This document shows positions 1 to 58,994 of a DNA stretch of 58,994 bases, piece by piece. The notes under the pieces are model-generated. The model was not told the origin of the DNA. It searched no databases and saw only the letters and a program-made list of their open reading frames with translations. Within the stretch, counting starts at the first letter, position 1. Every line of letters begins with the position of its first letter. Both the position numbers and the translations under genes were made by a program. The stretch is from Hallerella porci (GTDB taxonomy: Bacteria > Fibrobacterota > Fibrobacteria > Fibrobacterales > Fibrobacteraceae), in the NCBI RefSeq assembly GCF_003148885.1, contig NZ_QGHD01000013.1, positions 1 to 58,994 of the forward strand, in the 5' to 3' direction.

Positions 1-611
1 AGTCCTCGAAAAATGTTACGAGAAGGGTGCGTCCGATGCCAGGGTCCGTCGAGACGACATCATCGAGTTCAGGAAACGGCTGAAGAACGGGAAGGTACTA
101 GTTCACAAGTCGAGGCTGGTCGAGTACGTGGATCCGCATACCCGCAAGCGCTGGCAGCTGCTTACGAACAACATGGAACTGAAAGACTCCGAAGTCGTCG
201 AGATTTACAGGCGCAGATGGCAGATCGAGTCGCTCTACAAGCAGCTGAAGCAGAATTTCCCCCTGCACTTCTTTTACGGCGAAAGCGCCAACGCGATCGA
301 GACGCAAATCTGGGTCGTGATGATTGCGAACTTGTTGGTAAAACTGGTCAAGGCGCAAGTGAATCGCATGTGGAGCTTTTCGAATCTAGTCTCGCTACTC
401 CGTCACGCGCTTGGATACTACTACGACCTTGTTCCGTTCCTCGAAAATCCAGAACGGGTTGCTGCAAGCTCTTTTGTCGGGGGCCGTTCACCACCCGGCC
501 AGCTCCAGCTAAATCTTGTCTAGGGGACCCGCAAAACGCAAAGGCACCGCTTTCTGTCGAAATCGGCGCGTATTCAGCATATTGTGCTTATGTTGGAACT
601 TTTACCGGACA
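1..611 (+). mobile_element. IS4-family insertion sequence, right-hand part
   Basis: The window opens inside this element. It holds the end of a transposase gene, then 88 bp of non-coding DNA ending in ...TTTTACCGGACA at 611. The reverse complement of that end (TGTCCGGTAAAA) matches the TGTCCGGAGAAAA that starts the element at 58672, so I place the terminal inverted repeat, and the element's end, at about 611. The other end and any target duplication lie outside the window. Confidence 0.75.
2..523 (+). CDS. IS4-family transposase, C-terminal fragment
   Basis: The reading frame is open from the first bases of the window, so the gene starts upstream; 173 residues are visible. The stretch YRRRWQIESLYKQLKQNF is the C-terminal signature of IS4-type DDE transposases, including the catalytic Glu of the Y-(2)-R-(3)-E-(6)-K motif. 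After it comes an Ala/Asn/Leu-rich helical tail (ANAIETQIWVVMIANLL) that also occurs, with changes, in the transposase at the other window edge. The 3' end is intact up to the stop. The two copies are clearly related but not identical, so they are different members of one family. Confidence 0.85.
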   Translation, partial: VLEKCYEKGASDARVRRDDIIEFRKRLKNGKVLVHKSRLVEYVDPHTRKRWQLLTNNMELKDSEVVEIYRRRWQIESLYKQLKQNFPLHFFYGESANAIETQIWVVMIANLLVKLVKAQVNRMWSFSNLVSLLRHALGYYYDLVPFLENPERVAASSFVGGRSPPGQLQLNLV

Positions 612-683
612 GCAATAATAACTTTTTTAACATAAAATTTGGCTCTGTTCAATTGTTGCGAAAATTTCTAAGTTGCGCAGCAA

Positions 684-1415
684 ATGAAACAAAAAATTAT
701 TGGGTTTTGTTGGCAACATTTGTTGCTCATTATTTCGTTATGGATAATGACTTTTGGCGTTGCCGTATGCGTGCGTTCGATGCTTGGATGTAGCACGATT
801 AGCGTTCTTCCGTATGTGTTTGAAAATGCTGGAGTTAAAGGACTTGTGCCCGCTTTTACGATTGGGCAATATACGTACGCAATGAACGGCATTTTTGTTT
901 TACTCCAATTTTTAATTCTTCGAAAACAATTTGATTGGGTGCAACTTTTTCAACTCGTGATCGGATTTTTATTCGGCTATTTGCTCGATGTTAATATGGC
1001 GATTACATCTTGGATTTTACCGACTGCAATTTGGCAAAAAGTCATTGCGCAAATTTTAGGTTGCACCATTTTAGGAACTGGTATTGCGCTCGAAGTGCGC
1101 TGCGGAAGTGTGACGATGCCTGGCGAAGGTTTGCCCGTTGCATTAAGTCGCGTTCTCAAAAAAGAATTTCCGAAAATTAAAATTTGCGTTGATACAACTC
1201 TTGTCGTTTTAAGCGTTATCGCAAGTTTCATTTTCTTTCACGCTTGGCAATGGCACATCGTTGGCATCGGCACTTTGTTTGCAATGTTCTATGTCGGAAT
1301 CGTCGTCAAATTTGTGAGTAAACATTTGCGTTGGTTTGACTGCGTACTTGCTTACCGCCCAGGATTTCGGCGTTATATTTTTGGCCTTGCGAAGTTAATT
1401 TATCGCAAGAAATAA
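684..1415 (+). CDS. YczE/YitT-like integral membrane protein
   Basis: A 243-residue protein with about five hydrophobic helices (roughly residues 10-30, 50-72, 80-100, 118-140, 165-215) and a basic C-terminal tail (LAKLIYRKK). The N-terminal pattern with GVAVCVRSMLGCSTISVLPYV and the later 'GTGIALEV..GSVTMPGEGLPVALSR' are typical of the YczE/YitT (DUF6198) family of inner-membrane proteins, whose function is not settled. It begins only 72 bp after the IS end, and I see no clear ribosome site before the ATG, so the IS may supply or have replaced its promoter. A transporter role is possible but unproven. Confidence 0.6.
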   Translation: MKQKIIGFCWQHLLLIISLWIMTFGVAVCVRSMLGCSTISVLPYVFENAGVKGLVPAFTIGQYTYAMNGIFVLLQFLILRKQFDWVQLFQLVIGFLFGYLLDVNMAITSWILPTAIWQKVIAQILGCTILGTGIALEVRCGSVTMPGEGLPVALSRVLKKEFPKIKICVDTTLVVLSVIASFIFFHAWQWHIVGIGTLFAMFYVGIVVKFVSKHLRWFDCVLAYRPGFRRYIFGLAKLIYRKK

Positions 1416-1449
1416 TGGCGAATCATTTTTTAATAATTAGAAGATTGAA

Positions 1450-1484
1450 TAGATAAATTTCTTTGTCAAAAATTTATCTATTTT
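1450..1484. terminator. AT-rich perfect hairpin, probable terminator
   Basis: A perfect 13-bp inverted repeat (AATAGATAAATTT, 1450-1462, with its complement 1472-1484) around a 9-nt loop, followed by TTAAAA. It sits between the membrane protein and the LRR gene. The stem has almost no G-C pairs, so termination strength is uncertain. Confidence 0.45.
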
Positions 1485-1513
1485 AAAATCAATTCAACTT
1501 CAATTTTTTTGCT

Positions 1514-2935
1514 ATGACTCAATTCGATGATTTTCAAATAATTCCGGAAAAGCTTATGTTTTCGGTGCCGAGCGATAGGTATTGCGGAAAGGATTTTAAA
1601 AAAATTAAAATTCGTGATATGGTGGAAATTATTCGAGCATTTGCATTTGAAAATTGCAAAAATTTAGAAAGTGTTTTCTTGCCGGATTCGGTGCGAGAAA
1701 TTGCAGCGTATGCTTTTAAAAATTGCGAAAAATTACGCGAAATTCATATTCCGAAAACGGTGACAAAAATTGAAGAAGGCGCGTTTCAAGGAACCGCTTG
1801 GATAAAAAATTTACAGGAAGATTTTGTTATTGTCGGCGATGGCATTTTATTTTTGTATCAAGGAAAAGAAACGGAAGTGGTGATTCCTAGCACGGTGAAC
1901 ACTGTGGCAAGCGAAGCATTTCAAGCAAATGAAAAAATCACTTCTGTCGTCATTCCCGATTCTGTCAGCGAAATTGATTCGCACGCTTTTAAAAATTGTA
2001 AAAATTTAACGCAAGTTACTTTGCCAAAAAATCTTTCGCAGATTCAAGATGGTGTATTTGACGGCTGCGAAAAATTAACCGCGATTTCGCTTCCCGAAAG
2101 TATTCATTGCATTAAAAATTCTGCGTTTGCATCATGCAAAAATTTGAAAGAAATTTGTTTTCCTAAAAATTTAGAATCCATCGGCTTTATGGGATTTATG
2201 CATTGCGAAAATTTGCAAAAAGTTCAATTTCCCGAATCGTTAAAAGAAATTCAAGTTTATACTTTTGCATTTTGCGGAAAACTTTCTGAAATTGAATTTT
2301 CCAATTCGATTCAATCAATTGATGATGATGCTTTTTTGGAATGCGGAATTGAGCATTTGACTTTGCCCGATTCTTTGGAAAAATTGGGAGACGAAGCTTT
2401 TAAAAAATGCAAGCATTTAAAATCGGCAAAACTCTCGGAATCCTTAAAGATAATTGAATGCAGTACTTTTGAAGATTGCAAAAATTTATCGGAAATTCAA
2501 TTCCCGAAAGAACTTCAAAATATTGAGCTCAACGCATTTAAAAATACAAAATGGTTAAATTCTTTTCCCGATGATTTTGTGAGAACCGATAACGGATTTT
2601 TGGTGAAATATCAAGGGCATGATAAAATCGTTAACATTCCCGATTCCGTAAAAATGATCGGAACCAAAGCGTTTTTAAATTGCAAAGAAATGGAAGTGGT
2701 CAATTTATCGGATTCGGTAAAATGGATGGACGATAGCGCTTTTATGAGCTGCCCGAATTTACGACAAATTAAAATTCCGAATGCATTAGAATTTTTCTCC
2801 ACTGAAATGTTTTGCGGTTGTCGTCGCTTATCGGAATTTTTTGCCACGATTAAAAATTATCATTATCATGTTTTTTTCAAATCCCAAAGAATTTACTCTT
2901 ATTTGGAAAATGTTTTTCACAAAGGATTTTTCTAA
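1514..2935 (+). CDS. BspA-type leucine-rich repeat protein, frame-disrupted
   Basis: A protein built of about 17 LRR_5 (BspA-like) repeats of 22-24 residues with the core I-P-(D/K)-S-V-x-x-I-x-x-x-A-F-x-x-C-x-x-L, each repeat ending in a 'FKNCKNL'-like turn. Two 'interrupter' units (IKNLQEDFVIVGDG and LNSFPDDFVRTDNG) repeat at about residues 97 and 340. No signal peptide is visible, so it is probably cytoplasmic or an effector-like protein; LRR_5 proteins usually bind other proteins. The frame ends in a short nonsense-looking tail (SQRIYSYLENVFHKGFF) just after a run of seven T at 2871-2877. The natural continuation is in the next frame (2868-3227), so this is the 5' part of a broken gene. 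No Shine-Dalgarno is visible before 1514. Confidence 0.75.
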   Translation: MTQFDDFQIIPEKLMFSVPSDRYCGKDFKKIKIRDMVEIIRAFAFENCKNLESVFLPDSVREIAAYAFKNCEKLREIHIPKTVTKIEEGAFQGTAWIKNLQEDFVIVGDGILFLYQGKETEVVIPSTVNTVASEAFQANEKITSVVIPDSVSEIDSHAFKNCKNLTQVTLPKNLSQIQDGVFDGCEKLTAISLPESIHCIKNSAFASCKNLKEICFPKNLESIGFMGFMHCENLQKVQFPESLKEIQVYTFAFCGKLSEIEFSNSIQSIDDDAFLECGIEHLTLPDSLEKLGDEAFKKCKHLKSAKLSESLKIIECSTFEDCKNLSEIQFPKELQNIELNAFKNTKWLNSFPDDFVRTDNGFLVKYQGHDKIVNIPDSVKMIGTKAFLNCKEMEVVNLSDSVKWMDDSAFMSCPNLRQIKIPNALEFFSTEMFCGCRRLSEFFATIKNYHYHVFFKSQRIYSYLENVFHKGFF

Positions 2936-3227
2936 ACGAATTCGTGTAGAACAAAAATATCCGCTACTCGTTTCGTATTTTGTGCAAAGTCAAGATGAAA
3001 ACGCCAAAGATTATATTCTTTCAAATCTTTCTTTGGTTTTCAAACTTTTAATTCAACAAGAAAACGCAAAATTACTTTCCGCATTTTTAAACAGCGGAAT
3101 TTCCATCACCAAAAATGTGAAACAGAAATTGCTCCGCGAATCTCTTCAATCGCAAAATCTTGAAATCCGCGCCATCGTCATGGAATACGAAAATTCGCAC
3201 GCCGAAAATCAAGAATATAAATTGTGA
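2868..3227 (+). pseudogene. C-terminal part of the LRR protein, shifted frame
   Basis: About 120 residues (MFFSNPKEFTLIWKMFFTKD...) in the +1 frame relative to the upstream LRR frame. It reads as a helical, ankyrin-like tail: repeated 'LLIQQENAKLLSAFLNSG' and 'LLRESLQSQNLEIRAIVMEYEN'. Tails of this kind follow LRR_5 blocks in related proteins (family knowledge, from memory). There is no ribosome site of its own. Removing one T from the T7 run at 2871-2877 would join both frames without a gap. It is either a true pseudogene, a phase-variable gene or a sequencing error in a homopolymer. Confidence 0.6.
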
Positions 3228-3252
3228 TGGCGGAGAGGATTTTTTTAATCTG

Positions 3253-3275
3253 TTCTGAATTTTAAAAATTCAGAA
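3253..3275. terminator. Hairpin after the LRR gene
   Basis: A perfect 10-bp inverted repeat (TTCTGAATTT / AAATTCAGAA) with a 3-nt loop, 26 bp after the LRR stop codon. Few G-C pairs and only a short T run follow, so it is a weak candidate terminator. Confidence 0.4.
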
Positions 3276-3357
3276 TTTGAGACAAAAACAGTTGACGAAG
3301 CGTTTTTTTTCTTATTTTCTTTGATATGAAAAAATGTAGTATAAAGAGATTTTCCGT

Positions 3358-4077
3358 ATGAAAAACGTTTTATGTTTTTTTCTTGCATTTTTCTTTTTTG
3401 CTTGTTCGGATCACGAGGGCTCTTATAATCCATTTAGTGAAAGTAAGCCGTATTCATTAGAAATTACACGGACGCGCTCTTATTATCAAGCGGCAAAAAT
3501 TGTGCGGCGTATTCGTAAAATGGGTGCAGAAGCATTTATTATCAATCGTCATGAAAAAAATGGGGAGTGGTATAGCGTTCTTTCGGGCGCGTTGAAGGAT
3601 TCATCGGCATTAAATGAGTACAAGTCAAAATTAGATAGTGTTTATCATTTTCCCAAAATGAAAGTCGTAGACTATTCAAAATTGGATAGCGCAACGCGCG
3701 TGCCTATAGAACGTCCGGATTCTATCAAGCAAGGACATCGTATTGCAGCAAATAAGCCTGCTGTTCCCGAAGAAGTTTATGATGGTATTCAAAAATTCCC
3801 GACGAGCGATATGTTTGATTCTAAACGTACGGGAATTGTGATGCTTAATAATCGTGCCATCAAAGAAGTAAAAAAAGATGTTTTTGATTTGCCTCGGGGT
3901 ATTTCGCTTTACACTTTGAGCAAATATGGAACTTCATTTTATTCAGTTATTTTCCGCGATAATATTTTCGGGGATAATGTAACCCTTCAAGCATTAAAGA
4001 GAAATGATTCTCGCCCGCATATTGTAGAAGCGAGCATCGTTCCGATTTCAAAAACGGAAAACGGATACGACTATTGA
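3358..4077 (+). CDS. SPOR-like lipoprotein, 5' part of a likely frameshifted gene
   Basis: The 239-residue product starts with a lipoprotein signal (MKNVLCFFLAFFFFAC, lipobox FFAC, modified Cys16). Residues about 31-88 (YSLEITRTRSYYQAAKIVRRIRKMGAEAFI...WYSVLSGALKDSSALNEYKSKL) have the SPOR-domain layout that binds denuded peptidoglycan. A LysM-like or basic region (RGISLYTLSKYG) follows near residue 180. The frame ends at GYDY, while the frame beside it continues DTTIEKLADMILKTGNYKIE without a break. A net loss of 2 nt (or gain of 1) near 4070 explains this. The two halves are best read as one gene of about 490 residues. An alternative is two coupled genes. Confidence 0.6.
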   Translation: MKNVLCFFLAFFFFACSDHEGSYNPFSESKPYSLEITRTRSYYQAAKIVRRIRKMGAEAFIINRHEKNGEWYSVLSGALKDSSALNEYKSKLDSVYHFPKMKVVDYSKLDSATRVPIERPDSIKQGHRIAANKPAVPEEVYDGIQKFPTSDMFDSKRTGIVMLNNRAIKEVKKDVFDLPRGISLYTLSKYGTSFYSVIFRDNIFGDNVTLQALKRNDSRPHIVEASIVPISKTENGYDY

Positions 4078-4090
4078 AAAACTTGCTGAT

Positions 4091-4828
4091 ATGATTTTAA
4101 AAACGGGTAATTATAAAATTGAAAAGAAAGAACCGGTTTCTGTAAAAGCTTATACAAAATTGAATGGATTAAAAGTTACCATCGGCCCTGTGAAAAAAGT
4201 AAAAGAACGCTCTTATTATCTTTTGACCGATGAAGGGCACGAATACATTTACATTGCACAAAGCACGCAAAAAAGTGATGCGGAAATGTTTGAATTTTTA
4301 TCGGAAATAGGAAAAGATGCTGGTCTTGTAGAATATGATGAATTTTACAATTCATTTTACACCATTGCGGATGATTCCGAAGATTTATTTTTAGGCTTTA
4401 CTTGTGAAAAACTTGACTGGCGTTATGCCGAAAGCAAAGGGAATCAACTTTGGGCAAGGAAAATGGTCGGCTATTGGAATGCGAACCTTTATTTTTACAG
4501 CAATTCTTACGGAGCATGGGGCTATGGACTTTTTGATTTGCTCACTAATCGCAATATGAAAAATATCTATGGAAATTTATATGGTGCGTATAAAGAAAAA
4601 GAAAATGCTCGTGTAATTTATGGCGTTAAAGGCCGCGCTGTTTATTCTCTTTGGGGGTTGAGCGAAATCAATTTGGGAATTGGCCGTTTTGTGGTTGCAT
4701 TAAACCCGATTTCAGGAAGATTTTCGGAAAGAAATTTAATTACGCGGGCTGAAAAATTGCAACTGTTAAATCGCGGTGGTTACGCAAAAAAAATTAAAAA
4801 GAATCCGGAAAAAAATGAGGGAAACTGA
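4091..4828 (+). CDS. 3' part of the SPOR-like lipoprotein gene
   Basis: This 245-residue frame has no signal peptide and no ribosome site before its first ATG at 4091. The same frame is open upstream of that ATG and overlaps the end of the previous gene, which supports a frameshift rather than two genes. I recognise no known catalytic domain. Visible features are an N-terminal strand-rich part (VKAYTKLNGLKVTIGPVKKVKERSYYLL, perhaps a second SPOR-like fold) and an aromatic-rich middle (YWNANLYFYSNSYGAWGYGLFDLL). Its stop codon overlaps the start of the next gene by one base (TGATG), so the two are translationally coupled. Confidence 0.5.
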   Translation: MILKTGNYKIEKKEPVSVKAYTKLNGLKVTIGPVKKVKERSYYLLTDEGHEYIYIAQSTQKSDAEMFEFLSEIGKDAGLVEYDEFYNSFYTIADDSEDLFLGFTCEKLDWRYAESKGNQLWARKMVGYWNANLYFYSNSYGAWGYGLFDLLTNRNMKNIYGNLYGAYKEKENARVIYGVKGRAVYSLWGLSEINLGIGRFVVALNPISGRFSERNLITRAEKLQLLNRGGYAKKIKKNPEKNEGN

Positions 4829-5427
4829 TGAAAAAACTGATCATTTTATTTGCGCTAATTTTGAGTGCAGTAAGTTTTGCAGCACCACCTTCAAATATAC
4901 AAGCGGTTGACTTGGGGCTACCCAGCGGCACCAAGTGGGCGAACATGAATGTGGGCGCGAAAAAGCCTGCAGATTATGGCGATTACTTTGCGTGGGGCGA
5001 GGTAAAGCCAAAAAAGACATACACAGAAGACAACTGCCAGACTTGTGGTCGTGAGCTTGACGATATTGCAGGTAATGCAAAATACGATGCTGCAACTGCC
5101 AACTGGGGCGGCAAGTGGAAAATGCCGACGATAGCTCAAATGAGGGAATTGAAAGATAAATGCACATGGGTGTTGATAAAGCTAAAAAATAGCAAGGGAG
5201 TGCTTGTTAAGGTAACTGGGCCGAATGAAAATTCAATTTTCCTCCCAGCGGCGGGGGACCGTGACGATTCTGATTTGTGGGGCGCAGGGAGTTTCGGCTT
5301 CTACTGGAGTTCTACTCCGTACGAGAACTTCAGCGACGGCGCTTACGACTTGGACTTCGGTTCGGATGGCCAGCACGTGAGCCGCCGCCGCTACAACGGG
5401 CTATCTGTTCGCCCCGTCTTAGAATAA
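4828..5427 (+). CDS. Secreted paralogous-domain (FISUMP/DUF1566-like) protein
   Basis: The 199-residue protein has a clear Sec signal peptide (MKKLIILFALILSAVSFAA). Its single domain begins AVDLGLPSGTKWANMNVGA, contains 'WGGKWKMPTIAQMRELKDKCTW', and ends 'YWSSTPYENFSDGAYDLDF...YNGLSVRPV'. This start-to-end pattern is that of the C-type-lectin-like/FGE-like paralogous domain multiplied in Fibrobacter and Bacteroidota; its ligand is not known. Start choice is supported by GAGGG 8 nt upstream and the 1-bp overlap with the preceding stop. The body (about 4910-5420) is visibly richer in G+C than its AT-rich neighbours, suggesting recent copying or transfer from a paralogue. Confidence 0.75.
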   Translation: MKKLIILFALILSAVSFAAPPSNIQAVDLGLPSGTKWANMNVGAKKPADYGDYFAWGEVKPKKTYTEDNCQTCGRELDDIAGNAKYDAATANWGGKWKMPTIAQMRELKDKCTWVLIKLKNSKGVLVKVTGPNENSIFLPAAGDRDDSDLWGAGSFGFYWSSTPYENFSDGAYDLDFGSDGQHVSRRRYNGLSVRPVLE

Positions 5428-5451
5428 AAGCGTAGCGCATTCGATTTATTT

Positions 5452-5475
5452 GTCGCGGGCTTGCAGGCTCGCGAC
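5452..5475. terminator. GC-rich hairpin after the paralogous-domain gene
   Basis: GTCGCGGGC (5452-5460) pairs with GCTCGCGAC (5467-5475) over a 6-nt loop, with one G-U pair. No T tract follows, so it may be an mRNA 3'-end stabiliser or the scar of an element rather than an intrinsic terminator. Confidence 0.4.
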
Positions 5476-5523
5476 CGCAAGAAACGAGGGATCAAATCAA
5501 ATGAGTGGGAGTGCGGACATTTT

Positions 5524-5643
5524 TTAAACTGCAAGGTTCAAGTTTTTTCTGTATTCGATTGGACTGAGTCCGTTGAGGGGGAATTTGCATCGGTCGTTTC
5601 GATACCAATTTAGATAATGGTCAGCGATTTGAATCCGTTCAGG
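5524..5643 (-). pseudogene. IS3-family transposase relic (C-terminal end)
   Basis: On the minus strand about 40 residues read ERIQIADHYLNWYRNDRC then KFPLNGLSPIEYRKN, ending in a stop at 5524-5526. The 'NWYRNDR...LNGLSPIEYR' block is the well-known end of IS3-family integrase-type transposases (OrfB), which read YN..R....L.GLSP.EYR. Upstream of it the frame hits a stop (TAG), so only the last roughly 120 bp remain. Confidence 0.75.
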
Positions 5644-6259
5644 CTACTGATAATTTTAAATCTTGACGATTTCAAAAAAATACTTATATCGATTGTCGTA
5701 ATCAATTGGATTACTGCCCGAAGCTTTGACCTTGTCTGTCCTACTAGCTTCATAAGAAATGCGCCCCTGTGTGTATGAGTGTTCACCGTGTGGGTTGTAG
5801 ACTTGATCCGCGCATTTCAAGATTCCACGCAACGAATATGCTGTTAAAACAATTGATGATGATGGACAAATAAACCTTCCCTGCGCCGATTTGAAATTTC
5901 GTAATGTCCGCAAGCCAAATTATGTTCGGTTTGGGGCGCGTGGAAATTGCAGTTTACGAGATTTTTAACGGCCGGCGTAATCGTTTTCATATCACTATGT
6001 TCACTAAAACTTTAGTAAGAGCAATTTAATGAAATTTGGGCGTCAGTTGAGCTTCAGCGCAGCAAACAACTTTTCGATTTTTTTCTGATAAAGTTTTAAC
6101 TGTGAGCTTCCAGCGCAACAATCCGCCGAAATTAAATGTTGAACCAACTGTGCAAAGACATAAGGGCTCAAACGATTTTAGAATGATTTTAATGGGACGC
6201 TAGTGATTCAAAATATAGAGTATGTTTTATGAAATTCTCAAATTTTGTCACAGAAAATT
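5644..6259. other. Gene-poor stretch with decayed mobile-element debris
   Basis: I see no convincing intact gene here. On the minus strand, 5656-5913 is open for 85 codons (contains DQVYNPHGEHSYTQGRISYEA) but has no ribosome site and matches nothing I know; it may be a fragment of a lost gene. Also on the minus strand, 6043-6177 reads NRLSPYVFAQLVQHLISADC and ends QKKIEKLFAALKLN. The 'YVFAQLVQHL' part resembles the N-terminal DUF4372 region of IS4-family transposases, so this is probably another transposase relic. On the plus strand at about 5940-6030 a short stretch (VEIAVYEIFNGRRN) may be a third relic, but that is weak. Confidence 0.4.
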
Positions 6260-6676
6260 TTATGAATCATCGCTTGAATCATTTGAACAATCAGCTCCAT
6301 TCGGAGCAAATTCCCCAGAAGAAATTACATCATAAGGAGCCAGCGCAAGGCTAGATATAAAAGATGGAACTATATTTATTACACCTATATTTCTAATAAT
6401 ATAAAAATAATCAATATCACAAATTCCTAAAAAAGTAGGTATTACCGCTAAAATAATAGATGAAATCAGCACCAATACTTGGAAACCATAAATAGTTGCT
6501 TTTGAAATGCAAAGTATTGACAATAAAACGCTAACTGAATAAAATGGAAGTAAAAGGAAAAATAATACAACGCAATCAGTCGTAAACAACGGGACAAGCA
6601 ACGCTCCGTAAAATAAAACTGTCAAAAGACAAAAAACAAAACTATCTAAAATTTTTAATTTATAATTCGTTTTCAT
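6260..6676 (-). CDS. Small four-helix membrane protein, unknown function
   Basis: 138 residues when started at the ATG at 6676, which has GGAGG 5 nt upstream; an upstream in-frame codon lacks this. Four hydrophobic segments (about residues 9-30, 36-58, 65-85 and 95-112) are followed by an acidic, Asn/Ser-rich cytoplasmic or periplasmic tail (APNGADCSNDSSDDS). I do not recognise the family. It stands alone, divergent from the thioredoxin-like gene. Confidence 0.55.
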   Translation of the reverse strand: MKTNYKLKILDSFVFCLLTVLFYGALLVPLFTTDCVVLFFLLLPFYSVSVLLSILCISKATIYGFQVLVLISSIILAVIPTFLGICDIDYFYIIRNIGVINIVPSFISSLALAPYDVISSGEFAPNGADCSNDSSDDS

Positions 6677-6773
6677 AAAACCTCCGCTCAAAGAATTAAA
6701 ATAGAAAATATTTTCTCAACGAGTTTCATCTATAATCTAAAATTTTGCACGCGACTTTGATTTGTGCTTTTTG

Positions 6774-6798
6774 TATATTTGCAAAAAAATTGAGGTGA
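6774..6798 (+). promoter_or_regulatory. -10 box and ribosome site for the thioredoxin-like gene
   Basis: TATATT at 6774-6779 followed by TTGAGGTG at 6790-6797, a good Shine-Dalgarno 4 nt before the ATG at 6802. This is an example of the 'normal leader' layout in this genome, against the SD-less, 6-8 nt layout seen elsewhere. Confidence 0.45.
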
Positions 6799-6801
6799 AA
6801 A

Positions 6802-7569
6802 ATGAAGTTAAAATTTTTCGTTGCATTTTACGCAATTTTATTTTGTGCTTTTACAAGCGCTTTTGCGGAAGAGGAAATTCGAATTGTAAAAATCAACGAT
6901 TCTAATTTTGAAGCAGAAATTATGAATTCAAAGCAACCGATTATTTTGGAATTTTCTTCGACAAGTTGCCCGCCTTGTTTGATTATGATTCCCACTTTAA
7001 TCAGCATTGCAAAAAATTATGAAGATATTAAAGTGGCGTCTGTTGGAATTGATGATCCGGGAATTGAAAAGGTAAAAAATACTTTTAATATTACAGCATT
7101 CCCCACATTTTTTTTCATTAAAGACGGCAAAATAATTGGAAGAAAAATTGGAGCAATAAAAGAAAATGAAATGTTGGCTGCTTTAGGTTACTCTCCAAAA
7201 GTAACTAAGGCGCAAAAAAAGCCTAAGAAATCAAAAAATCAAAAATCTAATTTGGTGTGCTCAATAGATGGACAATTTAATGGCCTTAAAAATCATGTTA
7301 CGATTTCGTTTGAATTTAAAAATGGCGAAATTAAAAATGTTGATTTGGTGACAGATGTGATTATCCCGCCTGCTTTAGAAGAACATCGCGAAGCCATTAA
7401 GCAAAGATTTATTGAAAGCGGTAAAAGCGAAGTCACGGAAACGATGACGGGCTTTAGATTGCACACTGCAAATGATAGCCCATTTATCAAAGCGATGGAT
7501 ATGAAACGTACTTCCACTTATGGAGAAATGAAAGCTGGCCTTGAATTGCAAGGCTTCAGTTGTAAATAA
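6802..7569 (+). CDS. Secreted thioredoxin-like protein with an extra C-terminal domain
   Basis: 255 residues. Signal peptide residues 1-22 (MKLKFFVAFYAILFC...AFA). A thioredoxin fold at about 25-135 shows the active-site pair Cys56-Pro-Pro-Cys59 (SSTSCPPC) and the cis-Pro loop AFPTFFFIKDGKIIGRKIGA. A Lys-rich linker (KAQKKPKKSKNQKS) leads to a domain of about 110 residues (LVCSIDGQFNGLKNHVTISF...) that I do not recognise. It has Cys at both ends (SNLVCS and the C-terminal GFSCK), possibly a disulfide. Likely a periplasmic or surface thiol oxidoreductase. CPPC is less common than CGPC or CPYC, and suggests a specialised redox role. Confidence 0.7.
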   Translation: MKLKFFVAFYAILFCAFTSAFAEEEIRIVKINDSNFEAEIMNSKQPIILEFSSTSCPPCLIMIPTLISIAKNYEDIKVASVGIDDPGIEKVKNTFNITAFPTFFFIKDGKIIGRKIGAIKENEMLAALGYSPKVTKAQKKPKKSKNQKSNLVCSIDGQFNGLKNHVTISFEFKNGEIKNVDLVTDVIIPPALEEHREAIKQRFIESGKSEVTETMTGFRLHTANDSPFIKAMDMKRTSTYGEMKAGLELQGFSCK

Positions 7570-7597
7570 ATTTTTCTTGTTTGGAAAAATTTGAAAT

Positions 7598-7948
7598 TTA
7601 ATTTTGGTCTGCAGAATTTAAAGTCGGTGCATCAGCCGTTGATTTGAATTCTGCAGCTTTTTCTTTTAATGCACTTGCCGTTGATTCGATGACTTCGCCA
7701 GTTTTCGTTTTGGCTGCGGTTAAAAGTTCATCGGCGACTTTGCCCGCAGCCACTTCGACGTCGTGTTTAGATTCTTCGCTGACTGCGTTGGAAATTTCGT
7801 CGGCGACTTTTCCGACGGCGATTTCCGCTTGATTTTTCGTTTCTTCGCTTACGGCATCGCATGCGTTGAATGTAAAAGCAGAGAGAATTCCGAGCGAAAT
7901 GAGAATCGCTTTTCTCCCTAAAAATTTATTGTTATGAATTTTCATCAT
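7598..7948 (-). CDS. Small repeat-containing lipoprotein
   Basis: 116 residues. A lipoprotein signal ends at FTFNAC (Cys about residue 30). The mature part is an internal repeat, AVSEETKNQAEIAVGKVADE then AVSEESKHDVEVAAGKVADE, followed by an Ala/Lys/Glu-rich amphipathic helix. This is the look of small coiled-coil envelope lipoproteins of the Lpp/YtxH type. No Shine-Dalgarno precedes the ATG. Instead a consensus promoter ends 6 nt before it, which points to a leaderless message. Unknown function; envelope structure or stress is a guess. Confidence 0.6.
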   Translation of the reverse strand: MMKIHNNKFLGRKAILISLGILSAFTFNACDAVSEETKNQAEIAVGKVADEISNAVSEESKHDVEVAAGKVADELLTAAKTKTGEVIESTASALKEKAAEFKSTADAPTLNSADQN

Positions 7949-7954
7949 AGCACA

Positions 7955-7983
7955 AAGATAGTAAATTTGGCAAAATTTGTCAA
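7955..7983 (-). promoter_or_regulatory. Consensus sigma-70-type promoter, TTGACA-17-TATCTT
   Basis: On the minus strand, TTGACA (7978-7983), a 17-bp spacer and TATCTT (7955-7960). The -10 box ends only 6 nt before the ATG at 7948, so the expected transcription start coincides with the start codon. Confidence 0.7.
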
Positions 7984-8025
7984 GGAAAATTTTTGAAGAA
8001 ATGGAAAAATTTCGTGCATCGGTTT

Positions 8026-9975
8026 TTAAAATCCGGTTTCCAAAGTATAATCCGAAAGGCGAATAAGAGTGTCTAAGAGAGCTTCTAAATGCTTGACGGT
8101 TTCTGCTTTTTCGTTTGCGAGATTCTGAGTTTGATGCAAATCATTTTCGGCGAAAAGTCCATCGACTTCTCCAGAATTTAATGGATATCGATCGATGATG
8201 CGATAACCGTCGAATCCGAGATCCGCGACTTTTGAATAAGCGCCGAGAGAAAGTCCTGCACCGTAACCGCGAAGCAAATTGTGGCCCATAAAAATATTTG
8301 GAACAGCGATTCCTGCGAGCTCAAGAATTGTCGGTGCAATGTCAATTTGGGCGGCGGTAATTGTGTCTTGTGCGGGCTCAATTCCTTTGCCGTGAATGAT
8401 AAACGGAATCCAAGTTGCATTGGAAAATGCGCTGCCGTTCATCGTCGAAACATCGTTTTCGCCGAGAGGAAATCCGTGATCTGCCATGATGATGACGTAT
8501 GTGTTTTCGTACCAACTTTCGTTTTGAATTTTCCGAATAAAGCGGGCGAGTTGTCTATCGGTAAAATTCATCGTCACTTGAATGCGTTCGGTGAGAGGCT
8601 TTTGTTTATCTTCTTCGGACATGCCCGCTGCAAAATTAAACGGATAATGATTGGAGCGGCTCATGACTGTTGCGAGGAAAGGTTTTTCTTGTTTGGAAAG
8701 ACTGTCTAAGATAACTGAAACCGTGTGATCAAAGAAAGTGGAATCATCTTCTAAATTGCGGTCGTAATGTTCTGCGGTGTACCATTTTGCCATCCATACG
8801 CCGAGATTATCCCACGCGGGATCGGCTGCAGAAAAATAATGCGTTGTGTAACCGGAATCGGTGAGAACCGAAGCGAAACTCGGAAGCGTTACGTGCGCAA
8901 GATCCGTTGCTTCGGCGAGTTTTGAATGATGCGGAAGCCCGAGATGAGTTGTGAGAACGCCGCCCGTTGTCGGGAGCCCACTTGTGTGCATACGGAACCA
9001 AGCGTGAGAATTTGCTGCCATCGAATCGAGGAATGGCGTAGGCGAAGGCTTTCCAGGATTTAAATAGCCCACATTGAGCCCGCGATGCGATTCGAGGAAG
9101 AATAAAATGAAATTCGGTTTTTGTGCGCGCTTTTGCAAAAGCGATTCGCTCTGCGTTAAGGCTTCGCTCGGAATGCGGTAAAGCGGAAGTTTTTTCCCGA
9201 GTTCTGTTTTCGGAAAATTCCAAAGAGAATCGCCTTCGACTTTTGCCCATAAATTTTGATAAGTTGCGCCGAGATTTTCAAGTTCGCTTTCGGATAAATG
9301 CGAAGCGGCTTGCGTATTTGTTAAATCGTTGTAAATCAAAGAAACGACAGGGCGAAGCTTTGTCATGCGGGCGTTTCCCGTCCAAATAAAATAGACGAAA
9401 AGATACGAAGCGATGTAAAAAATGAGCATCGCGATGACGGGAACATTTAATGAACGCGGGGCGAGAAATTTTTTAATAAGCCGATAAATTCCAAAGGTCA
9501 TCGGGAGAATAAGCGCAAGCACAAAGAATTGCAAAAACGGAACCGAGAAATCATTCGCCACATAATCCCAAAACATCACCACGGACGAAGTATCTTTGTA
9601 AGTATCGACGAGTCCGAAAGAAAGATGGCTGCCGAGGAATCGTTGCACTTCGTGGTCGAGAAGGGTGACGAGTAAAATGATGGAATGAAAAAGGGTAAAG
9701 AGAATTGTCGAAAGAGAAAATTTCAGATTGAAATTCGGGAAAAATTTTTTGCGGAGAATTTGAAAAACGCCTGCGCCGATGGTGAAAATTACTAACGAAT
9801 TAAAAATCCAGAGAAAGTCTAAACAGACTGCGTGAAAAATGTACCAGTCCGGTTTGCTCACAAACGGGAAGCCGTAAGGATTGCTGCGGAAGAGAAGAAG
9901 CACCCGCAAGAAAATATGCGAAACCCAAAACGCGAGTGCAACAAAAATCAATTTAGAAGAAAGAAATTTTTTCAT
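8026..9975 (-). CDS. LTA-synthase-like membrane sulfatase/phosphotransferase
   Basis: About 649 residues from the ATG at 9975. Five N-terminal membrane helices (to about residue 195) are followed by an extracytoplasmic alkaline-phosphatase-fold domain (PF00884). Motifs seen: NFILFFLESHRG (metal-binding Glu), 'HTSGLPTTGGVLTTHLG' (candidate Thr nucleophile), 'VMSRSNHYPF' and 'IIMADHGFPLGENDVS' (metal-binding Asp-His). This layout belongs to LtaS/MdoB/EptA-type enzymes, which move phosphoglycerol or phosphoethanolamine onto envelope glycans or lipids. In a diderm, glycan or lipid A decoration is more likely than lipoteichoic acid. No Shine-Dalgarno; TATTTT lies 7 nt before the ATG. Confidence 0.75.
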   Translation of the reverse strand: MKKFLSSKLIFVALAFWVSHIFLRVLLLFRSNPYGFPFVSKPDWYIFHAVCLDFLWIFNSLVIFTIGAGVFQILRKKFFPNFNLKFSLSTILFTLFHSIILLVTLLDHEVQRFLGSHLSFGLVDTYKDTSSVVMFWDYVANDFSVPFLQFFVLALILPMTFGIYRLIKKFLAPRSLNVPVIAMLIFYIASYLFVYFIWTGNARMTKLRPVVSLIYNDLTNTQAASHLSESELENLGATYQNLWAKVEGDSLWNFPKTELGKKLPLYRIPSEALTQSESLLQKRAQKPNFILFFLESHRGLNVGYLNPGKPSPTPFLDSMAANSHAWFRMHTSGLPTTGGVLTTHLGLPHHSKLAEATDLAHVTLPSFASVLTDSGYTTHYFSAADPAWDNLGVWMAKWYTAEHYDRNLEDDSTFFDHTVSVILDSLSKQEKPFLATVMSRSNHYPFNFAAGMSEEDKQKPLTERIQVTMNFTDRQLARFIRKIQNESWYENTYVIIMADHGFPLGENDVSTMNGSAFSNATWIPFIIHGKGIEPAQDTITAAQIDIAPTILELAGIAVPNIFMGHNLLRGYGAGLSLGAYSKVADLGFDGYRIIDRYPLNSGEVDGLFAENDLHQTQNLANEKAETVKHLEALLDTLIRLSDYTLETGF

Positions 9976-10129
9976 TTTTTTTAAAATAGCAATTATTAGG
10001 TGGAGAATTTGCAAAGAAAAATGGAAAATTTGAAGTTCAATGCGCTTTTCTCGCGTAGAATTAGAATCTTTGGAATTTGATTATTTTTCAGCGACGGCGC
10101 AAATTATTCGAAAAAAGAAATCATACTCC

Positions 10130-10197
10130 TTGACGAAAAGAAAAAGTTTTTATAGTTTTTTCGTATGAATGATTGTTCAAATGAAAATTTGAACAAT
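10130..10197 (+). promoter_or_regulatory. Promoter and palindromic SmtB/ArsR operator
   Basis: TTGACG (10130-10135) and TATAGT (10151-10156) form a promoter with a short 15-bp spacer. Just downstream, ATTGTTCAAAT (10172-10182) and ATTTGAACAAT (10187-10197) make a perfect 11-bp inverted repeat around GAAA. The TGAA-N6-TTCA half (10167-10179) also matches the classic ArsR/SmtB operator core. Binding here would block the start of transcription of the metal operon, as in known SmtB-family autoregulation. Confidence 0.75.
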
Positions 10198-10214
10198 TTT
10201 GAAATGGAGAAACG

Positions 10215-10523
10215 ATGGCGAAAAAGAAAACGCAGATTCCCGACGAAGTTGAACTTTGCGATTTAGCAGAGCTGTTTAAAGTTTTTGGCGATTCTACGCG
10301 GATTCGCATTTTGTATGCGCTTTCGGAATCGGAACTTTGCGTCGGCGATTTAGCGAAATCGTTAACGATGACGCAATCAGCGGTTTCGCATCAATTAAAA
10401 ATTTTAAAGACGGCGAAACTCGTCAACAGTCATCGCGTTGGGAAAATGATGGTTTACTATTTAGCCGATGAACATGTGCGCACGATTATCAGCGTGGGAA
10501 CAGAACACATCGAAGAAAAGTAG
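10215..10523 (+). CDS. SmtB/CzrA-type ArsR-family metal-sensing repressor
   Basis: 102 residues with a winged helix-turn-helix (DSTRIRILYALSESELCVGDLAKSLTMTQSAVSHQLKIL...). Two metal sites are visible. The alpha-3 Cys site (ELCVGD, with a second Cys in VELCDLAELF) is the type that senses Cd/Pb. The alpha-5 motif D-x-H-(x10)-H-x-x-E is complete in DEHVRTIISVGTEHIEE and is the zinc/cobalt site of SmtB, CzrA and NmtR. The protein should repress its own operon from the palindrome upstream and release DNA on binding zinc or cadmium. It sits 8 bp before the HMA gene. Confidence 0.9.
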   Translation: MAKKKTQIPDEVELCDLAELFKVFGDSTRIRILYALSESELCVGDLAKSLTMTQSAVSHQLKILKTAKLVNSHRVGKMMVYYLADEHVRTIISVGTEHIEEK

Positions 10524-10531
10524 AGGTTACA

Positions 10532-10735
10532 ATGAAAAAGAAATTGATTGCGCAAAATTGCGCTGCAAAAATGGAAGCGGAAATTCAAAAAATTCCAGGC
10601 GTTTTGAATGCATCCGTCAATTTCCTTTTGCAAAAAATCACAATTGAAGCAGACGAAAAATGTTTCGATGAAATTTTGCAAAAAGCGATTGCGACTTGCA
10701 AAAAAGTGGAACCGGATTGTCAAATTTTTGCGTAG
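10532..10735 (+). CDS. Stand-alone HMA-like domain protein lacking the CxxC
   Basis: 67 residues with the beta-alpha-beta-beta-alpha-beta pattern of heavy-metal-associated domains (KKKLIAQNCAAKMEAEIQ..., KIPGVLNASVNFLLQKITIE). Normal HMA domains have G-M-D-C-x-x-C-A; here the loop is QNCAAK, with a single Cys and two residues missing. It may deliver metal with one thiol, or have lost metal binding. It is the domain that in ZntA/CadA is usually fused to the N-terminus of the ATPase, here a separate gene directly upstream of one. Confidence 0.75.
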   Translation: MKKKLIAQNCAAKMEAEIQKIPGVLNASVNFLLQKITIEADEKCFDEILQKAIATCKKVEPDCQIFA

Positions 10736-10746
10736 AAACGGAGACG

Positions 10747-12645
10747 ATGATGTCGGCGAAGCAAAAGAAAATGCGAATGCGGATTTTTATCAGTTTAATT
10801 TTCTTAGTATCGCTGATGATTCTTTCTCGATGTCTTGAAATTCCACAATGGATTTTGGCAATTCTTTTTGCAATTCCTTACGGCGTTGCGGGCTATGATA
10901 TTCTTTGGATTGCGTTAAAAAATATTCGCAACGGAAATGTTTTTGATGAAAATTTTTTGATGGCGATTGCAACTCTTGCAGCGTTCTTTGTCGGGGAATA
11001 TCCCGAAGGCGCTGCGGTGATGATTTTTTATCAAGTCGGGGAACTTTTTCAAAGCGTTGCGGTGGGAAAATCGCGGGCTTCTATTGCGCAACTGATGTCG
11101 ATTGCGCCGGACTTTGCTAATGTGGAAATTAACGGCGAAATAAAAACGGTCGATCCCGAAGAAGTTGAAATTGGGAGCACGATTGTGATTCGTGCGGGCG
11201 AAAAAATTCCTCTCGATGGAGAAGTGCTGAGTGGAGAATCTTTTGTAGATACTGCTGCATTAACGGGAGAATCGGTTCCGCGAAAAATTGTGGCAGGAAA
11301 TTTTGTGGTGAGCGGCTGCATTAACGGCGAAGGAATTTTGCGAGTGCGGACGACGAAAGTTTACGATGATTCAACGGTTGCAAAAATTTTGGAACTCGTT
11401 GAAAATGCGAGCGAGAAAAAAGCGAAGATGGAAAAATTCATCACGCGATTTGCTCGTTATTATACGCCGATTGTTACCGTTGCCGCTGTTTTGTTAGCCG
11501 TGATTCCGCCGATTTTTTTAGGCGCTTCGCGCGAAGTATTTTATGATTGGATTTTGCGGGCTTGTACATTCTTAATCGTTTCGTGTCCGTGCGCTCTTGT
11601 AATTTCTGTTCCGCTCGGATTTTTTGGAGGCATCGGTGCGGCGTCGCGAATCGGCGTTTTGGTAAAAGGTGCGAATAGTTTGGAAATGGCTGCGCAGTTG
11701 AAAACTCTCGTTTTCGATAAAACGGGAACGTTAACCAAAGGCGAATTTCGGGTGAATGAAATGCATCCGGCGAAAAATTTTTCAGCGGAAAATTTATTAG
11801 AACTTGCTGCACTCGGCGAATCATTTTCAACGCATCCGATTGCGAAGTCAATTCTCAAAGCATACGGGAAAAAGCCCGCGGCGCTTCGCGTCCAAAAGAC
11901 GGCAGAAATTGCGGGCGAAGGAATTCGTGCAATCGTCGATAACAAAGAATTGCTTCTCGGAAGTGCTTTGCTTTTGCAAAAAAATCAAATCGAAGTGCAA
12001 AAAATAAAAAGCGTTGGAACGATTGTTTACGTTGCGTTTGACGGAAAATTTGTCGGGAGTTTAGTCATCTCGGATTCGCTTAAAGAGGGCGCAATTTCGG
12101 CGATGCAAAATTTGAAAAATGTCGGCGTAGAAAATACGGTGATGCTCACGGGCGATTCGCTTTCGGTGGCAGAAAATGTAGCGCAAACATTAAAAATCAA
12201 TTCGTATTTTGCAGAACTTTTGCCTGCTGATAAAGTTTCGAAAATGGAAAATTTATTGCAAAATTCAACGGCAAAAAATCGCATTGGATTTGTGGGCGAT
12301 GGCATTAACGATGCGCCGGTTTTAATGCGGGCCGATGTCGGATTTGCGATGGGGGCTTTCGGAAGTGATGCTGCGATGGAAGCGGCAGATATTGTTCTCA
12401 TGGATGACGATGTGCGAAAAATTCCGCAGACGATTTCCATTGCAAAGCGGACACAAAAAATTGTTACCGAAAATGTCGTCTTTGCGCTTTCGGTAAAAGG
12501 AATTATTCTTCTTCTCGGCGCATGCGGTTTTGCAAATATGTGGCTCGCGGTTTTTGGCGATGTCGGTGTAACGGTGCTCGCCATTTTCAATTCGATGAGA
12601 ATGCTTCGGCAAGAAAAGAAATTCACTTTGCATTCTTCTTGTTGA
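10747..12645 (+). CDS. zntA/cadA-like: P1B-type zinc/cadmium/lead-exporting ATPase
   Basis: About 632 residues. Start at 10747 or 10750: GGAG at 10740-10743 is better spaced for 10750. Motifs in order: actuator TGES (AALTGESVPR), membrane Cys-Pro-Cys (IVSCPCALVISVPLGFFGG), phosphorylation site FDKTGTLTKG with Asp about residue 324, HP motif (STHPIAKS) and hinge VGDGINDAPVL. CPC and the HP locus mark a P1B heavy-metal pump; lack of an N-terminal HMA domain is explained by the separate gene just upstream. It exports Zn, Cd or Pb across the inner membrane, in line with the SmtB-type regulator that opens the operon. Confidence 0.93.
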   Translation: MMSAKQKKMRMRIFISLIFLVSLMILSRCLEIPQWILAILFAIPYGVAGYDILWIALKNIRNGNVFDENFLMAIATLAAFFVGEYPEGAAVMIFYQVGELFQSVAVGKSRASIAQLMSIAPDFANVEINGEIKTVDPEEVEIGSTIVIRAGEKIPLDGEVLSGESFVDTAALTGESVPRKIVAGNFVVSGCINGEGILRVRTTKVYDDSTVAKILELVENASEKKAKMEKFITRFARYYTPIVTVAAVLLAVIPPIFLGASREVFYDWILRACTFLIVSCPCALVISVPLGFFGGIGAASRIGVLVKGANSLEMAAQLKTLVFDKTGTLTKGEFRVNEMHPAKNFSAENLLELAALGESFSTHPIAKSILKAYGKKPAALRVQKTAEIAGEGIRAIVDNKELLLGSALLLQKNQIEVQKIKSVGTIVYVAFDGKFVGSLVISDSLKEGAISAMQNLKNVGVENTVMLTGDSLSVAENVAQTLKINSYFAELLPADKVSKMENLLQNSTAKNRIGFVGDGINDAPVLMRADVGFAMGAFGSDAAMEAADIVLMDDDVRKIPQTISIAKRTQKIVTENVVFALSVKGIILLLGACGFANMWLAVFGDVGVTVLAIFNSMRMLRQEKKFTLHSSC

Positions 12646-12663
12646 ATTGTTATAATTGGGGCT

Positions 12664-14016
12664 ATGAACAACGGTTTTGATCACTTGAATGTGCAAAATA
12701 TTGAAGTCGCTGGATTTATCCGCGAAGTTTTCGGTTACATTACCCGATTCAAAGGGCAACTGTTTATTCTGAAAATTGAAGACTGCTTGATGGATCATCC
12801 GCTGTTTCCTGTTTTGATTCGCGACATTACGCTTTTGCATAAAATCGGTGTCAAAATTTTAATCGTTCCGGGAACTCGCAATAGCATCGATCGCCAGCTG
12901 AAAGCGTGGGAAATCGATTCGGATTTTGAAAGCGGAGTTCGCTTGACGACAGAAGAAGCGTTGCCTTTAATTGAACAAGCTTCTCTCGGCGCAGCGCAGC
13001 GCATCATGAGTCATTTGACAGCGGGCGGTTGCCACGGCATGCAAGGAAACTGGGTTGCGGCGCGCAGCATGGGAATTATCGATGGCGTGGATTATATGCG
13101 GACCGGTCGCATTGAACGCATTGAAAAAAATATTCTCGAACATTTGCTTTCCGAAGATTACATTCCCATTATTCCGCCGATCGGTTGGAATAAAATCGGT
13201 CATGCGTATAATATTTCGAGTACAGAACTCGCCATGGAATTGTGCAAATATTTGACGGTGGGAAAACTATTCTTCATCGGCAGCGAAAACGGCATCCGCG
13301 CCGAAGGTTTGCATACGGGCGCACAAACGAAATATTTGGATGTGACCGATAACGGAGTCATCTCGGCGTTAGATATTGAACAAGCGCAAGAAATTTTGGA
13401 TTTGAATCCGGACAAATTAAATTTTGCGCAAATTGATTATTTGAAAAATGCGATTAGCGCTTGCAAAGCGGGCGCAAAACGTGTGCATTTAATCAGCGGT
13501 GAAACGCAGGGAAGTGTTCTGCAAGAAGTCTTCTCGAGCCGCGGTGATGGAACGATGGTTTACGCAAACCAATATTCGAGTATTCGCCCTGCGACGACAG
13601 ACGACATTCCCGATATTTTGCGGATTATGCAAGATTATATTGCGAAGGGCTTCTTGATTCCGCGAACGCAAGAATCGATTTCCGAAAAATTGCCGGACTA
13701 TGTCGTTTATGCAATTGATAATGTGATTCACGGTTGCGGTGCATTGCACGCCTTCGAAGATAACACCGCAGAAGTCGCTGCCATTGCTGTCGCAGCAAAC
13801 TATCGCAAATCAGGAGTGGGCGCAGCGATTGTACGGCACTTGGTTGCTACGGCAAAAATGCGCGGTTATCGGATGGTTTTCCTTCTCACGACACAAGCCC
13901 TCGATTGGTTTTATCAACTCGGATTTAAAGACGGCACATTGGAAGAATTGCCAAAAACAAAACGCGATCATTATAATCACAAAAGAAATTCGCGTATTTT
14001 GGTGATGAATTTGTAA
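12664..14016 (+). CDS. argA: N-acetylglutamate synthase (ArgA type)
   Basis: 450 residues, the usual length for ArgA. The first about 290 residues are an amino-acid kinase fold (KILIVPGTRNSIDRQL, LGAAQRIMSH, IPPIGWNKIGHAYN); the last about 150 are a GNAT acetyltransferase with the acetyl-CoA loop ANYRKSGVGAAIVRHLV. It makes N-acetylglutamate from glutamate and acetyl-CoA, the first step of arginine synthesis. In this family the kinase-like domain normally binds arginine for feedback control. It starts 18 bp after the metal ATPase stop, behind GGGG, so it may be cotranscribed, though the jobs are unrelated. Confidence 0.85.
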   Translation: MNNGFDHLNVQNIEVAGFIREVFGYITRFKGQLFILKIEDCLMDHPLFPVLIRDITLLHKIGVKILIVPGTRNSIDRQLKAWEIDSDFESGVRLTTEEALPLIEQASLGAAQRIMSHLTAGGCHGMQGNWVAARSMGIIDGVDYMRTGRIERIEKNILEHLLSEDYIPIIPPIGWNKIGHAYNISSTELAMELCKYLTVGKLFFIGSENGIRAEGLHTGAQTKYLDVTDNGVISALDIEQAQEILDLNPDKLNFAQIDYLKNAISACKAGAKRVHLISGETQGSVLQEVFSSRGDGTMVYANQYSSIRPATTDDIPDILRIMQDYIAKGFLIPRTQESISEKLPDYVVYAIDNVIHGCGALHAFEDNTAEVAAIAVAANYRKSGVGAAIVRHLVATAKMRGYRMVFLLTTQALDWFYQLGFKDGTLEELPKTKRDHYNHKRNSRILVMNL

Positions 14017-14057
14017 TGTCGTCGTGCAATGATTGATAATTTTGCATCGCTTTGCAG

Positions 14058-15542
14058 TTAAATTTTCATTTTAAAAATTCTTTTTGCCTTTTCGCCTGCA
14101 AGCCCCTGGATCACAAAAGTGCTTGCAATTAGCAATAGGACAATTCCATAAATTGCTGCTTTGATGCCAAGCGACAGATCCAAGCTGTAGTTTAAAAGTG
14201 CGTATAGAACTGTTAACGATATAATCCAAAATCCCTGGATCGTCAAATTGAATTTATACGGCCAGTAACCCATTTTATAAAGGTACAAGTTCATCCAAAT
14301 GCATTGCATGATTTGGTAGGACATCGATGAAATCGCGGCTCCGGCAATTCCGAATAAAGGAATCAAGAGCTTGTTTAGCACAAGGGCGAAAACAAGGGAA
14401 AATACATTCATCATAAACATGAATTTACTCTTTCCGAGTCCGTTAATGACTGAGCCTGAAAGCCCGAACATTCCGTTGATTAAATTTCCAATCATCAAAA
14501 TTCCAAGGACCGCAACAGGATTCTCCTTGGTAATAAACGATTTCCCTGCAATCATCATGGTCTGCTCCGGAAACAGGACGATGAAAAATCCAATCGTTAA
14601 TTGAATCAAGGTTACCATCGATACGCAGTAAGAAAATACGGGCTTTAAATCGGTTGTTAAGCGTTCCTTAGACATGCCTGCGACAACGGGCTGTAAAATC
14701 GGGTTGTAGCTTTGCCGAATTGTTTTTAGACCGTTAGAAATCGTGATCATCACCGCATAAATTCCTGCGGCTTCGGAGCCGATTAACGCAAGGACCATCC
14801 ACAAGTCAACGCGCGTTAAAAACGCCGATACGATTTCCGAAAATCCGAGCGGCAACGAAAAGTCCAAAAGTTCCTTGGGCATTTTTTCTTTGGCAAACCA
14901 GCGCAGTTGTGGAAATTGCCTGTTCATTAAGAACACGTAAACGAAAACGCCTAAAACGTTGGCCGCAAATAGCCCAGTCGGTAAGGCGAGCTTTTGCGTA
15001 AACCCAATAAAATAAAGCAAAAGAGCGATGAGCGGAGCAAGCGTTGTGACCGCAAAATCGTTAATGAAAATTTTATACTGTGGATGACGATTTCCTTCGG
15101 AAGCGCCTGCAAAAAGCAAGAGAGCCGCATAAGGGATAATCGAAAGCGCGTAAATGGAAATTTCGGTCGAAGAAAGCATCGCAAGTCCTTTTGAAACGCT
15201 TTGCAGTCCGAAAAAGGAACCGACCCAAATGACAACAGAGATAATCAATGCGAATAAGAGGGTTAATCGTAAAGACGAAAGAATCCCTTCGTGCGGCGTT
15301 CGGTGGCAAACGATGTTTTGCGGCAAATAGCGATGCAAGCCCTTGTCGAGTCCAAGAATCGAAACGCGGCAAAGCGTTAAAATCAAAAGCTGCGTCGAAA
15401 CGTAAACGCCAAAAATTTCTTTTCCGAAAGTGCGTGCGATGACAATCGTTAAAACGGGAGCGATAACTTTGAGCGCTGTCCCTAAAAAGGTAAACAGTGT
15501 ACTCCTCATTAAAAACTTTTGGTCCGAATGAATAGAATTCAT
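14058..15542 (-). CDS. Polysaccharide flippase (Wzx/MATE-like)
   Basis: 494 residues with about 12-14 membrane helices. The start LMRSTLFTFLGTALKVIAPV and the 'FGKEIFGVYVSTQLLI' segment are typical of the polysaccharide biosynthesis/oligosaccharide flippase family (MOP superfamily). It should move lipid-linked glycan units across the inner membrane. It follows the glycosyltransferase-like gene by 21 bp on the same strand, so the two form an operon for an exported glycan. No Shine-Dalgarno is clear at the chosen ATG. It converges with argA. Confidence 0.8.
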   Translation of the reverse strand: MNSIHSDQKFLMRSTLFTFLGTALKVIAPVLTIVIARTFGKEIFGVYVSTQLLILTLCRVSILGLDKGLHRYLPQNIVCHRTPHEGILSSLRLTLLFALIISVVIWVGSFFGLQSVSKGLAMLSSTEISIYALSIIPYAALLLFAGASEGNRHPQYKIFINDFAVTTLAPLIALLLYFIGFTQKLALPTGLFAANVLGVFVYVFLMNRQFPQLRWFAKEKMPKELLDFSLPLGFSEIVSAFLTRVDLWMVLALIGSEAAGIYAVMITISNGLKTIRQSYNPILQPVVAGMSKERLTTDLKPVFSYCVSMVTLIQLTIGFFIVLFPEQTMMIAGKSFITKENPVAVLGILMIGNLINGMFGLSGSVINGLGKSKFMFMMNVFSLVFALVLNKLLIPLFGIAGAAISSMSYQIMQCIWMNLYLYKMGYWPYKFNLTIQGFWIISLTVLYALLNYSLDLSLGIKAAIYGIVLLLIASTFVIQGLAGEKAKRIFKMKI

Positions 15543-15563
15543 GATGATTTAATTTTTTAAGAG

Positions 15564-16478
15564 TTAAAGAAAATAATTTTCTATCCATTGATTTATTTCG
15601 TATTGATTTACAATATTTTCAGGAATTTCTTGATAAGGCACTTGCATAAAATCTTTTAAATGGTCTAATTTATTATCGTGAATGATATAAATATTTGCGG
15701 GATTGTAAAAATCAAAATGCTTGATGTATTCGTTGTTGGTAACCAGTTTTTTCTTCAAAAATAAAGCATCGAAAGGACGCAGAGAAAGCCCGGTTTGATT
15801 TTCACTTACTAAATCTAAAATGCATTTGGATTCGGCGGAATATAAAATGTTGTCGTAAGGTGAAATTTGAGATTCTTTATTTTCGATAATGAAAAATTTT
15901 GTTGAAAAATTCATCGCAGAAAGTTTTGCTTGAATGGATTGAAGTAAGTCTTTTCGCCCTTTATTTTTCCCGACAAAGTAAAAATCTTGTTTGATTGAAA
16001 ATTTTTTTATTTCAGGTTTTCGATTTACATTTTTGACTAATTGAATTTGATAAAATTCACTGTCATGAAAGTCAAAAGTGAAAAAATGAAAATGATTTTT
16101 CTTTAATTGAGATAGCGCTTTTTGAATTTGTTTGGGTTGATTGCTCCAACGCGTAAGCGGATTCCAAAAAAAGACATTTTTCAAAATAGATTTTTTTAGA
16201 ATTGCATTTAACATTTTGTATTCAGCAAAATAACAACTGTCCCAAAATAAAATATTGCAATCAATTTTTTGTAATGCTTTTCGAGTTTGCTTTTTGTAGC
16301 GGAAAAGAAATGCAAAAAAATACAAGTGTAATTTTAAAAAGATACCGTAAAAAAGAATTCGAATTTTGTTTTGGGTAATTGCGAGTTCTAATTTGTTTGC
16401 ATTGGACAAATGAAGTCCATTCACAACATAATTTGCTGCTTTAAATTTGGGATTGTAAATAATGGTTAATTTATTCAT
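15564..16478 (-). CDS. Glycosyltransferase-like protein (Eps11J/CgeB-like)
   Basis: About 304 residues from the ATG at 16478. The C-terminal block SKCILDLVSENQTGLSLRPF then DALFLKKKLVTNNEYIKHFDF is the signature of a family of glycan-cluster proteins related to GT-B glycosyltransferases, which pick a sugar-nucleotide in this loop. The N-terminal half is Lys/Phe-rich and less conserved. Paired with the flippase downstream. The substrate cannot be told. Codon use is extremely AT-rich compared with the flippase, perhaps a sign of transfer. TATATT ends 8 nt before the ATG and no Shine-Dalgarno is seen. Confidence 0.55.
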   Translation of the reverse strand: MNKLTIIYNPKFKAANYVVNGLHLSNANKLELAITQNKIRILFYGIFLKLHLYFFAFLFRYKKQTRKALQKIDCNILFWDSCYFAEYKMLNAILKKSILKNVFFWNPLTRWSNQPKQIQKALSQLKKNHFHFFTFDFHDSEFYQIQLVKNVNRKPEIKKFSIKQDFYFVGKNKGRKDLLQSIQAKLSAMNFSTKFFIIENKESQISPYDNILYSAESKCILDLVSENQTGLSLRPFDALFLKKKLVTNNEYIKHFDFYNPANIYIIHDNKLDHLKDFMQVPYQEIPENIVNQYEINQWIENYFL

Positions 16479-16486
16479 TATCTTCA

Positions 16487-16516
16487 AATATATAAACTTA
16501 TTCTCATTGCTTGCAA
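16487..16516 (-). promoter_or_regulatory. Promoter TTGCAA-18-TATATT ending at the start codon
   Basis: On the minus strand, TTGCAA (16511-16516), an 18-bp spacer and TATATT (16487-16492). Only 8 nt separate the -10 box from the ATG at 16478, so the transcript should begin at or next to the start codon. Confidence 0.6.
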
Positions 16517-16688
16517 AAAAAATTTAAATAATAAATGCAATAAAAATGCGAAAAATCGGAGAATTTCTTTTGAAGAAAACTAGGATTGGAAATAGAAATG
16601 TGACAAATGCAAATCATCGGCTTTTTAATTTTTCTAAATTTGCAAATCAAAGCGGCTTCATTTTGTGCTGTTTTTAGATTAGGTGAAA

Positions 16689-17258
16689 ATGATGGATTTG
16701 AAAAAAATGGAAGATGGCTTCCGCATGATTCTCGAAGGCATGGGCGAAGACATCCATCGCGAAGGCCTTTTGGATACGCCGAAGCGCGTCTCAAAAATGT
16801 ACGCAGAACTGATGACCAGTTTGAATGCGGACAAAAATCCTGCCGATATTCTCAAAACGCGATTCCACGAAAAGTATGACGAAATGATCGTCGTGCCGAA
16901 TATCGAATTTGCGAGTATGTGCGAACATCATTTTTTGCCGTTTACCGGGCGCGCTTTTGTCGCTTATATTCCGGGCGACTGCGTTGTCGGACTTTCGAAA
17001 ATTCCTCGTGTCGTCGAATACTTTGCGCGGATGCCGCAGATTCAAGAACGCATGACGCGGCAAATTGCGGAACTCATTCAGAACGAACTCAATCCGCGGG
17101 GAGTGGCAGTTCTTTTGGAAGCTTCGCACATGTGCATGACGATGCGCGGAGTCAAGAAGCCGGGCGCTACGATGGTGACGACGCAACTTCTCGGGCGCTT
17201 TAAAACCGACGAAAAAACGCGCGCTGAATTTATGACTTATATTCATCGCGAAGGCTAA
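16689..17258 (+). CDS. folE: GTP cyclohydrolase I
   Basis: About 189 residues; start at the ATG pair 16689/16692 behind AGGTG (an upstream in-frame GTG at 16683 overlaps that site and is unlikely). Family signatures are complete: 'EGLLDTPKRVSKMY', the zinc site 'ASMCEHHFLPFTGRAFVAYIP' (Cys, His, His) and second zinc Cys in 'EASHMCMTMRGVKKPGATMVT'. It opens GTP to 7,8-dihydroneopterin triphosphate for folate. The gene stands alone before the gltB leader. Confidence 0.93.
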   Translation: MMDLKKMEDGFRMILEGMGEDIHREGLLDTPKRVSKMYAELMTSLNADKNPADILKTRFHEKYDEMIVVPNIEFASMCEHHFLPFTGRAFVAYIPGDCVVGLSKIPRVVEYFARMPQIQERMTRQIAELIQNELNPRGVAVLLEASHMCMTMRGVKKPGATMVTTQLLGRFKTDEKTRAEFMTYIHREG

Positions 17259-17310
17259 ATGCTGACTTTTTTCGGAGGATAAAAAAATTTTTTTTGATTC
17301 CCGAAAAGGC

Positions 17311-17459
17311 GACAAATTTTACGGCGAAACTGACAAATCTGCATGAAAATTCCCTAAAATGGACGAAAATCGCCAAAAATGGGGACGAAAAAGCTCCGAA
17401 AATTGACGAAAACGAGAAGACATTTTTGTAACATTATTGTTAAAGCGCTACATTTTTGT
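17311..17459 (+). promoter_or_regulatory. Helically phased direct repeats upstream of gltB
   Basis: This 306-bp gap (17259-17564) has no gene. It carries three short repeat families: GACAAAT at 17311 and 17332 (21 bp apart), GACGAAAA at 17362, 17384 and 17405 (22 and 21 bp apart), and ACATTTTTGT at 17420 and 17450 with ACATTATTGT at 17431 between them. Spacings near 21 and 11 bp match two and one DNA turns, so proteins bound to repeats of a set would sit on one face of the helix. A regulator array for the gltBD operon is the natural reading. Confidence 0.5.
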
Positions 17460-17500
17460 CGTTTGAAAATTTCAAAACCCCTTTACTCAATTCGCTTGAA

Positions 17501-17547
17501 CTAGTAATTTTCTACTAGACGATCGCAAAGGAGATGGATCCTTTGCG
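17501..17547 (+). promoter_or_regulatory. Two hairpins in the gltB leader
   Basis: CTAGTA/TACTAG (17501-17506 with 17513-17518, loop of 6) is followed by a perfect 9-bp stem CGCAAAGGA/TCCTTTGCG (17524-17532 with 17539-17547, loop GATGGA). The second ends 17 nt before the gltB ATG, just before the AGGAG ribosome site at 17556-17560. No T tract follows, so it is not an ordinary terminator; mRNA stability or translational control is more likely. Confidence 0.55.
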
Positions 17548-17564
17548 CTGACGATAGGAGACAT

Positions 17565-20500
17565 ATGAAGGCTCAAGGCTTATACAACCCGCAGAACGAA
17601 CACGATGCGTGCGGCGTTGGCTTCGTTCTCAATATGAATGGAAACCGTGAACACGGAATTGTGAAAAAGGGCGTTAAAGTTCTTTGCAATCTTCTTCACC
17701 GCGGTGCAACTGGCGCAGATGTCAACACAGGCGACGGCGCAGGTCTTTTGATTCAAACTCCGGATAACTTCTTCAAAAAGTCTCTGAAAATGAAGCTTCC
17801 GGAACTTGGCCATTATGCAGTCGGCATGCTCTTTTTGCCGCAAGATAAATCGAAACGCGAAAGCGTGATGGCTCTCATCGAAAAAATTGCGAAGGAAGAA
17901 AATTTCAAAATTCTCGCTAGCCGCGATGTTCCGGTTGAGCCTTCGGCGGTGGGCGATTCTGCTCGCGCTGTGATGCCGTTTATCGCTCAGGTGTTTCTTC
18001 AGTCGAACGAAGATTTAACGGGCGAAGATTTGGAACGCGCTCTTCTCGTCGTGCGGAAACGTGCTGAACACGAATCGGGACTTTCTGCAGAAGGCGCTGA
18101 CGGATTTTATGTGGTGAGCTTGTCTGCGCGCACTTTGATTTATAAAGGCATGATGACTGCGCCGCAGGTTCCGGTTTTCTATCCGGATTTGAATGATAAG
18201 AATATGGAAAGCGCTGTGGCCGTTGTGCACCAACGTTATTCGACAAATACTTTCCCAAGTTGGCCTCTCGCGCAACCGTTCCGCTTTATGGCGCATAATG
18301 GCGAAATCAATACCATCCGCGGAAACCGCAACTGGATGAATGCTCGCGAAAAGAATATTGCGTCTCCGCTTTTTGGCGAAAACATTAAGAAGTTGACTCC
18401 GATTCTCGAAAAGAATTCGAGCGACTCGGGCAACTTAGACAATGTGCTTGAACTTTTGACTTTGGGTGGCCGCGAAGTGGGTCATTCGATGATGATGTTA
18501 ATGCCGCAAGCTTGGGGCAAAAAACATGCAATGGGTCCGGATGTCCGCGGATTCTTTGAATTCCACGCTGGCATTATGGAACCGTGGGATGGTCCTGCTG
18601 CGGTGGCGTTTACCGATGGCGAATGGGTCGGTGCAACTCTCGATAGAAACGGTTTGCGTCCGGCGCGTTACACGATTACGAAAAACGGATTTATGGTTTT
18701 TGCTTCGGAAGCTGGCGTCCTCGATATTCCGGCTGAAGAAGTTTCGGAAAAGGGTTCTCTCCGTCCGGGTCAAATGCTTCTCGTGAATTTGAAGACAGGT
18801 CGTTTCTACAAAGATCACGAAGTGAAGACTCGCTTTGCCCGCAAAGAACCGTATCGTCGTTGGGTCAAAGAAAATCACATCGACATTCACGGCTTCTTTA
18901 ACGCAGTCGGCGAAGTTGCGGTCGATGAAGAAACTCTTCTCAAGCGTCAAAAACTTTTCGGTTATACCCGCGAAGATTTGGAAATCATTTTGAATGCGAT
19001 GGCTTCGAATGGCGTTGAACCGATTGGTTCGATGGGCTCGGATCAGCCGCTCGCTGTTCTCTCGGAAAAGCCGCAGCTTCTTTATTGGTACTTTAAGCAG
19101 CTCTTTGCGCAGGTGACGAATCCGCCTATCGATCCGATTCGCGAAGAACTCGTGATGAGTTTGATGACTTACCTTGGCATTCACGATAACTTCCTCGCTG
19201 AAGAACCGGCGCAAGCTCGCTTGGTGAAGTTCCGTTATCCGGTGCTTTCGAATGAAGATTTGGGTCGCCTTCGTACTTTGAGCCAAGAAGATTACAAGTG
19301 CGCAACGGTTCAGATGGGATTCCCCGTCCTTTCGGATACACTTTCTGCGGGCAAGCTTTTGGAAATGGCGTTGACCGAACTCTGCGAAAAGGTAGAGAAA
19401 GAAGTCCGCGATGGCCATAATATTATCATCTTGAGCGATAAGGATTTGCCCGATGAAATCGCTCCGATTCCGGCAATTCTCGCGGTCTCTGCCGTGAACC
19501 AGTATCTGTCGAAAATCGGCATTCGCACAAGTTGCGGTCTCATTCTCGAAACGGGTGAAGCGCGTGAAGTGATGCATATCGCAAGCCTTCTCGGTTTCGG
19601 TGCAACTGCGATCAATCCGTATTTGGCATTTGAATCTATTGCAGAACTCAGCAAGACGCATCAGTTGGATAAACAAGTCGGCGTTACCGAAGCGATTGAA
19701 CATTACATCGATGCGATGAACAAGGGCTTGAAAAAGGTAATGAGCCGTATGGGTATTTCGACTCTGCGCAGTTACCGTAACGCTCAAGTCTTTGAAATCG
19801 TCGGCCTCGCAAAAGATGTCGTCGACAAATATTTCAAGGGTTCGGCAAGTCGCATCGGCGGTATCGGCCTCGAAGAAATTGCAAAAGAAGCGTTGATGCG
19901 TTGGCGTTCGGCGATCGAAAGCAAGAGTCCGCTTCTTCCTTCGGGCGGTGAATATCGTTTGCGCAAAGATGGCGAACGTCACTTGTGGACGCCAGAAGCC
20001 ATTTCGAATTTGCAGATTGCTGTGCGCACTGGAAATCAGGCGCGCTATGACAAGTATGCAGAACTCATCAACGATCAGACGGTGCATCAGAGCACTCTCC
20101 GCGGACTTTTCTCGTTCAAGAAAACGGTTGCAGTTCCTCTCGACGAAGTAGAACCGGCGACAGAAATTATGAAGCGCTTTGTGACGGGCGCAATGAGCTA
20201 CGGTGCTATTTCGAATGAAGCGCACGAAGCAATTGCAATCGCGATGAACCGCATCGGTGCTAAGAGCAACAGCGGCGAAGGCGGTGAAGATCCGGAACGT
20301 TATATTCCGCTGCCGAACGGCGATTCTCTTTCGAGTGCGACGAAGCAAGTGGCGAGCGGACGCTTTGGCGTTACCGACGAATATTTGGTGAACGCAAAAG
20401 AATTGCAGATTAAAATTGCACAAGGCGCAAAACCGGGTGAAGGCGGTCAGTTGCCGGGTCACAAGGTGAGTGTGCAAATTGCAAAGGTGCGTCATTCAAC

Positions 20501-22049
20501 TCCGGGCGTTACTCTCATCAGCCCGCCGCCGCATCACGATATTTATTCTATTGAAGATATTGCGCAGTTGATCTTTGACTTGAGAAATGCAAACGATAAA
20601 GCGCGTATCTCGGTGAAGCTTGTCTCGGAAGTCGGTGTGGGAACTGTTGCGGCTGGCGTTGCCAAAGCGCGTGCCGATATGATTCTCATCTCGGGCTACG
20701 ATGGCGGTACCGGTGCGTCTCCGCTTTCTTCGGTGAAGCATGTCGGCGCTCCGTGGGAACTCGGACTTTCCGAAACGCAGACGACTCTCGTTTTGAATAA
20801 GCTCCGTAGCCGTGTGCGTCTTCAGGTAGATGGTCAGATGAAGACTGGCCGCGATGTGGTCATCGGTGCGCTTCTCGGCGCCGAAGAATTTGGCTTTGCA
20901 ACGACGATTCTCGTCGTTCTCGGTTGCGTGATGATGCGTCATTGCCATTCGAACACTTGCCCAGTCGGCGTTGCTACTCAAGATCCAGAACTCCGCAAAC
21001 GTTTCAAGGGTGCGCCGGAACATATCATTCAGTACTTGACTTTTGTCGCAGAAGAAGTCCGTCATTATATGGCGCAGTTCGGCTTCCGCACATTCGACGA
21101 AATGGTCGGACGTAGCGATCTCTTGGAAATGAATCAGGCGATTGATTTCTGGAAGGCAAAGGGTCTCGATTACTCGGGAATTCTCTATCGCGCATCGACA
21201 AAGCCCGAAGAAGTTCGCTGCACTATGAAGCAGGAAACAGGCTTGGATACTGCGGTGGACTACGAAATTCTGAAGAAAGTCGAAGAGAACATCGAAACGA
21301 AGAAACCGGTTTCGTTGAATCTTCCGATTCGCAATACGAACCGCACATTTGGCACGATTATTTCGAGCCGCATCGCGAAAAAGTATGGTTACGCAGGACT
21401 TCCGGACGATACAATCACCATCCGCTTGCAAGGTTCTGCGGGTCAGAGCTTCGGGGCATTCGGCGCTCACGGCTTGACTTTGGAACTCGAAGGCGAAGCA
21501 AATGACTACGTAGGCAAGGGACTTTCGGGCGCAAAAATTATCGTGCGTCCGGCAACAGGTTCTGCGTTCGCTCCCGAAGATAACGTCATCGCGGGCAACG
21601 TCATTCTCTACGGTGCCACTTCGGGCGAAGTCTATTTGAACGGTCGCGCAGGTGAACGCTTCGGCATTCGTAACAGTGGCGCTCTCGCCGTTGTCGAAGG
21701 TGTCGGCGACCACGCTTGCGAATACATGACCGGTGGACGCGTCGTCGTTCTCGGATCGACAGGCATCAACTTCGGCGCAGGGATGAGCGGCGGTATCGCT
21801 TATGTCTTTGACGAAGGCGGTCAATTCGACAGTCTTTGCAACACGGATATGATTGACTTGGATCCGCTGAACGAAGCCGACGAAAAAGAATTGAAACAGC
21901 TCATCGAAAATCACGTGAAATATACGGGCAGCCCGAAGGGGAAGAGAATCCTCGAAAACTGGGACCGCGATCGTGAACTTTTCGTGAAGGTGTTCCCGAT
22001 GGAATATCGTCGCGCCTTGGAAAATATGAACAATCAGAATCGCGGATAA
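17565..22049 (+). CDS. gltB: Glutamate synthase, large subunit
   Basis: 1494 residues, the normal GltB length. An N-terminal Ntn amidotransferase follows a 15-residue propeptide, with the catalytic Cys16 in HDACGVGFV. Then come the central domain, the FMN-binding synthase domain (GAMSYGAISNEAHEAIAIAMN, ISGYDGGTGASPL) and the 3Fe-4S Cys cluster C-(5)-C-(4)-C in GCVMMRHCHSNTCPVG. The C-terminal GXGXG beta-helix is present (GKGLSGAKIIVRP, GERFGIRNSGA). It transfers the amide of glutamine to 2-oxoglutarate to form two glutamates. First gene of an operon with gltD (21-bp gap) and a sigma-54 activator. Confidence 0.97.
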   Translation: MKAQGLYNPQNEHDACGVGFVLNMNGNREHGIVKKGVKVLCNLLHRGATGADVNTGDGAGLLIQTPDNFFKKSLKMKLPELGHYAVGMLFLPQDKSKRESVMALIEKIAKEENFKILASRDVPVEPSAVGDSARAVMPFIAQVFLQSNEDLTGEDLERALLVVRKRAEHESGLSAEGADGFYVVSLSARTLIYKGMMTAPQVPVFYPDLNDKNMESAVAVVHQRYSTNTFPSWPLAQPFRFMAHNGEINTIRGNRNWMNAREKNIASPLFGENIKKLTPILEKNSSDSGNLDNVLELLTLGGREVGHSMMMLMPQAWGKKHAMGPDVRGFFEFHAGIMEPWDGPAAVAFTDGEWVGATLDRNGLRPARYTITKNGFMVFASEAGVLDIPAEEVSEKGSLRPGQMLLVNLKTGRFYKDHEVKTRFARKEPYRRWVKENHIDIHGFFNAVGEVAVDEETLLKRQKLFGYTREDLEIILNAMASNGVEPIGSMGSDQPLAVLSEKPQLLYWYFKQLFAQVTNPPIDPIREELVMSLMTYLGIHDNFLAEEPAQARLVKFRYPVLSNEDLGRLRTLSQEDYKCATVQMGFPVLSDTLSAGKLLEMALTELCEKVEKEVRDGHNIIILSDKDLPDEIAPIPAILAVSAVNQYLSKIGIRTSCGLILETGEAREVMHIASLLGFGATAINPYLAFESIAELSKTHQLDKQVGVTEAIEHYIDAMNKGLKKVMSRMGISTLRSYRNAQVFEIVGLAKDVVDKYFKGSASRIGGIGLEEIAKEALMRWRSAIESKSPLLPSGGEYRLRKDGERHLWTPEAISNLQIAVRTGNQARYDKYAELINDQTVHQSTLRGLFSFKKTVAVPLDEVEPATEIMKRFVTGAMSYGAISNEAHEAIAIAMNRIGAKSNSGEGGEDPERYIPLPNGDSLSSATKQVASGRFGVTDEYLVNAKELQIKIAQGAKPGEGGQLPGHKVSVQIAKVRHSTPGVTLISPPPHHDIYSIEDIAQLIFDLRNANDKARISVKLVSEVGVGTVAAGVAKARADMILISGYDGGTGASPLSSVKHVGAPWELGLSETQTTLVLNKLRSRVRLQVDGQMKTGRDVVIGALLGAEEFGFATTILVVLGCVMMRHCHSNTCPVGVATQDPELRKRFKGAPEHIIQYLTFVAEEVRHYMAQFGFRTFDEMVGRSDLLEMNQAIDFWKAKGLDYSGILYRASTKPEEVRCTMKQETGLDTAVDYEILKKVEENIETKKPVSLNLPIRNTNRTFGTIISSRIAKKYGYAGLPDDTITIRLQGSAGQSFGAFGAHGLTLELEGEANDYVGKGLSGAKIIVRPATGSAFAPEDNVIAGNVILYGATSGEVYLNGRAGERFGIRNSGALAVVEGVGDHACEYMTGGRVVVLGSTGINFGAGMSGGIAYVFDEGGQFDSLCNTDMIDLDPLNEADEKELKQLIENHVKYTGSPKGKRILENWDRDRELFVKVFPMEYRRALENMNNQNRG

Positions 22050-22070
22050 GCGGAAAAAAGGAGACAAAAG

Positions 22071-23492
22071 ATGATTTCGAACAAACCTTTTCTCACGATT
22101 CCTCGTCGTGACGCGGAAGAACGCCCCGTTCAGGAACGTATCCACGATTACAAAAAAACTGCGAAGGAAATGACGAAAGAGCAGATTACCGAACAGGCAA
22201 CGCGTTGCATGAATTGCGGCGTTCCGTTCTGCCACGCTTTCGGTTGTCCGCTTTTGAATGTCGTTCCCGAAATCAATAATGCAGCAAGTCGCGGCGAATG
22301 GCGCAAAGCGTTGGATCTTCTCTTGGACACAAGTCCGTTCCCCGAATTTACGGGAATTGTTTGCCCGGCTCTTTGCGAAGGTTCTTGCGTCAACGGCCAA
22401 GATGGCGATGCAGTTGCTATTCGCGAAATTGAACATCGTGTCATCGAAACCGGTTACGAAAACGGTTGGGTGCATGCGAACTTGCCGCTCGTGCGCACCG
22501 ATAAACATGTCGCAGTCATCGGTTCGGGTCCTTCGGGTCTTTCTTGCGCCGAATATTTGAATCGCGCAGGCATTAACGTCACCGTTTACGAAAGTGCAGA
22601 ACACGTCGGCGGCTTTATGCGCTACGGCATCCCCGACTTCCGTCTTCCAAAATCGGTTATCGAACGTCGCGTTTCTTTGATGCAGCAAGAAGGCATCCGC
22701 TTCGAAACGAATGTGTGCATCGGCAAAGATATTTCTCCGGAATATTTACTGCGCAATCATGATGCAATCGTTCTCTGCTGCGGCTCTCGTGCTCCGCGTG
22801 ATTTGAAAGTCCCGGGACGCGAATTTTCGGGCATTCATTTCGCCGTCGATTATTTGACTCAGCAAAACCGCATCAATGGCGGGGAAGTCTTTGATTTCGA
22901 TGAAACGAAAAGTGCAAAAGGCAAACATGTCGTCGTTGTCGGTGGTGGTGATACCGGTGCAAACTGCATTGGTACAGCGATTCGTCAAGGTGCACTCGAT
23001 GTGACACAAATCGAAATTATGCCGAACGCTCCGATCAAACGCGCTCCGAATAATCCTTGGCCCGAATGGCCGCGCATCTTCAAAGAAACGCCGGCTCATC
23101 AAGAAGGCTGCAAACGGCAATGGAACATCAACACATTGGAAGCGATTGGCGAAAATGGAAAAGTCAAAGCGCTCCGTTGCACCGAAATCGAATGGAAACG
23201 CGGCGAAGACGGTCGTATGTTCAATGTTCCGAAACCCGATGGCGCATTTGTGCTCCCAGCAGATCTCGTGCTTTTGGCAATGGGATTTGTCGGTCACGCA
23301 ATTCCGGATATCGTCAAAGCATTCAACTTGAGATGCGATGAACGCGGTCGTATTTTCCGCGATGCAGACGGTATGACTTCGGCAAAGGGCGTGTACATTG
23401 CCGGTGACTGTGCAACAGGACAATCTCTGGTTGTGCGTGCGATTACCGATGGTAAACGCGTCGCTTCTGGAATTGTGAAATCGCTTCTCTAA
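22071..23492 (+). CDS. gltD: Glutamate synthase, small subunit
   Basis: 473 residues. An N-terminal Cys-rich Fe-S domain (ATRCMNCGVPFCHAFGCPL, then PALCEGSC) leads to two Rossmann motifs: FAD at VIGSGPSGLSCAEYLNRAG (about residue 150) and NADPH at VVVGGGDTGANCIGTA (about 285), with the closing FAD motif GVYIAGDCATGQSLVVRAI. It passes electrons from NADPH through FAD and iron-sulfur clusters to GltB. Good ribosome site (AAGGAGAC) before the ATG; 18 bp separate it from the regulator gene. Confidence 0.96.
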   Translation: MISNKPFLTIPRRDAEERPVQERIHDYKKTAKEMTKEQITEQATRCMNCGVPFCHAFGCPLLNVVPEINNAASRGEWRKALDLLLDTSPFPEFTGIVCPALCEGSCVNGQDGDAVAIREIEHRVIETGYENGWVHANLPLVRTDKHVAVIGSGPSGLSCAEYLNRAGINVTVYESAEHVGGFMRYGIPDFRLPKSVIERRVSLMQQEGIRFETNVCIGKDISPEYLLRNHDAIVLCCGSRAPRDLKVPGREFSGIHFAVDYLTQQNRINGGEVFDFDETKSAKGKHVVVVGGGDTGANCIGTAIRQGALDVTQIEIMPNAPIKRAPNNPWPEWPRIFKETPAHQEGCKRQWNINTLEAIGENGKVKALRCTEIEWKRGEDGRMFNVPKPDGAFVLPADLVLLAMGFVGHAIPDIVKAFNLRCDERGRIFRDADGMTSAKGVYIAGDCATGQSLVVRAITDGKRVASGIVKSLL

Positions 23493-23510
23493 ATTATCTG
23501 CGGAGGATAC

Positions 23511-25040
23511 ATGGCAACTAAAGACGATCAAAAGATAAAGGAACTGGAATTACTTTATCGAGTAGGCCAGATCCTTGACGAAAACATGGACATGCGAAAT
23601 GTCCTGCGCCCGGTGATGAATACGCTCGGCGAGTATATGGGATTTAAACATGCGACGGTGACTCTTTACAACCGTCAAACAGGTGAAATTTCCATTGAAC
23701 TTGCCACCGGACTTTCTCCGCTTCAAACGAAGAAAGGTCGCTACAAAGTGGGCGAAGGCATTACGGGAAAAGTCGTGGAAACCGGCAAGCCGATAGTTGT
23801 CCCCGACGTAACGAAAGACCCGAACTTTCTCGACCGCACCGGCCGCGGAAAAGTCTCGGGAAAGTCGTTCATCTGCGTTCCGATTTCGATTGAAAAAGAA
23901 GTCGTCGGCGCATTAAGCGTGGACGAATTCAATTCTTCGGCAGATCAATTAGACGACGATTTACGGCTTCTCGAAATCATCGCCATGATGGTTGCGTCTG
24001 CGGTAAAACTTCGTCGCCAAGCTGAAGAAGAAACCGAAATTCTTCAAGCGGAAAATGAACGGCTGCGTTCGGAATTGAAAGATCGTTTTCGTCCTTCCAA
24101 TATCGTGGGCAATTCCCGCGAAATGCAAGTGGTTTACGATCAAATCGCTCGCGTTGCTCGTAGCCCTTCTACGGTTCTCATCCTCGGAGAAACGGGAACT
24201 GGTAAAGAGCTCGTCGCCCAAGCGATTCATTACAATTCGGATCGCGCCAATGGTCCGTTTGTTCGCGTACATTGCGCGGCTCTCCCCGAAAACATTATCG
24301 AAAGTGAACTTTTCGGACACGAAAAGGGCGCATTCACCGGGGCAATTTCTGAACACAAAGGCCGCTTTGAAATGGCTGACGGCGGAACGATTTTCCTCGA
24401 TGAAATCGGCGAAATCTCGGCGACTCTTCAAGTAAAATTGCTCCGCGTTTTGCAAGAACACGAATTTGAACGCGTCGGCGGAAACAAGACGATTCATGTG
24501 AATATCCGCGTCATCGCTGCGACAAATAAAGATTTGCTGCAAATGGTGCGCGACGGAAAATTCCGCGAAGATCTCTATTACCGCTTACATATTTTCCCGA
24601 TTTATGTACCGCCTCTGCGCAAACGCAAAAGCGACATCGTACTTCTCGCTGATCATTTCCTCGAACGTTACAACAAACTTTTGGGAAAAGATATTCGTCG
24701 GCTTTCGACGGGGACGATTGATATGCTCATGAGTTATCATTGGGCAGGAAACGTCCGCGAACTTGAAAACTGCATCGAGCGCGCGGTTCTTGTCGCCGAA
24801 GGAAACGTGATATATCCTCACCATTTGCCGCCGACTTTGCAAACTGCAGAATCGACAGGCGCGCCGGTCCGCGGTGATTTGAAAAGTATGGTCGATACTT
24901 ACGAACGCGACATTATCTGCGACGCTCTCAAAAGCGCCAAAGGAAAAGTTGCGCCCGCAGCACGTGCCCTCGCCACAACGCAGCGCATTTTGGGTTATAA
25001 AATCAAAATGCTCGGCATCAATCCGAAGCGTTTCGCCTAA
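23511..25040 (+). CDS. NifA-like GAF/AAA+ sigma-54 activator
   Basis: 509 residues: a GAF sensor (about 15-165), a helical linker, the AAA+ sigma-54 contact domain (about 195-430) and a Fis-type DNA-binding end. Motifs: Walker A GETGTGKELVAQAIH, the sigma-54 loop GAFTGA, Walker B FLDEIGEI, and WAGNVRELENCIERAV. It should activate sigma-54 promoters in answer to a small ligand or partner of its GAF domain. Being third in the gltBD operon, with a good GGAGG site, it most likely handles nitrogen status. It differs from NtrC in lacking a receiver domain. I see no convincing sigma-54 promoter ahead of gltB itself. Confidence 0.9.
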   Translation: MATKDDQKIKELELLYRVGQILDENMDMRNVLRPVMNTLGEYMGFKHATVTLYNRQTGEISIELATGLSPLQTKKGRYKVGEGITGKVVETGKPIVVPDVTKDPNFLDRTGRGKVSGKSFICVPISIEKEVVGALSVDEFNSSADQLDDDLRLLEIIAMMVASAVKLRRQAEEETEILQAENERLRSELKDRFRPSNIVGNSREMQVVYDQIARVARSPSTVLILGETGTGKELVAQAIHYNSDRANGPFVRVHCAALPENIIESELFGHEKGAFTGAISEHKGRFEMADGGTIFLDEIGEISATLQVKLLRVLQEHEFERVGGNKTIHVNIRVIAATNKDLLQMVRDGKFREDLYYRLHIFPIYVPPLRKRKSDIVLLADHFLERYNKLLGKDIRRLSTGTIDMLMSYHWAGNVRELENCIERAVLVAEGNVIYPHHLPPTLQTAESTGAPVRGDLKSMVDTYERDIICDALKSAKGKVAPAARALATTQRILGYKIKMLGINPKRFA

Positions 25041-25071
25041 CAGCGTCTTGAAAAATTCAAAATGCAAAAGG

Positions 25072-25092
25072 AAAAGCGGCTCAGCCGCTTTT
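25072..25092 (+). terminator. Intrinsic terminator of the gltBD-regulator operon
   Basis: AAAAGCGGC / GCCGCTTTT, a perfect 9-bp stem with the 3-nt loop TCA, followed by a T run (TTTTTCTATATTT). The same T run runs into a TATATT box, so the bioF promoter -10 overlaps the terminator tail. Confidence 0.85.
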
Positions 25093-25118
25093 TCTATATT
25101 TAGTACAGAAGGTTTATC

Positions 25119-26234
25119 ATGCTCGATTTAGAAAAAGCAAAAGCGCAAGGCACTTACCGCGAATTTAAAGACACCGCGTCTTTTGAAAAAAGTATTCGCT
25201 TTGGTTCAAAAAATCTTTTGAATTTAGCGAGTAACGATTACTTAGGAATCGCAACAAGTCGCACGTTACGCGATGAATTTTTAGAAACCATAAAAATCAA
25301 AGATGTCTTTTTTGGCTCGGGCGCAAGCCGTTTAGTTTATAATTCATCGGATGCTTTTTACGAACTCGAAAATTGGTTCGAAAAACGCTTAAACAAAAAA
25401 GCGCTTATTTTCAATTCGGGCTACAGCGCAAACTTGGGCGTGATTTCTGCAATGGCAGATCCGAAAACTCTTTTTGTCGCAGACAAATTGATTCACGCAA
25501 GCATGATCGATGCGCTCCAACTTTCCAAAGCAAATTTCAAACGCTTCGCGCATAACGATATGGAAGCGCTTTCTCGCATTTTAGAAAAAGAACATAGCGC
25601 TTACGAAACGATCATCGTTTTAACCGAATCCGTCTTTAGTATGGACGGTGACATCGCCGATTTAAAGACGATGGTTTCGCTCAAAAAGCAATACGAAAAC
25701 GTCAAACTTTACGTCGATGAAGCGCATTCATTTTTTGCATTAAACGAACTTGGAATTGTGCATTCTCAAAATCTCGATAACGAAATCGATTTTATTTTAA
25801 TCACACTTTCCAAAGCGTTGGGCGGCTCGGGCGCAGTCTTTTTGTGCAATCAAGAAATGCGAGAAATTTTAATTAACTCTGCGCGCAGTTTGATTTTTTC
25901 CACCGCAATTCCAAGCGTTGATGTGGCGTGGACAAGTTTTATTTTATCCAAAGATTTTAGCGACCGCAGAAAAAATTTGCAAGAATGCGTTGACTTTTTA
26001 GGACTTAGCAAAACGCAAATTTGTCCGTTTATCGTGGGCGAAAACGAAGACACTTTGGCACTTGCAAAAGATTTAACCGACGCCGGATTTTTTGTGCCCG
26101 CCATTAGACCGCCAACGGTTCCTGTTCACACATCGCGCCTTCGCATTAGTTTACGCGGCGACATTACCGCCGAAGAACTCAAACCGCTTAAGGAAATTTT
26201 AGATGCGTATTCAAAAGCTCATTTGCAATCATGA
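25119..26234 (+). CDS. bioF: 8-amino-7-oxononanoate synthase
   Basis: 371 residues with the alpha-oxoamine synthase plan: NLASNDYLGIA, FGSGASRLVYN, ALIFNSGYSANLGVISA, YVDEAHSFFALNELG and the PLP-binding Lys in LITLSKALGGSGAVFL. It condenses pimeloyl-ACP with alanine in biotin synthesis. It is first in a bioF-bioG-bioC operon; GAAGG precedes the start at good spacing. The last 32 nt overlap bioG. Its C-terminus has HTSRLRISLRGDITAEEL, as expected for the family. Confidence 0.93.
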   Translation: MLDLEKAKAQGTYREFKDTASFEKSIRFGSKNLLNLASNDYLGIATSRTLRDEFLETIKIKDVFFGSGASRLVYNSSDAFYELENWFEKRLNKKALIFNSGYSANLGVISAMADPKTLFVADKLIHASMIDALQLSKANFKRFAHNDMEALSRILEKEHSAYETIIVLTESVFSMDGDIADLKTMVSLKKQYENVKLYVDEAHSFFALNELGIVHSQNLDNEIDFILITLSKALGGSGAVFLCNQEMREILINSARSLIFSTAIPSVDVAWTSFILSKDFSDRRKNLQECVDFLGLSKTQICPFIVGENEDTLALAKDLTDAGFFVPAIRPPTVPVHTSRLRISLRGDITAEELKPLKEILDAYSKAHLQS

Positions 26235-26835
26235 AAACGCTCCGCTCGTCCTCGTGTTTTTGGGCTACGCGTTTACGCCGGATTGCTTGAAAAATTTTGA
26301 CTTTCAAAATTGCGATGTCGCAGTCGTTTACGATTATCAAAATTTTGAATTTGAAAATCCAGAACTTTTCGAAGAAATCAAAAATTCAAATCGCGAAAAA
26401 ATTTTAATCGCTTGGTCGATGGGCGTGTGGGTTGCGAATCAATTCGCTTCGGAAATTAAATTTCAAAAAGCCGTCGCCATCAACGGAACGCCTTTTGGCA
26501 TTCACGATTCCTTTGGAATTTCCAAAGAAACTTTCAAAAATTCCATCGACAATTTCGATTTTGAAATGTTTAAAAAGTGGTGCTTCTTAGGCGATGCCGC
26601 CAAAGCGAATTTTAAATTTTCAGAAAATCCTAAAGCAGAACTTCAAAATTTTTACGACCACATTTTAGAAAATGTCGAAAATAAAATCGCTTGGGATAAA
26701 GCGATTGTTTCGAAAAAAGATGTCGTGTTTCCGCCGAAAGCTTCCGCGTGTTTTGCGTGTCCTGTGCAAACGATTTTAGCGCCACACTTTCCGTTTTTCA
26801 AATTGAAATCTCTGGAGGAAATTCTTGCGATTTGA
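26203..26835 (+). CDS. bioG: Pimeloyl-ACP methyl ester esterase, BioG family
   Basis: 210 residues of the DUF452/BioG alpha/beta-hydrolase family. The nucleophile elbow is AWSMGVWVA (Ser in S-M-G), a conserved INGTPFGIHDSFGI follows, and the His of the triad is probably in LAPHFPFF near the end. It cuts the methyl ester of pimeloyl-ACP to release the chain for BioF. The ATG at 26203 has AAGGA 8 nt upstream and lies inside bioF (32-nt overlap); a later ATG at the bioF stop is out of frame. Placed exactly between bioF and bioC, which supports the role. Confidence 0.85.
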   Translation: MRIQKLICNHENAPLVLVFLGYAFTPDCLKNFDFQNCDVAVVYDYQNFEFENPELFEEIKNSNREKILIAWSMGVWVANQFASEIKFQKAVAINGTPFGIHDSFGISKETFKNSIDNFDFEMFKKWCFLGDAAKANFKFSENPKAELQNFYDHILENVENKIAWDKAIVSKKDVVFPPKASACFACPVQTILAPHFPFFKLKSLEEILAI

Positions 26836-27511
26836 GCGTGCAAAAAATTACGATGAATTTGCGACAGCGCAAAAGAAAGCCGCTGCCGATTTATCGGAAT
26901 TGCTCACGAAGCAAATTCACGCCGCCGATAAAATTTACGAAATCGGTTGCGGTTCAGGAATTTTCACGCAGCATATTTTAAAAGAAATTTCGTTCAAAGA
27001 ACTCACCTTAAACGATTTGTATAAAAGTCTGCCGATGGAAAAATATCCATCGCAAATCGGAGACATTTGCACTTTAGAAATTCCGAAAAATTTAAATCTC
27101 ATCGTTTCTAGTTCGGTGCTTCAATGGATTGATGATTTAAATTCGCTTTTTCAAAAAATTGATGATTCGCTTTTTGAGAAAGGAATGTTTGCATTTGCGA
27201 TGTTTACAAACGGAACGCTCTTTGAATTGGAACGTTTTACGCATCAAGGACTCGCTTATAAAACTCCCGACGAAATTTGTTCGCTTTTAAAAAATCATTT
27301 TGAAATTTTAGATTCCAAAGAAAATTTTTGCACGCTGCAATTCGAAAATTTATTTGCGCTTCTCGACAGTTTAAAACAAACCGGCGTGAATAATTTAGAT
27401 GGAAATTTTCACCTCACGAAAAGCAATTTCAAAGAACTCGAAAAATCTTTTGATGGAAAATTTAATTTAACCTATCGATATTTAGTCGTCGTTTGTAAAA
27501 AATTCAACTGA
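26825..27511 (+). CDS. bioC: Malonyl-ACP O-methyltransferase, short BioC type
   Basis: 228 residues from a TTG start at 26825, chosen because GGAGG (26814-26818) lies 6 nt upstream; no ATG lies near. Class I SAM methyltransferase motif I is YEIGCGSGIFTQHIL, and 'NLIVSSSVLQWIDDL' with 'LFEKGMFAFAMFTNGTLFEL' are typical of BioC. It caps malonyl-ACP with a methyl group so that fatty acid synthesis can build the pimeloyl chain. It overlaps bioG by 11 nt. In many Bacteroidota bioG and bioC are fused; here they are separate but overlapping. Confidence 0.87.
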   Translation: MRFERAKNYDEFATAQKKAAADLSELLTKQIHAADKIYEIGCGSGIFTQHILKEISFKELTLNDLYKSLPMEKYPSQIGDICTLEIPKNLNLIVSSSVLQWIDDLNSLFQKIDDSLFEKGMFAFAMFTNGTLFELERFTHQGLAYKTPDEICSLLKNHFEILDSKENFCTLQFENLFALLDSLKQTGVNNLDGNFHLTKSNFKELEKSFDGKFNLTYRYLVVVCKKFN

Positions 27512-27617
27512 CGAAAATTCGGTGCAGTTGTCCCAAGACAACACATTATTCGCAAATCCCTTTTCGCATTCACCCAAAACATCTATCTTAAGAGCACAAG
27601 GAGTGTTTGCTCAAGTG

Positions 27618-27648
27618 AAAAATTCATGCTGCGGTGTGAATTTTTTTT
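27618..27648 (+). terminator. Hairpin with T tract after the bio operon
   Basis: AAAAATTCA (27618-27626) pairs with TGAATTTTT (27637-27645) around a 10-nt loop, followed by more T. The stem is AT-rich. Just upstream GAGCA/TGCTC (27592-27596, 27608-27612) can form another small stem. I see no T-box features for tyrS. Confidence 0.45.
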
Positions 27649-27681
27649 ATATTGATGCAAAAATTATCAAAAGGACTTTTT

Positions 27682-28899
27682 ATGCAATTCCTCCCTGTCA
27701 AAGAACAATTGGACATTCTGCTTCGCGGTGTAGCCGAAATTATTCCGGCGGATGAACTCGAACAAAAGCTCCAAAAGTCTTATGATACGGGGATTCCTCT
27801 CCGCGTAAAACTCGGCGTAGATCCGACCGCTCCCGATGTGCATCTCGGTCATACGGTGGTCATGCGCAAACTTCGCCAATTCCAAGATCTCGGTCATACG
27901 GTGGTTCTCATCGTCGGCGATTACACGGCGCAAATCGGCGACCCTTCGGGTCGTAACAAAGCGCGTCCGCGTCTTTCTCACGAACAAGTTCTCGAAAACG
28001 CAAAGGAATATCAGCAGCAATTTTTCCGCGTCGTCCGCGAAGACCGCGTCGAAATTCATTACAACGGCGAATGGTTTAGCAAATTGCCTTTCTCCAAAGT
28101 CACAGAACTCATGGGGCAGTTTACCGTAGCGCAAATGCTTGAACGCGAAGATTTCCACAATCGTTATGCGTCGAACAGTCCGATTAGCCTTCACGAATTT
28201 ATGTATCCGATGATGCAGGGTTACGATTCTGTCGCCATTCGGAGCGATGTTGAACTCGGCGGCACCGATCAAAAGTTCAATGTTTGCCGCGGACGTGATT
28301 TGCAAATGTACGAAAACATGCCGCTTCAAATCGGAATGTTTATGCCGATTCTTCTCGGCACCGACGGCAAATCCAAAATGAGCAAGAGCCTCGGCAATTA
28401 CGTGGGCGTAAATGAACCCGCCGATGTTATGTATCACAAAATTTATAACCTCGCCGATTCCATTGTCGAAAACTGGTTTGAATTGTTGACGGACGTTTCC
28501 ATCGACGAAATCAAAAAGATGATGGCCGATATCGCAGCCGGTTCTCTTAGCCCGAACGCAGCGAAAGATCGCCTCGCCAAAGAAATTGTTTCGCAGTATT
28601 ACGGCAAAGAAGCTGCCGATGCAGCTGCAGCCAAAGAAAAAGAAATTCACAGCGGAAATGCAATTCCGTCCGATGCGAAAGAATGCAAAGTTGAAGCAGG
28701 CGCTTACAAAGCCCTCGACCTTTTGGTCGCAATTAAAGCATTTGCATCCAAAGGCGAAGCGCGTCGCATGGTGCAAAATGGCGGCGTAAAAATCGCAGGC
28801 GAAAAACTTTCCGACCCGATGACCGAAATTCAAATTTCCGGCTCGGATTCTCTCTTGATTCAAGTTGGTAAGCGCAATTTCTTCAAGGTGAATTTCTAA
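27682..28899 (+). CDS. tyrS: Tyrosyl-tRNA synthetase
   Basis: 405 residues, starting at the ATG at 27682, which has AAGGA at 27670-27674; an in-frame upstream Met lacks a site. Class I signatures: HLGHTVVMRKLRQFQDLGH (HIGH-type), GDYTAQIGDPSGRNKARP, and SKMSKSLGN (KMSKS). The C-terminal S4-type RNA-binding domain contains AFASKGEARRMVQNGGVKI. This belongs to the longer TyrRS subgroup (TyrZ-like) judging by 'YGKEAADAAAAKEKEIHSGN'. It opens a tightly packed operon; its TAA overlaps the next ATG by one base. Confidence 0.95.
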   Translation: MQFLPVKEQLDILLRGVAEIIPADELEQKLQKSYDTGIPLRVKLGVDPTAPDVHLGHTVVMRKLRQFQDLGHTVVLIVGDYTAQIGDPSGRNKARPRLSHEQVLENAKEYQQQFFRVVREDRVEIHYNGEWFSKLPFSKVTELMGQFTVAQMLEREDFHNRYASNSPISLHEFMYPMMQGYDSVAIRSDVELGGTDQKFNVCRGRDLQMYENMPLQIGMFMPILLGTDGKSKMSKSLGNYVGVNEPADVMYHKIYNLADSIVENWFELLTDVSIDEIKKMMADIAAGSLSPNAAKDRLAKEIVSQYYGKEAADAAAAKEKEIHSGNAIPSDAKECKVEAGAYKALDLLVAIKAFASKGEARRMVQNGGVKIAGEKLSDPMTEIQISGSDSLLIQVGKRNFFKVNF

Positions 28900-29855
28900 T
28901 GAGCGAATCCCTGATTCTCGGGCTCAACCCGACGTGGCAACGCCTTTTCTTCGTGGACGAATTTAAGCCCGGAGAAGTGAATCGCATTGCTCGAGTCGAA
29001 GAATTTACTTCGGGCAAGGGAATCAACTGCGCTCGCATTTTAAAAATGTTGGGCGGGGAATTTACATTAGCGCATTTCCTCGGCGGAGAACGCAGCGGTT
29101 CAATGTGCGATGAAGTGGCAGCAGCAGGGATTCGTCAACTGCCGATTTGGATTGCCGCGGCAACGCGTGTGTGCACGACGATTGTTTCAAAAGGCGATAC
29201 GACGGAACTCATTGAACCGTCGCCTCAAATTTCCGAAGCCGAAAATAATGATTTCTTGCAAACTATCGGCGAAGTTTGGGACGATGTTTTAAATGTCATC
29301 GTCTGCGGCTCTTTTCCGAACGGTTTTAAAACCGAAACTTTAACCGCATTAAATTTGCAAGGAAAACGCTTGTTTATCGATGCGGTGAACGGCATTGACG
29401 CTTGGCTCGAAAGCGGCGTAGAACTTCTCAAAATCAATTTAGACGAGTATTGTAAACTCTTACAGCGATTCGGTATTCCGCAGATTACGTCTAGCCCGCA
29501 ATTCTGGAAAATGACCGCTTCGACTCTTCTCGATCGCTTGCCGATTCACAATTTAGTCGTCACCGACGAAGAATTGCCAATTCATGCATTTTACCGTTTA
29601 GAAGGTAAAGTAATGGGCATTGAATTGCAGCCGCCTCAAGTCAAAGTCGTAAACGATATCGGCGCTGGCGATGCATTCTTAGCCGGTTGGCTCGCCGCGG
29701 ATTCCCTCGGCCTTCCGATTAACGATTGCTTGGCAAAAGCGACTGCAGTCGCCTCGGCACGTTGCGAAGTAGATCGCCCGTGGAGCTTAGACATTGGACG
29801 CGTTTCGGCTCTCGAATCGGAATTGCTTCCGCTCATCAAAAAAATGACCGATTAA
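28899..29855 (+). CDS. PfkB-family sugar kinase (1-phosphofructokinase-like)
   Basis: 318 residues. Begins with SLILGLNPTWQRLFFVDEFKPGEVNRI, then the substrate loop SGKGINCARILKMLGG, and near the C-terminus the anion hole and catalytic Asp in NDIGAGDAFLAGWLAADSLG. The layout is that of the PfkB family close to FruK/LacC, which phosphorylate sugar phosphates. The exact substrate cannot be told. It overlaps tyrS by 1 nt (TAATG) and lies 17 bp before mqnB. Confidence 0.8.
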   Translation: MSESLILGLNPTWQRLFFVDEFKPGEVNRIARVEEFTSGKGINCARILKMLGGEFTLAHFLGGERSGSMCDEVAAAGIRQLPIWIAAATRVCTTIVSKGDTTELIEPSPQISEAENNDFLQTIGEVWDDVLNVIVCGSFPNGFKTETLTALNLQGKRLFIDAVNGIDAWLESGVELLKINLDEYCKLLQRFGIPQITSSPQFWKMTASTLLDRLPIHNLVVTDEELPIHAFYRLEGKVMGIELQPPQVKVVNDIGAGDAFLAGWLAADSLGLPINDCLAKATAVASARCEVDRPWSLDIGRVSALESELLPLIKKMTD

Positions 29856-29872
29856 AATTTCGTGGAGGGTTT

Positions 29873-30547
29873 ATGGCGTGCGCAAAGCAAGCGAAGAAAT
29901 CAAAGAAAACGTTAATCGCGATTCCTTCGTGGATGGAATGGAAAGTTCTCTTTCCGCACATTCCGTATAAAGCGACCGTTCAAAACCCGCACCCGCTTTC
30001 TGCAAACGCAGACGCTTCTTGTGTCGGCATCGGACTTGTCGATTTTGCTTCGGGGCTTTCCAGGTTAATTTATACGCAAAAATATAACCGCATTATTCTC
30101 GCCGGTGTCGCCGGCGCTCTTCCCGAAAGCGGTCTTTCTTCTGGCGATATTGTCCGCGTAGACGAAGAATGTGCAGGCGATATCGGCTATTGGAATGAAG
30201 ATGCATTTCGCCCGTATTTTAAGCGCCCGCATATCGATAAAGCGACGCCGTCAAAACTTGCGCCCGAATCAATTGCAAAACTTCCGGGAGTCCGCGGCAT
30301 TTCGGTGAATACGATGACCGCGAGCAAGCAAGCCTTAGAATTTCGCGCTCGCTTTTTCAAAGCAAAAGTCGAAGCGATGGAAGGCGCCACCGCATTTGTC
30401 ATCGCAAACGCTTTCGGCATTCAAATTTTCGAAGTCCGCACGATTAGCAATTTTACCGGCGATTTAGATGAATCCAAATGGAATTTGAAGCAATCGCTCA
30501 AAACTCTCCAGCAACAAATTTTAAATCCGATTCTCGAAGGCAAATAA
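29873..30547 (+). CDS. mqnB: Futalosine hydrolase
   Basis: 224 residues from the ATG at 29873 behind GGAGG. The purine-nucleoside-phosphorylase-like fold shows 'VGIGLVDFASGLSRLIY', 'ILAGVAGALPESGLSSGDIVRVDE' and the catalytic-region 'VEAMEGATAFVIANAFG...VRTISNF'. It removes hypoxanthine from futalosine in the menaquinone pathway. The direct neighbour mqnD (4-base TAATG overlap zone) acts two steps later, which supports the call over a general nucleosidase. The N-terminus has an odd Lys-rich lead (AKQAKKSKKT). Confidence 0.87.
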   Translation: MACAKQAKKSKKTLIAIPSWMEWKVLFPHIPYKATVQNPHPLSANADASCVGIGLVDFASGLSRLIYTQKYNRIILAGVAGALPESGLSSGDIVRVDEECAGDIGYWNEDAFRPYFKRPHIDKATPSKLAPESIAKLPGVRGISVNTMTASKQALEFRARFFKAKVEAMEGATAFVIANAFGIQIFEVRTISNFTGDLDESKWNLKQSLKTLQQQILNPILEGK

Positions 30548-31350
30548 TGCAAAAACTTCGCTTGGGAATTTCCACTTGCCCGAATGATACTTTCATCTAC
30601 GAAGCGCTCGTTTGCGGGCTTTTTCCGTCGCAATTCGAATGGGAAGTTACTTTCGCCGATGTGCAAACTCTCAACGAAAAAGTGCTTCGCGGAGAATTAG
30701 ATGTCGCCAAAGTGAGCTGCGGCGTTTTACCGTTTATTCAAGAAAATTATCAGTTGCTTTCGTGTGGCGGCGCCATGGGATATGGTTGCGGACCTCTTCT
30801 TTTTTCGTCCGAAGAAAGCGCGACATTTGACGCTTCCCAAGAAACGCTTCTCCCGGGGAAAAATACAACCGCCGCTCTTCTCTTTCGCTTTTGGTTTCAA
30901 AAAACGCAGCCGCAAAAAACGCCGCGCATTTCGTATGCATTTTTCAACGAAGTTTACGATGCGCTCTGCACAAAAAAGCAGAAACAAGGTGTCGTCATCC
31001 ACGAAAAACGTTTTACCTGGAAGCGCGATCATCTCGGGCTGTTAACCGATTTAGGCGAATTTTGGGAAAACGAAACCCATTCGCCCATTCCGCTCGGCTG
31101 CACCGTGGCGAAGCATTCTTTGGGAAAATCGACCATTCAAAGCGTCGAAGAAGAAATTCGTCGTAGTCTTGATTTGGCGTGGGCGCGCCCGCAACTCGTC
31201 TCGGACTTTATCCGCAAAAAAGCGCAAATTCCCGATGATTCCGTCATCGAACAGCACATTCGGATGTTCGTCACCGAATTCACGTGCAACATCGGCGAAG
31301 AAGGGAAAAAAGCAATTCGATTCACAATGGAATGCTCAATTGGAAATTAG
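30547..31350 (+). CDS. mqnD: 1,4-dihydroxy-6-naphthoate synthase
   Basis: 267 residues of the periplasmic-binding-like MqnA/MqnD fold. The start 'LRLGISTCPNDTFIYEALVCG' is the MqnD signature, and 'VLRGELDVAKVSCGVLPFI' with 'LLPGKNTTAALLFRFWF' follow. It splits cyclic de-hypoxanthinyl futalosine to give the naphthoate core of menaquinone. The start ATG shares bases with the mqnB stop, so the two are coupled. mqnA, mqnC and mqnE are not in the window. Confidence 0.9.
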   Translation: MQKLRLGISTCPNDTFIYEALVCGLFPSQFEWEVTFADVQTLNEKVLRGELDVAKVSCGVLPFIQENYQLLSCGGAMGYGCGPLLFSSEESATFDASQETLLPGKNTTAALLFRFWFQKTQPQKTPRISYAFFNEVYDALCTKKQKQGVVIHEKRFTWKRDHLGLLTDLGEFWENETHSPIPLGCTVAKHSLGKSTIQSVEEEIRRSLDLAWARPQLVSDFIRKKAQIPDDSVIEQHIRMFVTEFTCNIGEEGKKAIRFTMECSIGN

Positions 31351-31553
31351 AGCACTTCGCACAAATGCTTTACCGAATTTCTGATTTTTGATCCTATTTC
31401 TACGACAAATTGCTGATTTTTTGTAAAAAAAGAGATACAAAAGTCTCGGCAGCGGAAAAATTTTGAATTGTAAAAAATAATTTTACGAATTGCCGAAATT
31501 TCCTTCAAAAGTTTATTTATTTTCCTTTATAATTCTATAAAATGGAGTGTTGT

Positions 31554-31763
31554 ATGGACTTGGTTCAGCAATTAGAACAAGATCTCGAGGCGTTAAAGCA
31601 CGAGTATGATAAGTTCAAAAAAGGCAATAAATCCGCGGGTACGCGGGCTCGCAAGGTGCTCCAAGACATCAAGCGTACCTGTCAGGATCTCCGCGTCTCA
31701 ATTCAAGGCGTGAAGAAAGAATCCGAGGGTGGTAAACCGGAAGAAGAAGGAGATGTATCTTAA
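31554..31763 (+). CDS. Hc1-like histone H1 family protein
   Basis: 69 residues from the ATG at 31554, which has GGAG 6 nt upstream (an in-frame ATG 12 nt earlier is part of that site and is less likely). The middle reads KKGNKSAGTRARKVLQDI, the short Lys/Arg-rich signature of Hc1-type histone-like proteins found in chlamydiae and Bacteroidota. Such proteins bind DNA and compact the nucleoid. N-terminal part is a short helix (LVQQLEQDLEALKHEYDKF). Ordinary promoter-like TATAAT/TATAAA boxes lie just upstream (about 31526-31540). Confidence 0.7.
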   Translation: MDLVQQLEQDLEALKHEYDKFKKGNKSAGTRARKVLQDIKRTCQDLRVSIQGVKKESEGGKPEEEGDVS

Positions 31764-31832
31764 AATTTTGGAAACAAACGCGGAAAAAATCGCCTAAATG
31801 ACGCTTTTTCAAACATTTATCGTTAAAAGTGT

Positions 31833-31861
31833 TTGACTAAACCCATTTTTGAAGGTATATT
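31833..31861 (+). promoter_or_regulatory. Strong promoter TTGACT-17-TATATT
   Basis: TTGACT (31833-31838), exactly 17 bp, TATATT (31856-31861), 96 bp before the OmpA-family start at 31958. A small stem (CAGGG/CCCTG) lies in the leader. Together with the strong codon bias of the genes behind it, this predicts high expression. Confidence 0.75.
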
Positions 31862-31957
31862 CCACGTTGTGGTTTGGTATTCAGGGAGTGGTTCCCCTGT
31901 TTTCCGGTCCAATGGATGTGTAGAATTTATGTTTCATGATTGGAGAAATCTAGCAGT

Positions 31958-33478
31958 ATGACCCTAAAGAAAGTATTCGTAGTTCTTGCAGGAGCTATGC
32001 TCTTTTCGGGATACGCTTCGGCAAAAGCTATCAATGTGCCGGGCGATTACGATAAGATCGCTGACGCTCTCGGCAATGCAGACGCAGGCGATACCATTTT
32101 CGTCAAGCGCGGAACTTACAACGAAAACATTACCCTCATCATGGGTGTTGTTCTCAAGGGCGAAGACCCTTTAACAACGATCATTGATGGCGGTCGCCGC
32201 GGACCTACCGTGATGGGTACTTCCGGAGCAGAAATGTCCCACTTTACCATCCGCAATGGTATCGAAGGCATTCTTTGCGAAAACGCAGCCCCGTACATTC
32301 ACCACTGCTATGTGATGGATAACAAGGCTACCGGTATTGCCGCATTCATTTCGCTTCCCAATCTTCGCAATAACGTCGTGTACGGCAACCGCTGGTCCGG
32401 CATTCTCGCTTGGGGCGCTAAGTCTCTCGACGCATATGTCGAACAGAATGTCGTCCTCCGCAACGGTTATTCGGGACTTGCTTTGAAGGGTCCGACGAAC
32501 CTCGTCGCACGCAATAACATCTTCATGGAAAACCACTACTACGGTGTTTATGCAGACCCCGCAGCCGGTCAGACGAAGATTGAATACAACAATATTTACA
32601 AGAACTACTATCCGTTCAACCGCTTCATTAAGGTGAACCGCACCAACGTTTCGTTGGATCCGAAGTTCATCAATCCGTCGCTCAGCAAGCCGAACTTCTA
32701 CTGCAACTCCAAGTCTCCAATGCTCAAACGCGGTAAGGGCAAATTGGATATCGGTCTTCTCGCTCACGACGTCGCTCCCGAAAAGGAAGAAGAAGTGAAC
32801 GAAACTCGTAATCCGGATACCGATGGCGATGGCCTTTGCGATCCGTGGGTTTCCGAAGAAGGCGTTTCTGAAAAGTATTCTGCTGTTTGCTCTGGCATTG
32901 ACCAGTGCCCGGAAGACGCCGAAGATGTGGATGGCTTCCAAGACGATGATGGCTGCCCTGATCCGGATAACGATCGCGATGGTATCTGCGATCCGTGGGT
33001 CGAAGCTAGCGGTCTTCTCGACAAGTATGCCCACACCTGTAAGGGTGCAGATGCTTGCCCGGATAATCCAGAATCCTTGAATGGTTACAAAGATGACGAT
33101 GGCTGCCCGGACGAAGTCCCGGTTCCGCCGAAGAAAGTCTTCATCTTGGAAGGTGTGAACTTTGAATCCGGTAAGGCTACTATCACGAAGGATTCCGATG
33201 TTTCTCTCCGCAAGGTTGTAGACATCATGGAAGCATTCCCGGAAATCACATTTGAAATTGTCGGCCATACCGATAACGTTGGTAATCCTGCCAAGAACAA
33301 GAAGCTTTCTGCAGAACGCGCTGAAGCGGTGAAGGCATTCTTGGTCGAAAACGGAATTGCAGAAAATCGTATGGTGACAAGCGGTGCTGGTGACACCAAG
33401 CCGAAGGCTTCGAACAAGACTCCGGAAGGTCGTGCACAGAACCGTCGTATTGAATTTACTCGTACGGATATCAAGTAA
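31958..33478 (+). CDS. Beta-helix / TSP3-repeat / OmpA-domain envelope protein
   Basis: 506 residues from the ATG at 31958. Signal peptide (MTLKKVFVVLAGAMLFSGYASA), then a right-handed beta-helix of the NosD/DUF1565 type at about 25-245 (GDTIFVKRGTYNENITLI, NGIEGILCENAAPYIHHC, NNIYKNYYPF). Calcium-binding thrombospondin type 3 repeats follow at about 285-385 (DTDGDGLCDPW, DGFQDDDGCPDPDNDRDG). The C-terminal OmpA domain (about 395-505: FESGKATITKDS, VGHTDNVGNPAKNKKLSAERA, RAQNRRIEF) has the peptidoglycan-binding Asp/Arg pair. It should sit in the outer membrane or on its surface, tied to peptidoglycan. Fusing a pectate-lyase-like helix to OmpA is unusual. Codons are strongly biased. Confidence 0.85.
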   Translation: MTLKKVFVVLAGAMLFSGYASAKAINVPGDYDKIADALGNADAGDTIFVKRGTYNENITLIMGVVLKGEDPLTTIIDGGRRGPTVMGTSGAEMSHFTIRNGIEGILCENAAPYIHHCYVMDNKATGIAAFISLPNLRNNVVYGNRWSGILAWGAKSLDAYVEQNVVLRNGYSGLALKGPTNLVARNNIFMENHYYGVYADPAAGQTKIEYNNIYKNYYPFNRFIKVNRTNVSLDPKFINPSLSKPNFYCNSKSPMLKRGKGKLDIGLLAHDVAPEKEEEVNETRNPDTDGDGLCDPWVSEEGVSEKYSAVCSGIDQCPEDAEDVDGFQDDDGCPDPDNDRDGICDPWVEASGLLDKYAHTCKGADACPDNPESLNGYKDDDGCPDEVPVPPKKVFILEGVNFESGKATITKDSDVSLRKVVDIMEAFPEITFEIVGHTDNVGNPAKNKKLSAERAEAVKAFLVENGIAENRMVTSGAGDTKPKASNKTPEGRAQNRRIEFTRTDIK

Positions 33479-33493
33479 GGAGAAGGGTAAACG

Positions 33494-35740
33494 ATGACAC
33501 GCTTTAGCTTCATCAAAACAACAGCCGTCGGGCTTATCTGCACGAGTGCAGCATTTGCTTCTCCCTCGTACTCCCCGCACAAGTACCAGCAAAATGACTG
33601 GTTCGGCGAATTTGGCAGCAACAACACGTCGATGTACGTGAACCCAGCTGGAATTGCAGAAACGGATCAGATCGAACTTTCTATTGGCTACTTCAGCACC
33701 ATCAGTGGTGAAGCTTCCCAAGAATACGGCTCTGTAACGATTCCGTTTGGTTACGATCACACGTTAGGCGTCTCTTTCTTCGAAAACGGTGCTGATGTGG
33801 ATGGCGGTTCTTCCTATGTGGAAAACGCCTACATGATCGGTTATGCTTACCGCATTATGCACTGCTTGGCTTTGGGCGTCGATCTCTCGATTCTCCAAAT
33901 CAACCAGTTTGATGCAAATAAGCAGCTGACTCTCGGTGCTGATGTGGGCATTAGCTGGAACCCGATTTCGAACTCTCGTTTCGGTAGTTTGACAATCGGC
34001 GTTGCTTTCCAGAATGCGATTGCTCCGGCAATTAGCACGGAAGAAGACAACTCATCTTATCACTTTGTATTCATGGGTGCTGACGAATCTTATAAGGTTC
34101 CGAGCAACTTGAACTTCTCGTTCTTCTATCGCGGCTTCAACCGTATGTTAGAAGCGAAGGCCGAAATCTCGGTCATTGACGTTCTCCATGAAAGCGATGA
34201 AGGTGGCGACGGCGCAAATGTCGAAACTAGCTTCACGGTGACTTACTACTTGAGCTCTCACTTGGGCGTTCGCCTTCGCTTCACGAAGGAAGGTTACCCG
34301 GTGCTCGGTGCTACTGTGAACGTGAAAGATGTCACCATCTTCCGTTACTTGGCTTTGGATCTTGAAATGTCTCACGATGACATCGTCGAAAAGAAGAACC
34401 GCGGCTTTATTTGGGCTGTGAAACTCACTTCTCGTTTCGGCAATACTCGTGAAGAAAACATCGGCGAAGATCGTTATCGTCGTTTGAAAATCGAACCGGA
34501 AAACGATTATCGTGCAGCAATGCGTCTTTATTTGAACCGTCAATTCTTGGAAGCAGCTTATGCTTTCGGTAAGGTTCAAACAAAGTATCCGGCATTCCAC
34601 TTGGTGGACCAGGCAGCATTCTACAAAGGCAAGTCTTTTGAAAATATGCGCATGCACAAGGCTGCAAAGGCTGTGTATGAAGACGCTATCAAGCGTTATC
34701 CGCAGAGTGACCAACGCGCAAAGTACCACTTCCAGTTGATGAACATCGACTATAAGGAAGGCAAGTACAACGATGCAATGGTGAAGTATCAATACATTGT
34801 TCAACATTACAGTGAAAGCGATGTGAAGGCTGACGCCGACTATATCGCTGGTCAGATTAAGTTTGAACAAGGTCTTTATCAAGAATCCATCGACCTTCTC
34901 TCGGCAATTCTTCCGGGTAATGCGAACTACTTCTACGCTCGCTTCACCATGGGTATTGCAAATAGCCGTATGGGCAAATGGGACGAAGCGGAAAACTGCT
35001 TCCGTGACATCATCGATCAGCCGGCATCAAACCAATCCGAAATGGATTTGCAAGACGCTGCAAAGGTGAAACTCGGCCACATTTACTTCTCGGGTGAAAA
35101 TCCGAACATTGCAGAAGCTGCAGCTCTCTATGGTCAAGTGAAGCCGGGTTCTCCGGTCTATGACGAAGCGATGCTCGCTCTTGGTTGGTCCTTCCTCAAG
35201 GTGAACAAACCGGATGAAGCCATCAAGTATGCACAATGGATTATCAAGAATATGCCGGATTCCTTCTTGCTCTCGGAAGCATACCTCGTTGAAGGTTACT
35301 GCTACTACATGAAGAAGGACTTTGACAATGCTGAAAAGTCTTTGAGCAATGCTGAAAAGCTCACAGAACAGCCGGTTGTTTCGATGGCAGCTCGCGACAG
35401 CGCTCGCAAGGCTTACGAAGACAACGAAGCTCACTTCGACAGCGTTCAGGATAAGGCTCTTGACCTTTCTCGTCAGCTCCCGACTCCGCGTGTTCAGATG
35501 AAGCGTGATCAGCTCCGTCCGGACTTCGACAAGGCGAACGAAGCGATTGACGATTATGCAAAGTTCATGCAGCGTTCTCAACAGAGCGACCGTTTTGAAT
35601 CGAACCGCAAGCGTGTTCTCGAAGACGCAGGCTTCACCTTGGCTACTGTGAAGACCAAGAAGGCTGAAAGCGGTGGCGGAGCTGGCGGTGCTAACGCTCA
35701 AGAACTCCAGCAGTTGGAAGATTTGGAAGATTTGGAATAA
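33494..35740 (+). CDS. PorV/PorQ-like beta-barrel fused to TPR repeats
   Basis: 748 residues, 15 bp after the OmpA-type gene, behind AAGGAG. Signal peptide to about residue 22. The first half starts like FadL/PorV proteins (NNTSMYVNPAGIAETDQIELSIGY) with alternating barrel-like strands to about residue 315. From about 335 to 600 TPRs take over (LNRQFLEAAYAFGKVQTKYP, YNDAMVKYQYIVQHYSESD, PDEAIKYAQWIIKNMPDS). The end is an acidic tail (LQQLEDLEDLE). A barrel in the outer membrane with TPRs in the periplasm would link the membrane to the TPR giant downstream. The family seems specific to few phyla; function unknown. Confidence 0.7.
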   Translation: MTRFSFIKTTAVGLICTSAAFASPSYSPHKYQQNDWFGEFGSNNTSMYVNPAGIAETDQIELSIGYFSTISGEASQEYGSVTIPFGYDHTLGVSFFENGADVDGGSSYVENAYMIGYAYRIMHCLALGVDLSILQINQFDANKQLTLGADVGISWNPISNSRFGSLTIGVAFQNAIAPAISTEEDNSSYHFVFMGADESYKVPSNLNFSFFYRGFNRMLEAKAEISVIDVLHESDEGGDGANVETSFTVTYYLSSHLGVRLRFTKEGYPVLGATVNVKDVTIFRYLALDLEMSHDDIVEKKNRGFIWAVKLTSRFGNTREENIGEDRYRRLKIEPENDYRAAMRLYLNRQFLEAAYAFGKVQTKYPAFHLVDQAAFYKGKSFENMRMHKAAKAVYEDAIKRYPQSDQRAKYHFQLMNIDYKEGKYNDAMVKYQYIVQHYSESDVKADADYIAGQIKFEQGLYQESIDLLSAILPGNANYFYARFTMGIANSRMGKWDEAENCFRDIIDQPASNQSEMDLQDAAKVKLGHIYFSGENPNIAEAAALYGQVKPGSPVYDEAMLALGWSFLKVNKPDEAIKYAQWIIKNMPDSFLLSEAYLVEGYCYYMKKDFDNAEKSLSNAEKLTEQPVVSMAARDSARKAYEDNEAHFDSVQDKALDLSRQLPTPRVQMKRDQLRPDFDKANEAIDDYAKFMQRSQQSDRFESNRKRVLEDAGFTLATVKTKKAESGGGAGGANAQELQQLEDLEDLE

Positions 35741-35749
35741 ATTAACCTC

Positions 35750-35790
35750 AAGGATAGACCTAGTCTAGCTGGGTCTGTCCTTGTTTTTTA
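35750..35790 (+). terminator. Hairpin with T tract inside the envelope operon
   Basis: AAGGATAGACC (35750-35760) pairs with GGGTCTGTCCTT (35771-35782) with one G-U pair, followed by GTTTTTT. It lies between the PorV-TPR gene and the TPR giant. It may partly stop transcription and set the ratio of the proteins, or protect mRNA ends. Confidence 0.65.
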
Positions 35791-35812
35791 AAAGCCGATA
35801 GGTGGAAAGTCA

Positions 35813-38800
35813 ATGAAAAAACTGTTTCTCGTCGCTTTAGCTCTATGCACATTTGCCGGCGTTTCCTATGCGGATCCCTGCAAAGACAAAACGAACGAAG
35901 CGAAAAGTATGCTTGCCAAGTGCAAGTCGATGAAGAAAGGCTCGCACGAATATAAACAGTGCGCAAGCTCTTACAATTTGCTGAAAACTCAAGCTCAGCA
36001 AGCCTGCCGCTCGGGCGGTATGGATGAAAACGAAATGCAGGCTGCAATTAAGCAGTGGCGTACTCAGGTGGACCGTTGCAAAGGTCAGCAGAGTTCTCGT
36101 TGCGCAAGTGCTCTTCAGCAGCTTGGTAACTACCAATATCGTTTGGAAGAAAAGTATCAAGTCGATAAAATCGCTCAGTACGAAGAAGATGTGGCTTGGT
36201 GCGAAGACCGCGATAACGAACCGGCAAAGTGCAAAAACTTAGGCTCGGGTCCGAAGGTTGACCACTCGAAGTCTCTTGCATACTTCCTCGAATACATTGA
36301 TAAGTATCCGAAAGAGACTAGAACGCCGAACGTGATGTATCAGGCTTCGTTCGTTCTCGAAGCAAGCGGTGAAGATGATAAGGCTTACAAGCTCCGTATG
36401 CGTCTTGTCAAGGAATTCCCGGATAACGGTCTTGTTCCGAAGACTTGGCTCCGTATTGCGGAATATCACTTCATGAACCGCAAATTCCGCGATGCTATTG
36501 ATGCATACAAACGCGTGACTGGCTTTGAAAACCTTACCGGTAAGGAAGCAGCTCTTGCGATGTATCACTTGGCAGAATCGTATTACAACATTGCTGAATA
36601 CGAAATCGCAGCTAAGACTTATTTCGTTTACATCGTCGGTTCTGACGCTGGTAAGTATCCGAGCGACCTTCGTTTGGAAGCTATGGACTTTATGGCAGCA
36701 TCGTTCTCGGATATCGATGACGGTGTTCGCGTTGCAGCAAAGTTCCTCAAAGACAAGGATGTTAAGTTCAAAGATTCTCTTTATTACCGTATCGGTATGA
36801 AGAATAAGGATCACGACCGTAACGAAGAAGCGGTGCAGTCCTTCCGTTATTTGCTCGATATCAACCCGGATTATGTGGATGCTCCTCTTGCTGATGTGGC
36901 AATGGTTGAAATTCTCATCATTCAGCAAAAGTTTGATGAAGCTCAAGAACAACGTAAGTTGGTCGTGAAGCGTTACAGCAAGAATTCTTCTTGGTATAAG
37001 AAGAATAAGCAGTATCCGAAGTCGGTTGAAAATGCAGAACGTGCAATTCGCGCTGCGATGCTTGATATTCCGCAGTACGATCATGCTCAAGCCGCTAAGT
37101 TGATGAAAGAAGGCGATACCGAAGCTGCAAAGAAGCGTTATGCTGTTGCGATTAAGGGTTACAACGACTTCTTGAATCAATATAAGAATGAACCGACTTG
37201 GGACGAATACAAGGTTTATGCAAACTTGGCTCTCGTCTATCAAGAAATGAATCAGTATGCTAAGTCTGCTGATATGTTCAACAAAATCGTAGATGCTGAC
37301 ACGAACCGTTATGGTCGTCGTCCGCTTGGCTCGGCTGCTCCTTACAAGAAGGAAGACGCTGGCTATAACGCTGTGATTATGATGGACAAGGCTCGTGCAG
37401 ATGCCCAAAAGAACAAGGCAGAAGACGATCCGGTCAAGGCTTACAATCTCCCCGAAACGAAGGCTTACTTTGCTCAAGTGGACAAGTATATGTCCAAGTT
37501 CTCGAAACAGAACGAAGCCGTGGAATTGGCTTATAACGCAGCTATTGTTCGCTATCAAGCAAAACAATACAAGCTCGCTGTGACCGACTTCCGCAACTTG
37601 AAGCAGAATTATCCGAAGAATCAATACATTCTTCTCATCAGCCGTATGCTTGCTCAATCTCTTCTTGAATCCGATCAGTTGGATGAATCGCAGAAAGAAT
37701 TTGAATGGTTGCTCAAGCAATATACCGAAGTGAAGGAAACTCGCAACGATTCGATGGCGAAGATTATTCGCACTTCGATTGCTGCTGTGCTCTTCCAAAA
37801 AGCAGATCGCGCTGTGAAAAATGGTCAATTTGAACAAGGTGCTCTCGCTTACTTGGATCTTGTCAAGCATTATCCGAAAGAAGCTTTTGCGGATAAGGCT
37901 GTGTTCGAAGCAGGTACTGCTTACGAAAAAGCAAACAAGTTTGAATTGGCGGCGCAGACCTTTATGATGCTCCCGATGAACTACGGCACTTCGCCGCTTA
38001 CCATCAAGGGTATTCTCCGTGCTGCAATGGATTACAAGAAAGCAGGCAAGCCTGAACAAGCGGCTCAGACCTTCCTCTTCATTACGAACAACTTCGAAAA
38101 GGACTCGATGGCGTTTGCTGCAATCGGCTTTGCTGCGGCAACTTATGACTCGATTCCGAACAAGAAGATGGCTGCTCAGACTTACGAAATTGCCTACAAG
38201 AAGTATCATGATCACGAAAAGACTCCGGGCATGCTTTATAGCGCTTGCTTGACTTACGATGAAGCAAAACTTCCGGAAGAAGCAATTCGCTGCTCGAAGG
38301 ATCTCGTTCGCGATTATCCGAAGAGCTCTTACGCTCTTGATGCTGCCTTTAGCATTCCTATCGCTTACCAGAACGCCAAGCGTTGGAACGAAGCGGTGGA
38401 CGCTTACATCTTCTTCACGAAGACTTATACGACAGACAAAGAAAAGTTGATTGCTGCTTATATCGGAACAGCTCGCGCTTATCGCGAACTTAAGGATGAT
38501 AAGAACGCTGCGGTTTACTACAAGAAGACAATTGACGCTTATGACAAGTACGGTCTGCAAATCAAGAATGCGGATCCGGGCGTCCCAGCAGAAGCTGCGT
38601 TCTACCTCGGCGAAATGGAATTTGCAAAGATGGCAGATGTCCAAGTTGCGGGTAAGCAAAAGCAGAAAGACGCTGCAGTCAAGCAGTTGACCGAAATTTT
38701 GAAGAGCGCTGTGGGTCACTACTCGAAGTCGGCAACCTACGCTTCGGAACAATGGACCTTCCGTGCAACGAACAAGATTGGCTTCCTCTTCGTCACGATG

Positions 38801-39571
38801 GCTGCTAAGATTCGTGAACAGGAACTGAACGGCAAGACCGATGAAGAAAAGTTCGCAGAACGTATCGGTATTGTGCAACAGCTCCCGGGCTATTACGATC
38901 AGGCTCAGCCGATCTTCCAGAAGAATATCGACTTGGCTCGCGATCAGGGCTTCTACAATGCGGATGTGATTGCTGCAGAAGAAGGCTACATTGAAATGTA
39001 CTACCAAGGCTGCGCCGTATTCGTCGAAGTCGGTGATGCATTTGCAAAGTCTCCGCTGCCGGATAGCGTTGAAATTGTAACGCAGTATGTGGAATACGAA
39101 GGCATGACCAAGGAAGACGCAGAAGTGGCTGCAGGTGAAGATTTGCAGGCATACCGCGAAGAATTGGAAAGCCGTTCAACCGCTGCTCGTGAAGCTGCTG
39201 TGCCGCGTTGCGCAACTGGTATCCGTGCTTCGGAACACTACGGTATCGATAACCAATGGACGCAGAAGCTCTATGAACTTCTCCGCGAATTGGACGACCA
39301 AAACGAAGCTCTCCAGATTAAGATTACCAAGTTCGACGCTTCTAAGCTCTTCCAAGACCCGACTTACTTCAAGACGAAGGCTCGTTTGGATCAGGTGAAG
39401 GCTTCCAATGTGATGACGAAGGAAGAACAGTTGGCGACTTATCAGGAAATTTTGAAGGATGCAGAAGCTGAAAATGAAAAGCTCCGTGCAGAACTCAAAG
39501 AACTCCAAGCTCGTTTAGCGCCGCCTCCGTCAGCCGCTCCGACTGCTCCGGCAGCAGGTGCAGCTCAATAA
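35813..39571 (+). CDS. Giant periplasmic TPR protein
   Basis: 1252 residues. Signal peptide (MKKLFLVALALCTFAGVSYA), a Cys-rich N-terminal part (Cys in DPCKDK, AKCKSMKK, QCASSYN, ACRSGG, DRCKGQ, RCASAL, WCEDRDN, KCKNLG), then more than 15 TPR-like helices pairs from about residue 165 to 1000 (for example FRDAIDAYKRVTGFE, FEQGALAYLDLVKHYPKEAF). The end is a coiled coil (EILKDAEAENEKLRAELKEL) and a Pro/Ala tail. It would be a large scaffold in the periplasm. Codons are highly biased, so abundance is expected. Ends just before a strong terminator. Comparable TPR proteins are known near gliding (Agl/Glt-type) loci in other phyla; that link is inference. Confidence 0.75.
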   Translation: MKKLFLVALALCTFAGVSYADPCKDKTNEAKSMLAKCKSMKKGSHEYKQCASSYNLLKTQAQQACRSGGMDENEMQAAIKQWRTQVDRCKGQQSSRCASALQQLGNYQYRLEEKYQVDKIAQYEEDVAWCEDRDNEPAKCKNLGSGPKVDHSKSLAYFLEYIDKYPKETRTPNVMYQASFVLEASGEDDKAYKLRMRLVKEFPDNGLVPKTWLRIAEYHFMNRKFRDAIDAYKRVTGFENLTGKEAALAMYHLAESYYNIAEYEIAAKTYFVYIVGSDAGKYPSDLRLEAMDFMAASFSDIDDGVRVAAKFLKDKDVKFKDSLYYRIGMKNKDHDRNEEAVQSFRYLLDINPDYVDAPLADVAMVEILIIQQKFDEAQEQRKLVVKRYSKNSSWYKKNKQYPKSVENAERAIRAAMLDIPQYDHAQAAKLMKEGDTEAAKKRYAVAIKGYNDFLNQYKNEPTWDEYKVYANLALVYQEMNQYAKSADMFNKIVDADTNRYGRRPLGSAAPYKKEDAGYNAVIMMDKARADAQKNKAEDDPVKAYNLPETKAYFAQVDKYMSKFSKQNEAVELAYNAAIVRYQAKQYKLAVTDFRNLKQNYPKNQYILLISRMLAQSLLESDQLDESQKEFEWLLKQYTEVKETRNDSMAKIIRTSIAAVLFQKADRAVKNGQFEQGALAYLDLVKHYPKEAFADKAVFEAGTAYEKANKFELAAQTFMMLPMNYGTSPLTIKGILRAAMDYKKAGKPEQAAQTFLFITNNFEKDSMAFAAIGFAAATYDSIPNKKMAAQTYEIAYKKYHDHEKTPGMLYSACLTYDEAKLPEEAIRCSKDLVRDYPKSSYALDAAFSIPIAYQNAKRWNEAVDAYIFFTKTYTTDKEKLIAAYIGTARAYRELKDDKNAAVYYKKTIDAYDKYGLQIKNADPGVPAEAAFYLGEMEFAKMADVQVAGKQKQKDAAVKQLTEILKSAVGHYSKSATYASEQWTFRATNKIGFLFVTMAAKIREQELNGKTDEEKFAERIGIVQQLPGYYDQAQPIFQKNIDLARDQGFYNADVIAAEEGYIEMYYQGCAVFVEVGDAFAKSPLPDSVEIVTQYVEYEGMTKEDAEVAAGEDLQAYREELESRSTAAREAAVPRCATGIRASEHYGIDNQWTQKLYELLRELDDQNEALQIKITKFDASKLFQDPTYFKTKARLDQVKASNVMTKEEQLATYQEILKDAEAENEKLRAELKELQARLAPPPSAAPTAPAAGAAQ

Positions 39572-39588
39572 AAGTCACTTTTGAGACT

Positions 39589-39617
39589 AAAAAATCCCGC
39601 CAAAAGCGGGATTTTTT
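39589..39617 (+). terminator. Strong intrinsic terminator
   Basis: AAAAAATCCCGC and GCGGGATTTTTT form a perfect 12-bp stem around CAAAA, followed by GG and seven T. It closes the OmpA/PorV/TPR transcription unit 17 bp after the stop codon. Confidence 0.92.
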
Positions 39618-39748
39618 GGTTTTTTTCGTAAAAAAATGGTAGTAATTTAAAATTTACAGCATAAAAGTATCCCAAAACGCAAAAAAAAAAATAAATATGC
39701 GATTACAGGAAACAAAACACAACTCACTCATATACAAGGAGTATTCTA

Positions 39749-40369
39749 ATGTCTAAAATGCTTCAATCTTTCAACCCGTCCTCTGATGGTTGGCAGTTCA
39801 TGTGGATCATTCTCGTGGTCGGTCTGATTGGTCTCGGCTTCTCGGTTGAACGTATCCTCTACATCATCGTGAAGAGCGCAAAAGGCCGTGCTAAATTCTT
39901 GAATCAATTTGGCCAGCTCATCAGCGCTAAGCAGTATGATCAGGCTTTGAGCTTGGCTCAAAAGTCCAAACTCCCGATCGCACGCGTTGTTGCTGCAATC
40001 GTGAGCAACCATGACGCTGGTCGTGAAGCAATGCAGAACGCTTCGGATGCAGTCTTCCTTACCGAAGCTCCGCGTCTTACTCGTTACGTTTCGATCATTT
40101 CCGTGATGGCTTCTATCTCCACCCTTCTCGGACTGATGGGTACGATTTATGGTCTGATCTTCACATTCGATGCTGTGGCTAACAAACCGGCTGCAGAACG
40201 TCCGAAGGCTCTTGCTGATGGTATTGCTATCGCTATGGGTACTACCCTCCTCGGCCTTATCTGCGCAGTTCCTCTGCTCGTTATCGTCGGTATCCTGAAC
40301 ATGAACAGCGAACGTTTGATTCAGGAAATGGAAGAAAAAGGTCTCAAGATCATCAACGCCCTGTCGTAA
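39749..40369 (+). CDS. exbB: ExbB/TolQ/MotA-type proton channel subunit
   Basis: 206 residues with three membrane helices (about 15-38, 108-132, 160-185). The family signature is in STLLGLMGTIYGLIFTFDAVA, with 'GIAIAMGTTLLGLICAVPLLV' in the last helix. Thr and Pro residues that line the proton path in TolQ/ExbB are in place (GTTLLG, AVPLL). With ExbD it makes an inner-membrane proton-driven motor. Good ribosome site (AAGGAG) before the ATG. First gene of a four-gene unit. Confidence 0.92.
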   Translation: MSKMLQSFNPSSDGWQFMWIILVVGLIGLGFSVERILYIIVKSAKGRAKFLNQFGQLISAKQYDQALSLAQKSKLPIARVVAAIVSNHDAGREAMQNASDAVFLTEAPRLTRYVSIISVMASISTLLGLMGTIYGLIFTFDAVANKPAAERPKALADGIAIAMGTTLLGLICAVPLLVIVGILNMNSERLIQEMEEKGLKIINALS

Positions 40370-40409
40370 TTGTTGCTAACTGAGAACAATTATTTAGATA
40401 GGAGTTAAA

Positions 40410-41297
40410 ATGGCAAAAGAAATCAAGAAACCTGCAAAGCCTGAAGAACCGGATTTGCTCCCGGCGATGGGCTTGTTTACAATTCTGATTCCGATGCTGC
40501 TCTCCATGACGTCATTCCAGAAGTTGGCTGTCGTCGAAGTCAATCTGCCTGAACGCAGTATGATGCAGATGGATGACCAAACGCCTCCACCTCCGGATGA
40601 GCAAGCATTGAATCTGTCCTTGGCCATTACTGATGAGTATCTCGTTATCGGTGCTCGCGGCGGTTTCCAACCCAACGTTTACTTCAAGGAATTTTGGGTA
40701 TTCCGTTGCAAATCCGATGCGCAGCTCATTTCGTATGCTGCTGACGATGTCAAGTCTTTGATTAAGTCAGGTTCTGCTCCGAAATGCAAAGACGGAACAG
40801 AAATGGACAAAGAAAAGTACACCTATTTGATTGAAAAAATCGAATTGGCGATGCTTGAAAAGACTTCGGAAGAAGACGCTGGCCGCTTAATTTGGGGCGT
40901 CTATACTTCCCAGGAAGAAGCTCAGCCGGATAGCGTTCTCGTGGATGGCAATAACAACTTCCTTGCTCTCGTGGGTGAAGGTGACGGTGGCGTTTCCGCT
41001 CCGGCAGCCCTCAAGAAACCGGGTGCAGGTGTTGGCGTTGCAACTCTCGCGCAGAACTCGGCTCGTAAGCTCAAACCTGAAGATGCTGCAAAGTTGATTG
41101 TTCATCCGCTTTCTGCGTATGATGAAATCGCGAAGCAGTTGATTGCGATTCATACCGCCTTTATCGACTTGGAAGATGTGGACAACATCATTATCGTGGC
41201 AAACGATGATGTTCAATTCGATAAGATCATTGCTTTGATGGACCGTGCGAAATCCGCCGGATTTGTCAAGGTTAACCTTGCTAAACTGGGAGGCTGA
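40410..41297 (+). CDS. Oversized ExbD/TolR-like protein
   Basis: 295 residues, about twice the usual ExbD length (about 135-165). The N-terminus has the ExbD plan: a cytoplasmic Lys/Pro-rich start, one membrane helix at about 18-38 (AMGLFTILIPMLLSMTSFQKL), then a periplasmic part starting VVEVNLPER. The conserved membrane Asp of ExbD is not at its usual place: the helix shows no Asp after 'LLPAMGLF', a point against this subunit carrying protons. A large insert (about 75-200) holds two Cys. The end 'VDNIIIVANDDVQFDKIIALMDRAKSAGFVKVNL' is typical ExbD. Probably a structural partner beside the normal ExbD. Confidence 0.75.
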   Translation: MAKEIKKPAKPEEPDLLPAMGLFTILIPMLLSMTSFQKLAVVEVNLPERSMMQMDDQTPPPPDEQALNLSLAITDEYLVIGARGGFQPNVYFKEFWVFRCKSDAQLISYAADDVKSLIKSGSAPKCKDGTEMDKEKYTYLIEKIELAMLEKTSEEDAGRLIWGVYTSQEEAQPDSVLVDGNNNFLALVGEGDGGVSAPAALKKPGAGVGVATLAQNSARKLKPEDAAKLIVHPLSAYDEIAKQLIAIHTAFIDLEDVDNIIIVANDDVQFDKIIALMDRAKSAGFVKVNLAKLGG

Positions 41298-41298
41298 T

Positions 41299-41793
41299 AT
41301 GGCACGTAAAATGCGCAAATATAGCGAAGACGTCCCGTTCTCCCTGACCTCGATGATGGACATGATGACCATCATTCTGGTGTTCCTTATCAAGAACATG
41401 GACGCAGAAGGTCAGTTGATTACCCAGGCCGAAAACTTGATCTTGCCGATTTCCACTTCGAAAGTGCAGCCGAAAGAAGTTTCGCTGTCTGTGGTGGTTG
41501 ACGCAGGTTATGTGGTGGTCGATAATCAAAAGATCATCCCGACGCCGGACGTGATGGCTCAAGAAGACCTCTTGATTGCCAAAGTGGACTCGGTGCTTAA
41601 GGAACGTCGTGCAACGGAACGTGATCACGCTTTGAGAGCTGGGCTTCCGGCTGATGAAGCGGGTAACATCATTATCCAGATCGACAAGAATATCCCTTAC
41701 GACGTCATGTACAAGGTGATGGCAACGTGCGGCTTCTCGGGCTACACAAACATCTCCTTCGCAGTGATGATGAAGAACGGCGGGGAGGAATAA
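41299..41793 (+). CDS. exbD: ExbD/TolR-family transport protein
   Basis: 164 residues from the ATG at 41299 behind GGGAGG. One membrane helix at about 18-37 carries the family Asp (VPFSLTSMMDMMTIILVFLI, Asp in S-M-M-D-M-M), the proton-carrying residue of TolR/ExbD. The periplasmic end has 'IIIQIDKNIPYDVMYKVMATCGFSGYTNISFAVM', the usual ExbD close. It lies 1 bp after the oversized ExbD-like gene and 1 bp before the TonB-like gene. Confidence 0.9.
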   Translation: MARKMRKYSEDVPFSLTSMMDMMTIILVFLIKNMDAEGQLITQAENLILPISTSKVQPKEVSLSVVVDAGYVVVDNQKIIPTPDVMAQEDLLIAKVDSVLKERRATERDHALRAGLPADEAGNIIIQIDKNIPYDVMYKVMATCGFSGYTNISFAVMMKNGGEE

Positions 41794-41794
41794 T

Positions 41795-42742
41795 ATGGCA
41801 GAAAAGACTGTAAAACAGAAGAAGGCAGTGGATCCTTTCGTAGCTTCCTTGATGCCGGAATCCGACAAACGCTTTGCGGGTGTTGCTGTCATTTCCATCA
41901 TCGTCGCTATCTCGTTCTCTCTCTGGGCTTCTATGTATGAAGCTGTCGTGGACGACGTCATCTTCGAAGAAACTGGAACCGAAGAATTGACGACGACCAT
42001 GAAGATCGAAGACAAGAAGGAAGAGAAGAAGGAAGAAAAGAAGAAAGAAGAACCGAAGAAGCCTCGTAAGAAGGCTGGTGGTGGCGGAAAACCGCGCGGA
42101 AAGGGTCAGCCGAATGCTCCTCAGACCCGTGGCGTTTTGAAGCTTCTCACCGCTCAGACGACGAAGTCTAACTATGCAGCTTATGATTTGATGAAGGACC
42201 AAAAGTTCTCCAAAGACATCAATAAGGTGCTGAAGGATGTCGCAGGTCTTCAGACAACGGGAAAAACCGTTCTCGGTGGACGTCGCGGCAAGGCTGATGG
42301 CGGCTTCAACGAAGGTTACGCAGAAGGTGGTTCCGGTGGTATCGGTGACGGCCTCGGCGGACTTCTCGGCGGTGGCGGCGGTGGCATTGCTACCAAGGCT
42401 CGTGGAACGATTAAGACTCCGTCTGCCCGTGACATTGACATGGGTGCAGGTGGCGGTTCTCGTTCGGCTGCGGACATCATGAAAGTTGTTCGTCAGCGTA
42501 CTCCGGGTCTTCGTCACATCTATAACAAGTTCCTGAAGAAGCAACCGGGTTTTGCTGGAAAGGTGACTCTCCGCTTCACGATTGCTCCAGGTGGCGATAT
42601 TATCAGCATCTCCATCGCATCTTCGACAACCGGCTTCGGTGAATTCGATAATGCAGTGAAGAACACGGTAAAGCGCTGGACCTTCAGCAAGGTCAAATCG
42701 GGAAATACAACGGTGACGATTCCGTTCACATTCTCCGAATAA
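41795..42742 (+). CDS. TonB/AgmX-like energy transducer
   Basis: 315 residues: cytoplasmic start, membrane helix at about 28-46 (GVAVISIIVAISFSLWASM), Lys/Glu-rich stretch (EKKEEKKKEEPKKPRKK), Gly-rich stretch (GGSGGIGDGLGG, GGGGGGIATKA) and a C-terminal TonB-like domain at about 230-315 (VVRQRTPGLRHIYNKFLKKQ, GKVTLRFTIAPGGDIISISI, TVKRWTF). This AgmX/PglI type C-terminal domain, seen in myxobacterial gliding proteins, would contact outer-membrane or periplasmic partners and pass on motor force. The Gly-rich linker may span the periplasm or peptidoglycan. It ends the unit before a strong terminator. Confidence 0.85.
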   Translation: MAEKTVKQKKAVDPFVASLMPESDKRFAGVAVISIIVAISFSLWASMYEAVVDDVIFEETGTEELTTTMKIEDKKEEKKEEKKKEEPKKPRKKAGGGGKPRGKGQPNAPQTRGVLKLLTAQTTKSNYAAYDLMKDQKFSKDINKVLKDVAGLQTTGKTVLGGRRGKADGGFNEGYAEGGSGGIGDGLGGLLGGGGGGIATKARGTIKTPSARDIDMGAGGGSRSAADIMKVVRQRTPGLRHIYNKFLKKQPGFAGKVTLRFTIAPGGDIISISIASSTTGFGEFDNAVKNTVKRWTFSKVKSGNTTVTIPFTFSE

Positions 42743-42757
42743 TTTGATTCGACTGTG

Positions 42758-42794
42758 AAAAAAGGCTAGAAACTTCGGTTTCTGGCCTTTTTTG
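42758..42794 (+). terminator. Strong intrinsic terminator with UUCG tetraloop
   Basis: AAAAAAGGCTAGAAAC pairs with GTTTCTGGCCTTTTTT (one G-U pair) around TTCG, a very stable tetraloop, followed by GTTATTTTTT. It closes the exbB-exbD-tonB-like unit. Confidence 0.93.
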
Positions 42795-42855
42795 TTATTT
42801 TTTCTTGCGAATTCTATAAATACAAATTAGTTTTAAGGGAAAATAGGAGATGACG

Positions 42856-44142
42856 ATGAAATTGAAAACAGCTGCTGCGCTCGGTTTGACTGTGGGAATC
42901 TTCGGTGTTGGTTCGGCTTTTGCAACCTTCGCTCGTATTGAATCCATGGGCAAGAACACGACGTATATCATGGATGATGTCAGTATCTTTGACAATCCGG
43001 CGAACATCAATTTGTATCCGAATTATTTGATCGGTGGCTTTGGCCCGTATCAAGAAGATGTAGAACGGGGAACAAACAAAGACCCGCAGCATCCGACATT
43101 TGGAGGCATTTTCTCTATCAGTTTGGGAAGCGAAGAATCTCCCGATCCGCGGATTTCCATCGGCGGCCTTTTTGGACGCGAAGACGCTGAACTTTTCCAA
43201 TTCCTTCCGGATTATTACATCGATGAAAAGGGTCAAAAGCATTCTGTCCCGCGGACGGTGACGAACTTTGACGGCTTCCTCGGCGGAACTCTTTCGAACG
43301 GCAATGCGATGGGCTTGCATGTTTACATTGCGCATCAAGACGGCGGCGATGAAACGGAAAGCGGCGTTTATCAAGTAGATGAGAATGCTTATGCTTCGGT
43401 CATTCGCGCGGACGCTGGTGTCAATTTCCAGTTGACGAATACGATTGACTTTGAACTTTCGGGCGGTCTTGCTCGTGTGCAATATGGTCCAGAGCATAAG
43501 AATTTCTTTGACGACGGCGATTTCTCGTACTTGGTGAGTTCGCGCGCATTCTTTGCGTTAGACGCTCTCGATGGCGAATTGGTCCCCGCGATGAAAGCGC
43601 ATTTTATCAAGGCTCCTGGGATGAAGGATACGCATGCTCAAGTCGGCTTGGGCGTAAACATTAGCCTTGACCGCGGATTTTTCTGGCTCGGCGGTGACTT
43701 CGTTTGGAATAAGAAGAAAGCTCGCGATTGGGTTTTTGATTATAAGACCGGCGAAGCGACTTATGATGCGCAAGATGAAGCGGGCGATTGGGATACTCGC
43801 AAAGATATCGGCGGTGTCGTAAGCTTCGGTATTGAACGGAACATTTGGTTTGATTGGTTTGTCATCCGTGTCGGAGGTCAAAAGGCTGTACTTTACACGG
43901 AATGCGATAAGAATGAAAGCAATGCGGGCAAATCGGGAATCTGCTCGGACGATGGAACATTCTTCTCGACAAATCCGGTGGGCAATGGTAAAATTGATGA
44001 CCATGTCGGCTGGGGCTTTGGCATTAACATCGAAGAAAAATTGAAAATCGATGTGACGATTGCCGAAGATCTTTTGTTCCGCAATCCGTTCCAAGGAGAA
44101 GGTCGCTGGTTCTCGAGAATTGACGCGACATATTCCTTCTAA
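42856..44142 (+). CDS. Outer-membrane protein, probable beta-barrel
   Basis: 428 residues. I place the start at the ATG at 42856 because AGGAG (42845-42849) lies 6 nt upstream; the in-frame ATG at 42850 abuts that site. Signal peptide (MKLKTAAALGLTVGIFGVGSAFA). The mature start (FARIESMGKNTTYIMDDVSIFDNPANINLYPN) recalls the 'N-P-A' start of PorV/FadL-type barrels, and the protein ends with a strand closing in Phe (RIDATYSF), the outer-membrane insertion signal. Cys pair in 'TECDKNESNAGKSGICSDDG' may form a loop. A Fibrobacterota-type barrel; substrate unknown. It has its own leader after the terminator. Confidence 0.7.
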   Translation: MKLKTAAALGLTVGIFGVGSAFATFARIESMGKNTTYIMDDVSIFDNPANINLYPNYLIGGFGPYQEDVERGTNKDPQHPTFGGIFSISLGSEESPDPRISIGGLFGREDAELFQFLPDYYIDEKGQKHSVPRTVTNFDGFLGGTLSNGNAMGLHVYIAHQDGGDETESGVYQVDENAYASVIRADAGVNFQLTNTIDFELSGGLARVQYGPEHKNFFDDGDFSYLVSSRAFFALDALDGELVPAMKAHFIKAPGMKDTHAQVGLGVNISLDRGFFWLGGDFVWNKKKARDWVFDYKTGEATYDAQDEAGDWDTRKDIGGVVSFGIERNIWFDWFVIRVGGQKAVLYTECDKNESNAGKSGICSDDGTFFSTNPVGNGKIDDHVGWGFGINIEEKLKIDVTIAEDLLFRNPFQGEGRWFSRIDATYSF

Positions 44143-44166
44143 TTTTTTCACTCTTTGAGTTTGCAG

Positions 44167-44200
44167 AAAATCGTCATGCGTAGGCTTGGCGATTTTTTGT
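44167..44200 (+). terminator. Terminator after the outer-membrane protein gene
   Basis: AAAATCGTCA (44167-44176) and TGGCGATTTT (44187-44196) form a 10-bp stem with one G-U pair, followed by TTTG. The T run overlaps the TATTTT box (44200-44205) that serves the next gene. Confidence 0.7.
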
Positions 44201-44211
44201 ATTTTTGAATT

Positions 44212-44580
44212 ATGCGAAAAATTTTATTTCTTTCATTTGCTTTTCTCATTCTTTTGGGCTGCGCGGAACCGCCGGAAAATATCGAAGAAAAATTGTCTGC
44301 GTATTTGCAAGATGATTTGAAATTTATGGTGGCGCAAACTTTAAAAGCGAGCCACGATAAAAGCGCGTTGTTGGATTCTCCGTATTATAAGATTCGCGAT
44401 TTGCGATTCTTTGACGATGCGCATTCCAAAATGTATTCGGCTTACGCCAAAGTGGATTTTTTCATCTACCGCGACATTAAAATGTACGAGGAGAGAAAGT
44501 ATCGTTATGACAATCATTATCTGCAATGGGATCGCTATTTGAAAGAATGGCATTTTGGAACGGATAACGATGAAAAGTGA
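44212..44580 (+). CDS. Small lipoprotein, unknown function
   Basis: 122 residues. Lipoprotein signal with lipobox LLGC (MRKILFLSFAFLILLGC). The mature part is rich in Tyr, Lys and Asp (YKIRDLRFFDDAHSKMYSAY) with no domain I know. It precedes the mreB operon by 61 bp on the same strand. There is no Shine-Dalgarno; TATTTT (44200-44205) ends 6 nt before the ATG, which suggests a leaderless message. A role in cell shape is only guilt by neighbourhood. Confidence 0.6.
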   Translation: MRKILFLSFAFLILLGCAEPPENIEEKLSAYLQDDLKFMVAQTLKASHDKSALLDSPYYKIRDLRFFDDAHSKMYSAYAKVDFFIYRDIKMYEERKYRYDNHYLQWDRYLKEWHFGTDNDEK

Positions 44581-44641
44581 ATTATAAATTTCGCTTTTAT
44601 TCTATATTTTTCTGCAAAAAATTTTTAGAAGGAATTTTACT

Positions 44642-45664
44642 TTGTTCGGACTATTTTCTTGTGATATAGGTGTTGATCTTGGCACAGCGAATACCTTGGT
44701 TCATGTAGCAGGACAAGGTATTGTCATCAATGAGCCGACAGTTGTCGCTATGGATCGTAAAAATGACCGTGTTACCGCTATCGGTAGCGAAGCGAAAAAA
44801 ATGCTCGGTCGTACTCCGGGAGCAAACGTCGCAATTCGCCCGATGAAAGACGGCGTGATTGCAGATTTCCAGTTGGTGGAAATTCTCCTTTCGACATTCA
44901 TTAAGCGGGTGCAGAAGTATCCGCTGTTCTTAGTGAAACCGCGTGTAGTTATCGGTGTTCCTTCGGGCATTACCGAAGTGGAAAAGCGCGCGGTGACCGA
45001 TGCGGCTCGGATGGCGGGCGCAAAAGAAGTGCATTTGGTGCACGAACCGATGGCGGCTGCTATCGGCATGGGAATCCCTGTTGAAGGTCCTGCGGGCAAT
45101 ATGATTGTCGATATTGGCGGTGGTACGTCGGATATCGCAGTGATTGCTTTGAACGGAATTGTTTGCAATGCGTCGGTTCGCGTCGGCGGTGATGAAATGG
45201 ACGAAGCGATTGTGAACTATCTGCGGAAGACTTACAACTTGGTCGTCGGCGAAAGCACTGCAGAACAAATTAAGTGGCAAATCGGTTCGGCGTTCCCGCT
45301 CGAAGAAGAATTGACGATGGACGTGAAAGGCGGCGATGTGATGGCAGGCCTTCCGCGGACGATGACGATTACGAGTCAAGAAATTCGGGAAGCGTTGAAT
45401 GAACCGGTTACGGCAATTGTCGATGCGGTGAAGCAAGCGCTTGCATTAACGCCTCCGGAACTTTTGGCAGATATTTTGGACCGTGGCATTATTATGTCGG
45501 GCGGTGGCTCAAAATTGCGCGGTTTAGACGCTCGTATTCGCAAGGAAACCGGTCTTTCGGTGAATGTTATCGATGCCCCGCTGCTTTGTGTGTGCAAGGG
45601 CGCTGCGCGCATTCTCGAAGATTTGGACAAGTATCGTCCGGTTTTGATTTCTTCGATGGTGTAA
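44642..45664 (+). CDS. mreB: Rod-shape actin-like protein MreB
   Basis: 340 residues from a TTG start at 44642, picked because AAGGA lies about 7 nt upstream. Actin-fold motifs: phosphate 1 DIGVDLGTANTLVHV, connect 1 'KRAVTDAARMAGAKEVHLVHEPMAAAIG', phosphate 2 NMIVDIGGGTSDIAVIAL and the adenosine loop IIMSGGGSKLRGLDARI. It polymerises under the inner membrane and guides cell-wall elongation. The first residues (MFGLFSCD) form the short amphipathic membrane anchor. First gene of mreB-mreC-mreD-mrdA-mrdB. Confidence 0.97.
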   Translation: MFGLFSCDIGVDLGTANTLVHVAGQGIVINEPTVVAMDRKNDRVTAIGSEAKKMLGRTPGANVAIRPMKDGVIADFQLVEILLSTFIKRVQKYPLFLVKPRVVIGVPSGITEVEKRAVTDAARMAGAKEVHLVHEPMAAAIGMGIPVEGPAGNMIVDIGGGTSDIAVIALNGIVCNASVRVGGDEMDEAIVNYLRKTYNLVVGESTAEQIKWQIGSAFPLEEELTMDVKGGDVMAGLPRTMTITSQEIREALNEPVTAIVDAVKQALALTPPELLADILDRGIIMSGGGSKLRGLDARIRKETGLSVNVIDAPLLCVCKGAARILEDLDKYRPVLISSMV

Positions 45665-45673
45665 TTGTAATCC

Positions 45674-46510
45674 ATGCAGCTTCTCCGCTTTTTGGGTAGC
45701 ATTCTCTGCAAAGGGCACGGGCTGGTTCTTTTCTTGATTTTGCTTTTGGTGGGCATTAGCATTCGCCATTTGGAAAAAGACGGAAAAGAAACCTTAATCG
45801 CCGGTGCTCTTTCGTCGATTTATTATCCAGCACAGCTAGTCGTCTCTTCGGTTAACCGAATTCATTCTGTTACATACGAAAACGATAGTTTAAAGCGAGA
45901 AAATGCGCGGCTTAAATTAGAACGCGATAATTTGCGGGAAGGTTTGGAAGAAGCAAACCGTTTGCGGGAACTGGTTCATTTTGACAATGTTTGGGAATAT
46001 CCGATTGTCACTGCCCGCGTCATCGGACAAAATCCGGGGAGATTTTTAACGACTTTCGTGGTGAACCGCGGAACGGATCACGGCATCGAAGTGGATTTGC
46101 CTGTGTTTACAACGCAGGGACTTGTCGGGCGCATTTCGGCGGTTTCGCGGAGTCATTCGAAGGTGCAACTTTTACCGGATCCTTCTTTACACGTTTCCAT
46201 TTTGGTGCAGCGGACTCGCGTCGTCGGCTTTTTGAACGGAGGGTCGGCAAATACTTTGCAAGCGTTTGTGCCTTCTTATACCGGCGTGCGCGAAGGCGAT
46301 ACTTTGGTGACTTCGGGCTTAGGCGGCATTTATCCGAAGGGAATTGGCGTGGGCATTGTGCGTTCGCTTGAAAAGGGCGATTTGGATGTGGTGACGAATA
46401 TCGAAGTGGCTCCCTTCCAAAAATTCACTCGACTCGAAGAAGTTTTCATTATGCAAAAACGCCCCGATTGGATTGTGCAGGAGATGTTGAAGAATGCTGA
46501 AGTTCATTAA
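45674..46510 (+). CDS. mreC: Rod-shape protein MreC
   Basis: 278 residues: one membrane helix (about 14-32, GLVLFLILLLVGISIRHL), a coiled coil (about 65-105, YENDSLKRENARLKLERD) and the periplasmic beta-domain (ARVIGQNPGRFLTTFVVNRG, 'VFTTQGLVGRISAVSRSHSKVQLL', 'TSGLGGIYPKGIGVGIV'). It bridges MreB/MreD with penicillin-binding protein 2. It begins 9 bp after mreB; mreD overlaps its last 17 nt. Confidence 0.95.
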   Translation: MQLLRFLGSILCKGHGLVLFLILLLVGISIRHLEKDGKETLIAGALSSIYYPAQLVVSSVNRIHSVTYENDSLKRENARLKLERDNLREGLEEANRLRELVHFDNVWEYPIVTARVIGQNPGRFLTTFVVNRGTDHGIEVDLPVFTTQGLVGRISAVSRSHSKVQLLPDPSLHVSILVQRTRVVGFLNGGSANTLQAFVPSYTGVREGDTLVTSGLGGIYPKGIGVGIVRSLEKGDLDVVTNIEVAPFQKFTRLEEVFIMQKRPDWIVQEMLKNAEVH

Positions 46511-46985
46511 ACATCTTTTGTTCTTTGTCATCGCAATTGTTTTGCAGACGACGCTTGCGTCGTGGATTGGCATTTATGGGCAAGAGCCGGATTTCGTTTT
46601 GATTTTCATCGTGGTGATGGCACTTTCGCACGGACCCGTTTCGGGAATGCTTTGGGGATTTTTTGCGGGATTTTCGGAAGATATTTTTGCAACGGTCGAT
46701 TGGCTTGGCGCGCAGACATTAGCGTTTACTTGCGTCGGATTTGGCGTGGGACAGTTGGAAGAAAAATTTTTGCGGCTCAATTTAGCGACGAAGGTAACCT
46801 TACTCGGGCTTGCCTTTATGCTGAATGATTTGATTTATTACATCGCTATCGGCGTGGAACGGGAAAAAGTGCTTCCGCTATTTTTAGGACATACTTTGCC
46901 CGAATGTTTTTATACGCTGCTCTTTGGCGTGATTTGCTTTTTGCTGTTAAATCGTTTTGACCGCGTGACGCATCGCAATGTCTAA
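46494..46985 (+). CDS. mreD: Rod-shape protein MreD
   Basis: 163 residues with about five membrane helices. 'QTTLASWIGIYGQEPDFVLIFIVVMAL' and the 'PVSGMLWGFFAGFSEDIFATVDWLG' segment fit MreD. It belongs to the elongation complex in the inner membrane. It overlaps mreC by 17 nt and the next gene by 8 nt, so translation is coupled along the operon. Confidence 0.9.
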   Translation: MLKFIKHLLFFVIAIVLQTTLASWIGIYGQEPDFVLIFIVVMALSHGPVSGMLWGFFAGFSEDIFATVDWLGAQTLAFTCVGFGVGQLEEKFLRLNLATKVTLLGLAFMLNDLIYYIAIGVEREKVLPLFLGHTLPECFYTLLFGVICFLLLNRFDRVTHRNV

Positions 46986-48837
46986 GAAGACTTTGACTGA
47001 ATTGCCCAATCGCAATATAAAATCGCTTGCTTTTATGTTGCTTGTGGCGGGCGTATTTTTATGTCTTTCTATTCGATTATTTTATTTGCAATCGGTGCAA
47101 TACGAAGCGAATATTCAAAGCGCTGACGAAAACCGTTTGCGCCGCATCGTGCTTACGGCAGAACGCGGACTCATTTACGATCGCAACGGAACTCTTCTTG
47201 TGGGAAATCGTCCGTCTTATCAAATCGTCATCTTGCCGGGCGAAATTCGCAAAATGAAAGCGGAGAAAAAAGAAGCGCTTTTTAAGAAACTCATTCATGT
47301 GAAAGATTCGCAAGGCGAAGCGCTTTTTGATTCGGCAGTCGTCGATACGATGTTTCAGCGGAGCGGTTGGAAGTCGCACGGAACTCTTCGCATTTTGGAA
47401 GACGCTTCGGAAGAACAAGTTTCGATTATGCAGGAACGCTCGGGAGAATTTCCGGGGGTGACGACAGTCGTCGAATCGAGGCGGTCGTATCCTTATGGAA
47501 CATTGGCGGCGCATTTGCTCGGTTATACGGGAGAAATTTCGGACGAACAATTACTCCTTCCCGAATATGCGGGATATTCTTCGGGCGATCGCGTTGGGCA
47601 GAAAGGATTAGAAAAACAATACGACGGCGAATTCCGCGGCGAAGACGGCGTCAAATATGTGGAAGTCGATGCCTACGGACGTCAAGTTCGCAATATCGAA
47701 GGCATGCAAAATGTGCCATCGGTTCCGGGCTACGGGATGATTACGACGATTGATTTGGATATTCAAAAAGTCGCCGAAGAAGCGCTCCCCGATTCGGTGC
47801 GCGGGGCTGTCGTTGCAATCGATCCGCGGAATGGAGAAATTCTCGCGATGGTTTCGTCGCCAAGACTTGACCCGAATATTTTTTCGCTTAAACGCCGCGA
47901 ACGCAATAAAGGCTGGGCAAAAGTTGCGCTCGATTCAACGCGTCCGTTGATGAACCGCGCTGTCGCGGGAGTTTATCCGCCGGCATCGGTTTTTAAATTG
48001 GTGACATCGGGAGCGGGGCTTGAAAATCGTTTGGTCACGGGAACGACTTATATGCAGAAACCGTGTACGGGCGGTTACACATTCGGAGCGCGCTATCAAA
48101 AATGCTGGGGCACTCACGGCAATTTGAATTTGGTGAATGCTTTACGGCTTTCGTGCGATGTTTATTTTTATCAGTTGGGCTTAATGCTTGGAATGGAACG
48201 CATCAATGAATTCGGTTACCGTTTTGGGCTCGGGCATAAACTCGGAATTGATATTCCCGGAGAAAAGCAAGGATGGCTCCCCGATTCGATTTCGTTTAAT
48301 GAACGCAATAAGCGGAGCGGTTGGCGTTGGGCGCGCGGTTTGATTTTGAATTTAGCGATTGGGCAAGGACAGCTAGTGACGCCGCTTCAAGAAGCGGTTC
48401 TCGCAGGCTCGATTGCGACAGGGAAAGGCGTTTATCGTCCGCATTTGATGAAAGAGCTCCGCGATGTCAACGGCAATTTAGTCGGACGTTATATTCCAGA
48501 GAAAATTTTTGAAGGCAATATGAGCGAATCCACTCATCGCGCCCTTTTAGCGGGAATGGATTCGGTGGTCAATCACCCGGGTGGAACAGGAAAACGGGCT
48601 GCGATTCCGGGCATTCGCGTCGGCGGAAAATCGGGCTCGGGCGAATGGAAAAAAGGCGAAAAAACACATGCATGGTTTGTCGCAGTTGCTCCGTTAGAAA
48701 ATCCGGAAATTGCGGTTGCGGTGATTCAAGAAGCGCAAGGCGGCGGAGGCTCGAAATCGGCTCCGGTATGTCGCCGTGTGATGGAAGCATACTTTGAAAA
48801 AATGCACAAGAAAGATTCGACGGAGGTAAAAAAATGA
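46978..48837 (+). CDS. mrdA: Penicillin-binding protein 2
   Basis: 619 residues. Membrane anchor at about 17-35, PBP dimerisation domain, then the transpeptidase domain with Ser337 in PPASVFKLV (SxxK, Lys340), the S-x-N position as SCD in 'LRLSCDVYFYQLG', and K-S-G in GGKSGSGEWKKGEKTHAWF. It cross-links peptidoglycan during side-wall growth and works with RodA. SCD in place of S-x-N is the normal PBP2 variant. The stop overlaps the rodA start (ATGA). Confidence 0.95.
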   Translation: MSKKTLTELPNRNIKSLAFMLLVAGVFLCLSIRLFYLQSVQYEANIQSADENRLRRIVLTAERGLIYDRNGTLLVGNRPSYQIVILPGEIRKMKAEKKEALFKKLIHVKDSQGEALFDSAVVDTMFQRSGWKSHGTLRILEDASEEQVSIMQERSGEFPGVTTVVESRRSYPYGTLAAHLLGYTGEISDEQLLLPEYAGYSSGDRVGQKGLEKQYDGEFRGEDGVKYVEVDAYGRQVRNIEGMQNVPSVPGYGMITTIDLDIQKVAEEALPDSVRGAVVAIDPRNGEILAMVSSPRLDPNIFSLKRRERNKGWAKVALDSTRPLMNRAVAGVYPPASVFKLVTSGAGLENRLVTGTTYMQKPCTGGYTFGARYQKCWGTHGNLNLVNALRLSCDVYFYQLGLMLGMERINEFGYRFGLGHKLGIDIPGEKQGWLPDSISFNERNKRSGWRWARGLILNLAIGQGQLVTPLQEAVLAGSIATGKGVYRPHLMKELRDVNGNLVGRYIPEKIFEGNMSESTHRALLAGMDSVVNHPGGTGKRAAIPGIRVGGKSGSGEWKKGEKTHAWFVAVAPLENPEIAVAVIQEAQGGGGSKSAPVCRRVMEAYFEKMHKKDSTEVKK

Positions 48838-50105
48838 GAGGCTCCGGACGTTTTCTAAATAGCAAAATGAAAATCGATTGGCTGTTTTTGGTCCTCGTTT
48901 TCGTGCTCACTTGCATTGGGATTTCTCTCGTTTATTCGGCGACGGTAAATTCTGAACCGATTTGGCATACGTCGCGGTGGTTTCGTCAGATTATTTATTT
49001 CTTTGGCGGATGTGCGTTAGCGACTTTGTTTGCGGTTGTCCGCATTGATTATTGGCAGCGGCTTGCGTTTCCGCTTTATTTTTTAACGATTGCGGCGCTT
49101 GCGTTTGTTGCCCTCGGCGGCGGGGATGCGGCAAAGGGAGCGGGACGTTGGATCGATTTTGGATTTATTAAAATTCAGCCTTCGGAATTTGCGAAAATCA
49201 GTTTTTTAATCGCAATGTCCAAGTGGCTTTCGACTCATCGGGTGAATCTTTTACAACCGAAGACTTTTGTAATGCCTGCTGTGATTTTTATCGTTCCCTT
49301 TGCGCTCGTTTTAAAGCAACCGGATTTGAGTACGGCGCTTGTGTTTACCGCGGTGACGATTGTGGGATTTTATTGGGCGGGATTAACGGTTTTGGATTTG
49401 TGCCTGCTTTTAAGTCCGGGCGCATCCATTATTCTTTCGTATCCGCATATTCCATATTCGCAAGTGCTTTGGGGAGTTTTGCTCTGCGTTGTTTTCTTGG
49501 TTTTACTCTTCCGCAAGATGCCGAAGAAATTTGTGATTTTCATTTTGACTTTGAATATTGTCTGCGGTTACGCGAGTACGATGGCGTGGAATTCTTTGGA
49601 GCCGCATCAACGTGACCGCGTGATGACTTTCGTCGATCCGATGCGCGATCCGCGAGGCGCGGGCTATCAAGTGATTCAATCCGAAGTCGCAATCGGAAGC
49701 GGCGGACTTTTTGGAAAAGGCTTTGGAGAAGGTTCTCAGACAAATCTCGCATTCTTGCCCGAAGAACATACGGACTTTATTTTCAGCGTTCTCGGGGAGC
49801 AATTTGGCTTCGTCGGTTGCGTGGGAATTTTGATCTTGTATTTCGCCTTCTTATGGCGAGCGATGTCTATTTGCCGATTGCATCTCGATCCGTTTGTGAA
49901 TCATATCGTTTCGGGTGCGTGTACGATTTTCTTCTTCCATATTACGGTGAATATTTCGATGACGCTTGGACTTATGCCGGTGACAGGGCTTCCGTTACCC
50001 TTCCTCTCTTACGGCGGATCGTTTATGCTCACCTGTATGATGCTCGTCGGGCTGCTAGTGAATATGCGATATCAAGGCAGTCAGTTGGAAAGCAACTACA
50101 ATTAA
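48834..50105 (+). CDS. mrdB: RodA peptidoglycan glycosyltransferase (SEDS)
   Basis: 423 residues with about ten membrane helices. SEDS signatures: 'RWIDFGFIKIQPSEFAKISFLIAMSKWL', 'VLKQPDLSTALVFTAVTIV', 'ESEVAIGSGGLFGKGFGEGSQT' region (reads QSEVAIGSGGLFGKGFGEGSQ), 'LPEEHTDFIFSVLGEQFG' and the late 'GLPLPFLSYGGSFML'. It polymerises glycan strands with PBP2. The ATG at 48834 has GGAGG 7 nt upstream and overlaps the mrdA stop by 4 nt. Last gene of the rod operon; the 42-bp repeat array begins 85 bp later. Confidence 0.95.
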   Translation: MRGSGRFLNSKMKIDWLFLVLVFVLTCIGISLVYSATVNSEPIWHTSRWFRQIIYFFGGCALATLFAVVRIDYWQRLAFPLYFLTIAALAFVALGGGDAAKGAGRWIDFGFIKIQPSEFAKISFLIAMSKWLSTHRVNLLQPKTFVMPAVIFIVPFALVLKQPDLSTALVFTAVTIVGFYWAGLTVLDLCLLLSPGASIILSYPHIPYSQVLWGVLLCVVFLVLLFRKMPKKFVIFILTLNIVCGYASTMAWNSLEPHQRDRVMTFVDPMRDPRGAGYQVIQSEVAIGSGGLFGKGFGEGSQTNLAFLPEEHTDFIFSVLGEQFGFVGCVGILILYFAFLWRAMSICRLHLDPFVNHIVSGACTIFFFHITVNISMTLGLMPVTGLPLPFLSYGGSFMLTCMMLVGLLVNMRYQGSQLESNYN

Positions 50106-50190
50106 ATGAGGAATTAGGAATTATCTACAAGGCGAGCGTTGCAAAATTTGCCCGTTTGAAAATTTTTAGGCAAATCTAGAAGCTAGGAAC

Positions 50191-50812
50191 TCATCTCCAG
50201 AAATCCGGTGAACAAATTTCCCCCGGGAAATGTCATTTCCAGAAATCCGGTGAACAAATTTCCCCTAGGAAATCTCATCTCCAGAAATTCGGTGAACAAA
50301 TTTCCCCTGGGAAATGTCATTTCCAAAAATCCGGCGAACAAATTCCCCCCGGGAAGTGTCATTTCCAGAAATTCAGCGGACACATTTCCCCTGGGAAATG
50401 TCATCTCCAGAAATTCAGCGGACAAATTTCCCCTGGGAAATGTCATCTCCAGAAATTCGGCGGACATATTTCCTCCGGGAAATTTCATTTCCAGAAATTC
50501 AGCGGACACATTTCCCCCGGGAAATGTTATTTCCAAAAATCCGGTGAACATATTTCCCCCGGGAAGTGTCATCTCCAGAAATTCAGCGGACACATTTCCC
50601 CCGGGAAGTGTCATCTCCAGAAATTCAGCGGACAAATTTCCCCTGGGAAATGTTATTTCCAAAAATCCGGTGAACAAATTTCCCCTGGGAAATGTTATTT
50701 CCAAAAATCCGGTGAACATATTTCCCCTGGGAAATGTTATTTCCAAAAATCCGGTGAACATATTTCCCCTGGGAAATGTCATCTCCAGAAATTCAGCGAA
50801 CAAATTTCCCGC
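50191..50812. repeat. 42-bp tandem repeat array, about 15 copies
   Basis: About 14.8 copies of a 42-bp unit, which runs TCATTTCCAGAAATCCGGTG then AACAAATTTCCCCCGGGAAA and TG. Copies differ at a few fixed places (T/C, CCGGT/TTCAG, CCC/CTG, AAATG/AAGTG). Each unit holds ATTTCCC-CC-GGGAAAT, and across unit borders GGAAATG-T-CATTTCC, so one arm can pair forwards or backwards. Because 42 is a multiple of 3 and the unit has no stop in one frame per strand, both strands stay open for about 200 codons; neither has a ribosome site, so I do not call a gene. No spacers are present, so it is not CRISPR. Confidence 0.9.
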
Positions 50813-50843
50813 AGGGGGTTGAGAACTTAGAACTGAGAACTTT

Positions 50844-50892
50844 GATCTTAGAAATTCTAAGCTCTAAAATCTAAGTTCTAAGATCTTTCTTT
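50844..50892. terminator. Alternative hairpins after the repeat array
   Basis: GATCTTAGAA (50844-50853) pairs with TTCTAAGATC (50876-50885), followed by TTTCTTT. A competing stem uses CTTAGAA (50847-50853) and TTCTAAG (50855-50861). Short direct repeats of the type (T/G)AGAACT stand just before (50819-50840). It may end the rod-shape operon. Confidence 0.5.
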
Positions 50893-51027
50893 CCACTTTT
50901 TTCGCTTTTTCGTAAAATCTTCTTTACTTTTGGAAAATTTTTCCCGTTTCAAGCGTCTATAGATAAAGGAGGCATTTTGAAAAATTTTAAGCAGAAATGG
51001 TTTTGCTTAAAAATCATCGGAGAAAAA

Positions 51028-51738
51028 ATGAAACTTTGGAATGGCGTTTCGAAATTTTTATTTGGCGGCGAATGCTTGGGTTGTCAGCGGAGCGATTTGC
51101 CTCTCGATCCTTGGCTTTGCCCAAATTGTAAGCGGGAATTGAAGCGGCTTGCGAAGTCGCCGCGGCGACCGAATCCGGATGTGCTTTGCTTGTATGCGAT
51201 GACGCCGCTCACGAAATCGCTTGTGCACGGACTCAAATATGGCAGCATGCCGGGACTCGCTTCGTATTTGGTGAAAATTGCGTTACAAGAAGAGGAATCT
51301 TCCGAAGTTTTGCGCGAATGGGGACGGAAACTCGCTTTTGTTCCGGTGCCTTTACATTCGGCGCGCATGCGGGAACGCGGATATAATCAGGCCGAAAAAT
51401 TGGCGCAGACGATTGCGCGGTGCTCGGGCGGGGTCGTGGCGAATGCATTAAAACGCAAAACTTTCCGCATTTCGCAGACGCAGCTTTCGCGGGAAGGGCG
51501 AGCGAGCAATGTCGCCGGAGCCTTTGAATGGAAAAAGAATTTTACATGGCCAGAATATCATGTGCCGGTTATCGTCGATGATGTTTTCACCACGGGCGCT
51601 ACGACGACCGCTTGCTTGTATGCGTTTGAAAAAAGGAAAATGGGCGGAGCTGCAAAAGTTTGCACATTGCTTCGCGAAGAAAGTGCGACGGCAAGAATCG
51701 ATTTTGCCGCGGACAATGCGATGGAATGGAATGTATAA
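51028..51738 (+). CDS. comF: ComF-family phosphoribosyltransferase-like protein
   Basis: 236 residues from the ATG at 51028, with GGAG 5 nt upstream; a TTG at 50977 behind AAGGAGG is an in-frame alternative that would add 17 residues. The N-terminal zinc-finger-like CLGC...CPNC (Cys16, 19, 31, 34) and the C-terminal PRPP loop VIVDDVFTTGATTTACL are the ComF/GntX signature, with 'VPLHSARMRERGYNQAEKLAQ' between. ComF is needed for DNA uptake by competent cells in several bacteria; its reaction is unclear. No other competence gene is nearby. Confidence 0.87.
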   Translation: MKLWNGVSKFLFGGECLGCQRSDLPLDPWLCPNCKRELKRLAKSPRRPNPDVLCLYAMTPLTKSLVHGLKYGSMPGLASYLVKIALQEEESSEVLREWGRKLAFVPVPLHSARMRERGYNQAEKLAQTIARCSGGVVANALKRKTFRISQTQLSREGRASNVAGAFEWKKNFTWPEYHVPVIVDDVFTTGATTTACLYAFEKRKMGGAAKVCTLLREESATARIDFAADNAMEWNV

Positions 51739-51764
51739 ATCGCTGAATTTGTATTTTCTTTTCT

Positions 51765-52148
51765 ATGAAAATAGAACACATCGCTTTATACGTGAATGAT
51801 TTGGAAAAGGCGCGCGAATTTTTCGTCAAATATTTTGATGCCAAAGCGAACGCGCTTTATCACAATCCGAAAACAAATTTCCGCTCTTACTTTTTGCGCT
51901 TTGAATCGGGCGCACGCTTAGAAATTATGACGAAGCCAGAATTATGCGATGCCGAAAAACAAATCAATCGCACCGGTTTCATTCATTTAGCGTTTAGCGT
52001 CGGAAGTCAAAGCAAAGTGGATGCGCTCACGCAAAAATTGAAAGACGACGGCTACGAAGTTTTAAGCGGTCCGCGTATTACCGGCGATGGCTATTATGAA
52101 AGGTGCGTCCGCGCTTTTGAAGAAAATCAAATTGAAATTACGGTGTAA
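51765..52148 (+). CDS. VOC-fold (glyoxalase/bleomycin-resistance-like) protein
   Basis: 127 residues of the vicinal-oxygen-chelate fold: IEHIALYVNDLEKAREFF (metal His), SGARLEIMTKPEL (Glu), 'GFIHLAFSVGSQSKVDALTQKL' (His) and EENQIEITV (Glu). All four metal ligands of the lactoylglutathione-lyase type are present, so it is probably an active metal enzyme on an unknown small substrate. No Shine-Dalgarno; TATTTT (51752-51757) lies 7 nt before the ATG. Confidence 0.8.
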   Translation: MKIEHIALYVNDLEKAREFFVKYFDAKANALYHNPKTNFRSYFLRFESGARLEIMTKPELCDAEKQINRTGFIHLAFSVGSQSKVDALTQKLKDDGYEVLSGPRITGDGYYERCVRAFEENQIEITV

Positions 52149-52212
52149 AAGAAATACGCTTGTGAAAAATCATCGCCGAGGAAAAGTTCAAAATAAAAAG
52201 CTTTAAAACAAA

Positions 52213-52235
52213 AAAGTTCCGCAGAACGGAACTTT
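52213..52235 (-). terminator. Terminator of the tRNA-Ser gene
   Basis: AAAGTTCCG/CGGAACTTT, a perfect 9-bp stem with a 5-nt loop. Read on the minus strand it is followed by a T run (TTTTTTG), and it starts 3 nt after the tRNA's 3' end. Confidence 0.85.
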
Positions 52236-52237
52236 CG

Positions 52238-52318
52238 CGGAAGAAGAGGGACTCGAACCCCCAAGCCTGACGGCGGCGGTTTTCAAGACCGCTGACTTAC
52301 CAATTAGCCTATTCTTCC
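52238..52318 (-). tRNA. tRNA-Ser (anticodon UGA)
   Basis: The minus strand folds into a cloverleaf: acceptor GGAAGAA/TTCTTCC with discriminator G, D stem GGCT/AGTC, anticodon stem GCGGT/ACCGC with loop CTTGAAA (anticodon TGA), T arm GGGGG-TTCGAGT-CCCTC. The variable arm is 13 nt with a 3-bp stem (GCC-GTCA-GGC), marking a class II tRNA; the whole gene is a compact 81 nt. No CCA is encoded. Confidence 0.93.
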
Positions 52319-52326
52319 GGGTAAAA

Positions 52327-52355
52327 CAAAAGCCCTAGAAGTTTCAGGGCTTTTG
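52327..52355 (-). terminator. Terminator of the tRNA-Phe gene
   Basis: CAAAAGCCCT/AGGGCTTTTG, a perfect 10-bp stem with a 9-nt loop, 4 nt past the tRNA-Phe 3' end on the minus strand, followed by TTTTAC. The stem is symmetric and could act in both directions. Confidence 0.8.
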
Positions 52356-52359
52356 TAAG

Positions 52360-52432
<73 letters not shown>

Positions 52433-52571
52433 ATTTCGCTGACCCCAATTTAGTATAAAACAAAAAGCTTGTCAAGGGTTTTTCTGTGTAAACCAAAATT
52501 TTATTGAAATTGTTCTCTTTTTGGGTAAATTTTGGGTAAAGGGTTTGATGGTGATTGGATTTGGAGAAAGA

Positions 52572-55031
52572 ATGAAATTTGTTTTGCCTGCGATTTTTGT
52601 GGCGTCCTTGAGTTTATTTTCGGCATGTTCGGATGACTCAAGTTTGTTGGATTATGCAAATTCGGAAGAAGAATTGTTGCTGTCTTCGGGATGGGACGTT
52701 TATTCGTCTTCGGAAAAGGAGACGGAACAGAGTTCGTCTTCGATTTTTAATCCTTTTGAGATGACGAGTTCGGCATTTTCTTCTTCGAGTCAAGAATTGA
52801 CGTGTCAACCGATTTGGGCGGGAAATTCGGCGGTGACGATTACCGAAGTGATGACGCGAAATGTCAAATGGTTAGACGATTTGGGAAAAGATCCCGGCTG
52901 GATTGAATTGTATAATTCGAGCGATAAAGCGGTAGCGTTAGATGGTTATTCTCTCGTCGAAAAAACGGAACGTCCGCGGAAATGGGTAATCGTTTCGGAT
53001 ACAATTCCTGCCAAAAGTTATCGCATTATTTTTGCTTCGAAGCGTGACATCACGACTCCTCTTGTAGGAATTGATTCGGATGAAATGCATTATCGTTTGC
53101 ACACCAATTGGAAACTCGAAGACAATGGCGGCTCCGTTTATTTGATTCAACCGAATTGCGAAATCGCGGACTCGGCGACTTATCCATTGCTCGAAGGCGG
53201 TGTAAGCTGGGGAAAAACTGCGGACGGTTGGAAATATTTTGCGGTACCGACTCCGGAAATGGATAATGCAAATAGCACAGGTTCTTCGGGCTTTACTGCG
53301 ATTCCTGCTCTTGAACAGAGCGCTGGATTTTATGCAGAACCGGTGACGATTACGCCTCCGAAAATGACGGATGGATCGACGGTGCGCTGCACATTTAACG
53401 GTTCAATTCCGACGGAAGAAACCGAAGAAATGACCGAAGCCAAAGAAATTTCCCAAACGACAGTTGTTCGTTGCGCTGCATTTAAAGACGGCATGATTAC
53501 GAATAAAATTTCGACGAATACTTATTTCATCGGCGAAGAAATTCACAATATGCCGGTGGTTTCGATTAGCGTTGATTCGCAATTTTTCAAAAAACATTAT
53601 CTATACACGAAAGCGGGCAGCACAACGGGAGGTTCTCCGAAAAGCGTGGACCCGAATAATACGGGCTTATACGCCGATGTGGAATTTCCCATTCACGTCG
53701 AATATTTTGCAAACGGCAGCGCTAGCACCGGCAAAGATTGGGAATACGAAGCAGGCATTTCGATGATGGGCGGTTACAGCCGCTTAGAAAAGAAAAAATC
53801 GGTTGCGATTAAATTCGGCGAAGAATATCAATCGGGCTGGTTAAAGTATCCGCTGTTTGAAACCCGCAAAGACAAGAACAGCAAATTCAAAGGCTTTAAT
53901 TTGCGCAATAACGGCAACCGTTTTGTGAGCGATTACTTGGAAGATGCGATGGGCGGCGCAATTCTCGAAGGCAGCGGCGTGGACTATCAACGCAGTCATC
54001 AAGTCATCGTTTTCTACGACGGCGTCTATTGGGGCATTCACGATATGCGGGAACGTTACAATAAAAATTATGTGGAAACGAATTACGATATCGATGCGGG
54101 AGATGTGACGATGGTTAAACACATTAACCGTAAAATTGAAGTGAATAATGGAAACTTGGAATATCAAGTGCTTTTGCAATATGTCGCGGATAATGATTTT
54201 AGCGGGGAAAATAATCTGGCGTATGAAACGGTGAAAGCGGCGATGGATGTCGATAATTTTGCGGCTTACATGGCTGCGGAAATGTATATGCATAACGGCG
54301 ACTGGCCCAATAATAATGTGCGCGCTTGGAAGAGCCCTTATACGAAATGGAAATTCATGGTTTACGATTTGGATCACGGTATGGATTGGGAATGGTCGGT
54401 GAATGGATTCTGGCAATCGACGAATATGTTTGATTGGGTGAAGCAAGGCGGTTATTCGAGCGGAAAATGTTACCGCAATAATTCGGGTGATTGTTTCCAC
54501 ACATTCTATGTGAAGTTGATTAAGAATCCGGATTTCCGTCGGATGTTCATCAACCGCGCCGCTGTTCTTCTCCAAGAAAATGTAAACAGCGAAAATATTA
54601 CGAATACATTAGAAACTATGGCGGGCACATTGGATGCGGATCAAATTTCGCGCGATCAAGATCTCTTTAAACAAGAATTCCGCTATTATCGAAATTCTTG
54701 CGGCAACGGATTTAGCGTAAGCGGTTCGTGCATGAAAACTTGGGCGCTTGAACGCGATGGTGTTTTCCGCAGCGAATTGCGCGATGAATTTGGACTTTCG
54801 GGAGACATCTCGGTTTCGATTTCTTCTCTTGGCGAAGGCTATGTGACTTTGGACGGATTTATGCTTCCGCACAAAAATTACGAAGGAATTTTCTTCGAAG
54901 GAAATGCGATGCTTCTCACCGCAGTGCCTTCGGGAACAGGAAAATTCGTCAGCTGGGAAGATGGTTCTACCGAAAATCCGCGCTTGGTGATGCCGACAAA
55001 AGGCAGCGCATACGTGGCGACATTCCAATAA
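52572..55031 (+). CDS. CotH-type kinase lipoprotein with lamin-tail domain
   Basis: 819 residues from the ATG at 52572, with GGAG 5 nt upstream. Lipobox LFSAC is followed by a Ser-rich linker (SSSEKETEQSSSS, SSAFSSSSQ) typical of Fibrobacter surface lipoproteins. A lamin-tail-like domain at about 85-215 (AVTITEVMTRNVKWLDDLGK, GWIELYNSSDKAVALDGYSL) leads to a FN3/chitobiase-like linker and a CotH domain (about 335-690) with 'YWGIHDMRERYNKNYVETNY', 'GDVTMVKHI' and the catalytic 'FMVYDLDHGMDWEW' (metal Asp). CotH proteins are secreted atypical protein kinases. The end 'GKFVSWEDGSTENPRLVMPT' is a small InlB-B-like repeat. It stands alone between the tRNAs and the menaquinone genes. Confidence 0.85.
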   Translation: MKFVLPAIFVASLSLFSACSDDSSLLDYANSEEELLLSSGWDVYSSSEKETEQSSSSIFNPFEMTSSAFSSSSQELTCQPIWAGNSAVTITEVMTRNVKWLDDLGKDPGWIELYNSSDKAVALDGYSLVEKTERPRKWVIVSDTIPAKSYRIIFASKRDITTPLVGIDSDEMHYRLHTNWKLEDNGGSVYLIQPNCEIADSATYPLLEGGVSWGKTADGWKYFAVPTPEMDNANSTGSSGFTAIPALEQSAGFYAEPVTITPPKMTDGSTVRCTFNGSIPTEETEEMTEAKEISQTTVVRCAAFKDGMITNKISTNTYFIGEEIHNMPVVSISVDSQFFKKHYLYTKAGSTTGGSPKSVDPNNTGLYADVEFPIHVEYFANGSASTGKDWEYEAGISMMGGYSRLEKKKSVAIKFGEEYQSGWLKYPLFETRKDKNSKFKGFNLRNNGNRFVSDYLEDAMGGAILEGSGVDYQRSHQVIVFYDGVYWGIHDMRERYNKNYVETNYDIDAGDVTMVKHINRKIEVNNGNLEYQVLLQYVADNDFSGENNLAYETVKAAMDVDNFAAYMAAEMYMHNGDWPNNNVRAWKSPYTKWKFMVYDLDHGMDWEWSVNGFWQSTNMFDWVKQGGYSSGKCYRNNSGDCFHTFYVKLIKNPDFRRMFINRAAVLLQENVNSENITNTLETMAGTLDADQISRDQDLFKQEFRYYRNSCGNGFSVSGSCMKTWALERDGVFRSELRDEFGLSGDISVSISSLGEGYVTLDGFMLPHKNYEGIFFEGNAMLLTAVPSGTGKFVSWEDGSTENPRLVMPTKGSAYVATFQ

Positions 55032-55071
55032 TTGCGGGCGATTGAATTCGTTTAATTAGTAAATTTTGCGC

Positions 55072-55761
55072 ATGCTTTCTCCCGTGCGCAAAATGTTTGA
55101 TGAAATTTCAAAAAGCTACGACTTTTTGAATCACACACTGAGTTGTTTCCAAGATATTTTATGGCGCAAAGCCTGTTGCCGCGAACTCAAAAAACGCGGC
55201 GCAGGAAAACGCTTACTCGATTTGTGCGGAGGCACAGGCGACTTTGCGGTGGAATTTGAACGCATCGTGGGGAAGCCTTCCGTCGCCATTCTCGGGGATT
55301 TTTCGTTTGGAATGCTCGAACATTCCTGCGGGAAAAAAACTTCGGCAAAGCCTGTGCAACTCGATGCGATGCAGATGCCTTTTTGCGAAAATTCATTTGA
55401 CGTGATTTTAAACGGATTCGGGATGCGCAATTTGCCGAATGCCGCAGGCGGTTTAGAAGAATCGCATCGCGTTCTTTCTGCAGGCGGCTATTTGATGGTT
55501 CTTGATTTTTTTTCGCCGCGAAATTTTTTCAATCGTTTTTTTTATAAATGTTTAGCGCCGCTTTTTATTCCGCTTCTCGGTTCGATTTTTAGCGGGAAAC
55601 GTTCGGCGTATGAATATTTAATCAATTCGGTTTTACGCTTTTTGCCGGTCTCGGATTTTGCAAATTTGGCGAAGGAAAAAGGCTTCCGCGTCATTTCGAT
55701 AAAGCCTTGCTTTTTTGGAATCGCTTACCGCGTTCTTTTGCAAAAAGGAAAAACGACATGA
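55072..55761 (+). CDS. menG: Demethylmenaquinone methyltransferase
   Basis: 229 residues from the ATG at 55072. UbiE/MenG signatures: 'VRKMFDEISKSYDFLNHTLSC' at the start, SAM motif I LLDLCGGTGDFAVEF, 'DAMQMPFCENSFDVILNGFGMRNLPN' and 'HRVLSAGGYLMVLDFFSP'. It methylates demethylmenaquinone in the last step. As the other genes here are of the futalosine route, MenG fits better than UbiE. The stop overlaps the ubiX start (ATGA). No Shine-Dalgarno; TAAATT (55060-55065) is 6 nt before the ATG. Confidence 0.88.
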   Translation: MLSPVRKMFDEISKSYDFLNHTLSCFQDILWRKACCRELKKRGAGKRLLDLCGGTGDFAVEFERIVGKPSVAILGDFSFGMLEHSCGKKTSAKPVQLDAMQMPFCENSFDVILNGFGMRNLPNAAGGLEESHRVLSAGGYLMVLDFFSPRNFFNRFFYKCLAPLFIPLLGSIFSGKRSAYEYLINSVLRFLPVSDFANLAKEKGFRVISIKPCFFGIAYRVLLQKGKTT

Positions 55762-56312
55762 GTCGTTTTATTCTCGGCGTGACGGGAGCTTCGGGCGCAA
55801 TTTATGCCGCGCGGACTCTTTGGCATTTGCAAAGACTCGGCCATTCAGTTTCTTTGATTTTTACGGAAATGGGAAAATCGGTCGCCGAATTTGAAGGGCA
55901 AATTGAAAAATTTAAAAGCGCAAATTGCGTGCTTGATGTGCACAATCTTTTTGCCGATTGTGCAAGCGGAAGCTCGGATTTTTCGGGAATGGCTGTCGTT
56001 CCTTGCAGTATGGGAACTCTCGGGAAAATGGCGAATGGAATTGCGGACAATCTTCTCGTCCGCGCTGCCGATGTCTGCTTAAAAGAACGCCGCCCGCTCG
56101 TCGTTGTCCCGCGGGAAATGCCTTTTAATTTAATTCATCTGCAAAATATGGAAAAGCTTTCTCTCGCAGGCGCAAGTATTGTCGCAGCTTCTCCAAGTTT
56201 TTATCGAAAGCCGACGACGATAGAAGAACTCGTCGATTCGGTGGTAGCGAAAATTCTTTCGCAGTTGCATCTTCCGAATGAAATTGTTTCCGATTGGGAA
56301 AAAGTCAGGTAA
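55758..56312 (+). CDS. ubiX: Flavin prenyltransferase (UbiX)
   Basis: 184 residues from the ATG at 55758. Rossmann-like FMN fold: ILGVTGASGAIYAARTL at the start, 'MAVVPCSMGTLGKMANGIADNLLVRAADVCLKERRPLVVVPREMP' in the middle. It makes prenyl-FMN, the cofactor for a UbiD-type decarboxylase of the futalosine route (MqnL), which is not in this window. Overlaps menG by 4 nt and lies 3 bp before the prenyltransferase gene. Confidence 0.93.
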   Translation: MSRFILGVTGASGAIYAARTLWHLQRLGHSVSLIFTEMGKSVAEFEGQIEKFKSANCVLDVHNLFADCASGSSDFSGMAVVPCSMGTLGKMANGIADNLLVRAADVCLKERRPLVVVPREMPFNLIHLQNMEKLSLAGASIVAASPSFYRKPTTIEELVDSVVAKILSQLHLPNEIVSDWEKVR

Positions 56313-56315
56313 GCG

Positions 56316-57215
56316 ATGAATGCGATTTCAAAAATTGTAGAGTTTGGACATTTTGTGCGATTAAGTCATTCGCTTTTTGCGATGCCCTTTGCGCTCGGCT
56401 CGATGTGGGTTGCGGCGAACGGATTTCGCGGCATGTCTGCGTTAGAAATTTTAAAACTCGTCCTTCTTATCGTCGGCTGCATGGTGACGGCTCGCAATAC
56501 ATCGATGTCTTTTAATCGTTTAGTCGATGCAAAAATCGATGCGAAAAATCCGCGGACTGCGAAGCGGCATTTGGTAACGGGAGCGCTTTCAAAAAAAACA
56601 GTCGGCGCATTTATTCTTTTCAATACAATTCTTTTCTGCGCTTTTGCGTGGCTATTAAATCCGCTCGCTGGCGCGTGCTCTCTCCCCGTTGTCGTAGCGC
56701 TTTGCTTTTATTCTTATTGGAAACGATTCTCGTGGCTGTGCCATTGGTATTTGGGATTTGCGATTGGAATGAGTCCGCTTGGCGCGTGGATTGCAGTTCG
56801 CGGAGAATTTGCCGCATTCCCGATATTTTTAATGTTCATTTTAATGCTTTGGATGGGCGGCTTTGATATTATTTATGCGACGCAAGATGAAGAAATCGAT
56901 AGACAAATGGGTTTGCATTCGGTGCCCGCACGATTTGGTAGAAAGCGCGCACTAAAAATTGCGCTCGGCAGTCATTTAGCGATGCTCGCTTTGTGTGTTG
57001 TGTTCGGCGTTTATTGGCAAATGGGAATGGCGTGGTGGAGTATTTTTGCGCTCATGACCGCAGCGATTGTTTACATTCATCTCTTTCGCAAATCCGATGA
57101 TTTGGATACGATGAATCGAGATTTCTTTTTAGCCAATGTCGGCATTAGCGTTCTCGTGATGCTCGGACTTGTTGTGTGGATTTTACTTGGCGGAGATGTC
57201 AATGCGTTACGATGA
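56316..57215 (+). CDS. mqnP: UbiA-family polyprenyltransferase of menaquinone synthesis
   Basis: 299 residues with eight to nine membrane helices. The first prenyl-diphosphate motif is SFNRLVDAKIDAKNPRTAKR (N-x-x-x-D-x-x-x-D), the second 'DIIYATQDEEIDRQMGLHSVPARFG' (D-x-x-x-D). This matches MqnP/UbiA, which attaches the polyprenyl tail to 6-carboxy-1,4-dihydroxynaphthoate or a similar acceptor. With menG and ubiX it completes a late-menaquinone operon. UbiA for ubiquinone is unlikely in an anaerobe using mqnB and mqnD. Confidence 0.88.
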   Translation: MNAISKIVEFGHFVRLSHSLFAMPFALGSMWVAANGFRGMSALEILKLVLLIVGCMVTARNTSMSFNRLVDAKIDAKNPRTAKRHLVTGALSKKTVGAFILFNTILFCAFAWLLNPLAGACSLPVVVALCFYSYWKRFSWLCHWYLGFAIGMSPLGAWIAVRGEFAAFPIFLMFILMLWMGGFDIIYATQDEEIDRQMGLHSVPARFGRKRALKIALGSHLAMLALCVVFGVYWQMGMAWWSIFALMTAAIVYIHLFRKSDDLDTMNRDFFLANVGISVLVMLGLVVWILLGGDVNALR

Positions 57216-57396
57216 TAAAATAAAAGTTTGTCGCAGAACAGCGATTTGGATTGCGATTCTTTCGCTCATCGATGTTATCTGCATCGAAACCGGAATGATT
57301 CCGCAAGAAACCGGCGACCGAGCGCTTACCGTATTCATTGTGTTATTAGCGATTTCGCTCGGAATTCATTTTTATTTGAAAAATAAAAACAAATAA
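57202..57396 (+). CDS. Small two-helix membrane protein
   Basis: 64 residues from the ATG at 57202, with GGAG 6 nt upstream; overlaps the end of mqnP by 14 nt. Helices at about 12-29 (AIWIAILSLIDVICIETG) and 38-55 (ALTVFIVLLAISLGIHFY), with a Lys/Asn tail. The tight overlap makes it part of the menaquinone operon, but I know no such family. After it come 153 bp of AT-rich DNA with no gene. Confidence 0.6.
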   Translation: MRYDDKIKVCRRTAIWIAILSLIDVICIETGMIPQETGDRALTVFIVLLAISLGIHFYLKNKNK

Positions 57397-57549
57397 ATTA
57401 GGAATCCGAAATTTGAATTGCGACGGCGAAATTCAAAAGCGAAGTAAAAGATTGATTTTTAAATTTCTTGTGCGTTGCGTCAAACGCTCAAATTGTTCGT
57501 AATAAATTTTCCGAAGTTTATATTATTTTAAACGAAAGAAAATTGCCAA

Positions 57550-58671
57550 ATGCAAAAAATGATGTCGAAAAATTTTAATGCAGAAAAACGAAATCTTTAT
57601 CGCGTGCGGACGAAAATGGTCGGCGCAAGCGTTGTATTGGTATTTTTCATCGCGTTAATTTCTTGTGTGGCAATTCAATTTTTTGATAACAAAAAAAATG
57701 CACAAAATTCTTGTGCGCTCATGGTTTCGCAATTAAAAAAAGTCATCACCGAAAATGAAGAAAATATTCGTGAATTGCAAGATGCTTTGAAAGAAGAATA
57801 TTTAATTCGCGCCGATGTTGCATCTTCAAGAATTGACGAAAATCCCGATTCTTTTAGCACGCCTGAAAAATTTTTAGAACTCGCCAAACTTTTAAAAGTC
57901 GATGAAATTCATTTGTTCGATAAAACCGGAAAAATCGTTTCGGGTTCTATTCCAAAATATTACGGCTATAATTTTGAATCGGGTTCGCAAATGGGATTTT
58001 TTAAGCCCATGCTAAAAAATAAAGAACTCTCATTGTGCCAAAATGTAACTCCCAACACCGCCGAAGCAAAACCGATGATGTATGCGATGGTTTGGAATCA
58101 CGCCAAAACGCAACTGGTGCAAATCGGAGTCACTCCCGAACGCCTCTTGGAACGCATGCGCGAAAGCCGTATTAGCAGTCTCGTGCGCCGCATGCCTGTG
58201 ACGAAAGGAATGACGATTTTTGTAATCGATGACAATCAAGGAAAAATCATTGCATCTACAGATAATGCTTTGTTGAATAGCACAAAATATCCGGGCGGAA
58301 AAATTTGCGAAGTTTTAGAGAAAAAACAATCGATGCAAATCACTGCAGCGGTGAATAAAAAGCAAAGTTACATTACTTACGAACGCATGGGAAATTTTGA
58401 TTTAGCGGTCGCCTACGAAGTCGATGAGGCAAACGAAAATTTGCCTGCTTCATTTATTCAATTCGTTTTGATTTTAGTCGTCGCCTTTGGAATTATTTTA
58501 ATTGTCACACGAAAATATATTCGCTCTTTTGAAAAACAAGGCGAAGCTTTGGCCGAAGCCAATGCGGCAAAAAGCGTTTTCTTATCGCGGATGAGTCACG
58601 ATATTCGGACTCCATTAAATGGCATTTTAGGACTTCTTGAAATTTTAGAGCGCAATAAAAACAATTATTAG
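57550..58671 (+). pseudogene. Sensor histidine kinase truncated by an IS
   Basis: 373 residues remain: a membrane helix (about 24-45), an extracytoplasmic sensor of about 240 residues (dCache-like: LAKLLKVDEIHLFDKTGKIV, 'GMTIFVIDDNQGKIIASTDNA'), a second helix (about 305-323) and the start of the kinase core with H-box SRMSHDIRTPLNGILGLLEIL. The HATPase domain and any receiver are missing: the frame meets TAG at 58669-58671, and the IS terminal repeat starts at 58672. The receptor part might still be made but cannot phosphorylate itself. No clear Shine-Dalgarno; TATATT/TATTTT boxes lie near 57520. Confidence 0.85.
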
Positions 58672-58694
58672 TGTCCGGAGAAAATTTTCAGAAC

Positions 58695-58725
58695 GTCTAG
58701 ACCCCAGAATTTACGCGGTCTAGAC
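58695..58725. terminator. Hairpin near the IS end
   Basis: GTCTAGACC (58695-58703) pairs with GGTCTAGAC (58717-58725), a perfect 9-bp stem with a 13-nt loop, between the transposase stop and the terminal repeat. IS elements often carry such stems to block read-through from either side. Confidence 0.6.
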
Positions 58726-58768
58726 TTTGATTTTGCCGTTGCAAGCCCCCTCCCTAGAAATTTGGACG

Positions 58769-58994
58769 CTACGATGGGCAAGGTGGATGCTGCAGCATGC
58801 GTTCCCAGTCCCTTGTGGGATGTTCAAAAAAGTCAAACATGTCAATGTAGAGCATCAGGATTATTCGCATCATTGTCGCAAGTCCGGAAAAGCTCCAGCG
58901 CCGTTCAAGGCTGCGCTGCACAAGGGTCAGGAGAAGGTTCGCGATGAGGGTTACCCAGATCTGGGTCTTGATGGCGTTCTCGCTTACCCCATAG
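58769..58994 (-). CDS. IS4-family transposase, C-terminal fragment
   Basis: The last 74 residues are visible on the minus strand: YGVSENAIKTQIWVTLIANL, then TLVQRSLERRWSFSGLATMM and an end in LQHPPCPS. The block matches, with many changes, the same place in the transposase at the left edge (ANAIETQIWVVMIANLL, MWSFSNLVSLL). The body of the gene with the catalytic residues is outside the window. Confidence 0.8.
   Translation of the reverse strand, partial: YGVSENAIKTQIWVTLIANLLLTLVQRSLERRWSFSGLATMMRIILMLYIDMFDFFEHPTRDWERMLQHPPCPS

What the first reader, a model, noticed from the sequence alone, without database searches (positions are those of the whole stretch)
50191..50812. 42-bp tandem repeat with alternating palindromes right after the rod-shape operon
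About 15 units contain ATTTCCC-CC-GGGAAAT and, across borders, GGAAATG-T-CATTTCC, so the RNA or DNA could switch between two pairing schemes. Changes between copies are limited to a few positions and some look paired (CCCC/CCTG opposite GGGAA). It is not CRISPR (no spacers) and has no ribosome site despite open frames on both strands. A protein-binding array (nucleoid, partition), a variable-number locus or an RNA with stacked hairpins are options.
Basis: seen in the sequence. Interest (0 to 1): 0.62.

Follow-up and report, generated by a model that had tools for sequence, protein, structure and literature searches.

The report
Species-private 42-bp bacterial satellite array
A non-coding stretch after the rod-shape genes is one of many tandem-repeat arrays scattered between genes in this Fibrobacteraceae genome; the arrays have unrelated sequences but nearly all share a repeat length of about 42 bp, so the length, not the palindrome, is the feature that still needs explaining.

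Summary
The array is real: 14.8 copies of a 42-bp unit at 50191-50810, 88% matches, between rodA and a comF-like gene. It is not unique. The same unit family (F1) forms about ten arrays in this genome, always between genes, in no consistent orientation. It was not found in five sister species or in any other Fibrobacteraceae genome searched. In the sister species rodA and comF are close together, so the array block is an insertion.

An 855-kb sample of this genome showed more. All 14 non-coding arrays with at least 3 copies (18 of 19 overall) have periods of 41-44 bp, in 8-9 sequence groups without detectable similarity. One sister species has its own 41-bp families. This matches the published "constant repeat size, variable sequence" bacterial satellites of Subirana and Messeguer.

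The "two alternating pairing schemes" and "paired changes" are not supported: the border dyad is intact at 2 of 14 borders and compensatory changes are almost absent. The 16-bp core dyad is the conserved part of this family and recurs in 21-bp arrays of a Tannerella genome, but most other families here lack a significant dyad.

Function is untested. Best guess: a DNA-level array whose unit length (four helical turns) is held by a bound protein.

The parts
50106..50190 (+). left flank: interspersed-repeat module (TGAGGAATTAGGAATT... GCAAAATTTGCCCGTTTGAAAATTTTTAGGCAAATCT) inserted directly after the rodA stop
   Evidence: shared at 92-93% with flanks of the C15, C26 and C7 arrays; absent in sister species
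50191..50810 (+). tandem array, 14.8 units of 42 bp, family F1; core dyad ATTTCC(C)NN(G)GGAAAT in each unit, last unit degenerate
   Evidence: TRF; unit table; core/spacer counts
50811..50887 (+). right flank: AGAACTTAGAACT... ~68-bp imperfect hairpin repeat, about 40 copies in the genome
   Evidence: RNA fold z -3.4
48834..50105 (+). rodA (FTSW_RODA_SPOVE), upstream neighbour
   Evidence: Pfam PF01098, E 7.8e-91
50977..51738 (+). comF-like phosphoribosyltransferase gene, downstream neighbour
   Evidence: sub-cutoff Pfam match to PF00156; orthologue next to rodA in the sister species

Best explanation
The feature is a non-coding bacterial satellite array. It is one of about ten arrays of a species-private family (F1), and F1 is one of at least eight families in this genome that have unrelated sequences but the same unit length of 41-44 bp. 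Shown: dispersal between genes, absence from sister species, constant length with variable sequence, and a conserved 16-bp dyad core in F1. Inferred: arrays grow and shrink by slippage or unequal recombination (neighbouring units are only weakly more alike), and F1 arrays spread together with the interspersed repeats that flank them. Inferred, and least certain: the unit length of about four helical turns is kept because a DNA-binding protein, perhaps nucleoid-associated, docks once per unit on one face of the helix; in F1 the dyad would be its contact site.
For: F1 forms arrays at C13 (window), C1 (two), C8/C26, C15, C7, C6, C39, C3 and C4. In an 855-kb sample 18 of 19 non-coding arrays, and all 14 with at least 3 copies, have periods 41-44; coding-like arrays have mostly other periods, 15-207. 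Families F3 (5 loci) and F4 (7 loci) are also multi-locus and absent from the five sister species; sister G001 has its own 41-bp family at 6 loci. The rodA stop to the ComF motif PLDPWLC is 994 bp here against 168-259 bp in four sister species. F1 core positions are 93% conserved against 83% for the spacer, and the 41-bp variant keeps the core while its spacer has diverged. Orientation to genes is close to background: 11 co-directional, 4 divergent, 3 convergent against 145/66/42, which argues against a strand-specific RNA role. Constant-size, variable-sequence satellites of 20-21, 40-41 and 52 nt are described in PMC8161180.
Against: No binding protein was identified. Archaeal-type histones (PF00808) are absent from all six genomes of the genus. 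AA/TT steps are not phased to the helix (mean z 0.09). A dyad stronger than in shuffled units occurs only in F1, one F4 array and marginally F3, so one sequence-specific protein cannot explain all families. Periods of 41 and 44 are not exact multiples of 10.5. A mutational mechanism with a built-in ruler would give the same pattern without any function.
Confidence: 0.55

Rival explanations
1. Non-functional satellites: the ~42-bp length is set by the process that makes or expands the repeats (slippage, template switching or an unknown enzyme with a ruler), and the arrays are tolerated between genes.
For: No consistent gene orientation; species-private sequences; patchy presence, with none of ~42 bp found in 500 kb of sister G005; F1 arrays lie in mosaics of other repeats; higher-order repeats of 84 and 126 bp.
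Against: The F1 core is conserved while the spacer diverges. No known mechanism gives a 42-bp ruler.
Confidence: 0.35
2. Structured RNA: the array is transcribed with rodA or comF and each unit forms a hairpin that affects RNA stability or acts as an RNA sponge.
For: Core changes that keep G-U pairing on the + strand outnumber those that would do so on the - strand (23 against 8 cells), though most are one position. Satellite transcription was reported in Bacillus coagulans (PMC8625621).
Against: RNA fold z-scores only -1.9 and -2.3; arrays in both orientations and between divergent genes; most other families lack a significant dyad.
Confidence: 0.1
3. A mosaic palindromic element like REP/BIME, mobilised by a Y1 (RAYT-type) transposase.
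For: Dispersed extragenic mosaic with a palindromic core and shared flanking modules.
Against: The genome has a single Y1_Tnp match (154-aa frame), while sister species with 5 and 9 matches lack F1. Units are direct repeats, not alternating. F3 arrays have unique flanks.
Confidence: 0.08
4. Transcription terminator cluster after rodA.
For: Short G+C-rich dyads and a flanking hairpin module.
Against: No T tract follows the dyads; terminator-like sites equal the shuffled expectation, 2 against 1.8; arrays also occur between divergent genes.
Confidence: 0.04

Closest known systems
Bacterial non-coding satellites of constant repeat size (Subirana and Messeguer: PMC6749651, PMC8161180, PMC8625621)
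   Same: Non-coding tandem arrays; constant unit length with several unrelated sequence families in one species; species-specific sequences; patchy occurrence among related species; short conserved signals inside the repeats of some species.
   Different: Here the main class is 41-44 bp (they describe 20-21, with a few 40-41, and 52 nt); no 21-bp non-coding arrays were seen in the sampled part of this genome; in F1 the short signal is a 16-bp dyad.
REP/BIME elements
   Same: Extragenic, palindromic, mosaic, dispersed.
   Different: No alternating orientation; no clear Y1-transposase link; fixed 42-bp direct-repeat period.
21-bp TTTCCC-NN-GGGAAA arrays in Tannerella and Odoribacteraceae MAGs (loci L042-L044)
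   Same: Tandem arrays with the same or a similar dyad; period exactly half of 42; several loci in the Tannerella genome.
   Different: Different phylum, different spacer; found by searching for this dyad, so shared ancestry is not shown.

Membership tests
Constant-size bacterial satellites (Subirana and Messeguer) | non-coding tandem repeats with at least 4 copies | tested here: met
   14.8 copies, intergenic, no Pfam family above cutoff
Constant-size bacterial satellites (Subirana and Messeguer) | one unit length shared by several unrelated sequence families in a genome | tested here: met
   18 of 19 non-coding arrays at 41-44 bp in 8-9 groups
Constant-size bacterial satellites (Subirana and Messeguer) | families species-specific | tested here: met
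   within the genus F1, F3, F4 only in this species; another family only in G001
Constant-size bacterial satellites (Subirana and Messeguer) | unit length of the published classes (20-23, about 40-41, or 52 nt) | tested here: inconclusive
   41-44 bp: close to the minor 40-41 nt class of PMC8161180; a 22/44 class is from memory of their 2020 paper, not read here
REP/BIME | palindromic units in alternating orientation | tested here: not met
   units are direct repeats
REP/BIME | associated RAYT/Y1 transposase | tested here: inconclusive
   one Y1_Tnp match in the genome; more in species without F1
CRISPR array | identical repeats separated by unique spacers | tested here: not met
   the whole 42-bp unit is repeated
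VNTR | copy number varies between strains | not testable with these tools
   one genome per species held
Intrinsic terminator cluster | hairpin followed by a T tract | tested here: not met

The most novel reading that the evidence does not exclude
Species of one Fibrobacteraceae genus independently maintain many intergenic satellites whose only shared property is a unit of about four helical turns. That would point to an unknown chromosome-organising protein, or an unknown repeat-making enzyme, that measures length rather than reading sequence.
Probability: 0.25. Interest if true: 0.8.

Novelty: new member of a known kind. Interest (0 to 1): 0.5.

Why it matters
Constant-length, variable-sequence satellites in bacteria are published but unexplained. 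I found no report of them in Fibrobacterota in the searches made here. This genus offers a clean contrast: two species with ~42-bp arrays (this one and G001) and one complete genome with none in the 500 kb sampled (G005). That makes the question of what measures the unit length open to comparative genomics and to a DNA pull-down.

Tried and rejected
Coding repeat: open frames follow from 42 = 14 codons; 41-bp steps and the 41-bp variant break the frame. CRISPR: no spacers. RNA switch: border dyad mostly broken, compensatory changes almost absent, fold z about -2. Terminator: no T tracts. Known RNA: no Rfam family over the array. Phage or viral origin: pattern absent from viral contigs. RAYT transposition: Y1 counts do not track F1. 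Histone ruler: PF00808 absent. Helix-phased A-tract curvature: none. Orientation or promoter avoidance: close to background. Janibacter hit of the pattern scan (L041): two copies of a short palindrome 41 bp apart, no array. Literature searches for Fibrobacter satellites gave nothing specific.

Full report
OBSERVATION. The window holds one strong tandem array, 42 bp x 14.8 copies at 50191-50810. Units differ from the consensus TCATTTCCAGAAATTCGGCGAACAAATTTCCCCTGGGAAATG at 2-7 positions, and the last unit is degenerate. It lies between rodA (ends 50105) and a comF-like gene (50977-51738), downstream of mreB and PBP2. The core dyad ATTTCCC-NN-GGGAAAT is intact in 9 of 15 units; the border dyad GGAAATG-N-CATTTCC is intact at 2 of 14 borders.

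NOT UNIQUE. Searching the whole genome (2.85 Mb, 78 contigs) with two units gave arrays at C13 (window), C1 (two), C8, C15, C7, C6, C26, C39, C3 and C4 (sequences). C8 and C26 arrays end at contig ends with overlapping sequence, so they are probably one array split by the assembly (inference). The C4 and C3 arrays have a 41-bp unit that keeps the core and changes the spacer. The family was not found in five sister species of the genus. The core-pair pattern was not found in any other of 111 Fibrobacteraceae genomes or in viral contigs.

EMPTY SITE. In the sister species rodA is followed closely by comF: the ComF motif PLDPWLC lies 168-259 bp from the rodA stop in the four where it could be measured, against 994 bp here; the fifth (L069) also shows a short gap. 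The extra DNA consists of a left repeat module, the array and a right hairpin repeat that has about 40 copies in the genome.

FLANKS. F1 arrays at C6, C7, C8 and C3 share a ~250-bp tail, 99% identical, that includes two degenerate 42-bp units. Some unrelated satellites share flanking repeats with F1, but the F3 arrays have unique flanks. So there is no single carrier element for all satellites.

LENGTH, NOT SEQUENCE, IS SHARED. I took 855 kb of this genome (C1, parts of C3, C4, C6, and the window). With arrays called non-coding when no frame through them extends 300 nt or more outside (a cut chosen after seeing the values), 18 of 19 have periods 41-44 bp, and all 14 with at least 3 copies do. 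Coding-like arrays have periods 15, 24, 39, 42, 45, 90, 99 and 207. One array counted as coding-like (C1:5494, 42 bp) is 88% identical in unit to the non-coding array C1:153447. Leaving out F1, 12 of 13 non-coding arrays have periods 41-44. BLASTN among consensus units at E 0.001 leaves 8-9 groups. F3 (43 bp) occurs at 5 loci and F4 (42 bp) at 7, within the genus only in this species. Sister G001 has a 41-bp family at 6 loci, only there, and other 41-bp arrays. G005 (500 kb), G004 (about 120 kb) and 20 other Fibrobacteraceae (up to 20 kb each) showed no non-coding ~42-bp array with 3 or more copies; the small samples make absence weak except for G005. The contigs sampled were chosen because they hold F1 or are large, and only about 30% of the genome was seen.

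THE DYAD. In 73 F1 cores the arm positions are nearly invariant; core mean conservation is 0.93 against 0.83 for the spacer. Compensatory double changes are almost absent (2 of 73), so base pairing is not demonstrated. G-U-compatible changes favour the + strand (23 against 8), mostly through one position. RNA fold z-scores are -1.9 and -2.3 and DNA -1.5. Other families mostly lack a dyad better than shuffled units, so the dyad belongs to F1, not to the class. A scan of genome contigs for two cores 34-48 bp apart hit Tannerella and Odoribacteraceae MAGs whose arrays have a 21-bp period; the Tannerella genome has such repeats on four contigs. Because the scan looked for this dyad, this shows recurrence, not descent.

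GENE CONTEXT. Eighteen arrays lie between co-directional (11), divergent (4) or convergent (3) genes, close to background for gaps of 60 bp or more, 145/66/42 (simple gene caller of my own, and three arrays overlap a doubtful gene call). The F1 orientation relative to genes is mixed.

MECHANISM. The constant unit of 41-44 bp, four turns of B-DNA at 10.5 bp per turn, is the fact to explain. Published constant sizes, 20-21 and 52 nt, are about two and five turns (sizes from PMC8161180; the turn arithmetic is mine). A protein that repeats once per unit on one face of the DNA would give this; those authors also proposed nucleoid proteins. No protein was found, histones of PF00808 are absent, and A-tract phasing is absent. 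A mutational ruler is nearly as likely. I rate identity as a constant-size satellite at about 0.9 and the docking-protein mechanism at about 0.3-0.4; the stated confidence covers both.

VERDICT. A real, non-coding satellite array of a known but unexplained kind, apparently not reported from this phylum (only the open-access library was searched).

Noticed in passing
G000 contigs C1, C4, C6 (e.g. C1:293846-294122, C4:82117-82351, C6:105670-106027): Many other intergenic arrays of 41-44 bp with unrelated unit sequences; F3 at 5 loci, F4 at 7 loci, within the genus private to this species.
   Followed up: yes
window 50811-50887: A ~68-bp imperfect palindrome (AGAACTTAGAACT...AGTTCTAAGATCT) present about 40 times in the genome; RNA fold z -3.4.
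   Followed up: partly
L021 about 5050-5230, L025 about 4620-4860: Interspersed GTCATCCTGAACG...GAAGGATCTAGC repeat modules next to satellite arrays, tails 99% identical at four loci.
   Followed up: partly
L042, L043, L044: 21-bp tandem arrays with a TTTCCC-NN-GGGAAA-like dyad in Tannerella and Odoribacteraceae MAGs, on four contigs of the Tannerella genome.
   Followed up: partly
L099:2937-3121 and 7508-7905 (sister genome G005): Repeats GCACTCCACGATATACAGTGGATTAAGAC with 71-72 bp spacing and differing intervals: looks like a CRISPR array.
   Followed up: no
L030:182-199: TGTTTCACGTGAAACA next to a gene that looks like rsmG/gidB: a canonical parS-type site, unrelated to the satellite dyad.
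   Followed up: no
window 52238-52432: Two tRNA genes on the minus strand; sister species appear to carry two tRNA genes just after comF too.
   Followed up: no
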